DNA of 40,005 nucleotides. Source: Pontiellaceae bacterium B1224 (GTDB taxonomy: Bacteria > Verrucomicrobiota > Kiritimatiellia > Kiritimatiellales > Pontiellaceae). Within the stretch, counting starts at the first letter, position 1, and each line of letters starts with the position of its first letter. This document shows, in pieces, positions 1 to 40,005 of this stretch. The position numbers and the translations under genes were made by a program. Under the pieces are notes generated by a model, which saw only the letters and a program-made list of their open reading frames with translations, was not told where the DNA came from and made no database searches. The stretch covers positions 1 to 40,005 of the forward strand of contig JAROBA010000044.1 of assembly GCA_029432815.1 (NCBI GenBank). The letters run 5' to 3'.

Positions 1-21
1 GCTATGCGGGGTAGTCGTCAT
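1..21 (-). CDS. Start of a leftward gene, cut by the window edge
   Basis: Only the first seven codons (reading MTTTPHS) fall inside the window. The ATG at 21-19 has a strong AAAGGAGG ribosome binding site five bases upstream. An alternative ATG at 25-23 in another frame meets a stop after seven codons and sits too close to the same site. Nothing can be said about function. Confidence 0.45.
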
Positions 22-102
22 TCATGCCTCCTTTGTTAGTTGTGTATCAAAGGATTATAAGGCCGATGTAAACCCCCACATAGCATCTATTATTTTGGTG
101 TT

Positions 103-134
103 TTCCAATGTCTGTAAGCTTCCAGACATTGGAA
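103..134. terminator. Perfect 12-bp inverted repeat after the malic enzyme gene
   Basis: Arms 103-114 and 123-134 are exact reverse complements around an 8-base loop, directly after the malic enzyme stop codon (leftward). In the leftward transcript the stem is followed by a short A-rich, not U-rich, tail, so it is not a classical intrinsic terminator. Each arm carries one half of the dispersed TTCCAA palindrome; 120-134 is a full TTCCARNNNYTGGAA match. It may act as a 3'-end stabilising hairpin or terminator. Confidence 0.5.
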
Positions 135-144
135 GTCCCGCCGA

Positions 145-1602
145 CTATCCAACCAACTCAATCGCCTTTTCGAGGCACGCTTCGATCATCTCTGTCGTCG
201 GTTGTTTGATGAAGTTGTTGTCCATGAGGCTTTGGGTGAGGTTCCGGGCCTCGTCGATCTCCTGTTTGGCCCGGGCGTAGACTTCGTCGCCGGTCATTTC
301 CGTGCGGGCGACGCCGTCTTCAATCGCCTGGAGGGCGACGGCTTTGGCGACGGCGGGGAAGGTCTGCGGCTCGTCCATCAGCGGGGCGATGTAGTCGGGC
401 GTCAGACCGTTGGCTTCTGCGGATTCCGCGATGGCGTAGGCGGCGGCAATAGCCATTTTGTCGGTAATCTTTTTGGCTTTTACCAGCAGCGCGCCTTTCA
501 GCAGACCGGGGAAGCAGAGCGAGTTGTTCACCTGGTTCGGAAAGTCACCACGGCCGGTGGCGACAATATAGGCACCGGCCGCTTTGGCGGCGTGCGGATA
601 AATTTCCGGCACGGGGTTGGCGCAAACGAAGCAGATTGCTTTATCGGCCATGGAGGAAACCCATTCCGGTTTGATCGTGTCCGGCCCGGGGCGGGAGAGT
701 GCGATCAGCACGTCGGCGCCTTTCATCGCTTCTTCAATTGAATTAACCTTGTTCGGGTTGGTGCGCTGGCAGAGATCCCACTTTTTATAGAAGGCTTTAT
801 CGGCTTCGATATCCGCGCGGTCGGTATGCAGTCCGCCTTTGGAGTCGCACATGATCATTTTCTTCGGATCGCCGCCGGCCTGGATGATGAGGCTGGCGAT
901 GGTGGTGTTGGAAGCACCGGCACCGAGCATGGCGATTTTAACGTCGCCCAATTCTTTGCCGGCCACTTTCACGGCGTTGATCAGTCCGGCGAGGGTGACG
1001 CAACCGGTTCCCTGAGCATCGTCGTGCCAGACCGGGATTTCGCACTCTTCGCGCAGTGTGTCGAGCACCTCAAAGCAGTTGGGCTGCGAAATGTCTTCCA
1101 GATTTACCGCGCCGACGCTCGGCTGCAGCATTTTAACGAATTCAATGATTTTTTTCGGGTCGTGTTTGCCTTCAGCATTTTTGGAATCGACGCAGAGGGC
1201 AATGGCATCAACGCCGCCGAGATATTTCATGAGGAAGGCTTTTCCTTCCATCACGCCGAGACCGCCGGAGGCCCCGCAGTCGCCGTCGCCCAGCACGCGG
1301 GTGGAATCGGACACGATGGCCACGAGGTTGCCGCGGTTGGAGAGGTCGAACGAGCGTTCGGGATTATCGCGGATTTCGGTGGAAACTTTGGAGACGCCGG
1401 GGGAATACCAGACGTTGAACCAGTTGAAGCCGTAATATCCAGCCTTTGGAATGGTCTGCATTTTGCCGCCGTAGAATTCGTGCATGGTTTCGGAGACTTC
1501 TTTAAGGAACAGGGTTTTTCCCTTGGCGATCTGGTCCGGTGTAAAGGTTGCAGGGAAAAGGGCATCGATATTTTCGAGTTTCAGGTCTTTTATTTTCGAC
1601 AT
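145..1602 (-). CDS. NAD(P)-dependent malic enzyme (oxaloacetate-decarboxylating)
   Basis: The 485-aa cytosolic protein is predicted to decarboxylate malate oxidatively to pyruvate and CO2, linking C4 acids of the neighbouring TCA genes to pyruvate. The N-terminal malic-enzyme domain (about residues 60-180) carries the GDGDCGASGGLGVMEGK stretch that includes the substrate-binding region, and HDDAQGTG follows at about 195. The Rossmann NAD(P)-binding domain has GAGASN at about 230. There is no ACT domain and no phosphotransacetylase tail, so this is the short form. The ATG at 1602 is preferred over an in-frame ATG eight codons upstream because AAGGAGA lies eight bases before it. NAD versus NADP preference cannot be read from the sequence. 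The gene is divergent from the sdh-kor-suc-gltA cluster across a 341-base gap. Confidence 0.93.
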   Translation of the reverse strand: MSKIKDLKLENIDALFPATFTPDQIAKGKTLFLKEVSETMHEFYGGKMQTIPKAGYYGFNWFNVWYSPGVSKVSTEIRDNPERSFDLSNRGNLVAIVSDSTRVLGDGDCGASGGLGVMEGKAFLMKYLGGVDAIALCVDSKNAEGKHDPKKIIEFVKMLQPSVGAVNLEDISQPNCFEVLDTLREECEIPVWHDDAQGTGCVTLAGLINAVKVAGKELGDVKIAMLGAGASNTTIASLIIQAGGDPKKMIMCDSKGGLHTDRADIEADKAFYKKWDLCQRTNPNKVNSIEEAMKGADVLIALSRPGPDTIKPEWVSSMADKAICFVCANPVPEIYPHAAKAAGAYIVATGRGDFPNQVNNSLCFPGLLKGALLVKAKKITDKMAIAAAYAIAESAEANGLTPDYIAPLMDEPQTFPAVAKAVALQAIEDGVARTEMTGDEVYARAKQEIDEARNLTQSLMDNNFIKQPTTEMIEACLEKAIELVG

Positions 1603-1943
1603 AACAGTCTCCTTATTAGGTATCAAATGGATCGGTCAATTATGCCCTTCGGCCCGGAAAAATCAACCTATCATCCATAAATTACACCGATTTTGCGGAT
1701 TGCAGGAACGCCAGCTTGCAGCGTCCGCGCGGATCGTGGGCCAAATACTTCTGACAAGGTCTTGATGATCGGGGAGTAGGTATTTAGAATGGACCCATAA
1801 ATCAGGACGCATATGTTATTTTCCATAGTCTGGTACCCGCGATTAAAAGAAATCTAAATAAAGCGGTTTTCAAAAGCATGAAAATGTTATAGGTATAATC
1901 ATCTATACGTAATAAGTGGTCCTTGAAGTAGGGAATTAACCGA
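1603..1943. other. Divergent intergenic region, malic enzyme / sdhC
   Basis: This 341-base gap between divergent genes has no convincing coding frame. It becomes AT-rich from about 1780 and must hold the promoters of malic enzyme (leftward) and of the TCA cluster (rightward). Beyond the -10-like box described separately I see no operator-like repeat. Confidence 0.6.
1867..1899 (+). promoter_or_regulatory. Possible promoter for the sdhCAB-CBS-korAB-sucCD-gltA cluster
   Basis: A perfect TATAAT at 1894-1899 lies 45 bases before the sdhC start in AT-rich DNA. The upstream TTTTCA (1867-1872) is a poor -35 with about 21 bases spacing, so only the -10 is convincing. This is inference from consensus alone. 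Confidence 0.3.
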
Positions 1944-2609
1944 ATGAGTATTAAAAAAACGATGTTGTCGTCGATCGGTCAAAAGTTGCTGTTGGCGACA
2001 TCCGGCCTGATCATGTTCCTGTTGTTTCTGATTCCGCACATGGGCGGCAATGTGCTGTTTCTGTTCGGACCGGATATTTTTAACTCCTATGCGTACCATC
2101 TGCATCAGCTGGTTCCGGTCGTCATCGGCATTGAACTGCTGATGCTTACCTCGATTACGATTCATATGATTATGGCGTTTCGGGTGGTGCTGGCGAACCG
2201 CAAGGCGGCAGATAAGCGCCACACGCTGAAATCGTCGAAAGAGCGCTCGCTGGCGGCCAAGCTGATGCCGGTGTCAGGCATCATGATTTTTATCTTTATC
2301 GTAAAGCACCTGCTCGATTTTAAATTCTATGAAAAGACCGAGATCATCAGCGAGCATGGCGACCACATGTATAATGTTTATGCCATGGTACTGGAGCGCT
2401 TTCAGGGCGACCCCGTTCATCTGGCCTTTTATGTGCTCTTTATGGTTGCCGTCGGTTTCCACCTCAGCCATGCCCTGCAGAGCTCACTTCAGACCTACGG
2501 GATCTACGTTCCGCGCGATGGCAGCAAAATTAAGCTGGTCAGTGCCATTGTCGGTTGGGGCATGGCCGCAACCTTCGCGATCATTCCGATCTTCGCCTTC
2601 ATCATATAA
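1944..2609 (+). CDS. sdhC: Succinate dehydrogenase/fumarate reductase cytochrome b subunit
   Basis: The 221-aa membrane anchor belongs to the b558-type SdhC family, a single polypeptide with five predicted membrane helices (about residues 13-33, 55-78, 108-125, 150-172 and 197-220) that replaces the separate C and D subunits. It would hold heme and exchange electrons with (mena)quinone. Candidate heme-ligand histidines lie in or near the helices (HMGG near 32, HLHQ near 50, IH near 71, KH near 113, HLSH near 170). It is first in the sdhC-sdhA-sdhB order typical of this enzyme type. The ribosome binding site is weak (GTAGGGAATT). Whether the complex runs as succinate oxidase or fumarate reductase in vivo cannot be decided; an anaerobe with ferredoxin-linked enzymes could use either direction. 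Confidence 0.92.
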   Translation: MSIKKTMLSSIGQKLLLATSGLIMFLLFLIPHMGGNVLFLFGPDIFNSYAYHLHQLVPVVIGIELLMLTSITIHMIMAFRVVLANRKAADKRHTLKSSKERSLAAKLMPVSGIMIFIFIVKHLLDFKFYEKTEIISEHGDHMYNVYAMVLERFQGDPVHLAFYVLFMVAVGFHLSHALQSSLQTYGIYVPRDGSKIKLVSAIVGWGMAATFAIIPIFAFII

Positions 2610-2654
2610 CCGGGTTAACTCAAGATGTTCATAGCAACAGAACCTCAGCAATCA

Positions 2655-2723
2655 AATAAACACGAAGGCACTAAGATCACGAAGCTTGGTGTTTTTTGTG
2701 CCTTGAGCGCAGCGGGTGTTAAT
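2655..2723. repeat. Intercistronic hairpin repeat, AAACACGAAGGCAC family (sdhC-sdhA)
   Basis: The left half ATAAACACGAAGGCACTAAG (2656-2675) is mirrored imperfectly by a right half with GTGCCTT and GGTGTT (2698-2720), so the transcript can fold into a long imperfect hairpin. Near-identical units lie between sdhA and sdhB and between sucC and sucD. Lying inside an operon, it is unlikely to be a strong terminator. Confidence 0.7.
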
Positions 2724-2740
2724 TTTTCAAGGAAAGAGAT

Positions 2741-4654
2741 ATGAAACTCGACGCAAAAATTCCTGAAGGCCCGATGGCCGAAAAGTGGACGAACCACAAA
2801 TTCAAAGTAAAGCTGGTCAACCCTTCCAACAAGCGGAAGCACAAGGTAATCATTGTCGGCAGCGGCCTGGCCGGTGCCTCGGCTGCGGCCACGATGTCGG
2901 AGCTGGGCTATCAGGTCCACTGCTTCACCTATTCCGACTCCCCGCGCCGTGCACACTCGATTGCCGCGCAGGGCGGGATCAACGCTGCCAAAAACTATCC
3001 GAACGACGGCGACTCCATTTACCGCCTCTTTTATGACACCGTGAAGGGCGGCGACTTCCGTTCCCGCGAGGCCAATGTGCACCGCCTGGCGGAATGCTCG
3101 AACCAGATTATCGACCACTGCGTGGCGCAGGGCATACCGTTCGCCCGCGAGTACGGCGGCTACCTCGATAACCGTTCATTCGGTGGTGCGCAGGTTTCAC
3201 GTACCTTTTATGCCCGCGGTCAGACCGGCCAGCAGTTGCTGCTCGGTGCCTACGGTGCGCTGTCGAAGGAGATTAAAAAGGGCGGGGTCACGATGTATAC
3301 CCGCGAAGAGGTCATTGATGTCGTGGTGATCGACGGCCAGGCACGCGGCATTATTTCGCGCAACCTCGTCACCGGCGAACTGAGCCGCCACGAAGCCGAT
3401 GCCGTTGTGCTGGCCACCGGAGGCTACGGCAACGTCTTTTTCCTTTCCACCAACGCGATGAACTGCAATGCAAGTGCCGCCTGGCGTGCCTACAAAAAGG
3501 GTGCCGCTTTTGCCAATCCGTGCTACACGCAGATTCACCCGACCTGCATTCCGGTGCATGGCGAATATCAGTCCAAGCTGACGCTGATGTCGGAGTCGCT
3601 GCGTAATGATGGCCGTATCTGGGTGCCGAAAGCCAAGGGCGACAAGCGTCCGGCCAACCAGATTCCGGAAGACGAGCGTGACTACTATCTGGAACGCAAA
3701 TATCCAAGCTTTGGAAATCTGGTTCCGCGCGACCTCGCTTCCCGCAATGCCAAAATGGTGTGCGACGAAGGCCGCGGCGTCGGCCCGACCGGCAACGCCG
3801 TTTATCTCGACTTTGCCGAAGCCATTGAGCGCCTCGGTAAGGACGCGATTGTTGCCAAGTATGGAAACCTGTTTGAAATGTATAACCGTATTACCGATGA
3901 AGATCCGTATACGACGCCGATGATGATTTTCCCGGCGGTGCACTACACGATGGGCGGTCTTTGGGTGGACTATAACCTCATGACTTCTTTGCCGGGCCTT
4001 TATGCGATCGGCGAATGCAACTTTTCGGATCACGGCGCGAACCGCCTGGGTGCTTCCGCATTGATGCAGGGACTGGCCGATGGCTACTTTGTGATCCCGA
4101 ATACGATTAACGACTACCTCGCCTCCAATAAACTTCCAAAGGTTGGAACCGACCACGAAGCATTTGCCGAAGCGGAGAAAGCGGCGCAGGATAAACTCGA
4201 TAAACTGCTCGCCGTGAACGGTAAGCGGACTGTGGATGATTTCCACAAAGAGCTCGGTCATCTACTTTGGGAAAACTGTGGTATGGGCCGCAATGAAAAG
4301 GGGCTGAAAGAAGCCCTCGAAAAGATTCCAAAAATCCGCGAGGAATTCTGGAAAGACGTCAATGTTCCGGGCTCGGCCGATGACTTGAATCAGGCATTGG
4401 AAAAAGCGAACCGCGTCGCCGACTTTATGGAATTCGCTGAGCTGATGGTGAAGGATGCACTGATGCGGGCGGAATCCTGTGGGGGCCATTTCCGCGAAGA
4501 GAGCCAGACGGATGAGGGTGAAGCCCTGCGTAACGATGACGAATTCTGCTTCGTGGGCGCGTGGGAGTTTGCGGGATTGGATAAAGAACCGATCCTTCAC
4601 AAGGAACATTTGGAATTCGAAGAGGTTCACTTAACACAGAGGTCCTATAAATAG
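2741..4654 (+). CDS. sdhA: Succinate dehydrogenase/fumarate reductase flavoprotein subunit
   Basis: The 637-aa catalytic subunit interconverts succinate and fumarate with covalently bound FAD. The N-terminal dinucleotide-binding motif is [11 protein letters not shown] at about residues 41-51. The FAD-linking histidine is predicted at H72 in [13 protein letters not shown]. The substrate region shows [10 protein letters not shown] at about 268-277, and the catalytic arginine is in GANRLGAS (R435). Length and motif order match the family that pairs with a single cytochrome b subunit. The ATG at 2741 follows GGAAAGAG; an ATG eleven codons inside is less likely. It lies between sdhC and sdhB, separated from each by the same hairpin repeat. 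Two degenerate copies of the TTCCAA palindrome (3702 and 4134) lie within the gene. Confidence 0.96.
4134..4148. repeat. TTCCAANNNTTGGAA palindrome inside sdhA
   Basis: An exact copy with spacer AGG, read in the sdhA frame as L-P-K-V-G. It is the only exact copy within the central-carbon cluster; one-mismatch copies occur at 3702, 7844 and 11277. Confidence 0.85.
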
Positions 4655-4723
4655 CAATAAACACAAAGGCACTAAGAACACGGAGGCTTCGTGCTCTTCG
4701 AGCCTTAAGTGAAGCGGGTGTTT
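4655..4723. repeat. Intercistronic hairpin repeat, AAACACGAAGGCAC family (sdhA-sdhB)
   Basis: The left half AATAAACACAAAGGCACTAA (4657-4676) is followed by ACACGGAGG, and the right half contains CTTCGTGCTCTTCG and GCGGGTGTTTAA. This is the same architecture as the sdhC-sdhA copy, with an almost identical tail (AGCGGGTGTT). Confidence 0.7.
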
Positions 4724-4749
4724 AAAATTTGTTGTAAGGAAGGCATGTC

Positions 4750-5508
4750 ATGGCAAAACAGATTAATTTAACGCTGAAGGTTTGGCGGCAGAACCGGGGT
4801 CAGGAAGGTAAGTTCGAGACGTATGAGGCAAAGAACATTGATACCGATGCTTCGTTCCTCGAAATGCTGGATGTGGTGAACGACGAGCTGACGCTGAAGG
4901 GCATTGAGCCGATTGCATTCGAGCACGACTGCCGCGAAGGCATCTGCGGATGCTGCGGTTCCACGGTGAACGGAAAGACCCACGGCTCGCACGAACGCAC
5001 AACACTTTGCCAACTGCACATGCGCCATTTTGAAGATGGACAGAATGTGGTGATTGAACCGTTCCGCGCCACCGCTTTCCCGGTGATTAAGGATTTGATT
5101 GTTGATCGCTCCGGTCTTGATCAAATCATTGCTGAAGGCGGCTATGTTTCGGTGAAAACCGGTAACGCGCCGGAAGCATCGACGACTCCGATTAAAAAGG
5201 AGATGGCTGAAGCGGCGATGGATGCGGCGGAATGTATCGGATGCGGCGCCTGTGTGGCGGCCTGCCCGAACGGATCGGCTATGCTGTTCACCTCGGCCAA
5301 GGTTTCCCAGTATGCTCTGTTGCCGCAGGGCCATCCGGAACGGGCCCAACGCGTAAAGAATATGGTTGGAAAAATGGACGAGCTCGGCTTTGGCAACTGC
5401 TCGAATGAATATGAGTGCGCGGTCGCCTGCCCGAAAGGGATTGATGTGAAAAATATTGCGCGCCTCAACCGAGAGTTTATTAAGGCCAGTCTGACGAGTG
5501 AAAAGTGA
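4750..5508 (+). CDS. sdhB: Succinate dehydrogenase/fumarate reductase iron-sulfur subunit
   Basis: The 252-aa electron-transfer subunit links the SdhA flavin to the SdhC heme/quinone site. The N-terminal ferredoxin domain carries the [2Fe-2S] ligands in [11 protein letters not shown] (about residues 58-68) plus a later cysteine in TTLCQLH. The C-terminal domain carries [12 protein letters not shown] (about 157-168) and a second cluster of cysteines in [14 protein letters not shown] (about 217-230), for the [4Fe-4S] and [3Fe-4S] centres. The second motif has the C-x5-C-x3-C-P spacing expected for this family. The start is supported by AAGGAAG shortly upstream. The stop codon overlaps the left arm of an inverted repeat. 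Confidence 0.96.
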
Positions 5509-5554
5509 GGCGTGAAGATTAGCTGAATCTCAGGGCTCAATCGTCACGCATCAC
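5505..5554. repeat. Hairpin repeat overlapping the sdhB stop codon
   Basis: Arms GTGAGGCGTGA (5505-5515) and TCACGCATCAC (5544-5554) pair at 10 of 11 positions. The left arm includes the sdhB TGA stop and the right arm ends just before the GGAGGAA ribosome binding site of the next gene. It is a different repeat family from the AAACACGAAGGCAC units. Confidence 0.55.
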
Positions 5555-5569
5555 GCAGGAGGAACACCC

Positions 5570-6046
5570 ATGGCAGCAGCAAGAAAGAAGCAAACATTCT
5601 GGTCTGAGCCAATCGGCAAGGTCGATCTCCAGCGTGTTGCTGTTGTTCCTTCCGGCACCACGATCGTCGATGCCGTTAAAGAGATGAAATACAACCAGAT
5701 CGGCTGTGTGCTGGTGGAAGATGCCAAACAGGAACTGATCGGCATTCTGAGCAATGGGGATCTGATGCACGAATATGTTGGCTCCACCCTGCCCGGGGAT
5801 ACGGCCGTGGACATCATCATGACAAAAAATCCCTTTACCGGATCGCCCGAGCTGACCGTGCAGGAAGCTCTGGAGATTTTTCACTCCAACCCATTCCGCC
5901 ATATGCCGATCCTCAATGACGGCAGGGTGCAGGGTATTCTTTCGATCCGCGGGCTGATGACGTTTATCAGCGAACACCTCCCGCTGGAGGTCATGAACCT
6001 TCCGCCGGACAGCAGTCTTATTCCGTCCAGAACGTCAGGAGAATAA
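5570..6046 (+). CDS. Stand-alone CBS-domain pair protein
   Basis: This 158-aa cytosolic protein consists almost entirely of two CBS domains (about residues 12-70 and 80-140), which form a Bateman module that usually binds AMP, ATP or another adenosyl ligand. Typical CBS features are VDAVKEMKYNQIGCVLVED followed by LIGILSNGDLM, and VQEALEIFHSNPFRHMPIL followed by VQGILSIRGLM. It lacks any catalytic domain. It sits three bases before korA, and korB in the same operon carries its own fused CBS pair, so a role sensing energy charge for the 2-oxoacid oxidoreductase is a reasonable inference. A strong GGAGGAA site precedes the ATG. Confidence 0.85.
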   Translation: MAAARKKQTFWSEPIGKVDLQRVAVVPSGTTIVDAVKEMKYNQIGCVLVEDAKQELIGILSNGDLMHEYVGSTLPGDTAVDIIMTKNPFTGSPELTVQEALEIFHSNPFRHMPILNDGRVQGILSIRGLMTFISEHLPLEVMNLPPDSSLIPSRTSGE

Positions 6047-6049
6047 ATC

Positions 6050-7888
6050 ATGGCTGAAGAACTTCAAACGCTGATGGAAAAAGACTCGGTCGTAGTACGT
6101 TTTGCGGGCGACTCCGGTGACGGTATGCAGACCGTCGGCGAACTGTTTGCCGATGCCAGCGCACTGCTGGGCGATGCCATTGTAACCTTTCCGGATTTCC
6201 CTTCCGAGATCCGTGCGCCGGCGGGCTCGCTGCCCGGCGTGTCCGGTTTTCAAGTTCATTTCGGTGCCGCCAATGTCATGACGCCCGGCGATAAAGCCGA
6301 TGCGCTGGTCGTGATGAACCCTGCTGCGCTGAAGGTCAATCTGCGTGAACTGGAGCCGAAAGGGCTGTTGATTATCAACACCGGTTCATTTACTCCGGCC
6401 AATCTGAAAAAAGCCCTCTACGAAACCAATCCGCTCGATGATCCGGCGCTCGATGAAGAGTTTCGCGTTATCAAGGTGGACATCAATGCCCTGACTAACG
6501 AAGCGCTGAAAGAGATGCCGCTCAAGCCGGCCCTCCGGGCGCGCTGCAAAAACTTCTTTGCGCTGGGCATCACCTACTGGGTGTATTCACGTCCGCTTGA
6601 TTTGACGCTGGAATGGATCGAAACCAAGTGGCGCGACCGGTTGCCGCTGATGGCCGATGCCAACAGTCTCGCCCTGAAAACCGGTTATATTGTCGGTGAA
6701 AACAAGGATATCGATATTCCGCAATATACCGTGCACAAGCGCATGCTTGAGGACGGCGTCTATCGCAAGATTACCGGCAACGAAGCAACGGCGCTCGGCC
6801 TGATTGCCGCTGCGGAAAACAGCTGGCGCGACCTCGTACTGGGCAGCTATCCCATCACACCGGCCACCCCGATTCTTGAAACACTTTCCAAACATCGGAA
6901 CTTTAACGTCAAAACCGTGCAGGCCGAAGACGAGATTGCCGCCATCGGTGTGGCAATCGGCGCGTCCTTTGCCGGTGCGCTGGCCGTAACTACCACTAGC
7001 GGTCCCGGTCTTTGTCTTAAGTCGGAAGCTCTCGGGCTGGCGGTCATCACGGAGCTGCCGCTGGTGGTGATCAATGTCCAGCGCGCAGGGCCCAGCACCG
7101 GGCTGCCCACCAAGACCGAGCAGGCCGATCTGCTGCAAACGCTGTATGGACGCAACGGTGAATCGCCCGTGGCGGTCCTTGCGGCCGACTCGCCTGGGGA
7201 CTGTTTCGACTGCGCGATCGAGGCATCCCGTCTGGCGCTGAAATTTCGCACGCCGGTTGTGATGCTGACCGATACCTATCTGGCCAACGGTTCCGAACCC
7301 TGGAAAATTCCGTCGGTGACAGATATTCCTGATATTTCTGTGGAGCCAATTCGGCAGGGCGAGGAATATGTGCCCTACAAGCGCGACCCCAAAACGCTGG
7401 CGCGCCGTCTGGCCGTACCGGGCCGTCCGGGGTTTGAACACCGCATCGGCGGGCTGGAAAAAACCGAGTCGGGGCAGGTGAGTTACGATGCTGAAAACCA
7501 TGAAAAGATGTGCCGGCTTCGTGCGGATAAAGTGAAAGGCATTGCAAACGATATTCCGCTGCCTGCTTTGCTGGGCGCACCTACAGGTAGGTTGCTGGTG
7601 ATCGGTTGGGGCAGCACCTACGGTTCCATCAGAATGGCCGTCGAACGCATGCAGTCCGCCGGTGAAGCCGTCAGCTTCATCCATCTTCGACACCTGAATC
7701 CATTACCGCACGGTCTCGGCGAACTGATGAAGCAGTTCGACACCGTGGTGGTACCCGAACTGAATCTCGGGCATCTTTCGCTGGTTCTCCGCGCTGAATT
7801 TCTGGTCGATGTCAAATCGATAAATAAGGTGCAGGGACGCATGTTCCAAATCTCGGAACTCGTGGATGCATTCAGGGAATACCTTTAA
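6050..7888 (+). CDS. korA: 2-oxoglutarate:ferredoxin oxidoreductase, fused gamma-alpha subunit
   Basis: The 612-aa protein, with KorB, interconverts 2-oxoglutarate plus CoA and succinyl-CoA plus CO2 using ferredoxin. The gamma domain is N-terminal (about residues 10-190, starting FAGDSGDGMQTVGE), and the pyrimidine-binding alpha domain follows from about 235 (GNEATALGLIAAA, then SYPITPATPILE and QAEDEIAAIGVAIGAS). The C-terminal transketolase-like domain starts near 510 (VIGWGSTYGSI). This fused gamma-alpha layout of about 610 residues is the usual KorA form. The neighbours sucCD and sdhCAB favour 2-oxoglutarate over pyruvate as substrate, but the sequence alone does not prove it. The start is supported by AGGAGA at 6039-6044. 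Confidence 0.92.
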   Translation: MAEELQTLMEKDSVVVRFAGDSGDGMQTVGELFADASALLGDAIVTFPDFPSEIRAPAGSLPGVSGFQVHFGAANVMTPGDKADALVVMNPAALKVNLRELEPKGLLIINTGSFTPANLKKALYETNPLDDPALDEEFRVIKVDINALTNEALKEMPLKPALRARCKNFFALGITYWVYSRPLDLTLEWIETKWRDRLPLMADANSLALKTGYIVGENKDIDIPQYTVHKRMLEDGVYRKITGNEATALGLIAAAENSWRDLVLGSYPITPATPILETLSKHRNFNVKTVQAEDEIAAIGVAIGASFAGALAVTTTSGPGLCLKSEALGLAVITELPLVVINVQRAGPSTGLPTKTEQADLLQTLYGRNGESPVAVLAADSPGDCFDCAIEASRLALKFRTPVVMLTDTYLANGSEPWKIPSVTDIPDISVEPIRQGEEYVPYKRDPKTLARRLAVPGRPGFEHRIGGLEKTESGQVSYDAENHEKMCRLRADKVKGIANDIPLPALLGAPTGRLLVIGWGSTYGSIRMAVERMQSAGEAVSFIHLRHLNPLPHGLGELMKQFDTVVVPELNLGHLSLVLRAEFLVDVKSINKVQGRMFQISELVDAFREYL

Positions 7889-7900
7889 CGGGAGCATGTG

Positions 7901-9463
7901 ATGGATGGCTTAAAAGAATATCTGACCCGTAAAGATTTTGTCTCCTCCTCCGAGGTGCGCTGGTGCCCCGGCTGTGGCGACTACGCCGTACTGAACTCTG
8001 TTCAGACCGTGCTTCCGCAGCTTGGAATTCCGAAAGAAAAATTTGTTTTTGTCAGCGGTATCGGTTGCTCCAGTCGTTTTCCGTATTACATGGATACGTT
8101 CGGCTTTCACTCGATCCACGGGCGCGCACCGACCATTGCCACCGGCATCAAGGTTGCCAACCCCGAGCTTTCGGTCTGGGTGATTACCGGCGACGGTGAT
8201 GGGCTGAGTATTGGCGGCAACCATTTGGTTCATGCCCTGCGTCGCAATCTGGACATGAATATCATCCTGCTGAACAACCGCATCTACGGTTTGACCAAAG
8301 GACAGTACAGCCCGACTTCGGTGAAGGGGCAGATTACCAAAACCAGTCCGTATGGCGTGATTGACGAACCGATCAATCCATTGCGTATTGCGCTGGCTTC
8401 CGAAGCAACCTTTATCGCCCGTGCGCTCGATACCGATCCCAAGCATATGAGCGAGGTACTCAAGGCAGGAGCGGAGCATCACGGTACGTCATTTGTGGAA
8501 ATTCTGCAGAGCTGCGTGATTTTTAATAAAAAAGCGTGGAGCGAGATTTCCGACCGCTCAACCCGCGAAAACCGCCTGCTCTATCTTGAGCAGGGCAAGC
8601 CGCTGATCTTCGGTGAAAAACGCAACAAAGGTATTGTGTTGCGCGGCACCGATCCGGTTGTTGTTACCATCGGCGAGCAGGGCATCACGAAAAAGGATCT
8701 GGTGAAACACGATATGTACCGGGAAGATCCGGTCTATGCATCGATGCTGGTTATGATGGACTCGCCTGATTTTCCGCTTCCGGTGGGGGTTTTTCATGCT
8801 GTTAAAAAACCGGTTTACGAGGATGAGCTGGATGCGCAGATCAAGGAAGTGACCGCGCTGAAAGGTCGCCGTAATCTACAGGCGCTGCTGCGTGGTTCCG
8901 AATACTGGACGGTTTCGAATAACGGTGCATCGATCAAGCGTTCTACGGGTATCAGGACTCTGGATAATGATGAGTCGAACATTATGGACGAACAGATCCA
9001 TGCGTTGCTGAAATCCACCGATCCGCTTACCGCCAGCCTGAAAACCACGGTTGGAAAGATCTTCTACGACTACGATTACAAACGCTCGAAAATGCTCTCG
9101 CCGCGCGACAGCATTGCGTCGGCAATTGCTCATTTCAAGGCGGCGCATATCGAGTGCATTCTCGTAGGCGATTCGAAGCGGCTGTACGGCATTCTGTCGG
9201 AGCGCGACATTATTCAGAATGTGGTGCTCACCTCCATCGACCGCGACCGCCAGCCGATCTCGGCGATCATGCGGCCGGTCTATGAAATTATGGACGAGTC
9301 GAACTCCATTGGAGATGTCATCAACATTCTATCCATCAGCGGACATCGGCATGTACCGCTCCGGTTGAAGGACGGCGGTTTCGGATTGGTCACCATCCGC
9401 CAGATACTACGCTTTATTCACGACACGGTTGAACAGGTTGAAAAAAAGGAAATGGAAGAATAA
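7901..9463 (+). CDS. korB: 2-oxoglutarate:ferredoxin oxidoreductase beta subunit with C-terminal CBS pair
   Basis: This is the thiamine-diphosphate and [4Fe-4S] subunit of the KorAB enzyme, 520 aa. The beta domain (about residues 1-345) shows cluster cysteines in WCPGCGDY (C22, C25) and GIGCSSR, plus a later cysteine in QSCVIFN. The ThDP motif begins GDGDGLSIGG and continues to LLNNRIYGLTKGQ. Ordinary KorB proteins end near residue 340. Here a linker and two CBS domains follow (about 388-445 and 456-508), with ILVGDSKRLYGILSERDI and SGHRHVPLRL as recognisable segments. The fusion implies nucleotide-responsive control. The ATG at 7901 is preferred to the adjacent GTG at 7898 because GGGAG lies six bases before it. 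The stop is immediately followed by the sucC start (TAAATG). Confidence 0.92.
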   Translation: MDGLKEYLTRKDFVSSSEVRWCPGCGDYAVLNSVQTVLPQLGIPKEKFVFVSGIGCSSRFPYYMDTFGFHSIHGRAPTIATGIKVANPELSVWVITGDGDGLSIGGNHLVHALRRNLDMNIILLNNRIYGLTKGQYSPTSVKGQITKTSPYGVIDEPINPLRIALASEATFIARALDTDPKHMSEVLKAGAEHHGTSFVEILQSCVIFNKKAWSEISDRSTRENRLLYLEQGKPLIFGEKRNKGIVLRGTDPVVVTIGEQGITKKDLVKHDMYREDPVYASMLVMMDSPDFPLPVGVFHAVKKPVYEDELDAQIKEVTALKGRRNLQALLRGSEYWTVSNNGASIKRSTGIRTLDNDESNIMDEQIHALLKSTDPLTASLKTTVGKIFYDYDYKRSKMLSPRDSIASAIAHFKAAHIECILVGDSKRLYGILSERDIIQNVVLTSIDRDRQPISAIMRPVYEIMDESNSIGDVINILSISGHRHVPLRLKDGGFGLVTIRQILRFIHDTVEQVEKKEMEE

Positions 9464-10642
9464 ATGAAAATACATGAATACCAAGCCAAGGAACTTTTGA
9501 AGGGCTACGGCATTCCGATTCAGGATGGCGTAACCATCGAGGACCTGGCAGAGGCCGAAGCGGCCATTGATAAGGTAAGCAAAGAACTTGGCGCCGAACA
9601 ATTTGTCATCAAAGCTCAGATTCACGCGGGTGGTCGCGGTAAAGGCGGCGGTGTCAAGTTTTCGACGAGCCGCGGGAAAGCGCTTGAGAACCTGAAGGAT
9701 ATTCTGGGCATGACGCTCATCACGCATCAAACCGGTCCGGAAGGCCGGTTGGTTAAAAAAGTGATGGTGGCGGAAGCGCTCGACATTAAGCAGGAGTTTT
9801 ACGCAGCCATCACCCTCGACCGCGCTAAGGGCATGGATACATTCATGGTTTCGTCCGAAGGCGGGATGGAAATTGAAGAGGTCGCTAAAAACTCGCCGGA
9901 AAAAATTGTGAAGGAAGCGATTGTGCCGGGGTTTGGACTGCGTCCGTTTCAGGCGCGAAATCTGGCTCAGGCGCTGGGGCTTGAAGGGCAGACAGCGAAG
10001 CAGGCGATCGGCATGTTTCAGAAGCTGTATAAACTCTATCGCGAACTCGACTGCTCCATCGTGGAGATCAACCCGCTGATCGTGACTGAACAGGGCGATC
10101 TGGTGGCTCTGGATGCCAAGATTAACTTTGATGACAACGCGCTCTACCTGCACAAGGATGTTGAGGCCATGCGTGACCTCGACGAAGAGGATCCTGCGGA
10201 AGTCGATGCTGCCGAGTTCAACCTTAACTACATTAAGCTCGATGGCAATGTCGGCTGCATGGTGAATGGAGCTGGACTGGCGATGGCCACGATGGACATC
10301 ATTAAACAGCGCGGCGGTTCACCGGCCAACTTCCTGGATGTGGGTGGCGGGGCCAATGTGGAAACCGTGAAGAACGGATTCCGCATCATTCTTTCCGACC
10401 CGAATGTGAAGGCGGTACTCATTAATATCTTCGGCGGGATCGTTCGATGCGACCGGATTGCCAATGGGATTATTGAAGCGGTGAAGGTGCTCGATCTGAA
10501 CGTGCCGGTGGTGGTGCGTCTGGCGGGCACAAATGCGGAGGTTGCCAAGGAACTGCTGGCGAACTCGGATGTGGATCTCATTTCCGCGGACTCTTTCGAG
10601 GATGCCGCAGTCAAGGTTGTGGAAGCCGCTAAGGGAAATTAA
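9464..10642 (+). CDS. sucC: Succinyl-CoA synthetase (ADP-forming) beta subunit
   Basis: The 392-aa subunit carries the nucleotide-binding ATP-grasp fold (about residues 1-220, beginning MKIHEYQAKELLKGYG and with KAQIHAGGRGKGGGVK near 50) and the CoA-ligase domain (about 250-385, with GNVGCMVNGAGLAMATMD and the later NIFGGIVRCD). With SucD it converts succinyl-CoA to succinate with substrate-level ATP formation, directly downstream of the KorAB reaction. The start codon follows the korB stop without a gap, suggesting translational coupling. The TAA stop is also the first bases of an AAACACGAAGGCAC-type repeat. Confidence 0.96.
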   Translation: MKIHEYQAKELLKGYGIPIQDGVTIEDLAEAEAAIDKVSKELGAEQFVIKAQIHAGGRGKGGGVKFSTSRGKALENLKDILGMTLITHQTGPEGRLVKKVMVAEALDIKQEFYAAITLDRAKGMDTFMVSSEGGMEIEEVAKNSPEKIVKEAIVPGFGLRPFQARNLAQALGLEGQTAKQAIGMFQKLYKLYRELDCSIVEINPLIVTEQGDLVALDAKINFDDNALYLHKDVEAMRDLDEEDPAEVDAAEFNLNYIKLDGNVGCMVNGAGLAMATMDIIKQRGGSPANFLDVGGGANVETVKNGFRIILSDPNVKAVLINIFGGIVRCDRIANGIIEAVKVLDLNVPVVVRLAGTNAEVAKELLANSDVDLISADSFEDAAVKVVEAAKGN

Positions 10643-10713
10643 ACACGAAGGCACTAAGAGCACGAAGCTCTGCAGAGCTGAACTTGGAGAACTTCGTGCC
10701 GTTGTGTTTAAAA
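10641..10713. repeat. Intercistronic hairpin repeat, AAACACGAAGGCAC family (sucC-sucD)
   Basis: The left half AAACACGAAGGCACTAAG (10641-10658) pairs with CTTCGTGCCGTTGTGTTT (10692-10709). An inner self-complementary GCTCTGCAGAGC (10667-10678) adds a nested stem. It is the best-paired of the three copies, and it includes the sucC stop codon at its left edge. Confidence 0.75.
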
Positions 10714-10729
10714 AATACAGGATGTAGTT

Positions 10730-11629
10730 ATGGCGATTTTAGTAGATAAGAACTCGAAGATCATTGTGCAGGGCATCACCGGTTCCGAGGGCACATTCCA
10801 CGCGACCCAATGTCTGGAATACGGTGGGAATGTCGTGGGAGGCGTGACGCCCGGCAAGGGCGGGCAGACCGCGCTGGAAGGCAAAGTGCCGGTGTTCAAC
10901 AGCTGTGCGGAAGCCCGAAAGGCAGTGCATGCAAACGTATCCCTGATTTTTGTACCACCGCCTTTTGCGGCGGACGCAATCATGGAGGCGGCTGCTGCAG
11001 GAATTGAACTGATCGTCTGCATCACGGAAGGAATTCCGGTGGCGCAGATGGTTGAAGTGAAGGCGTTTGTTGATAAAACCGGTTCGCGTTTTGTCGGCCC
11101 GAACTGCCCGGGCGTTTTGACGCCGGAAGGCGCGAAGGTCGGAATCATGCCTGGCTTTATTGCCAAAAAGGGCACCGTGGGCGTGATCTCGAAATCGGGT
11201 ACGTTGACCTACGAAGCGGTCCATCAGCTTGGTTCGGAAGGGCTGGGCCAATCAACCTGCATCGGGATTGGTGGAGATCCAATCATTGGAACCACTATGA
11301 AAGACCTGCTGGAAATGTTTGAGCACGACGATGAAACCGAGGCGATTGTTATGATAGGTGAAATCGGCGGTTCCATGGAAATTGAAGCAGCGCAGTATGC
11401 CAAGGCCAATGTTAGTAAACCGGTGATTGGTTTCATTGCCGGGCAAACCGCCCCGCCGGGGCGTCGTATGGGCCATGCCGGAGCTATTGTTTCGGGGGCC
11501 GACGAATCGGCTGCCGCAAAGAAGAAGCTGATGGCGGAATGCGGCATTCATGTCGTTGAGTCGCCGGCGGATATTGGACGGGCCGTGAAGGAATCTTTAA
11601 ATAAAATAGAAATTGGAGTCGAATCATGA
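10730..11629 (+). CDS. sucD: Succinyl-CoA synthetase alpha subunit
   Basis: The 299-aa subunit holds the CoA-binding Rossmann domain ([13 protein letters not shown] at about residues 13-25; NCPGVLTPE at about 125) and the ligase domain. The phosphorylated histidine is H249 in [13 protein letters not shown], matching the family position. [11 protein letters not shown] is also present. It pairs with SucC. Its last four bases overlap the first four of gltA (ATGA), so the two are probably translationally coupled. Confidence 0.96.
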
Positions 11630-12912
11630 GTGATAAAGCAACTCTGGAGTATAAAGATAAAAAAATTGAACTGGAAGCAGTTATAGGGTCAGAAGGAGAA
11701 GTCGGCCTGGATATTACTGCACTGCGCGGTGCAACCGGAATGATCACGTTGGATCCGGGCTATGGCAACACCGGTTCATGCACCTCCGACATCACATTCA
11801 TTAACGGTGAAAAAGGGATTTTGCGGCATCGTGGTTATGCAATCGAAGATCTGGCGGCGGAATCGTCCTTCATGGAAACCGCCTATCTCGTGCTGTATGG
11901 CGAGCTTCCGAGCTCAAATGAACTGAGTGCGTTTGAAGCCGAGATCAAAAGCGAAGCAACCTTGCATTATGGGATGAAGAGCCACTTCGAAGGTTTTCCG
12001 GATAACGCACCGCCCATGGCTGTTCTTTCCGCCATGCTCAATCTGCTCGCCTGCTACAATACGGAGTTGTTGACGACCGCCACGGAGGGGCCGGCCTTCA
12101 CGGCTCCGACCGCGAAGATTATTTCGAAGGTGCGTGCAATTGCCGCCTGGGCCTATCGCACCTCGATCGGCAAGCCGTTCATGCCGCCGCGCCCGGATCT
12201 GAGCTACAGCGGAAACTTTCTGCATATGATGTTCTCGGAAACGTTCGACCTCTATGAACCGATTCCGGAAGTGGAGCGTGCGCTGGATCTGTTCTTCATT
12301 CTGCATGCGGATCACGAGCAGAACTGCTCCACCTCCACCGTGCGCATGGTCGGCAGCTCGCACGCAAGCCTGTTCAGCGCGGTTTCGGCTGGCGTCGGAG
12401 CGCTGTGGGGGCCGCTGCATGGCGGTGCCAACTGCGAAGTGATCAAGATGCTCACCCACATCCATGAGGACGGCATCAAGCCGCACGACTTTGTTGAAAA
12501 AGCGAAAGACAAAAACTCGCCTGAAAAACTGATGGGTTTCGGCCATCGCGTATATAAGAGCTTTGATCCGCGCGCCAAGATCCTCAAGGGTCAGGTCGAC
12601 AATGTGTTAAAAGCGCTGAAGATTGAAGATCCCTTATTGGACATTGCCTACGAATTGGAAGAGATGGCTCGGTCCGAGGAATATTTCATCGAACGGAACC
12701 TTTACCCGAACGTCGATTTCTACAGCGGTATCCTGCTGCGTGCCATCGGCATTCCTGTGAATATGTTCACCGTGCTGTTTGCCATCGGACGTATGCCGGG
12801 TTGGATTGCCAACTGGCGTGAAATGCACGAGCAAAGCCTGCGTATCAGCCGTCCGCGCCAGATCTACACCGGCGCAACATTGCGTGATTACGCGCCGATG
12901 ACAGAACGATAA
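11626..12912 (+). CDS. gltA: Citrate synthase (type II)
   Basis: The 428-aa enzyme condenses oxaloacetate and acetyl-CoA to citrate. The three catalytic residues are visible and nearly at the E. coli positions: H265 in [12 protein letters not shown]307 in [14 protein letters not shown] and D364 in NVDFYSGI. The N-terminal extension of about 50 residues ([18 protein letters not shown]) is typical of the large hexameric, NADH-sensitive type. It is the last gene of the cluster and is followed by a hairpin and T-run. The presence of gltA together with KorAB fits an anaerobic oxidative or bifurcated cycle, with aconitase and isocitrate dehydrogenase encoded elsewhere. Confidence 0.96.
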
Positions 12913-12932
12913 AAAATTAAACTGAAGGTCGC

Positions 12933-12987
12933 AAAGAGCGCAAAGGAGCGGGGTTGATTGATCTCGCAAACTTTGCGCTCTTTTTTT
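12933..12987 (+). terminator. Terminator of the TCA cluster, also a dispersed repeat
   Basis: Arms AAAGAGCGCAAAG (12933-12945) and CTTTGCGCTCTTT (12971-12983) are perfect reverse complements and the right arm runs into seven T (12981-12987). The loop of 25 bases is long. A sister element with the same arm core lies after typA at 27043-27087, so this is one of a family of GCAAAGAGCGCAAAG hairpins. Confidence 0.7.
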
Positions 12988-13036
12988 GCTTCGATTCATC
13001 AGGAGGGATCGGTTCCACTCGGTCTGCCATATGGGA

Positions 13037-13072
13037 AGCCGGACCCACGGGCTATCGCCCTGAGTTCCGGCT
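13037..13072. terminator. GC-rich nested hairpin after the zinc-ribbon gene
   Basis: AGCCGGA (13037-13043) pairs with TCCGGCT (13066-13072), with an inner GGGC/GCCC stem. It lies just past the stop codon of the leftward gene at 13076. There is no U-run, so terminator function is only possible. Confidence 0.3.
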
Positions 13073-13075
13073 GTA

Positions 13076-13522
13076 CTACACTTCCGGAAGTCGCCGTTCA
13101 AAGATCGCCTTGGAAGTGCCGTTCCCGACGAGGTAGAGCGCAATCAGCGCCAAGGCAATTCCGGCCAGATGGATTGGGCCCGCCTGAATGGATATGACAT
13201 TAACCATGCCGATCAGGAAATAATAAACCGTCGCCCCTTTATAGGCCCATAGCGAATAGCGGGCGAGCCCGAGGCCCAGTGCGATATTGATGGCGGCGAG
13301 CATGATCATCGGAACGGGGGAGGGAAAATGCGATGCCAGAATCAGGCCGCATACGGCGCCTATCCAATGGCATAGGGCGACGAGTAGGATACCGCGCGCA
13401 TGGAAACGCGCTTTCTTTTCTTCGGCCGAGAGTTCGCTTCTTTTTTTTCCCGGATCAATCCCGCAAACGGAACACAGCCCGTTCCGAATTTCCGCCTTAC
13501 TGTAGCATTGCCTGCATCGCAT
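13076..13522 (-). CDS. Zinc-ribbon membrane protein of unknown function
   Basis: The 148-aa protein begins with a zinc-ribbon of four cysteines (C3, C6, C17, C20: CRQC and CSVC) followed by a short charged linker and four predicted membrane helices from about residue 40 to 135. The ATG at 13522 has TTAGGAGT ten bases upstream and places the first cysteine pair at the N-terminus, as in other zinc-ribbon membrane proteins; an upstream ATG would add 15 unrelated residues. I do not recognise a named family. It is convergent with gltA and separated from it by the cluster terminator. Confidence 0.75.
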   Translation of the reverse strand: MRCRQCYSKAEIRNGLCSVCGIDPGKKRSELSAEEKKARFHARGILLVALCHWIGAVCGLILASHFPSPVPMIMLAAINIALGLGLARYSLWAYKGATVYYFLIGMVNVISIQAGPIHLAGIALALIALYLVGNGTSKAIFERRLPEV

Positions 13523-13565
13523 TGTTTTTACTCCTAAACTTCCCGAACAAGATAAAGAGGAAGCC

Positions 13566-13591
13566 ACAGATGCACACGGATAAACACGGAT
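13566..13591. repeat. CACAGATGCACACGGATAAA-type dispersed repeat
   Basis: The stretch CCACAGATGCACACGGATAA followed by ACACGG resembles a short intergenic repeat (cacagat-gacacggat-aaacacgg) that I know from many environmental bacterial genomes. Only one copy is in the window, so the assignment rests on recollection of the motif. Confidence 0.4.
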
Positions 13592-13596
13592 TAATA

Positions 13597-13879
13597 TGGG
13601 GTTCTTTTCTGGAGCACTTGATTACTCCTGAATCACGGGCGATGCGGCATAAGCTGGGGTGGAACCCGGCGCTCCAGGATTTTTTCCAGAGATTGGAATG
13701 CTGATTTATTCGTTGACCCTGAAGTAGGCCCACCGGATTTTACGCCATTTCAGCATCTGGAGAACGGGTTGGAGTTTGATGAAAGGGCAGTGCGCATCTA
13801 CGCGCAAATGGATGACTGCGAAAAAGATGTGTATATCGCCAATATGCCCCGTTCACTCATTTTATCGCCCGTAGTTTAA
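13597..13879 (+). pseudogene. Frame-disrupted gene relic
   Basis: No intact gene lies between 13523 and 14039. Two rightward open stretches look protein-like and join by a frame change: 13597-13704 (reading through LITPESRAMRHKLGWNPA and DFFQRLE) and then about 13690-13879 (reading DLFVDPEVGPPDFTPF and YAQMDDCEKDVYIANM, ending in TAA). Neither has a good start or ribosome binding site. A TTCCAGNNNTTGGAA palindrome sits exactly at the frame change. I do not recognise the family. It could also be non-coding. Confidence 0.3.
13684..13698. repeat. TTCCAGNNNTTGGAA palindrome in the gene relic
   Basis: One-base variant (TTCCAG) with spacer AGA, at the point where the reading frame of the relic changes. 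Confidence 0.7.
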
Positions 13880-13927
13880 TTCCATTGCGAATGTATGGCT
13901 GTTTAGCAGAGGCGGCAATCTTAAAGA

Positions 13928-13956
13928 AAACGGCCCGATCAATGATCGGGCCGTTT
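13928..13956 (-). terminator. Intrinsic terminator of tpx
   Basis: AAACGGCCCGATC (13928-13940) and GATCGGGCCGTTT (13944-13956) are perfect complements around a 3-base loop. Read leftward, the stem is followed by TTTTCTTT, a good U-rich tail for the leftward tpx gene. Rightward there is no T-run. Confidence 0.75.
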
Positions 13957-13969
13957 AGTATGAAAAGTC

Positions 13970-14005
13970 GAACGGGTCGCCATGGGGGGAAGAGGCGACC
14001 CGTTC
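13970..14005 (-). terminator. Second perfect hairpin after tpx
   Basis: GAACGGGTCGCC (13970-13981) and GGCGACCCGTTC (13994-14005) are perfect 12-bp arms with a 12-base purine-rich loop. It lies between the tpx stop codon and the terminator at 13928-13956 and has no U-run, so it may be a 3'-end protecting structure or part of a tandem terminator. Confidence 0.5.
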
Positions 14006-14039
14006 TGTTGGGGTGGGGGTGTTACTAGGGAAAAATGAT

Positions 14040-14537
14040 TTAGAGGGCGGCGAGAGCCGCTTCGTAGTTCGGCTCTTCAGTGGTTTCGGCTACTTGTTCT
14101 GTGTAGACGACTTTGCCGGTTTCATCGATAACAACCACGGAGCGGGATAGCAGTCCTGCGAGCGGGCCGTCGGCGAAGGTTACACCGTAGCCGCTGCCGA
14201 ATTCCGGATTACGGAATACAGAAACCGGAACCACATCTTCGAGACCTTCCGCACCGCAGTAGCGGCCGAGGGCGAAGGGGAGGTCGACAGAGACACAAAG
14301 TACAACTGTATTATCAAGCTTGCCGGCTTCGGCATTAAATTTCGTTGTGGACATAGCACATACGCCGGTGTCGATGCTGGGGAAAATGTTGAGAACCACT
14401 TTTTTTCCGGCGAGGTCCGAGAGGGAGCACTCGGAGAGATCGGTTTTTACTCCGGAGAATGCTGGTGCCGCACTTCCAACTGCTGGAAGTTCGCCGACGG
14501 TGTTAAATGCATTGCCTTTTAATGTGACTGAAGCCAT
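14040..14537 (-). CDS. tpx: Thiol peroxidase (atypical 2-Cys peroxiredoxin)
   Basis: The 165-aa protein reduces hydrogen and lipid peroxides using thioredoxin. The peroxidatic cysteine is C60 in [11 protein letters not shown] and the resolving cysteine is C94 in [12 protein letters not shown], both within one position of E. coli Tpx. Length is typical for Tpx. The usual PSIDTPVCA loop has Gly in place of Pro just before V-C, a minor variation. It stands alone with tandem hairpins downstream. Its presence fits an oxygen-sensitive metabolism that relies on ferredoxin enzymes. Confidence 0.95.
14474..14488. repeat. TTCCAANNNCTGGAA palindrome inside tpx
   Basis: Spacer CTG; read on the tpx strand as L-P-A-V-G. 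Confidence 0.7.
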
Positions 14538-14654
14538 TTTTATTCCTTTGTGTTGGTAAGTGCATTCGAATCTAGAGCACGCGCGGAATTTATCAAGTAC
14601 AAATTTTGTACTATTTTAGGCGATTGTGTGATTAGCCAATTAAACCGGGGGTTT

Positions 14655-15035
14655 TTAGGCAAAAAAATCGAGCACGAGTGCCACGAGACTGAGCAGGCAG
14701 ATAAAGGAATAGTTAAACAATTCCTTGGAGCGGACAATGGAGCGGAGAATGTAGATCGTCCCTTCGCGGGTAGTTTCGTCGAGTCCTTCGACGAGCCTTA
14801 TTTTTTCAATCAGGTCGTGATTGGTGACGACGCGTCTGCGGCGGCGACCAATGAAGTATCGATAGGCGAAGAAGATAAAATAGCTGAACATGGCAAAGCG
14901 CCAGACCCAGACGGCAGCTGCCGGGTTGGCGCGGTTGAGCAGCATCAGCGAGCGAACTGCGATACCGGCCGTGAGGCCGATCCATAAAAACAGGTTAATC
15001 AACCATTTGGGTAAAACAGCAAATTCTTTATTCAT
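14655..15035 (-). CDS. Small membrane protein of unknown function
   Basis: The 126-aa protein has two N-terminal membrane helices (about residues 10-30 and 40-62), a basic cytosolic stretch GRRRRRVV near 68, an amphipathic segment, and a C-terminal helix at about 106-125. I recognise no family. The start at 15035 is chosen because AAAGGATGG lies just upstream; the longer reading to 15107 adds residues unlike the rest. The ribosome binding site region overlaps a TTCCATNNNTTGGAA near-palindrome (15037-15051). Confidence 0.65.
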   Translation of the reverse strand: MNKEFAVLPKWLINLFLWIGLTAGIAVRSLMLLNRANPAAAVWVWRFAMFSYFIFFAYRYFIGRRRRRVVTNHDLIEKIRLVEGLDETTREGTIYILRSIVRSKELFNYSFICLLSLVALVLDFFA

Positions 15036-15196
15036 TTTCCATCCTTTGGAAGTTTTGAACAGCGTAGCGGGTCTTTGCTGAAAAAAGCAACACGAGACAG
15101 TAAACACTGCTCGATATAGGGGTTGACCGCCGCAGAGTTAGCTCATAGCTTTGCCGCAGTTAGAGAGGAAAAATTAATCTAAGCCGGAGAATCATT

Positions 15197-15766
15197 ATGA
15201 AATTACTGACATCTATCGCCCTTTCGGGACTCGCTTTAATACTGTCCGGTTGCACCACCTCATCCAAAGTGCAGGAAATGATCGATGCGTCTTATCGTGA
15301 ACAGACCGATCAGGTGGCTGCCCATGGGGCATCTATTGATGTGCTGAAAAAAACGGCGATGGCCAGCCTCGAAAAAGGTAAGGAAAATGCGGCGTTGCTG
15401 AAGCAGATTCAGGCGGAGCTTGTGACCATGAACGCTCAGATTAAAATGAACAAGGGGTTTGCCGAGGCATCGAAAGTGATGAGTGCCGCAAACACGGTGA
15501 AGGCCGCCGAGCTGGATGAACTGCTTAAAGAAAATACGAAATCGGATCAGCTGACAAAAGAACGCATGGAGGAGATTGATACGCTTTATGAAGAAACGAT
15601 GTTGGCGCATTACGGGATGATTTTGGAGAGCGCGCAGAAGGCAATCGACAACCTGAGGGCCGGAGGCAGGATCGGCAGTACAAATGCTCCGGTCGAAATA
15701 AATGCCCCGATTGAGATTGTTGCTCCAACCACCGCGCCGGTAACGAATGCGGCTGTAGTGCAGTAA
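15197..15766 (+). CDS. Coiled-coil outer-membrane lipoprotein
   Basis: The 189-aa protein has a lipoprotein signal peptide ending in the lipobox L-S-G-C with the lipidated cysteine at C19. The mature part is alanine- and lysine-rich, predicted helical and coiled-coil (about 25-150), and ends in a proline/threonine/alanine-rich tail (APVEINAPIEIVAPTTAP). The layout recalls murein-binding or spacer lipoproteins, but there is no diagnostic match. GGAGA lies six bases before the ATG. It stands alone between two leftward units. Confidence 0.75.
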   Translation: MKLLTSIALSGLALILSGCTTSSKVQEMIDASYREQTDQVAAHGASIDVLKKTAMASLEKGKENAALLKQIQAELVTMNAQIKMNKGFAEASKVMSAANTVKAAELDELLKENTKSDQLTKERMEEIDTLYEETMLAHYGMILESAQKAIDNLRAGGRIGSTNAPVEINAPIEIVAPTTAPVTNAAVVQ

Positions 15767-15767
15767 A

Positions 15768-16013
15768 TCAACTGGATTTTCGGAGGGCTTCCGCTTCGAG
15801 ATAGGCCCAGGCGCCTGAGGCGATTCCGATGAATACCGGGATGAAAAACGGGACGGCTTCAACCTGAAATAAAAAAATACTGAACACCACCACAATGGCG
15901 ATGTTGATGAGTCCGTTACGCCAGCTCTTCAGATAAAACATTCCAATGCCTGGAAAAAGAAAGCTGAGCATGAAAGCAATGATCGGATTGTTTTTAAGGT
16001 CGGGCTTTTTCAT
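15768..16013 (-). CDS. Small two-to-three-helix membrane protein
   Basis: The 81-aa protein starts five bases after the ruvB stop with no ribosome binding site of its own, suggesting translational coupling. It has a conserved-looking loop FPGIGMFYLKSWRNG between hydrophobic segments, as seen in short TM2-like membrane proteins with a PG-x-G-x-x-Y signature, then one or two further helices. Function is unknown. Its codons also encode the TTCCAATGCCTGGAA palindrome (FPGIG). Confidence 0.7.
   Translation of the reverse strand: MKKPDLKNNPIIAFMLSFLFPGIGMFYLKSWRNGLINIAIVVVFSIFLFQVEAVPFFIPVFIGIASGAWAYLEAEALRKSS
15941..15955. repeat. TTCCAANNNCTGGAA palindrome in the small membrane gene
   Basis: Spacer TGC; read on the minus strand as F-P-G-I-G. 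Confidence 0.7.
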
Positions 16014-16018
16014 AGCGG

Positions 16019-17005
16019 TTATTTTTCCGGTGGCACGAGGCCGAATTTGGCGTAGGCGCGGTCGGTGGCAATACGGCCCTGGGCGGTGCGTTGCAGATAG
16101 CCTTCCTGAATCAGGTAGGGTTCGTAGACTTCTTCAATCGTATCCGATTCCTCGCCGACCGATACGGACATCGAATTAATGCCGACGGGGCCGCCGCTGA
16201 ATTTTTCTATGATGCAGCTGAGAATTCGTTTATCCATTTCCTCCAGCCCGTCGCCATCGATATCCAGCAGGTTGAGCGCTTTATCGGCCAGCTCGGCAGT
16301 AATAATATTGTCAGCCAGCACCTGCGCATAGTCGCGGGCGCGGCGCAGCAGGTTGTTGGCAATACGCGGGGTGCCGCGCGAGCGCGATGCAATTTCCATC
16401 GCCCCGGCCTCCTCAATTTCCACTCCCAGAATCCGGGCCGAACGTTTAATAATGGTGCAGAGGGTTTCGGCGTTATAGTAGTCGAGCCGGTTCACCAGCC
16501 CGAAACGTGAGCGCATTGGAGCGGAAAGCATGCCGGCACGGGTGGTGGCGCCAATCAGGGTGAAGGGCTGAACATTCAGCCGCACAGAGCGGGCATTCGG
16601 GCCCTGGTCGATCACGATATCGATCACGAAATCCTCCATAGCGGAATAGAGATATTCCTCCACCGAACGCTGCATGCGGTGAATTTCGTCGATAAACAGC
16701 ACATCACCGCGCTCCAGGCTGGTCAGCAGGCCTGCCAGGTCGGAGGGTTTATCGACCACCGGGCCGGAGGTGCATTTAATGTTCACATCCATGGCATCGG
16801 CCAGAATGTAGGAGAGGGTTGTTTTTCCTAGGCCTGGAGGTCCAGACAGCAACACGTGATCCAGCACGTCTTCGCGCTGGCGGGCTGCTTTGACGAACAG
16901 TTCGAGCCGCTCGATAATTTTTTCCTGCCCCGTAAAATCTTCAAAGCGCGAAGGGCGAAGCTTTTGCTCGAATTCCTGATCAGGTGTGATGATATCGTCG
17001 TTCAT
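16019..17005 (-). CDS. ruvB: Holliday junction branch-migration ATPase RuvB
   Basis: The 328-aa AAA+ motor forms the hexameric ring that drives Holliday junction migration with RuvA. Walker A is GPPGLGKTT (residues 55-62), Walker B is LFIDEIH near 100, sensor 1 is in [18 protein letters not shown] near 150, and the C-terminal winged helix includes the [15 protein letters not shown] region. Length is at the normal lower end. ruvA is not adjacent but 6.6 kb away at 23637, on the same strand. ruvC is not in the window. Confidence 0.96.
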
Positions 17006-17034
17006 AATTACCGCACATAAAACCGGTTTTTAAG

Positions 17035-17052
17035 ACAGGATTACAGGATTAT
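17035..17052. repeat. ACAGGATTACAGGATTATCT-like short repeat
   Basis: The tandem ACAGGATT units just upstream of ruvB resemble the AACAGGAT units of the hairpin at 23592-23627 near ruvA, and are of a type commonly seen in intergenic DNA of environmental bacteria. The similarity is short. Confidence 0.3.
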
Positions 17053-17213
17053 CTATTCGAATATGCGGGGCTCAACCAACAGATCTGGCATTCTGCGCTG
17101 GAGGAAACGTTTTAAAATTGGTATCCGCTTGCTAAAAGCCGCAGTACTTATGAAAATGGTTTTATTTATTGGCACTGAGGTTGGTGTCGTTGGTCAAAAA
17201 GGAAAAATCCCCT

Positions 17214-18383
17214 GTGAAAAAATTGCTTTTCGTCGAGCCTTCCGAACCCGCTCGTGCTGATTTAGTTTCGGTCTTGAAACCGGAAGAGAACAACTGGTCC
17301 ATCCATTTTGCCGGATCGGTAGAGGAGGCGCTGGCGCTTCACCAGTCCGAACCGTTTGATATTGTGGTGTCGGCATATCTTTTGCCGGATGGCAGTGGCC
17401 TCGAGCTGTTTAAATGGTTGCGTAACGAATCGCCCGGAACAATCCGCTTTCTTGTGATCGATGAAGTGGAGAAACACATGTTGCGTGCTATGGTTGGCGA
17501 TGCGCAACAGATTCTAACCAAGCCGATTGCTCAAGAGGAATTTGTCGAACAAGTTGACCGTGCATTATCGTTACGCTCAATTGTGAATGATCCGGCCCTG
17601 CTCAAATTGCTCGGAAAAGGTGAAGCATTGCCACCTTTACCGCGTGTATTCGAGGTGGTTTCGCGGAAGTTGCGTGATCCGTCGGCTTCGCTGTCGGAGG
17701 TCGCTGGGCATATCTCTGAGGATATCGTGCTTAGCTCCAAAGTGTTGAAGCTCGTTAACTCGGCGCTGTTCAGCCTGAGCGAGCCCGTGCAGAACGTTGA
17801 GTGCGCAGTGTCCCTGCTTGGCAGCGGCATGGTGGGAAGTCTTGTGTTCAGTCAAGGGCTGGAAGATACCTTTAAATGCGGCCCGGGAAGCGAACACTTT
17901 CTTGAAGAGCTGAACCGCCATGGTATTGAGTGCGCCTCCATGACTTCAAAAATCCTGACGCTGTGGGGAGCCAGACGGGATGTGATTGAGAAAGCCTTTT
18001 TCTGTGGTATCGCGCATGACGTCGGTAAGCTGGTTCTTTCCAAATTTGCACCGGTACAGTGGAAGCAAATCGGCGCGATAATCGATGAGACGGGGTGTCT
18101 GGATGTTGACGCCGAGAGGAAGGTGGCCGGTATCAGTCATAGTGAGATTGCGGCTTATTTTCTAGCAGTTTGGGGCTTTTCTAATGAACAGGTGATAGCA
18201 ATCGCGCTGCATCATGAGCCATCCAGACTCAAAGAGCGTCAAAAGGGATTGGCTTGCGCCCTTCATCTGGCCGAATGCATCTGCGAAACAGAGCGGCATG
18301 GGACCTTCGACTGGGATTATCTCAAAGAGTGCGAAGTTGGTCAGGACGAACTTGACAGGATCCAAAAACTGAAAGGCACCTAA
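17214..18383 (+). CDS. HDOD-domain signalling protein with a degenerate receiver domain
   Basis: The 389-aa protein joins a response-regulator-like N-terminal domain (about residues 1-120) to an HDOD domain (about 140-340), the non-hydrolytic HD-like module found in bacterial signalling proteins. In the receiver the phospho-acceptor aspartate is replaced by alanine (A54 in DIVVSAYLLPDGSG), and the acidic pair near the N-terminus is E8-P9, while the conserved lysine (K103 in LTKPI) remains; phosphorylation is therefore unlikely. The HDOD part shows PPLPRVFEVVSRKLRDP and IAHDVGKLVLSKF. The GTG at 17214 is preferred, with AAGGA upstream; a TTG at 17169 would add 15 residues. The stop codon forms the loop of a short hairpin. 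Confidence 0.8.
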   Translation: MKKLLFVEPSEPARADLVSVLKPEENNWSIHFAGSVEEALALHQSEPFDIVVSAYLLPDGSGLELFKWLRNESPGTIRFLVIDEVEKHMLRAMVGDAQQILTKPIAQEEFVEQVDRALSLRSIVNDPALLKLLGKGEALPPLPRVFEVVSRKLRDPSASLSEVAGHISEDIVLSSKVLKLVNSALFSLSEPVQNVECAVSLLGSGMVGSLVFSQGLEDTFKCGPGSEHFLEELNRHGIECASMTSKILTLWGARRDVIEKAFFCGIAHDVGKLVLSKFAPVQWKQIGAIIDETGCLDVDAERKVAGISHSEIAAYFLAVWGFSNEQVIAIALHHEPSRLKERQKGLACALHLAECICETERHGTFDWDYLKECEVGQDELDRIQKLKGT

Positions 18384-18389
18384 GGTGCC
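18375..18389 (+). other. Short hairpin with the stop codon as its loop
   Basis: GGCACC-TAA-GGTGCC: a perfect 6-bp stem whose three-base loop is the stop codon of the HDOD gene. No T-run follows. Possible weak terminator or chance. Confidence 0.35.
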
Positions 18390-18820
18390 GTAGGTTGTCC
18401 TTTGCCTCGAGGGTTTTTCCGAAGGAACTCGCTCGAAAGAGATCGCCCGGTCTGAAGCGGTAGTGTGCGAATTTTTCGCTTCCCGTTTCATAAATTGAAT
18501 ATACGCGCTTTAAGCATTGGGCTTCGGTTTGGCACGCCATCGCGGGGCATGGGGTGGCACTGATTCTGCTCCCTGTAGATTAGTTCTATTACAGTCGTTT
18601 TATGGGAATAACCCGTCAAGCTTGGAAGGAGTGTGCGGTAAGTTGTTACCCATTAAATGAATACCAAGTTTATGCGGAATGTGATAAAGAGCGATAAGTT
18701 GACCGAAACAGAAGAAAAATAATCAACAGATCTGGGCTGTTAACGACAAATATGTCGATTATTAAATCTTCGAATACACATATGGGCTTTATGAGCAATT
18801 AATGAGGAATACCGGATTTT
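18384..18820. other. 437-base leader before the glucosylglycerate genes
   Basis: I see no convincing gene here. The right half is AT-rich. TTGACC at 18699-18704 is a good -35 box, with a poor TAATCA -10 fifteen bases on. A small inverted repeat CGACAAATATGTCG sits near 18744-18757, and TGAGGAA precedes the next ATG by about 12 bases. The length suggests regulated expression of the downstream operon, but no known riboswitch pattern is apparent. Confidence 0.4.
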
Positions 18821-20536
18821 ATGATCGAATTAAATTCTGAAATTTCTGCATTCGTACACGAATTCATCGTTCGTGAAAAACTGCCGGCCTCCTACATGGG
18901 GACTGCGAGGCGTTTCTACGGACCGCTGGCGCAGCGGATCGAGCGGTTGGTTCAGCAACTGGACCATGTTCCGGTCATTGGAATCAACGGCGGGCAGGGC
19001 ACCGGAAAATCAACCTGTTCGGCTCTGGTGGCCGGCGTTCTTAAACAACGCGGGTTGCGTGCGTTGGTGCTTTCGATCGACGATCTCTATTTTCAAAAGG
19101 CCGTGCGTGGACAGCTGGCGGAAAAGGTGCATCCGCTGCTGAAAACCCGCGGAGTTCCCGGGACGCACGAAATGGATGTTTTCCGGGAGATCGTTGCGGC
19201 TGCCCGCGGAGAACACTCCGTAGAGGATCTTTTGGTCCCGCGGTTTGATAAGGGCTCGGACGACCGCAGTGCCGAAGGTTCGCCTTTCCCTGCCGACGGG
19301 GTGGATGTGATCTTATTCGAAGGCTGGTGTATCGGTGCTTCCGCGCAGCCTTTCCAATCATTGGAAAAAGCCTGTAACGATTTCGAGTTGGAGCAGGATG
19401 CCGATGGCCGTTGGCGAAGGTTTGTGAACGAACAGTTGGCCGGTCCCTATGCCGAGGCATTTGGGCTGGTTGATTATCTGGTGATGCTGAAGCCGCCCTG
19501 CTTTGAAGTCATCTATGAATGGCGCGGCGAACAGGAGGAAAAACTGCGCCAACGGCTGAAAGAGCAGGGCCGTTCAGATTCCGAAGCGATGAATGAGCAG
19601 GAGCTGGCGTTTTTCATTTCGCACTATGAGCGCCTCACCCGCTGGATGTTTGAAGAGATGCCGGATCGGGCGGATGAAGTATTCCTGATCGGCGAAGACC
19701 ACGAAGTTTTTTCCAATGTTCGGAACCCGAAGCGGCCCGTGCATTATCTGGTTTCGACCGATCTCGATGCATCGCTGCTGGACGAGGCCTATTCCTGGAA
19801 GGCCGCCGAACCAGCTTTGAAGAAGCTGGCATCCGCCAAAGCCGGGCTGGTGCTGAATTCCAGCAAAACGGTCAGCGAAATGCAGCGACTTGCAACCGAT
19901 CTGTCGGTGATTCCCGGATTGGGGAAACCGGTATTAGTGGCGGAAAACGGCGGGGCACTGGCGATTCTTTCTGAGGCCGGTGGATATGAAATTCAATGTT
20001 TGGGCCGAAGCCGCGAGGAGATCCTCGCCATTGCGCATCAGTTGCGGACCGAGCAGAAATTTGAGTTCATCGGGTTTGCGGATATGCAGCCGGAAAAAGT
20101 TGTCGAGCTGACCGGGCTGAGTCATGACGCCGCTGTAATGGCGATGGACCGGCAGTCGACCGAGCCGATTTTATGGAACGACTCGGACGAACGCTGGACC
20201 GCATTTGCGCAGGCGCTGGAAAAAGAAGGCATCCGTGCTGTGCGCGGCGGACGGTTTATTCATTTAATGGGGCCAACCGACAAAGCCGAAGGCATGGCGG
20301 CGGCATTGGCTCATTTCCAAACCCTGGAACCTTCCAATGTCTGGACGGTGGTGGCGCTGGGCGACAGCCCGAACGATTTGGGCATGCTGAATGCCGCAGA
20401 TATTGCGGTGGCCATCCCCAACCCGGCGCATAAAGAAAAACTGCAACCTTCGGCCATACGGTGTATATTCCCGCAACAGTTCGGGCCAAAGGGATGGAAC
20501 GAAGCAATTTTAACGATTATTGAAGACAACGCTTAA
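18821..20536 (+). CDS. Fusion: glycerate 3-kinase-like P-loop kinase + glucosyl-3-phosphoglycerate phosphatase-like HAD
   Basis: The 571-aa protein has two enzymes in one chain. Residues 1 to about 300 form a P-loop kinase of the D-glycerate 3-kinase (GLYK/YggC-like) type: Walker A GGQGTGKST (57-65), LSIDDLYF near 87, HEMDVF near 115 and FEGWCIGA near 168. It would make 3-phosphoglycerate from glycerate and ATP. Residues about 305-571 are a HAD phosphatase of the mannosyl-3-phosphoglycerate phosphatase type, with nucleophile motif STDLDASLLD (D314, D316), NSSKT near 345, AENGG near 370 and ALGDSPNDLGML near 510. It would dephosphorylate glucosyl-3-phosphoglycerate. It is followed 11 bases later by the synthase-phosphorylase fusion. 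Domain calls are by motif; sugar specificity is inferred from the partner gene. Confidence 0.85.
   Translation: MIELNSEISAFVHEFIVREKLPASYMGTARRFYGPLAQRIERLVQQLDHVPVIGINGGQGTGKSTCSALVAGVLKQRGLRALVLSIDDLYFQKAVRGQLAEKVHPLLKTRGVPGTHEMDVFREIVAAARGEHSVEDLLVPRFDKGSDDRSAEGSPFPADGVDVILFEGWCIGASAQPFQSLEKACNDFELEQDADGRWRRFVNEQLAGPYAEAFGLVDYLVMLKPPCFEVIYEWRGEQEEKLRQRLKEQGRSDSEAMNEQELAFFISHYERLTRWMFEEMPDRADEVFLIGEDHEVFSNVRNPKRPVHYLVSTDLDASLLDEAYSWKAAEPALKKLASAKAGLVLNSSKTVSEMQRLATDLSVIPGLGKPVLVAENGGALAILSEAGGYEIQCLGRSREEILAIAHQLRTEQKFEFIGFADMQPEKVVELTGLSHDAAVMAMDRQSTEPILWNDSDERWTAFAQALEKEGIRAVRGGRFIHLMGPTDKAEGMAAALAHFQTLEPSNVWTVVALGDSPNDLGMLNAADIAVAIPNPAHKEKLQPSAIRCIFPQQFGPKGWNEAILTIIEDNA
19352..19366. repeat. 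TTCCAANNNTTGGAA palindrome inside the kinase-phosphatase gene
   Basis: Exact copy, spacer TCA; read in frame as F-Q-S-L-E. Confidence 0.85.
20315..20346. repeat. Tandem pair of TTCCAA palindromes
   Basis: TTCCAANNNCTGGAA at 20315-20329 is followed two bases later by TTCCAANNNCTGGAC at 20332-20346. The two units are read in different codon phases of the same gene, as F-Q-T-L-E and as S-N-V-W. Confidence 0.75.
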
Positions 20537-20547
20537 GGAGAGAGAAC

Positions 20548-23500
20548 ATGGGCGATTTTTATCAGCACGGAGTTGTAACCACACTGCATAATCTGAGCGA
20601 CCGACCGGTCGAAGCCATTGAACAGGATCTGATAGAATTCAGTAAACGCCGACCGATGGCCCTGCTGCTGCCTTCGCTGTTTTCGGAGCTCGAAGGTCCG
20701 GCGCTATCGAACATTGTCGATGAGCTGATGTCGGTGCCGTATCTCGAACAGATCGTGGTGGGGCTGGACCGCGCCGATGAATCGCAATACCGGCATGCAC
20801 TGAATTTTTTCAACCGGTTGCCGCAGCGTCCGAATATTATGTGGCACGATGGACCGCGTTTGCGCGAGATCGATGCCCTGCTGCAGGAAAAGGGGCTGGC
20901 CCCGGACCGACCGGGAAAAGGCCGCAACGTCTGGTATATGTTCGGTTATATTCTCGCGACTGGCAGAGCCTATTCGGTTGCCCTGCACGATTGCGATATC
21001 GTGACCTATAAACGCGACATGCTGGCGCGCCTGATTTATCCGGTGGCGAACCCGACTTTCAGCTATAAATTCTGTAAGGGTTATTACGCCCGTGTAGCGA
21101 ATAATTCGCTGAACGGCCGCGTTTGCCGCTTGCTGGTTACTCCGCTGATCCGCGCTCTGAAACAGGTGTGCGGAACGAATGAGTATCTCGATTTTCTCGA
21201 TAGCTTCCGCTATGCCCTCGCTGGCGAATTTGCCATGAAACGGGATGTGGTTGAAAATATCCGTATTCCGTCGGACTGGGGACTGGAGATGGGCGTGCTT
21301 TCGGAAATTCACCGAAACTATGCCACGAACCAGATCTGTCAGGTGGATGTGGCCGATATTTACGATCATAAACATCAGGACCTTTCGGCCGGTGATGCAG
21401 CAAAAGGTCTGTCGAAAATGAGCTGTGATATCGCGAAGTCGCTCTTCCGTAAGATGGCCACCAAAGGGGAAGTCTTTTCGCCTGAAAAAATCCGAACCAT
21501 CAAAGCCTCCTACTACCGTATTGCCTTGGATCTGGTGGAAAGCTACAGCGCGGATGCCGCCATGAACGGGTTGCTGTATGATCTGCATAAAGAAGGGCTG
21601 TCGGTGGAACTCTTTGCCGAAAATATTATGAACGCCGGGTATGAGTTTCTGGAGAAATCGATGGAAACGCCGTTTATGCCCAGCTGGAAGCGTGTCATTG
21701 CCGGAGTGCCGGATATTCTCGATCGTCTGGTACACGCGGTCGATGCCGATACGCAGCAGTATGGTTCGCAGCAGGTCGTGGTTCCGGGCATGCATCCTCA
21801 GGCGCAACGCCTCCGCCATCGTGTTGAGCAGCATTTGAACGAAGTGTATCCGGATCTGGATATCGCAGCGCTGGCCGAACGGATTATCCAGGAAACCGGA
21901 CTGGAGGCCGGTGTCACCTCGGCGCTGGAGAGTTATAACAAGTGGAGCGAGAACGATGTGTTGGCGATCTGTTATGGCGATAGTGTTCTGGATGATGCCG
22001 CCGAACGTCCGGTCTCTCCGTTAAAAAATCTGCATCGATTCTTCGATCGTGAGCTCCGGAACACGGTGACCGGAATTCATATTCTGCCCTTTTCTCCCTA
22101 CAGCTCCGATGACGGGTTTTCCGTGATCGACTACTCCCTGATTAATCCGAAACTGGGTTCGTGGGACGATATCAAAGGTCTGAGTAAAGATTATACACTG
22201 ATGGCGGATCTGGTTCTGAACCACTGCTCTGCCGAGTCGGTATGGTTTAAAAATTTCAAAAAGGGCAAGGAACCCGGCAAAGATTATTTCATCGTGCCGG
22301 ATGAAAACATGGATGTTTCCAATGTGGTCCGTCCGCGGGCAACGCCCTTGTTAACCGAAGTGAAAACGGTGGATGGTATCAAGCAGGTCTGGTGCACCTT
22401 CGGGCCGGATCAGGTGGATCTTGATTTTTCGAATCCGGATGTACTGCTCGAAATGATCCGTATATTTGCGCTGTATGTGAAAAAGGGCATCCGCTTCTTT
22501 CGACTGGATGCCGTGGCCTTCCTCTGGAAAGAATCTGGCACAACCTGTGTGCATCTGAAGCAGACGCACGAGCTGATTAAACTGATGCGCTTATTGCTGG
22601 AACATCTGGATCCCACCGCCGTCGTGATCACAGAAACAAATGTGCCGAATCGCGAGAATCTGAGCTATTTCGGTAACGGGAATGAAGCGCACATGATTTA
22701 TAATTTCTCGCTTCCTCCACTGTTGATTAACAGCCTGCTCACCGGAAAAGCGAAGCATCTGCAAAGCTGGATGATGTCAATGCCGCCGGCCAAGCGCGGT
22801 CGGGCGTATTTTAACTTTATCAGCTCGCACGACGGCATTGGCGTTCGTCCGGCGGAAGGCCTGCTGGGCGGGGAGGAAATGAAAGGATTTCTGGACACCC
22901 TTCAATCCAATGGCGGCACCATCTCCATGCGGCGCAAAGACGACGGAAGGGATGTGCCGTATGAAGTGAACATTTCGCTCTACGACGCCTTCAAGACAAC
23001 CGTTGCAAATGCGGATGCTGCCGAACGCGATGCCGACGGTCGAATCATTGGTGACTCGTTTCAGAGCGCGCGTTTCATCTGCGCGCATACGATCATGCTG
23101 GCCCTCGAAGGGATTCCCGGGTTCTATCTCAACAGCCTGCTCGGAACGAAAAATGATTACGAACTGTATGCCGAAACCGGTCGGGCCCGTTCGATCAACC
23201 GGCATCGCTGGACCAACTCGGAACTGACTTCTTCCTTTGACGACGATCCGAACGGCCGCCATGCGACGGTATTTAATGAATTGAAACGGTTGATCCAAAT
23301 CCGCCGCAAGCAGCCCGCTTTCCATCCGAATGCCACACAGTACACGCTGCATCTCGGCGAAAAACTGTTTGCTTTCTGGCGGGAAAGCCTGGATCGGGAT
23401 CAGTCGATCTTTGCCATCCACAATGTGAGTGATGAGCCGCAGTCATTGCCGCTGGTGGAACTGAACCTCATTTGCACGGAGCAGTGGCACGACATCATCA

Positions 23501-23577
23501 ACGACCGCAAATATGATGATCTCGACGACGTACTCGAAATCCCGCCCTACGGTTCCGTCTGGCTCAGCAATCGCTAA
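20548..23577 (+). CDS. Fusion: glucosyl-3-phosphoglycerate synthase-like glycosyltransferase + GH13_18 phosphorylase
   Basis: The 1009-aa protein has two catalytic halves. Residues 1 to about 395 resemble glucosyl-3-phosphoglycerate synthases: MGDFYQHGVVTTLHNL at the start, LLPSLFSELEGPALS near 40, GKGRNVWY near 124, and a DxD-like metal site in LHDCDIV (D148, D150). Residues about 412-1009 are a GH13 subfamily 18 phosphorylase (sucrose phosphorylase relatives), with predicted nucleophile D654 in RFFRLDAVAF, acid/base E696 in VITETNVPN and stabiliser D762 in SSHDGIGV. Given the fused synthase and the upstream kinase-phosphatase, glucosylglycerate phosphorylase is the best prediction; sucrose is possible. 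AAGGAGAGAG precedes the ATG. The frame is uninterrupted. The protein has no signal peptide, so it is cytosolic. Confidence 0.87.
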   Translation: MGDFYQHGVVTTLHNLSDRPVEAIEQDLIEFSKRRPMALLLPSLFSELEGPALSNIVDELMSVPYLEQIVVGLDRADESQYRHALNFFNRLPQRPNIMWHDGPRLREIDALLQEKGLAPDRPGKGRNVWYMFGYILATGRAYSVALHDCDIVTYKRDMLARLIYPVANPTFSYKFCKGYYARVANNSLNGRVCRLLVTPLIRALKQVCGTNEYLDFLDSFRYALAGEFAMKRDVVENIRIPSDWGLEMGVLSEIHRNYATNQICQVDVADIYDHKHQDLSAGDAAKGLSKMSCDIAKSLFRKMATKGEVFSPEKIRTIKASYYRIALDLVESYSADAAMNGLLYDLHKEGLSVELFAENIMNAGYEFLEKSMETPFMPSWKRVIAGVPDILDRLVHAVDADTQQYGSQQVVVPGMHPQAQRLRHRVEQHLNEVYPDLDIAALAERIIQETGLEAGVTSALESYNKWSENDVLAICYGDSVLDDAAERPVSPLKNLHRFFDRELRNTVTGIHILPFSPYSSDDGFSVIDYSLINPKLGSWDDIKGLSKDYTLMADLVLNHCSAESVWFKNFKKGKEPGKDYFIVPDENMDVSNVVRPRATPLLTEVKTVDGIKQVWCTFGPDQVDLDFSNPDVLLEMIRIFALYVKKGIRFFRLDAVAFLWKESGTTCVHLKQTHELIKLMRLLLEHLDPTAVVITETNVPNRENLSYFGNGNEAHMIYNFSLPPLLINSLLTGKAKHLQSWMMSMPPAKRGRAYFNFISSHDGIGVRPAEGLLGGEEMKGFLDTLQSNGGTISMRRKDDGRDVPYEVNISLYDAFKTTVANADAAERDADGRIIGDSFQSARFICAHTIMLALEGIPGFYLNSLLGTKNDYELYAETGRARSINRHRWTNSELTSSFDDDPNGRHATVFNELKRLIQIRRKQPAFHPNATQYTLHLGEKLFAFWRESLDRDQSIFAIHNVSDEPQSLPLVELNLICTEQWHDIINDRKYDDLDDVLEIPPYGSVWLSNR

Positions 23578-23591
23578 GACGTTTTCAGACC

Positions 23592-23627
23592 GGATAACAG
23601 GATGAGCAGGATTTAATCCCGTTATCC
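23592..23627. terminator. Hairpin between convergent genes
   Basis: GGATAACAGGAT (23592-23603) and ATCCCGTTATCC (23616-23627) pair at 11 of 12 positions between the rightward phosphorylase fusion and leftward ruvA. No T-run is present in either direction. It looks like a dispersed repeat that could serve as a bidirectional terminator. Confidence 0.45.
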
Positions 23628-23636
23628 CGTCAAAAA

Positions 23637-24230
23637 CTATTTCGTGAGGGCGAGGCGGATGAGATCCTCGACGGTCATCGTCGGGGTCATCTTCGCGGCC
23701 ACATTTTTGATCATCTTGGCGGCGTCGTCGGGTTTTTGTCCGAGAGCCGTCAGGGCGAGGGCGGCATCCCGCATACGACTGTCTCCGGCAGGCGCTTCAA
23801 GCGGAGCAAAGGCGTCGAGCTGTTCGGAGTGGTCAAATTTATCGCGCAGCTCCATCACAATTCGTTCCGCAGTTTTCTTTCCAATGCCTGAAATCGTGGA
23901 GATCCGTTTGGTGTCGCCGTTAATCAAGGCATTCTTCAGCTCCCGCACCGGCAGCCCGGAAAGGGCGGCAATCGCCAGTTTCGGGCCGACGCCGCTGATA
24001 GTCAGCAGTTTCATGAACATGTCGCGTTCATCTTCCGAGCAGAAGCCGAACAGTTTTTGATCCGCATCCGTGATGTGGTGATAGGTCAGAATACGGCAGG
24101 TTTCGCCTTCGAGCGGAAGCGTATCGTAGCTGCTAAGGGGAATGAAAACTTCATATCCCACGCCGCCGATATTCATTTCAACACGTCCGAGCTGTTTCGT
24201 ATCCAGTTTGCCTTCAAGAAAAGTAATCAT
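23637..24230 (-). CDS. ruvA: Holliday junction DNA-binding protein RuvA
   Basis: The 197-aa protein binds the four-way junction and loads RuvB. It starts with MITFLEGKL, the normal RuvA N-terminus (OB fold, about residues 1-62), followed by two helix-hairpin-helix motifs (ISGVGPKLAIAAL at about 79-90 and ISGIGKKTAERIV at about 113-125) and a C-terminal RuvB-contact domain (about 150-197, ALTALGQKPDDAAKMI). The ATG at 24230 is chosen from this homology although there is no clear ribosome binding site; a longer reading from 24371 adds 47 unrelated residues. It lies alone, not next to ruvB. Confidence 0.94.
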   Translation of the reverse strand: MITFLEGKLDTKQLGRVEMNIGGVGYEVFIPLSSYDTLPLEGETCRILTYHHITDADQKLFGFCSEDERDMFMKLLTISGVGPKLAIAALSGLPVRELKNALINGDTKRISTISGIGKKTAERIVMELRDKFDHSEQLDAFAPLEAPAGDSRMRDAALALTALGQKPDDAAKMIKNVAAKMTPTMTVEDLIRLALTK

Positions 24231-24275
24231 GGTTCGGGATGGTGCCGAATCAGGCGACCGAAATACAGATCTTAT

Positions 24276-24290
24276 TTCCAATGTTTGGAA
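24276..24290. repeat. TTCCAANNNTTGGAA palindrome upstream of ruvA
   Basis: Exact copy, spacer TGT, 46 bases before the ruvA start in the divergent ruvA/exported-protein gap. Its position is compatible with a promoter operator, but the motif also occurs within genes. Confidence 0.85.
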
Positions 24291-24392
24291 GGACGAATGC
24301 ACGCGGTTAAAGAAAACGTATGCCGAGCTGTAAGGATTGAGCCATTCAGGCGAACAACAGGCCATTAACAAAAATGCTTAAGGAGCATAAAA

Positions 24393-24998
24393 ATGAAGTT
24401 ATATAAAAAAATTAAAATCGCGATATTCATGGCAGCAGGCCTGATTGGCTTTGCTGTTTCAAGTGTGATTGCCGATCAGGATGTAAAAATCACCATCAAA
24501 GAGGTGAAAGCAGAAGACACCGTGTATACCCCCTATTACGAGATCCAGACCGAACAGGATCACAAGCAGGGTGCCGCTCAGAAATGGATTCGTTTAGGGG
24601 TCTATTTCACCACAGAGGGTGGGTGGATTGATGAAATTGACGTCACCCAGATGGCGATGCTGGATTGCGACTCGAAAAGCTGCCTGGCGCTGGCCGAGAC
24701 GGTTCATTACATAAACATCGAGCCCGGTGACCATGTCGTCTACGTATATCTTCACCCCAGCTATGTCAAACGCTATCAAATAGACGCGTTTGATCTGGAT
24801 TCTGCAGCGGTGATACATATCGATGGTAAGCAGGTTGCCGCCATGGAGACCAGCCGCCGTTTTGAAGAGGGCTGGTCCAAAGGGGGTATGCCGTCGACGG
24901 CCAAAAGCTATTTGCTGAACCACGCGGAAACCCCGTTTTGGTTCATCAACTACGACTTCAAAGAAATCATCAAACGGACAAATCTGCCGGTTGAATAG
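24393..24998 (+). CDS. Exported protein of unknown function
   Basis: The 201-aa protein has a Sec signal peptide (basic KKIK start, hydrophobic core, probable cleavage after A27 in SVIA-D). The mature part looks beta-rich, with two cysteines close together (LDCDSKSCLAL near 90) that could form a disulfide, and ends in a tryptophan- and aromatic-rich stretch (ETPFWFINYDFKEII). I do not recognise the family. AAGGAG lies ten bases before the ATG. It stands alone between ruvA and typA. Confidence 0.75.
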   Translation: MKLYKKIKIAIFMAAGLIGFAVSSVIADQDVKITIKEVKAEDTVYTPYYEIQTEQDHKQGAAQKWIRLGVYFTTEGGWIDEIDVTQMAMLDCDSKSCLALAETVHYINIEPGDHVVYVYLHPSYVKRYQIDAFDLDSAAVIHIDGKQVAAMETSRRFEEGWSKGGMPSTAKSYLLNHAETPFWFINYDFKEIIKRTNLPVE

Positions 24999-25035
24999 CA
25001 TCACACGTAGCTGATTTCACAATTCAATATTCTGT

Positions 25036-25090
25036 TAATCTCTGGAGTTTAATTTTTCCAAATATTGGAAGCGTTGAATTTCAGAGATTA
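25036..25090. promoter_or_regulatory. Nested inverted repeats upstream of typA
   Basis: Outer arms TAATCTCTG (25036-25044) and CAGAGATTA (25082-25090) are perfect complements. An exact TTCCAANNNTTGGAA palindrome (spacer ATA, 25056-25070) lies between them. The AT-rich element follows the exported-protein gene and lies 122 bases before typA, so it may be a terminator of the former or a control element of the latter. Confidence 0.45.
25056..25070. repeat. TTCCAANNNTTGGAA palindrome upstream of typA
   Basis: Exact copy, spacer ATA, so that the whole 15-mer except its centre is self-complementary. Intergenic. Confidence 0.85.
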
Positions 25091-25211
25091 TTTATGTGGC
25101 TGTAGCATTGCTTTTTAAAGGGAAAGCTATATCTTCGCGCCTCATTTCGAACCCGCGAGGCGGGAACAGTTTAAAGAATATGCGGAGCTGCGACTCTGCC
25201 GGAGCTCCAAG

Positions 25212-27020
25212 ATGGCCCAGGAAATTAGAAATATCGCGATTATCGCGCACGTTGACCACGGTAAAACCACGCTGGTGGATGAAATTATTAAGCAGGCGGA
25301 TCTTTTCCGTGACAATGAGGATATGCAGGAATGCATGCTCGATAGCAACGATCTCGAACGCGAACGCGGAATAACCATTCTATCGAAAAACATCAGCGTC
25401 AACTATAAGGGCGTTAAGATCAACGTGATTGATACCCCCGGCCATAGTGACTTCGGCGGGCAGGTGGAGCGCGTTTTGAATCTGGCGGACGGTGTTCTGC
25501 TGTTGGTGGATGCCGCCGAAGGTCCGATGCCGCAGACCCGCTTTGTATTGGATAAGGCACTGGAACTGAACCTGAAGCCGGTGGTCATCATCAATAAGAT
25601 CGATAAGCCGGATGCCCGTCCGGATACGATTCACGACCTCGTTTTCGACCTGTTTGTGGAACTGGATGCCAACGATGAACAGCTCGACTTCCCGATGCTC
25701 TACGGCAGCGGTAAAGACGGCTGGGCAGACACCGTGCTCGATGGCCCCCGCGATTCCATGCTCCCGCTGATGGATGCCATTCTCGAACATATACCGGCTC
25801 CGAAAGTTAATGAAGGACCGGTGCAGATGCAGGTCACTTCCATCGACTACAGCGACTATGTCGGCCGTATCGGTGTGGGCCGCGTTTACCGTGGAACACT
25901 CAACACCAAACAGCCGCTCATGCACATCCGCCGCGATGGTAAACAGGCCCAGACCCGTATTAAACAGCTCTTCACCTTCGAAGGCCTCGGCCGCAACGAA
26001 GTGGAAGAAGTGCCCTGCGGCGATCTTTGTGCCATCGTTGGTATTCCCGACATTGATATCGGCGATTGCATAACTGCATTTGAAACACCCGAGCAGCTTC
26101 CCCCCATTCATATTGACGAGCCGACGCTTTCGATGACCTTTGGCGTGAATGATTCGCCTTTCTACGGCCAGGACGGCCAGTACGTCACCAGCCGCCATTT
26201 GCGTGAACGTCTGCTGAAGGAAACGGAGCGCGACGTAGCATTGCGCGTGGAGGAAACCGGTGGCGATAATTTCCGGGTCAGCGGACGTGGTGTACTTCAC
26301 CTTTCTATTCTGATTGAAACCATGCGCCGCGAAGGTTTTGAAATGTCGGTGGCGCAACCGCAGGTAATTTTTAAAGAAAAGCATGGTAAGAAAGAAGAGC
26401 CGATCGAAATCCTGCACGTCGATGTTCCGGATGAATATGCCGGTAAAGTCATTGAAGTGGCCGGAACCCGTAAGGGCGAAATGGTGGATATGGAACAGCA
26501 TGGCGTCCGCAAAGCCATCCGCTTTCAGATCCCGACCCGTGGCCTGATCGGTCTGCGTTCCAAGATGCTGACGGCTTCCGCCGGAGAAGCCATTGTAACG
26601 CACCGCTTCCTGCACTACGAACCGTACAAAGGCGAAATCCAGCAACGCAATAACGGGGTCCTGATTTCCCAGGCCAAGGGGCCTGCCGTGGCATTTGCCA
26701 TCGATGCACTCCAGCTGCGCGGCACCTTCTTTATCAAACCCGGTGAAGATTGCTATGAAGGTATGATTCTGGCTGAGCACTGTATTGATAAAGATCTGGT
26801 GGTGAACATTCAGAAGGCCAAACAGCTTACCAACGTACGTGCTTCCGGTACGGACCGTGCCATGAAGATTGCTCCTGCTCAGGTGAAAAGCCTCGAAGAA
26901 GCGCTCGAATATATCGCCTCGGACGAGCTGGTTGAAATAACACCCAACAACATTCGTATGCGTAAAAAGATGCTCACCGAGAACGAGCGGAAACGCTTCG
27001 GTCGGCAGAAGGCCGACTAA
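25212..27020 (+). CDS. typA: Ribosome-associated GTPase TypA/BipA
   Basis: The 602-aa translational GTPase of the EF-G family acts on the ribosome in assembly and stress adaptation. The G domain shows G1 AHVDHGKTT (residues 12-20), G2 RERGITI near 53, G3 [16 protein letters not shown] near 76 and G4 NKIDKPDA near 131. The TypA-specific C-terminal domain ([16 protein letters not shown] near 440, and [13 protein letters not shown] near 535) is complete. Length is normal. Start at 25212 after GGAGCTCCAAG. It is followed by a GCAAAGAGCGCAAAG-type hairpin. Confidence 0.96.
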
Positions 27021-27042
27021 AAACTTCATAACAGAAGGCCGC

Positions 27043-27087
27043 AAGAGCGCAAAGAACGAGGCTGAACTTCGTTATCTTTGCGCTCTT
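27043..27087 (+). terminator. Hairpin repeat after typA
   Basis: AAGAGCGCAAAGA (27043-27055) and TCTTTGCGCTCTT (27075-27087) are perfect complements, with an inner AACGA/TCGTT stem. It shares its arm core with the terminator after gltA (12933-12987). The tail CGTGTTTAATGTT is only moderately T-rich. Confidence 0.55.
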
Positions 27088-27241
27088 CGTGTTTAATGTT
27101 GATTTCCAGACCGGAGGGGTTAGAGTTCACTCATTCCGATCAGGGTGCGATCATTTGGGGCATTGTGGGAACCAAGGGGTTTCTTGAAGCCGAAACAGTC
27201 GGGGCCGGGCGATTGCGCTGACCGGGGAAAGAGAGGGTATT

Positions 27242-27511
27242 ATGGAAAAGAGAATCTATGTGGGAAACCTCTCCTACAACTCTACAGAGGAAGACATTCA
27301 AAGTTTGTTTCAGCAAGCCGGAACCGTCGTTTCCTGCCAGTTGATGCTGGATAAATTCACCAGCCGCTCCCGCGGATTTGCCTTCGTGGAAATGGAAACG
27401 GTCGAAGAGGCCAACAGTGCGGTGGCCAAATTCAATGAAAAGGATCTGGATGGACGCAGTCTGCGCGTGAATATTGCCAAGCCGCGCGAAGACCGACCGC
27501 CCCGTCGGTAA
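27242..27511 (+). CDS. RRM-type RNA-binding protein
   Basis: The 89-aa protein is a single RNA-recognition motif with RNP2 IYVGNL (residues 5-10) and RNP1 RGFAFVEM (44-51), followed by a short basic tail (KPREDRPPRR). It is the bacterial glycine-rich-RNA-binding-like type, often cold- or stress-induced, and binds single-stranded RNA. The ribosome binding site is GAGAGGG, about five bases upstream. A strong intrinsic terminator follows at 27568, so the gene forms its own transcription unit. Confidence 0.92.
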   Translation: MEKRIYVGNLSYNSTEEDIQSLFQQAGTVVSCQLMLDKFTSRSRGFAFVEMETVEEANSAVAKFNEKDLDGRSLRVNIAKPREDRPPRR

Positions 27512-27567
27512 AACAATTTCCAAGGATCCCGTCACGCCGTAGGTTGAACGTAGGCGGATGGAAGTGA

Positions 27568-27595
27568 AAAAGCCCGGGCATTCGCCCGGGCTTTT
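27568..27595 (+). terminator. Intrinsic terminator of the RRM gene
   Basis: AAAAGCCCGGGC (27568-27579) and GCCCGGGCTTTT (27584-27595) are perfect complements with a four-base loop and an A-run before and T-run after, so it can terminate in both directions. Confidence 0.9.
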
Positions 27596-27625
27596 AAAAT
27601 GTAAACACTCGCTCGTAAACTCGCT

Positions 27626-27680
27626 TAAGTCACAAAGGACACGAAGATATTTTCTTAGTGTCTTTGTGCCTTAGTGTTTA
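27626..27680 (-). repeat. CACAAAGGACACGAAG-type hairpin repeat
   Basis: CACAAAGGACACGAAG (27631-27646) pairs imperfectly with CTTAGTGTCTTTGTG (27654-27668). It belongs to the same broad class as the AAACACGAAGGCAC repeats. It lies just beyond the tldD stop codon and could serve as its terminator. Confidence 0.5.
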
Positions 27681-27683
27681 GTT

Positions 27684-29273
27684 TTACCCGCAGGTGATGC
27701 CTTCCCATAGAATCCAGGGACCGCCGCATCCGGCTTCAACCCCTTCTTTGTGATACTTCCCGCAGCCGCCCCATTTATTGATCGGTTCGCTTCCGCTTTC
27801 ATTCAGCGGGTCCTCTTCCGAGATCACGCTTTTGGCGATGATGGAATTGAGCAGGCGCGGCACCGGATCGGACAGTTCAATGTGCCCGCCCTGCGGCCCG
27901 AGGAACAGCTTTCCGGTCCGTTTGCCGTCCTTCACTTCTTCCAGATATTCCGTGCCGGCCGTGAGGCCCATGCCCTTCGGGTCTTCCATGCCGCCGTGCG
28001 CGTGCTCGGCAATAAAGCCGTTGCCGCACAACGCAGCCAATTCATCGAGCGTTTTGTCGCCCGCAGTGAAATAGGTGTTGGTCTGGCGCGGCATCAGCGG
28101 GCGCTTCCAGCTTTCGCGTTTGCCGTTCGACTGCCGAGGCGCCGGTCCATTGATATCGCCGGTGAGCGATGCAATTAGATCGTTCATCGGAGATGATAGT
28201 GCGCCTTCGTCGAGGATGACTTGCGGACGCGCAATGAATCCTTCGTCGTCGAAAAAGTGCGTGCCGTTCACGCCGTATGGAATGTCGCCCATGGCAAAGA
28301 CGCCGGCGTTATTAATGATCGACGCCTGCTTATTTCCAACCCGGGTTCCTTTTTTACGAAGGCCCGGTGCGCAGCTGCGGCCGAGGCGGCAGGTATCGCC
28401 CTCCTGCGTATGGCCGAAGGCTTCGTGGGCAATCACGCCGGTCACATCGGGGCCGGAAATGATGCGGTAGCGACCGGGCTGAATGCGCTCGGCGTTTTCA
28501 ACTTTGTCGGCCGTTTCAACGAGGCGCTGAATCAGCTCATCATTAATGCCCGCGGCGGCTTCGGCGCCCACCATTCCGCCGACAATATCGCGCACCGTTT
28601 TGCCGGAGGGCGTGATGGCGTAGAGATAGTAGAGACTGCTGAAGAGCGATTGCGACATCTGGCGCGTGCGATCGACAAAAAGCCGACTCTTCACCTTGCG
28701 GCGAATCATACAACCGGCCGAGGCCAGCTTGTCGCCACCCGCTTTCGCAATCGATTCCTTGATTTCGCGCGAGCGTTTGGCCGTTTCCGCGCGGCTACTC
28801 GATTCTGAAATGGTTGGATCGTACGCACTGCCGAAATGAACCGGAGTTCCAGCCTCTGGAAGTTTCCCATCAGTTAGAATCTGTTCGCGAATCGGTGCGG
28901 CAAATTCATCCAGCGGTTCATCGCTCCAGGTCGGCGGGGTGAAAACCGGTGGGTTTTCCAGGGATTGGAAATAGGCCAGTGCTTCGGCGCGAAGGCTTTT
29001 GGCCGCTTCGATCAGCGCGGCTTCATCGAAATTATTCGTGGCATATTCAAAGTTGCGGTGCCCGGCCAGAATACGCAGGACGATCCCGCGGTCGGTCGTC
29101 AACCCGCTCGTTTCCGTTTGGCTCACATTGCTCTGGAACTGATCCAGATCTTCGAGCATAGCGAAGGCATAGAGTTTATCTTCCGCGCCCGCTTCCAAGG
29201 TTTGGACGAGTGTTCCAAGCATTGGAAAAAACGCGGCGAGTTCATCGTTTAAAGGGTAGGGGATGCGGTTCAT
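27684..29273 (-). CDS. TldD-like metalloprotease subunit
   Basis: The 529-aa protein belongs to the TldD/PmbA family of zinc proteases, whose TldD-type subunit carries the metal site and cleaves unfolded or modified peptides inside a heterodimer. The zinc motif HEAFGH (H283, E284, H287; HExxxH) is present, followed by GRSCAPG and GDIPYGVNGTHFFDDEG. Its start overlaps the stop of the upstream partner by one base (TAATG), so the two are co-translated. Three or four TTCCAA palindromes fall in this gene (28847, 28956, 29193, 29213). The substrate in this organism is unknown. Confidence 0.88.
   Translation of the reverse strand: MNRIPYPLNDELAAFFPMLGTLVQTLEAGAEDKLYAFAMLEDLDQFQSNVSQTETSGLTTDRGIVLRILAGHRNFEYATNNFDEAALIEAAKSLRAEALAYFQSLENPPVFTPPTWSDEPLDEFAAPIREQILTDGKLPEAGTPVHFGSAYDPTISESSSRAETAKRSREIKESIAKAGGDKLASAGCMIRRKVKSRLFVDRTRQMSQSLFSSLYYLYAITPSGKTVRDIVGGMVGAEAAAGINDELIQRLVETADKVENAERIQPGRYRIISGPDVTGVIAHEAFGHTQEGDTCRLGRSCAPGLRKKGTRVGNKQASIINNAGVFAMGDIPYGVNGTHFFDDEGFIARPQVILDEGALSSPMNDLIASLTGDINGPAPRQSNGKRESWKRPLMPRQTNTYFTAGDKTLDELAALCGNGFIAEHAHGGMEDPKGMGLTAGTEYLEEVKDGKRTGKLFLGPQGGHIELSDPVPRLLNSIIAKSVISEEDPLNESGSEPINKWGGCGKYHKEGVEAGCGGPWILWEGITCG
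28847..28861. repeat. TTCCAGNNNCTGGAA palindrome in the TldD gene
   Basis: Spacer CCT; read on the minus strand as L-P-E-A-G. Confidence 0.65.
28956..28970. repeat. TTCCAGNNNTTGGAA palindrome in the TldD gene
   Basis: Spacer GGA; read on the minus strand as F-Q-S-L-E, the same pentapeptide as the copy at 19352 in an unrelated protein. Confidence 0.7.
29193..29227. repeat. Tandem pair of TTCCAA palindromes near the TldD start
   Basis: TTCCAANNNTTGGAC at 29193-29207 and an exact TTCCAANNNTTGGAA (spacer GCA) at 29213-29227. On the coding strand they read as V-Q-T-L-E and F-P-M-L-G, in different codon phases. Confidence 0.8.
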
Positions 29274-30649
29274 TAGTTTTCCTCCTTGGTCTGGCCGGCA
29301 ATGCTGACGCCTTCGGTGATGAGCATGGCGTCGGGGCCATGGTAGCCCAGCGGCGGATCATAGCTGCTCTGCGGAACGTTCACGGTTCCGAGTTTGGATG
29401 ACAGTTTACAGTCGATGAAGTTTTTCTTCAGGTTGCCGGAAACCACGCCGCCTTTCACCAGCGTGACGGTGCCGTCTTCCGCGACGTGTTTGCCGAGTTT
29501 GATTTCCGAGCTCCAGGTCAGTTTTGAAGAATCGATCAGCAAGGAGGAAAACTTAATGACTTCGGTGTATTCCAATCCTTGGAAATCTTCTTCAGCAAGC
29601 GTGCCCGGTTGAACAACAAGGTTGCCGCTGAGTCCGTTGGGCTCGAGGTCAAGGTATTGACCGAAGCGGTTGCCGATCACGCGGTTCACCACGGTGTTGT
29701 TTTCAATCAGCGAACCGCCTTTGGCCGGCAGGCCGTCGATGGCATAGGCCGAAGAAAGCACCATGCAGGGAAGGGTGGGGTCGAGACTCAGTTCCAGCGA
29801 ATCGCCATAGCCGCCGCCGAAGCGATCGTCAATTTTAAGGTACGGCATTTTCAGGTATTCATTCAGACAGTTGAGCTGGGAAAGGAGTGCATTCAGCATT
29901 TGCGAGAGTGCATCTTTGCCAATCAGGATTGTGGCGCTGTCGGCCGTATCCGGTTCTTCGCTGTCGCCCAGCACAGCCACCTGCAGGGCGCATTCGTTGA
30001 TGAAGCTTTCCACATCGAGGTCCTTAACGGTGACCGAGGTGGTGTGCTCGTGCACTTCCTTGTCGTTTTCCTGACCAGCCTTTTCCATGGCGGCTTCGAG
30101 ATAAAGTTCGCTCAGCTCGCTGGTATAGGAAAGACCCTTGGAATTGATCTGCTGCGTGAAGGAATAGTTCACAAACAACTCGGCCGAATTCAGGCGGCAT
30201 CCTTCGGCGGCCGCAAAGGCGATGTTGAAGCGGTTTTCCAAATCACCGGCTACGGCCTCCGGGTTGTCACGGATTTCCGGGTCGCAGGTTTCGACGGTCT
30301 TCGGTTCGATGGAAGGCGAGCCCGCCAGTTCCCACGCTTTGTTCTGACTGCACGCTGAAAGCTCAATGGCATTGTTCAGCTGCTGATCAATCGGCAGATA
30401 GGTCACCAGATCAATCATGGAGGTGCCCACCATACCCTTGGTTTCGGAGGGGCTGTAGACCGAAAGTTTAAGCGCTTCGCCATCGACCCGCCGGCTCTGA
30501 TGACAGTTCAGTGTTGCGCCGTCCGGCGAGGAATAGAGGCGCTGCAGACTGCGTGAATCGGTGGCCTTCAGGCTCCAGCCTGTCAGCTGCCCGTTTTCAA
30601 TCCGCGCATCCAGCTGTTCGGTTACATTTTTAATAAAATCTTGATTCAT
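29273..30649 (-). CDS. PmbA/TldD-family partner protein
   Basis: The 458-aa protein has the PmbA/TldD fold but lacks HExxxH, as expected for the PmbA/TldE-type subunit that pairs with a TldD subunit. The N-terminal domain (about residues 1-180) reads GWSLKATDSRSLQRLY; the C-terminal region contains GGGYGDSLELSLDP and LEPNGLSGNLVVQPG. AGGAG lies six bases before the ATG. It is the first gene of a two-gene leftward operon with the TldD-like subunit. Confidence 0.8.
   Translation of the reverse strand: MNQDFIKNVTEQLDARIENGQLTGWSLKATDSRSLQRLYSSPDGATLNCHQSRRVDGEALKLSVYSPSETKGMVGTSMIDLVTYLPIDQQLNNAIELSACSQNKAWELAGSPSIEPKTVETCDPEIRDNPEAVAGDLENRFNIAFAAAEGCRLNSAELFVNYSFTQQINSKGLSYTSELSELYLEAAMEKAGQENDKEVHEHTTSVTVKDLDVESFINECALQVAVLGDSEEPDTADSATILIGKDALSQMLNALLSQLNCLNEYLKMPYLKIDDRFGGGYGDSLELSLDPTLPCMVLSSAYAIDGLPAKGGSLIENNTVVNRVIGNRFGQYLDLEPNGLSGNLVVQPGTLAEEDFQGLEYTEVIKFSSLLIDSSKLTWSSEIKLGKHVAEDGTVTLVKGGVVSGNLKKNFIDCKLSSKLGTVNVPQSSYDPPLGYHGPDAMLITEGVSIAGQTKEEN
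29570..29584. repeat. TTCCAANNNTTGGAA palindrome in the PmbA-like gene
   Basis: Exact copy, spacer TCC; read on the minus strand as F-Q-G-L-E. Confidence 0.85.
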
Positions 30650-30897
30650 AGTTTCTCCTGAAATAATGGGATGAACGATGCCGATCTTCGCTTGGCTTGT
30701 CGATTATTTTGGAGTCGCACCCGATCTCGCTTTCTCATATCACCGAATTTGCGGGTTGGTTCGATAAAGTGGCTTCATTTATGAAGAAACTGTTAAAAGA
30801 AATATTCAATGAATATGAAATTAACGGGCACTCTCAAAATATCGTAAAGATTCCTTTTTTGGCATGCATTTTTTCACTCCAGACTTCATGTACCTAT

Positions 30898-32601
30898 CTA
30901 TAAAGCGATTTTGCTTAATACGCCCTCTGTGAAAGGTTCGGTTCGAATATTGTCTCGGTGGAAGTTGCCGTCGGCAATTTCTTGCACAATTTTTTCTGCA
31001 TTAATAAAGAGATTTTTTGATGCTTCTTCATCCCACAGAAGGATCATTATTTCTTCACAGTATTTTTTCATGTCATTTGAATTATTGGCTTTTGGTTTTT
31101 CCCCCTTCTGAGCGAGATAGCGAAACGCCATCAATATATGGTATCGAGCCACTTTTAATTCTCTATCAATGATCTGGGCTCTGAAAAGTTGTTCCAAACG
31201 GTAATGACAGAATGCTGCTAAATAATACATTTCTAAGCGGTCATCAGCTCCAAACACATCTTTCCCTATTCCTTTGAGAAGAGATTTGTAATTGCGGGTA
31301 GTCCTGTGTGGTAAGTCTAAAAACAGTGAAGCAAAAGCCCTGATAAGAGTTGTCATATTTATGACTCTAACTTTTTCAATATTATCTTGGCCATTGTACT
31401 GCCGCGAGCGCCGCTCATAATACAACTTCTTCTTTCCTTCATACGTTGGGAAATAATCCTCAAGCTTTTTTGGAAAATCAGTAAGGGCTATGAGTTGATC
31501 ATCTCCAACTTGAGTCTGTCTGTTTGTGGCTTTAATGATTGAGTTCTTAATCTCTTGATCATTAGTGGCAATAATTTTAATGGGAACTCTAGTGTCATTT
31601 TTCAACCCTATAGATGCTTCATGGAGCACATAACTGGTCTGACAACCATTCACGATTTGATAATCTTCAAGATGTAGTTTGTTACCTGTAGTTCTAATGT
31701 TCTTGGCGACAATTGTGATGCCATTGTTGAAAATCGGGAAATAAGCTTGCTCGTGTTCATCACTCAGTGTTTCAAGAATTTCTTTGTTAACAGGGTTCCA
31801 GTCCTGAAAGTGCCTCACATTATCATAGAATAGAGAGTGTATGATTTCTTCGTCATTTGTGTGGATAATCTTTTTAAACTCACTTGAGGGCAATACTCCA
31901 ATATACGCTTGCTGTACTCCGGCAAGCTCTGGGAGAGTCACTTTTTCGGAAAATTCAATTTCACATGAAATTGAGTTTTTTGACTCTCGATAGTCAGTTT
32001 GGAGTTCAGCCGCACCTAAGCATTTGAACGCGACTTTATTGAAGAGGGATTCGTCGATGATATCTGCTTCTACAGACTTGCGTCTTGCTTCGAGATTTTG
32101 GTCACCCACCCACTTTCCAGTAGTCGTATAGTACAGATAGCAATTAGGATTACCTCGTTTAAATTTACTGCTACGGTTATATATCTCAGTAAATATTTCT
32201 GCTTTAACTTTAATATGATCATTACGAGGAAGTTTTGGCATTTCACTAAGAAAGTCCTGAACTCCAAATCCGAATTGACCGATTTTGGCTGTATCAAATG
32301 AACTCGAAGTCTCTGCCTGTACAAAAATGAAGGTGGCATCAATATAACCATTTGTTTCTAAGAGGTCTTCAATTTCCTCCGGTTCAGTAACTAGGCAACC
32401 GTTAACTATGATTGAAACCCCATCAATCCCAATATCAGCTCCAGATCCAGTAATAACATCGTCAGTTGAAAATGAGTCTGAAAAATGGCGTAGTGTCATT
32501 AAATATGAGCAAAAGTGCTCAAACTGTTTGGAGGTATCAGTGGCGGCAACACTATATTCAGTAGTGAACTCTTTGAGCAGGGAATTAGTTATTCTGTCCA
32601 T
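30898..32601 (-). CDS. AIPR-family (abortive infection phage resistance) protein
   Basis: The 567-aa protein matches the AIPR family by its central signature: FNNGITIVAKNI, then YQIVNGCQTSYVL and IIKATNRQTQVGDDQL (about residues 295-380). AIPR proteins are associated with abortive infection and restriction-type defence against phage. The N-terminal part (GSGADIGIDGVSI, then FIFVQAETSSSFD near 95) looks like a PD-(D/E)xK nuclease-like core in which the usual Q-x-K is read as Q-x-E. Base composition is clearly more AT-rich than in all neighbours, and codon use differs (many A/T third positions), indicating recent transfer. AAGGA lies nine bases before the ATG. No toxin, methylase or integrase accompanies it. 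Confidence 0.82.
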   Translation of the reverse strand: MDRITNSLLKEFTTEYSVAATDTSKQFEHFCSYLMTLRHFSDSFSTDDVITGSGADIGIDGVSIIVNGCLVTEPEEIEDLLETNGYIDATFIFVQAETSSSFDTAKIGQFGFGVQDFLSEMPKLPRNDHIKVKAEIFTEIYNRSSKFKRGNPNCYLYYTTTGKWVGDQNLEARRKSVEADIIDESLFNKVAFKCLGAAELQTDYRESKNSISCEIEFSEKVTLPELAGVQQAYIGVLPSSEFKKIIHTNDEEIIHSLFYDNVRHFQDWNPVNKEILETLSDEHEQAYFPIFNNGITIVAKNIRTTGNKLHLEDYQIVNGCQTSYVLHEASIGLKNDTRVPIKIIATNDQEIKNSIIKATNRQTQVGDDQLIALTDFPKKLEDYFPTYEGKKKLYYERRSRQYNGQDNIEKVRVINMTTLIRAFASLFLDLPHRTTRNYKSLLKGIGKDVFGADDRLEMYYLAAFCHYRLEQLFRAQIIDRELKVARYHILMAFRYLAQKGEKPKANNSNDMKKYCEEIMILLWDEEASKNLFINAEKIVQEIADGNFHRDNIRTEPFTEGVLSKIAL

Positions 32602-33003
32602 GGTGATATTTCCTTATTAATCCGAAAAATAAATCAGATTCAACGATGCCGACGTTAAGCGGTGATGTCGAAAGAAAAGATGATTTTCAAACCATATTGA
32701 CAGTTTTTGTGGGGGTCTTGCGCGGCATTGTAGAAATCACGGTTCCCTTGATTTTGAGCTTTATTGGGATTTGCATCGCTCGGTCTTTCAACGCTGATAC
32801 TGCCGTTGCTGGCCTGGCTGATTAATCGGCGCGTTCCGGCGGTTGCGCCGCATCCCGGCACGCGGCTGCCGCTCGTAAAAGTGATTGATAAAATCCTTCC
32901 GTCATGATGGCGTAAACGAGTCCGTTGTCGGGCTTTGATTTCGATAGATCAGTGGCGAGGTCGTCGGTCCGTTTTCAGGATGAATATCGTATTCGCGGTC
33001 GCC
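32602..33003. other. Insertion boundary region with gene relics
   Basis: This 402-base gap between the AIPR gene and ycaQ has no intact gene. The left part is AT-rich like the AIPR gene. An MFS relic lies at about 32755-32900 and returns to GC-rich composition. 32905-33003 holds a short open stretch on the minus strand that may be another relic. Confidence 0.6.
32755..32900 (+). pseudogene. Relic of a YhhS/YfcJ-like MFS transporter
   Basis: The rightward frame reads LGFASLGLSTLILPLLAW followed by [19 protein letters not shown], then KVIDKI. This is nearly the same as the middle of the intact transporter at 38624 ([42 protein letters not shown]). No start, no flanking transporter sequence and an early stop: a fragment of about 45 codons of a paralogue, left beside the AIPR insertion. 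Confidence 0.8.
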
Positions 33004-34191
33004 TTATTTGATCCATGCATCAAAGGCGGATTTGAAGGGAGTTGGGCTCGTTTTATGCAGTCTAAACTTCTGGCAGTCATTAAACGCAAGGAAGGTTTCG
33101 AGTTCGTTGAACAGGGCGCGGGAAAAAGCTTCGGTGTTGGAAAGCTTGGGCTCCAGTGCGAGATGGAGAATGTGCAGCACCGCTTTTTTTCGATCGGCCT
33201 TGCAATCCATTCGCGCCACCAGTTTTCCATTCCATAAAATGGGCAGCGAGAAATAGCCGTATTGGCGTTTGGCTTCCGGCACGTAACATTCCAGCAGATA
33301 GTCGAAATTAAACAGCGCCAACATACGTTTGCGTTGGATCAGCAGGTTGTCGAAGGGCGAAAGGATTTTAAGTTTGCTGCGGGAGAGCGGTTGGTTCAGC
33401 CGTTCGAGCGAGGCCGGCAATACATAGTAGGCGGTTTGTCCGACGCGAATTTCCTGCACTTCTCCGGCGGCCACCATTTCCTGCAGGGTTGCGGTGATGA
33501 GCGGTTTTATGTTTTTCCGCAGATACGTCATTTCAGTAATCCGACCCAGTCCATTGCTTTCCAGATATTGGAAAATCAGAAAGCGGGCGTGCTCTTCCGG
33601 TGCGGGCACGGACGTGTCGATTTCCTCCGGCAGCACCCGTTCGGTTAAATCGTAGACCTTATGAAAATTAACGCGGCGGGTAATCATTAAATCGCCCTGC
33701 ATAAACAGGGTTTCCAGCGCTTGCTTCGCGGGCTTGACGCCCCAGGCACCGACCTTTTTCCCGGGATGCGTGAAATCCTTGGCCATCAAGGGACCTTCTT
33801 CGGTAATCCGCTCGATCACCGATTTCATCTGCGAGGGATCGGGCTTAAACCAATGCTGCTGTTCGCCGGTGGCGAGGGCGCGCTTTTTCGGCAAACTGAA
33901 ACGGTAATCGCGCATTGGCAGGTAGGCCGCGGCGTGGGACCAATATTCAAAAACCTGTTTGTCTTCAACGAGCTGATCGAGATGCGCGGTTTCGTAGCGC
34001 GGGTTGCGGTTCCACAGGGTGTGGTGATGCGCCCGTTGTACGGCCGAAATCGTGTCGATCTGGACATAGCCCAAATGCTCAATCGCCGATAACGTGGCAT
34101 CCAGCGCCGAACCGCTTTGTTTCGCCGGAGGAAGTCCTTGAGAGAGCAGGACCAGTTTCCGGGCCTGAGGAATGGAAAGGGATTCAATCAT
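33004..34191 (-). CDS. ycaQ: YcaQ/AlkX-type DNA glycosylase (winged-helix)
   Basis: The 395-aa protein belongs to the HTH_42 winged-helix family whose members excise alkylated bases or unhook interstrand crosslinks. The Q-x-D catalytic motif typical of the YcaQ branch is visible as VQIDTISAVQRAHHHTLW (Q44, D46). QARKLVLLSQGL at the start is the family N-terminus. The ATG at 34191 lies only four bases after the tag stop with no ribosome binding site, suggesting translational coupling; a reading from 34251 would overlap tag. It forms a repair unit with tag. One palindrome copy (33559-33573, F-Q-Y-L-E) lies within it. Confidence 0.88.
   Translation of the reverse strand: MIESLSIPQARKLVLLSQGLPPAKQSGSALDATLSAIEHLGYVQIDTISAVQRAHHHTLWNRNPRYETAHLDQLVEDKQVFEYWSHAAAYLPMRDYRFSLPKKRALATGEQQHWFKPDPSQMKSVIERITEEGPLMAKDFTHPGKKVGAWGVKPAKQALETLFMQGDLMITRRVNFHKVYDLTERVLPEEIDTSVPAPEEHARFLIFQYLESNGLGRITEMTYLRKNIKPLITATLQEMVAAGEVQEIRVGQTAYYVLPASLERLNQPLSRSKLKILSPFDNLLIQRKRMLALFNFDYLLECYVPEAKRQYGYFSLPILWNGKLVARMDCKADRKKAVLHILHLALEPKLSNTEAFSRALFNELETFLAFNDCQKFRLHKTSPTPFKSAFDAWIK
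33559..33573. repeat. TTCCAGNNNTTGGAA palindrome in ycaQ
   Basis: Spacer ATA; read on the minus strand as F-Q-Y-L-E. Confidence 0.7.
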
Positions 34192-34195
34192 TGTG

Positions 34196-34834
34196 TTAAC
34201 ACGGTCGTTGGAATTCTTTGCGTTCGTGCTCAACAATTTCGCGGATGGCACAGCCGTCGATATGATCGTTCACCAATCCCATCGCCTGCATGAAGGCATA
34301 GGCCGTCGTGGGCCCGAAAAATTTCCAGCCGCGTTTTTTAAGATCCTTGCTTAATCGTTGCGAGGTCTTCGTGATGCTGGGAATCGGCGTATCGGTCTGC
34401 TCCCCGATTTGCGGCTCGCGGGAGTCCGGCTCCCATTGCCAGATATAGCGCGCCAGCGAGCCGAATTCGTTCACCAGTTCCTGCGCCCGACGGGCATTGT
34501 TGATCGTTGCTTCAATTTTTCCGCGGTGACGGATAATGCCTTCGTTTTGTACGAGCGCCGTAACATCGGCGTCACCAAATTCCGCAATCCGGTTAAAATC
34601 GAATCCGGCAAAGGCCGCACGGAAATTTTCCCGTTTACGCAGAATGGTCAGCCAGGAGAGGCCCGACTGAAACCCCTCCAGGCAGATTTTTTCAAAAAGA
34701 CGGAAATCGTCCGCCACCGGGCGGCCCCATTCGTCATCGTGGTATTTCCGATAAATATCCGGCGCATGGCCCCAGCGGCATCGTGTGACTCCGCCGTCAT
34801 CGGTAAGCAGGTATTTAGTATTGAACTCGTTCAT
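34196..34834 (-). CDS. tag: DNA-3-methyladenine glycosylase I
   Basis: The 212-aa base-excision enzyme removes 3-methyladenine from alkylated DNA. The zinc-binding set of Tag is complete: C19 and H32 near the N-terminus (RCRWG, YHDDEWGRP) and H191 and C195 at the C-terminus (NDHIDGC), with the same spacings as E. coli Tag (13 and 4). LFEKICLEGFQSGLSWLTIL is the classic family stretch. It is the middle gene of a leftward DUF2293-tag-ycaQ group. It has about 14 extra residues before the first cysteine compared with E. coli. Confidence 0.96.
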   Translation of the reverse strand: MNEFNTKYLLTDDGGVTRCRWGHAPDIYRKYHDDEWGRPVADDFRLFEKICLEGFQSGLSWLTILRKRENFRAAFAGFDFNRIAEFGDADVTALVQNEGIIRHRGKIEATINNARRAQELVNEFGSLARYIWQWEPDSREPQIGEQTDTPIPSITKTSQRLSKDLKKRGWKFFGPTTAYAFMQAMGLVNDHIDGCAIREIVEHERKEFQRPC

Positions 34835-34858
34835 CGTTATCCGGGTTTCAAAAACATC

Positions 34859-35551
34859 TTATTTCAAGGCCCGCGCCAATGGGCACAGGTCCCTATCCAC
34901 ATCCCGCCCCTGCCGATAGGTCGACAGAATCTTTTTCGATTGAGCCGCCAGCTCGCGCCGGACTTCACGCCGTCGGCCTTTAACGAGCGGAATGTGCATG
35001 TTGTCGTAGGCCGTAGTGGCGTGGCGCATCCAGGCAATGACGGCGGCGGACGCGCGGTCTTCAATGGGGATGCGCTCGGTGCGGGCGACGGTGCCGCTGC
35101 CGACGGGCACAGCGTGCGCGCAAATCAACTGAGCCAGTTGCTCGGCTTCGGCCTGATAGCGCGGATGAAAATTGAGCCAGTTCAGCAGCGCATCGTTGAA
35201 GCTGACTTCGTATTCCGCCTGCTTTTTCTCCCGGCGCTTCAGATCGGATTCGCGTTTTTTGGCGTAGCCGGGTGCCGCGCGTTTTTCCGCAACGAGGCGT
35301 TTTGCTTCCGCAATATTTTCCGCAGGAGCCCAGACGCCATCGGAAAATACTTTGCGGCCTTTCTTACGCGTTGCGGTCCAGGTGGGACCGAGGCCTTTCA
35401 GCGTTTTTGTGACAGCCGCATCCCCGGGCTTGAGGCAGTCCCAGCCTTCGGGGATATCGAGTCTCACGCCCTGTTTGTCCCACACAAAGCGGTGGAACGG
35501 GCTGGGGGATGCGGTGACTAAGAGGGTCTGGTTTTGTGGTTGTTCCTTCAT
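34859..35551 (-). CDS. DUF2293-domain protein
   Basis: The 230-aa basic protein ends in a DUF2293 domain (about residues 110-225) recognised by AVIAWMRHATTAYDNMHIP and KGRRREVRRELA. The first 100 residues hold a conserved-looking WDCLKPGDAAVTKTLKGLGP stretch and a lysine/arginine-rich helix. The domain has no assigned activity. It ends 24 bases before tag, on the same strand, so a link to DNA repair is suggested by context only. Confidence 0.85.
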   Translation of the reverse strand: MKEQPQNQTLLVTASPSPFHRFVWDKQGVRLDIPEGWDCLKPGDAAVTKTLKGLGPTWTATRKKGRKVFSDGVWAPAENIAEAKRLVAEKRAAPGYAKKRESDLKRREKKQAEYEVSFNDALLNWLNFHPRYQAEAEQLAQLICAHAVPVGSGTVARTERIPIEDRASAAVIAWMRHATTAYDNMHIPLVKGRRREVRRELAAQSKKILSTYRQGRDVDRDLCPLARALK

Positions 35552-35589
35552 CCAGCCACACTATCAAAGTCACCCGAAAGGTCGCACCC

Positions 35590-36333
35590 TCATTTTTGCA
35601 GTACGGCGGTAATGTCGGAAGGCTCGGCGCGATTGCGGTAGTCCGCATCGAGGAAGGCATAGGTGATGACGCCGTCCTGGCCGATGACGTAGGTTGCGGC
35701 GAGCGGCAATTCATCGGAGTCGGTTCCGTTGTGGGCGGAAAGCGCAAACTTTTCTTCATAGATCGAGGCCACGCCGTCGGTGAGGGTGTAGACAATGCCG
35801 TATTCTTTGGCGGTCGCGTTGTCGAGATCGCTGAGCACCTGGAATTCCAGCTCATCTTTTTCGGTGGTCGACATCGATTCATCGGGAAGCTCGGGGCTGA
35901 TTGCAATCAGCGTTGCACCCTGTGCTTCAAAATTCGGCAGTTCCTTCTGCATCGCCCGCAAGGCCAGATTGCAATACGGGCACCAACCGCCGCGATACCA
36001 GGTCAAAACCACAGGGCCTTCTTTCAGAACATCACTTAAACGAACCATTTCGCCAGCGGCATTGGTCAGTTCAAAATCGGGGGCCATATCGCCTACCTGT
36101 TTAGCCTGTTGCACCACGCCGCTGTCAACCACTGCCTGAATCCCTTCGGCGTAGGTCTTTTTCACATCGGCAGAGGCTTTCGCGCCAAAGGCATTCTTTC
36201 GCTCATCCAATTGCGATTTGAGGCTGGTGTTTGTTTTTTCAGCATTCATATCTGATGTTCCATTCTGCTCCGAGCAGGAAACCACTAATGTGGTTCCAGC
36301 GAGTAAAGCTCCGGCAATGCTTAATGACTTCAT
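35590..36333 (-). CDS. Lipoprotein peroxiredoxin (AhpC/TSA, redoxin type)
   Basis: The 247-aa protein has a lipoprotein signal with the lipidated cysteine at C20 (T-L-V-V-S-C), a charged linker, and a thioredoxin-fold peroxiredoxin domain from about residue 75. The active site reads WYRGGWCPYCN, a C-x-x-C that is common in peroxiredoxin-like proteins of this branch. VGDMAPDFELTNAAGE opens the domain. It would reduce peroxides in the periplasm while anchored to a membrane. The ATG at 36333 follows AAGGAGA by about six bases; upstream in-frame ATGs lie before this site. Confidence 0.87.
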   Translation of the reverse strand: MKSLSIAGALLAGTTLVVSCSEQNGTSDMNAEKTNTSLKSQLDERKNAFGAKASADVKKTYAEGIQAVVDSGVVQQAKQVGDMAPDFELTNAAGEMVRLSDVLKEGPVVLTWYRGGWCPYCNLALRAMQKELPNFEAQGATLIAISPELPDESMSTTEKDELEFQVLSDLDNATAKEYGIVYTLTDGVASIYEEKFALSAHNGTDSDELPLAATYVIGQDGVITYAFLDADYRNRAEPSDITAVLQK

Positions 36334-36401
36334 GGGATTCTCCTTGTTCATGAGATTTAATGGAGACCCGCTAAGCACCGTACGTTCAATATTAAATCAG
36401 T

Positions 36402-36422
36402 ATTTTAAGGGCTTCTTAAAAT
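36402..36422. other. Short AT-rich inverted repeat in a divergent promoter region
   Basis: ATTTTAAG (36402-36409) and CTTAAAAT (36415-36422) are perfect complements in the gap between the divergent peroxiredoxin and hydrolase genes. It could be an operator; there is no other copy in the window. Confidence 0.3.
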
Positions 36423-36512
36423 AACGGCATTGAGAGTTGTGATTCCGCTCACTCTCACGTACACCAAAAAGGCAATGAGACACCGTCCTAATCCCATAAA
36501 TCAGGAGATTCC

Positions 36513-37523
36513 ATGAAAATTTTTCAGAATAGAAAAAGCCGCTACAGAATGATTGTAGCCATGATGCTGTTGTCCATCGGCACGATAAGCGCGCAAGCGG
36601 AAGTGCGTTACGATGCGGAGCTGGAAGGATATGAATATCCGTTTCCCGTTGAGCGCTTCGAATTTGAATCGCAGCAGCAAACGCTGGATATGGCCTATAT
36701 GTATCTGCCCGGTACTACCGAAAAACCGACGGTCGTGCTTTTGCACGGAAAGAATTTTTCGGGTGCCTATTGGGAGCAAACGGCAAACCTGCTGCAGTCG
36801 CTTGGCTATGGGGTTTTGATTCCCGATCAGATCGGTTTCGGGAAATCCACCAAGCCGCAGCACTACCAATTCAGTTTTGCGCAGCTGGCGGATAACACGC
36901 GGGCGTTGATTCAAAACCTGAAGATTGAAAAGCCCATCATCGTAGGCCACTCCATGGGCGGTATGCTGGCCACTCGCTATACGCTGATGTATGGCAACGA
37001 GGTGGATCGGCTGATTCTTGTGAACCCCATCGGACTGGAGGATTACCTGAACTATGTACAGTACAAAACAATTGATTTCTTCTATGCCAACCAGCTCAAA
37101 CAAACGGCGGCGGATGTGAAAGCCTATCAGTTGAAGTACTACTACGATGGCAAATGGGAATCGGCCTATGACGATCTGATTGAATTTCAAATCGGTTGGC
37201 TCAATGGGCCAGACTGGCCGCAGGTGGCCTGGAATAATGCGCAGACGTACGACATCATTTTCACGCAGCCGGTTTGCAATGAATGGAGCCAGCTGAACGT
37301 GCCGACCTATCTGATCATCGGCACGCGCGACCGCACCGGCCCGGGCCGCGGTTGGAAGAAAGAAGGCGTAACCTATCTGCTCGGTCAATATCAGGAGCTG
37401 GGCAAAAAAACCGCAGCCGCCATTCCGAACGCCACGCTCTATGAACTCGAAGGGCTGGGCCACATGCCGCAGATCGAAGACTTCGGCCGCTTTCAGGTCG
37501 AGTTCGAAAAAGCCCTGCAATAG
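36513..37523 (+). CDS. Exported alpha/beta hydrolase
   Basis: The 336-aa protein has a signal peptide (about residues 1-29, ending ISAQA) and an alpha/beta-hydrolase fold: oxyanion-hole LLHGKNFSG near 77, nucleophile S147 in GHSMGG, an acidic residue in IGTRDRTG near 272 and the catalytic histidine in GLGHMPQ near 318. It is likely a periplasmic esterase or related hydrolase; substrate unknown. AGGAGA precedes the ATG. Its last 23 codons have a degenerate second copy at 38469-38540, beyond kduD. Confidence 0.88.
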   Translation: MKIFQNRKSRYRMIVAMMLLSIGTISAQAEVRYDAELEGYEYPFPVERFEFESQQQTLDMAYMYLPGTTEKPTVVLLHGKNFSGAYWEQTANLLQSLGYGVLIPDQIGFGKSTKPQHYQFSFAQLADNTRALIQNLKIEKPIIVGHSMGGMLATRYTLMYGNEVDRLILVNPIGLEDYLNYVQYKTIDFFYANQLKQTAADVKAYQLKYYYDGKWESAYDDLIEFQIGWLNGPDWPQVAWNNAQTYDIIFTQPVCNEWSQLNVPTYLIIGTRDRTGPGRGWKKEGVTYLLGQYQELGKKTAAAIPNATLYELEGLGHMPQIEDFGRFQVEFEKALQ

Positions 37524-37703
37524 ATGCCTTCGCGGGTGAACCTCAGAACGGCCTGCAAAAATGTGTTTGGTTTTGTTGAATCCACCGTCATCATTTTTTG
37601 ATAAACAGATTGAAGAATTTAAGTGGGTGGAAATTCAAACGAATGATACGTCGGGTCAAAGCATTGAATCGGATGTGAGACGGGCGGAACGGAGAATATA
37701 GGC

Positions 37704-38468
37704 ATGATACTGGATCATTTTAAACTGGACGGAAAAGTGGCACTGGTCACGGGGTGTAAGCGCGGGATCGGCAAAGGAATGGCGGTTGCTTTGGCGGAAG
37801 CCGGAGCGGATATTATCGGAGTAAGTGCCACGCTTGAAGCCGGCAGTGCCGTTGAAAAAGAGGTCCAGGCTCTCGGGCGAAAGTTCACCGGCTATACCTG
37901 CGATTTTGGCGATCGTGCGGCGCTCCATACTTTCATTAATCAGGTGAAGTCCGATATTCCGCAAATCGATATTCTGGTCAACAATGCGGGAACCATTTTA
38001 CGGGCTCCGGCTGCGGATCATTCGGATGAGTTTTGGGATAAAGTGATCGAAGTGAACCTCAATGCGCAGTTTGTGCTGTCTCGTGAATTGGGAAAAGAAA
38101 TGGTGAAACGGGGTTCTGGAAAAATTATTTTCACGGCCTCGCTGCTGACCTTCCAGGGAGGAATCAATGTTCCGGGGTATGCGGCAAGTAAGGGCGGGAT
38201 TGGTCAGTTGACCATGGCTCTTTCGAACGAATGGGCCGGGCAGGGCGTACAGGTGAATGCCATTGCGCCGGGCTATATTGCAACGGATAACACCCGGGCG
38301 CTGCAGGATGATGAGGAACGCAGCTCGGCGATTCTCGAACGGATTCCGGCCGGCCGATTGGGGACCCCCGATGATTTTGCCGGCCCTGTCGTTTTTCTCG
38401 CATCGTCCGCATCCGATTATATGACGGGGCACACCATGGTGGTTGATGGTGGATGGATGGGACGCTAG
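37704..38468 (+). CDS. kduD: 2-deoxy-D-gluconate 3-dehydrogenase (KduD-like SDR)
   Basis: The 254-aa short-chain dehydrogenase shows the cofactor motif TGCKRGIG (16-23), NNAG (93-96), S146, and the catalytic Y159-x3-K163. The C-terminal block AIAPGYIATDNTRALQDDEERS and the stretch RIPAGRLGTP are typical of KduD, which interconverts 2-keto-3-deoxygluconate and 5-keto-4-deoxyuronate-derived intermediates in pectin or alginate-type uronate breakdown. GGAGA precedes the start. No other uronate gene is here except the downstream MFS transporter of unknown substrate, so the pathway role is inferred. Confidence 0.87.
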   Translation: MILDHFKLDGKVALVTGCKRGIGKGMAVALAEAGADIIGVSATLEAGSAVEKEVQALGRKFTGYTCDFGDRAALHTFINQVKSDIPQIDILVNNAGTILRAPAADHSDEFWDKVIEVNLNAQFVLSRELGKEMVKRGSGKIIFTASLLTFQGGINVPGYAASKGGIGQLTMALSNEWAGQGVQVNAIAPGYIATDNTRALQDDEERSSAILERIPAGRLGTPDDFAGPVVFLASSASDYMTGHTMVVDGGWMGR

Positions 38469-38541
38469 ATGAACTGGGCCAGATGCCTCAGACGGACGAC
38501 TTCAGCTGTTTTCAGGTCGAGTTCGAAAAAGCACTGCAATA
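38469..38541 (+). pseudogene. Relic of a second alpha/beta hydrolase (C-terminal tail)
   Basis: Directly after the kduD stop the sequence reads ELGQMPQTDDFSCFQVEF-EKALQ-stop. This matches the end of the hydrolase at 36513 (GLGHMPQIEDFGRFQVEF-EKALQ-stop) at 17 of 23 residues. Nucleotide similarity begins at ATGAACT, immediately at the kduD end. It is the leftover 3' end of a hydrolase paralogue or duplication into which kduD was placed. Confidence 0.85.
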
Positions 38542-38553
38542 AATAACTGTGGG

Positions 38554-38609
38554 GCAGACATTCCTGTCTGCCCACCCAGAGCAATAGGAGCGCAGACAGG
38601 AATGTCTGT
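38554..38609. repeat. GCAGACATTCCTGTCTGC inverted pair
   Basis: GCAGACATTCCTGTCTGC (38554-38571) and GCAGACAGGAATGTCTGT (38592-38609) pair at 17 of 18 positions, and each copy is itself nearly palindromic, so several alternative stems can form. It lies 15 bases before the MFS start. Confidence 0.7.
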
Positions 38610-38623
38610 ATCACAATTCTCAA

Positions 38624-39793
38624 ATGCCTAATCCGGAAAATCAACAAACCGATCAACCGCTGCGGTCATTAACGATCGCGGTTTTCATCACCTATCTCAC
38701 CGTCGGCCTGCCGTTGCCGGTCATTCCGCTGTTTGTGCACAACAAGCTCGGACTCAGCAACACGATGGTCGGCATTGCCATCGGCATCCAGTTTCTCTCC
38801 ACGGTTGCAACACGTGGCTATGCCGGCGGGCTTGCGGATCGCTTTGGCGGTCGACGTACGGCTATGCAGGGGCTGATTGCCTGCTCGCTGGCGGGCATCG
38901 CCTATCTCGCCGCGGCACTGCTGCCGATTTCCAACCTCTGGAAATTCGCGATACTGCTGATCGGTCGAATGATCCTCGGGTTCGGCGAAAGCCAGTTGCT
39001 CACCGGCACACTCGCCTGGGGATTCGGTCTGGCCGGACCTGCAAAATCCGGCAAAGTCATGTCGTGGGTCGGTATGGCCATTTTTGGTTCTCTCGCCGCG
39101 GGGGCTCCGCTCGGACTCCTGCTCAATCAGCACTGGGGCTTTGCGGCCTTGGGCCTTTCAACGCTGACGCTGCCGATGGTCGCCTGGCTGATCAACCGCC
39201 GCGTTCCGGCCGTCGCGCCACACCCCGGCACCCGTCTTCCGCTTTGGAAGGTTATCGGCTCCATCTGGCGGCCCGGATTGGTTCTGGCGCTGCAGGGCGT
39301 TGGCTTTGCTGTCATCGGCGCCTTTGTTTCGCTCTATTTTCAAGCCAATGAATGGAAGCATGCCGGACTGGCGCTGACCTTTTTCGGGTTAGCCTTTGTG
39401 TTGCTTCGTATTGTCGGCGGACATCTGCCCGACAAACTGGGCGGTATAAAAATAACCGTACTTTCGCTGCTGGTTCAGATTTCCGGTCTGCTGCTGCTCT
39501 GGAAATCCGGCAGCAGCGAAATGGCCTGGATCGGGGCCGCGCTGGCCGGCGGCGGGTGCTCGCTTATTTTTCCGGCAATGGGTGTCGAAGTGGTCAAACT
39601 CGTTCCGCCGCAGATGCGCGGCACGGCCATCGGCGGCTATGCCGCATTTCTGGATATTTCCTACGCTTTCACCGGTCCGCTGGCCGGCATGCTGGCCACT
39701 TCCTGCGGCTACGCCTCCATCTTTCTCGCCGCCGCCACCTGCGCCGCCGTCGCGATCTTCATCACGCTTCACTTTTCACAGCGGCGTCCCTGA
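38624..39793 (+). CDS. MFS transporter, YhhS/YfcJ-like
   Basis: The 389-aa inner-membrane protein has twelve predicted helices and no signal peptide. Sequence marks of the YhhS/YfcJ branch include [17 protein letters not shown] near 24, [15 protein letters not shown] near 64 (the loop 2-3 motif) and [15 protein letters not shown] near 115. Substrate cannot be predicted; the branch is often called arabinose-efflux-like. No clear ribosome binding site precedes the ATG. A fragment of a paralogue lies at 32755-32900. The DNA also holds one internal palindrome copy (38929-38943) and one just past the stop. Confidence 0.88.
38929..38943. repeat. TTCCAANNNCTGGAA palindrome in the MFS gene
   Basis: Spacer CCT; read in frame as S-N-L-W, the third codon phase. 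Confidence 0.7.
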
Positions 39794-39806
39794 TTCGCAC
39801 AACTTC

Positions 39807-39821
39807 TTCCAAGCCTTGGAA
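39807..39821. repeat. TTCCAANNNTTGGAA palindrome after the MFS gene
   Basis: Exact copy, spacer GCC, 14 bases past the MFS stop. The remaining bases to 40005 hold no gene that I can support; a short TCACCC/GGGTGA inverted repeat lies at 39983-39997. Confidence 0.85.
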
Positions 39822-40005
39822 CAGCAGGGGCGCGGGCCTCCGCGTCCGGTTGGCAGAAACCGGCAAACAGCTTATCCTAGATTCGGGAATGGCCAAGTTT
39901 ACTGCAGCCTCAAGATTTTAAAACCGCAGATGTAGTTGCCTACCTCTAGGGTTTAAAAGCACAGTGGATGTGGTGAAATCGGTCACCCGAAGGGTGAAAA
40001 TGAAG

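Follow-up and report, generated by a model that had tools for sequence, protein, structure and literature searches.

Positions 5,570 to 9,463 of the window (the whole stretch of 40,005 nucleotides of Pontiellaceae bacterium B1224 that was analysed) hold three genes, which encode a free CBS-pair protein, KorA, and a KorB whose catalytic core runs on into a CBS pair of its own. We favor, with somewhat more confidence than doubt, the reading that these genes specify a nucleotide-gated KorAB of which the free CBS protein would be an obligate partner; we infer the ligand, the allosteric effect and its sign, the mixed assembly and the substrate. Because one sensor module is fused to the enzyme and a separate sensor protein travels with it, the KorAB step is probably switched by the energy or redox state of the cell.

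Members of the genus Pontiella are marine anaerobic bacteria, and the 2-oxoglutarate/succinyl-CoA step is where the two arms of the citric-acid cycle meet. If the module works in this way, it would provide a direct handle on how anaerobes control whether carbon passes from one of these two compounds to the other. The literature search turned up no 2-oxoacid:ferredoxin oxidoreductase that has a CBS module.

Organization of the operon

The gene order in the window, whose source belongs to Pontiella, is sdhCAB, free CBS pair, korA, korB::CBS, sucCD and gltA, and all of the features described here lie on the forward strand. The first gene of the operon is sdhC/frdC, for a cytochrome b558-type membrane subunit (1,944–2,609; TIGR02046, 139.5 bits, cut-off 96). 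It is followed by genes for the sdhA/frdA flavoprotein (2,741–4,654; PRK07573, 1184.7 bits, cut-off 866) and the sdhB/frdB iron-sulfur subunit (4,750–5,508; PRK07570, 404.4 bits, cut-off 243). The gene for the free CBS-pair protein, of 158 residues, occupies 5,570–6,046 and korA occupies 6,050–7,888, starting three bases past the free CBS gene, exactly where the preliminary description had placed it. The whole of korB (521 residues) extends from 7,898 to 9,463, and sucC, for the succinyl-CoA ligase beta subunit, starts at the base right after the korB stop (9,464–10,642; PRK00696, 549.6 bits, cut-off 370). Next come sucD, for the alpha subunit (10,730–11,629; PRK05678, 437.2 bits, cut-off 336), and the citrate synthase gene gltA (11,626–12,912; PRK05614, 571.9 bits, cut-off 505). 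A possible intrinsic terminator lies 3' of gltA (12,965–12,984, with a stem at 12,965–12,977 and then a T run); it is a pattern match only, and in the region as a whole matches to terminator-type patterns showed no excess over shuffles.

The catalytic part of KorAB

KorA is the gamma-alpha fused subunit of a 2-oxoacid:ferredoxin oxidoreductase, with a gamma domain (POR, 87.4 bits) and an alpha domain (POR_N, 187.6 bits). It scores 631.8 bits against TIGR03710 (cut-off 482.75), and the KorB core (residues 1–345; 7,898–8,932) scores 263.3 bits against TIGR02177 (cut-off 261.9), so that both subunits pass the subfamily cut-offs and belong to KorAB. In KorB, Cys23, Cys26, Cys57 and Cys206, which serve one 4Fe-4S cluster, and the thiamine-diphosphate motif GDGDG..NN are invariant in 14 sequences. 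Relatives that lack CBS domains match residues 9–340 only, and the core ends at about residue 340–345. It is operon context only, namely sucCD and sdh, that points to 2-oxoglutarate as the substrate. The genome also encodes two separate large POR_N proteins of about 1200 residues, which may be pyruvate enzymes.

The two CBS modules

Beyond its core, KorB continues through a linker (residues 346–385; 8,933–9,052) into the CBS pair (residues 386–521; 9,053–9,463). Pfam matches CBS1 at residues 399–441 with 39.1 bits (cut-off 24). CBS2 is below Pfam detection; two-CBS proteins of known structure (2rc3) align across residues 400–505, and the second half keeps the motif G-h-h-T/S in 14 of 14 orthologues. 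Judged by these alignments, residues ~386–515 of KorB probably form a CBS pair, in agreement with the preliminary description, in which korB extends past about residue 345 into two CBS domains. An AlphaFold model of the C-terminal part has CBS secondary structure, with block pLDDT values mostly of 57–90; the model is poor outside the CBS part, and its mean pLDDT of 57.5 is too low for a fold search. The dN/dS values of the fused module (0.03–0.06) equal those of the catalytic core (0.03–0.06), as against 0.09–0.32 for the fast-evolving linker. By this measure, purifying selection acts on the fused module just as strongly as on the core.

In the free protein Pfam detects two stretches of CBS sequence, with 75.8 bits (cut-off 24), which makes it a member of the CBS-pair family. 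Its structural model (pLDDT 79.8) matches CBS pairs with Z up to 16.6, the nearest structures being 2rc3, 4fry and 3fhm. The protein ends about 20 residues past CBS2, Pfam finds CBS domains only, and there is a conserved C-terminal tail, LPLEVMNLPPDSSL, with the consensus LPxxVxNLPPDSSL. The motif [FL]PxxVxNLPP was considered as a mark of a wider family and rejected, since within all loci examined it is confined to orthologues of the free CBS protein. The fused and free modules group together in a tree (support 93/92), both on long branches, and the fused module may have been derived by duplication of the free CBS gene.

Distribution and loss of the cassette

All 346 genomes of the class to which the source belongs were surveyed. 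A fused KorB is present in 15 of these, among them the type strain of Pontiella sulfatireligans, and both the fused KorB and the free CBS protein occur in another family of the class as well, with 48% KorB identity and with sdh not upstream. An orthologue of the free CBS protein accompanies the fused KorB in 14 of the 15 genomes, and in the fifteenth (G012) the contig ends inside korA. None of the 331 genomes of the class without a fused KorB encodes such an orthologue. The free CBS protein is never found alone within the class, which supports the conclusion that it is a dedicated partner of the fused KorB. In the fused loci sucCD and gltA lie directly 3'.

The same KorB core is found in 168 of 247 Bacteroidota genomes, and among the matches listed for these 168 none reaches a CBS domain. 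Nor was a CBS gene found beside unfused KorAB at 8 Verrucomicrobiota and 5 Bacteroidota loci, one of which is without upstream sequence. Generic Verrucomicrobiota CBS matches (1e-20 to 1e-27), considered as possible orthologues, proved to be ordinary stand-alone CBS proteins. Among the Bacteroidota, and among the remaining Verrucomicrobiota that were sampled, the idea that the fusion is widespread in KorB is rejected. The earlier statement that ordinary KorAB enzymes carry no CBS domain is borne out by the KorB relatives in the Bacteroidota and the sampled Verrucomicrobiota, which stop at the core. The refuting picture named in the preliminary description, of a fusion both widespread and catalytically silent, fails because the fusion is narrow in distribution and strongly conserved. 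The interpretation offered there, in which energy charge tunes the ferredoxin-linked step, is supported in part, by the want of the domain in ordinary KorB, by the dedicated free partner, by the one canonical ribose-binding motif retained in each module and by the slow evolution of the fused module.

In seven Pontiella genomes the operon is the same except that all three genes are cleanly missing and sdhB stands directly before sucC, so that these two genes mark the left and right borders of the missing segment. An eighth genome (G023) carries a 74-residue scar in which residues 1–37 of the free CBS protein are joined to the last ~46 residues of KorB. The operons without the three genes keep sucCD and gltA, and the operon tree calls for at least 5 changes, 3 of them forced by well-supported branches. 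The free CBS gene, korA and korB::CBS are thus a cassette, which has repeatedly been lost as one unit. Since many Pontiella do without it, the cassette is not essential; and since the fused and free proteins are each a single lineage, their co-occurrence reflects one origin followed by repeated joint losses. Joint loss is ambiguous as to function, because one deletion can remove adjacent genes whether or not they are functionally linked. These natural losses from an otherwise unchanged operon provide ready-made comparison strains.

Nucleotide sites and a model for gating

In CBS proteins the motif G-h-h-S/T-x-x-D binds ribose and phosphate (PMC11172384; PMC6429129), and in AcuB the ribose Asp residues are Asp53 and Asp123 (PMC13121692). 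The CBS1 motif is G58-ILSNG-D64 in the free protein and G431-ILSER-D437 in KorB, each with the Asp present, and the corresponding CBS2 motifs, GILSIRG and GLVTIRQ, are without it. Inspection of the motif alignment reveals this same arrangement in 14 of 14 fused and 13 of 13 free proteins. At CBS1 (site S1) the Asp is found in 27 of 27 sequences, with Ala for Ser in one; at CBS2 (site S2) it is replaced in every sequence, by Gly or Val in the free proteins and by Gln or Glu in the fused ones. Generic CBS pairs have both Asp residues (20 of 20). The pattern suggests that each module would retain S1 as its one canonical adenosine site and that neither has S2 any longer, an arrangement for which the CBS pyrophosphatase provides a precedent, with one nucleotide per CBS pair (PMC11172384). 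With this arrangement in two partner proteins, the idea that ligand binding is divided within CBS assemblies can be put to the test.

In the model that we propose, the three genes would give rise to a single enzyme that carries two sensors for nucleotides. KorAB would interconvert a 2-oxoacid (most likely 2-oxoglutarate) and an acyl-CoA (most likely succinyl-CoA) with ferredoxin, and the CBS pair of KorB would join with the free CBS protein in a regulatory module, most likely a mixed four-CBS disc, which the conserved tail of the free protein would help to dock on the complex. Once an adenine nucleotide is bound at S1, the disc would shift and alter KorAB activity by way of linker 346–385. As to the sign of this effect, our weakly held guess is that AMP or ADP would brake KorAB and that ATP or Ap4A would release it, as in the CBS pyrophosphatase. 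Only tentatively do we suggest the full form of this model, in which KorAB has the free protein as a third, stoichiometric subunit, each partner contributes one nucleotide site to a mixed disc, and the link between 2-oxoglutarate and succinyl-CoA is gated by energy or redox state.

CBS pairs can act in assembly alone, which counts against gating, as does the want of a clear second Pfam domain in the KorB module. The modules might be assembly parts, which join KorAB heterodimers or tether them to SucCD and citrate synthase, neighbors in the operon, as a metabolon, with no regulating ligand. The loss of half the canonical sites from both modules, the position of sucCD and gltA in the fused loci and the resemblance of the conserved tail to a docking peptide are consistent with this idea. 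We nevertheless regard it as unlikely, because the S1 motif, kept in all 27 sequences but for the one Ser-to-Ala change, exceeds the needs of a mere scaffold, and because operons without the cassette still have sucCD and gltA.

Instead of an energy-charge nucleotide, the ligand might be a redox or other adenosyl compound, such as NAD(H), S-adenosylmethionine or Ap4A, so that the module would read redox or stress state. The motif takes adenosyl compounds generally, the three nearest structures named above presumably hold NAD(H) or AMP, and redox control would come naturally to an enzyme linked to ferredoxin. However, at the level of residues nothing favors NAD(H), and the well-studied CBS regulators cited here bind AMP, ADP, ATP or Ap4A (PMC13121692, PMC11172384); we consider this choice of ligand quite improbable.

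The free CBS gene sits between sdhB and korA, and its product might regulate something else, for example succinate dehydrogenase, succinyl-CoA ligase or a regulator, leaving only the fused module to act on KorAB. CBS proteins elsewhere do act on unlinked targets. This seems very unlikely here, because wherever the CBS-bearing KorAB is missing the free CBS protein is missing too, though sdh, suc and gltA stay, and because the other family has the free protein with no sdh ahead of it. That the fusion and the neighboring CBS gene represent an assembly error, chance or a decaying insertion has nothing but the rarity of the architecture in its favor and may be dismissed, since 15 genomes, type strain included, carry the fusion at full length, down to 48% identity, and it is under purifying selection.

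Comparison with known systems

The Pontiella enzyme resembles the Bacteroidota type with long KorB in its KorA gamma-alpha fusion, in a core that is 50–59% identical to about residue 345, and in its Cys ligands and thiamine-diphosphate motif. It differs from that type in the linker and CBS pair added to KorB and in the second CBS-pair protein encoded alongside. In CBS-PPase (family II), too, a CBS pair is built into a catalytic enzyme, with one nucleotide bound per pair (PMC11172384), but the enzymes are unrelated, the CBS-PPase pair lies inside the chain rather than at the C-terminus as in KorB, and no separate CBS partner exists. AcuB of Bacillus and Geobacillus, like the protein described here, is a free CBS-pair protein encoded in an operon, and that operon senses energy charge and controls a step in central carbon metabolism (PMC13121692). 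Unlike the free CBS protein, in which Pfam detects no ACT domain and the second Asp is missing, AcuB carries an ACT domain at its C-terminus and both of the ribose Asp residues, and its target AcuC is a deacetylase, unlike KorAB.

CBS genes beside other KorAB operons, which together with the half-site design and the behavior of the cassette go beyond the preliminary description, are found on Variovorax and Aromatoleum plasmids, where a separate CBS-pair gene lies in or beside the korAB operon. One Variovorax plasmid match that seemed to span KorB and CBS was resolved into two neighboring genes with no fusion. In contrast to the Pontiella cassette, the KorAB of these plasmids belongs to a distant subfamily (27–38% identity over the matched parts) without the fusion, their CBS proteins have no tail, and the Variovorax CBS protein possesses both Asp residues.

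Organization and distribution of the cassette

The window belongs to contig C143, in a genome of 5.4 Mb; its closest relatives are Pontiella and other Kiritimatiellales. In the window annotation nine genes run in one direction, all on the + strand: sdhC (1944-2609), sdhA (2741-4654), sdhB (4750-5508), the gene for a free CBS-pair protein (5570-6046), korA (6050-7888), korB (7898-9463), sucC (9464-10642), sucD (10730-11629) and gltA (11626-12912). The four genes that begin with free CBS and end with sucC are separated by 3, 9 and 0 bases, and the coordinates in the preliminary description (5570-9463) are exact. A terminator-like site is present at 12965, 3' of gltA, in a region where such matches are no commoner than in shuffled sequence.

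Full-length KorB with a fused CBS module was found in 15 of the 346 genomes of the Kiritimatiellia, 13 of them Pontiella and the others from two genera of a second family. In that family sucCD and gltA come after the cassette and sdh was not seen upstream. An orthologue of the free protein accompanies the fused KorB in 14 of these 15 genomes, and is absent from all 331 class genomes that lack fused KorB. In the sole exception, G012, the sequence stops inside korA. Relatives with an unfused KorB of about 345 residues have no adjoining CBS gene in 8 Verrucomicrobiota and 5 Bacteroidota loci (one of them, L092, has no upstream sequence). The KorB core occurs in 168 of 247 Bacteroidota genomes, where the matches listed all stop at about residue 317-354, which supports the earlier statement that ordinary KorAB enzymes carry no CBS domain.

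The catalytic part

Both subunits score above the curated cut-offs of their families, KorA for TIGR03710 and KorB for TIGR02177 (263.3 against 261.9). Across 14 fused KorB sequences neither the GDGDG..NN motif nor any of C23, C26, C57 and C206 varies; these four cysteines are expected to hold one 4Fe-4S cluster, and nothing in the sequences suggests a dead enzyme. Since sucCD and sdh share its operon, the substrate is probably 2-oxoglutarate. The genome also encodes an aconitase, two Iso_dh family proteins and two POR_N proteins (open frames of about 1200 residues). A second KorAB without CBS domains, of a different subfamily, lies on contig C141 (L057, 6195-9101), with 38% identity over residues 10-214, and a second citrate synthase (G000:C11:95831-97141) is 51% identical to the operon gltA product. 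Most genus members carry the second KorAB, and most of those searched a similar second citrate synthase.

Gain and loss of the cassette

In seven Pontiella genomes (L181, L183-L188) the operon is otherwise the same, sdhCAB-sucCD-gltA, but sdhB is followed directly by sucC, with 3 to 106 bases between them and no CBS gene, korA or korB. An eighth, G023, has at this site a 74-residue open frame (L189, G023:C290, 3870-4091) in which the first 37 residues of the free CBS protein run into roughly the 46 C-terminal residues of KorB; this frame is a deletion scar of the cassette. On a quick tree of the six flanking proteins, built without bootstrap, the distribution of the cassette requires five changes or more, of which well-supported branches force three, and its absence arises several times; G016, the sister of the window genome, is one example of a genome without it. 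Since the sdh, suc and gltA genes remain when the free CBS gene is gone, we infer that its product serves KorAB and not their enzymes. Adjacent genes can be removed in one deletion whatever their function, so that joint loss supports this partnership but does not prove it.

A shared half-site pattern

Pfam detects two CBS domains in the free protein (75.8 bits), the model of which has a mean pLDDT of 79.8 and matches CBS pairs with Z up to 16.6. At the KorB C-terminus Pfam finds the first CBS domain only (39.1 bits); residues 400-505 align with two-CBS structures, and every orthologue conserves the second half. The motif G-h-h-S/T-x-x-D/N is the ribose- and phosphate-binding element of CBS domains (PMC11172384, PMC6429129), and in AcuB its Asp is found at residues 53 and 123 (PMC13121692). 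In our alignment this Asp is kept in CBS1 and lost from CBS2 in every fused (14 of 14) and free (13 of 13) protein. In CBS2 of the free protein Gly or Val takes its place, and in that of the fused module Gln or Glu. Co-aligned generic CBS pairs, stand-alone proteins of the same phylum, keep both (20 of 20). Each partner would thus offer one canonical adenosine site, and the pattern is older than the split of the two families carrying the cassette. One predicted site per pair resembles CBS pyrophosphatase, in which each CBS pair is known to take one nucleotide (PMC11172384).

Measured against seven relatives, dN/dS is 0.03-0.06 for both the fused module and the KorB core, 0.09-0.32 for the looser linker (346-385) and 0.06-0.13 for the free protein, ratios that are rough because in some pairs the synonymous sites are almost saturated. 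The free protein ends in a tail, LPxxVxNLPPDSSL, that is nearly invariant in both families, and within it model confidence is low past residue 147. The pattern [FL]PxxVxNLPP was confined to free-protein orthologues among the loci compared when it was tested, and the tail is likely to be a docking peptide.

A model for regulation

In the likeliest arrangement, the KorAB complex carries a CBS module built jointly from the KorB tail and the free protein. Adenine nucleotides would bind the S1 site of each partner, and the resulting shape change would travel via the linker to the catalytic heterodimer. As to sign, we would guess, weakly, that AMP and ADP brake KorAB. Pontiella are strict fermenters that produce acetate with ethanol and lactate, or succinate, acetate and malate (PMC10880615, PMC7356697), and given these products the KorAB step could run in either direction; a brake would suit the reductive, ATP-costing direction via SucCD. 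In the openly accessible literature searched, we found no report of CBS domains in KorAB or a related oxidoreductase. The parts are each of a known kind and, as far as it was tested here, their combination is new; the half-site pattern and the clean behavior of the cassette make the system easy to test.

CBS genes beside other KorAB operons

We read 14 plasmid KorAB loci with their flanks, as a spread and not exhaustively. Among them, separate CBS genes adjoin korAB in three Variovorax records of one lineage: in Variovorax sp. PDNC026 (L191, 7938-9473) a korB from another subfamily has a CBS-pair gene 49 bases downstream, and two V. paradoxus records are arranged similarly. On plasmid 2 of Aromatoleum aromaticum EbN1 (L193, 788-5993) a CBS gene precedes a run of FAD oxidoreductase, korA and korB, and in Gemmatirosa a CBS frame lies farther from KorAB. 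The Variovorax and Aromatoleum enzymes are 27-38% identical to ours in matched parts and, unlike the KorB of the window, are unfused. This independent pairing in another phylum makes CBS regulation of this enzyme class more likely. On an Azospirillum ramasamyi plasmid (L205, 5019-6476) a CBS protein adjoins a histone-deacetylase-family gene, a pair that resembles AcuB and AcuC.
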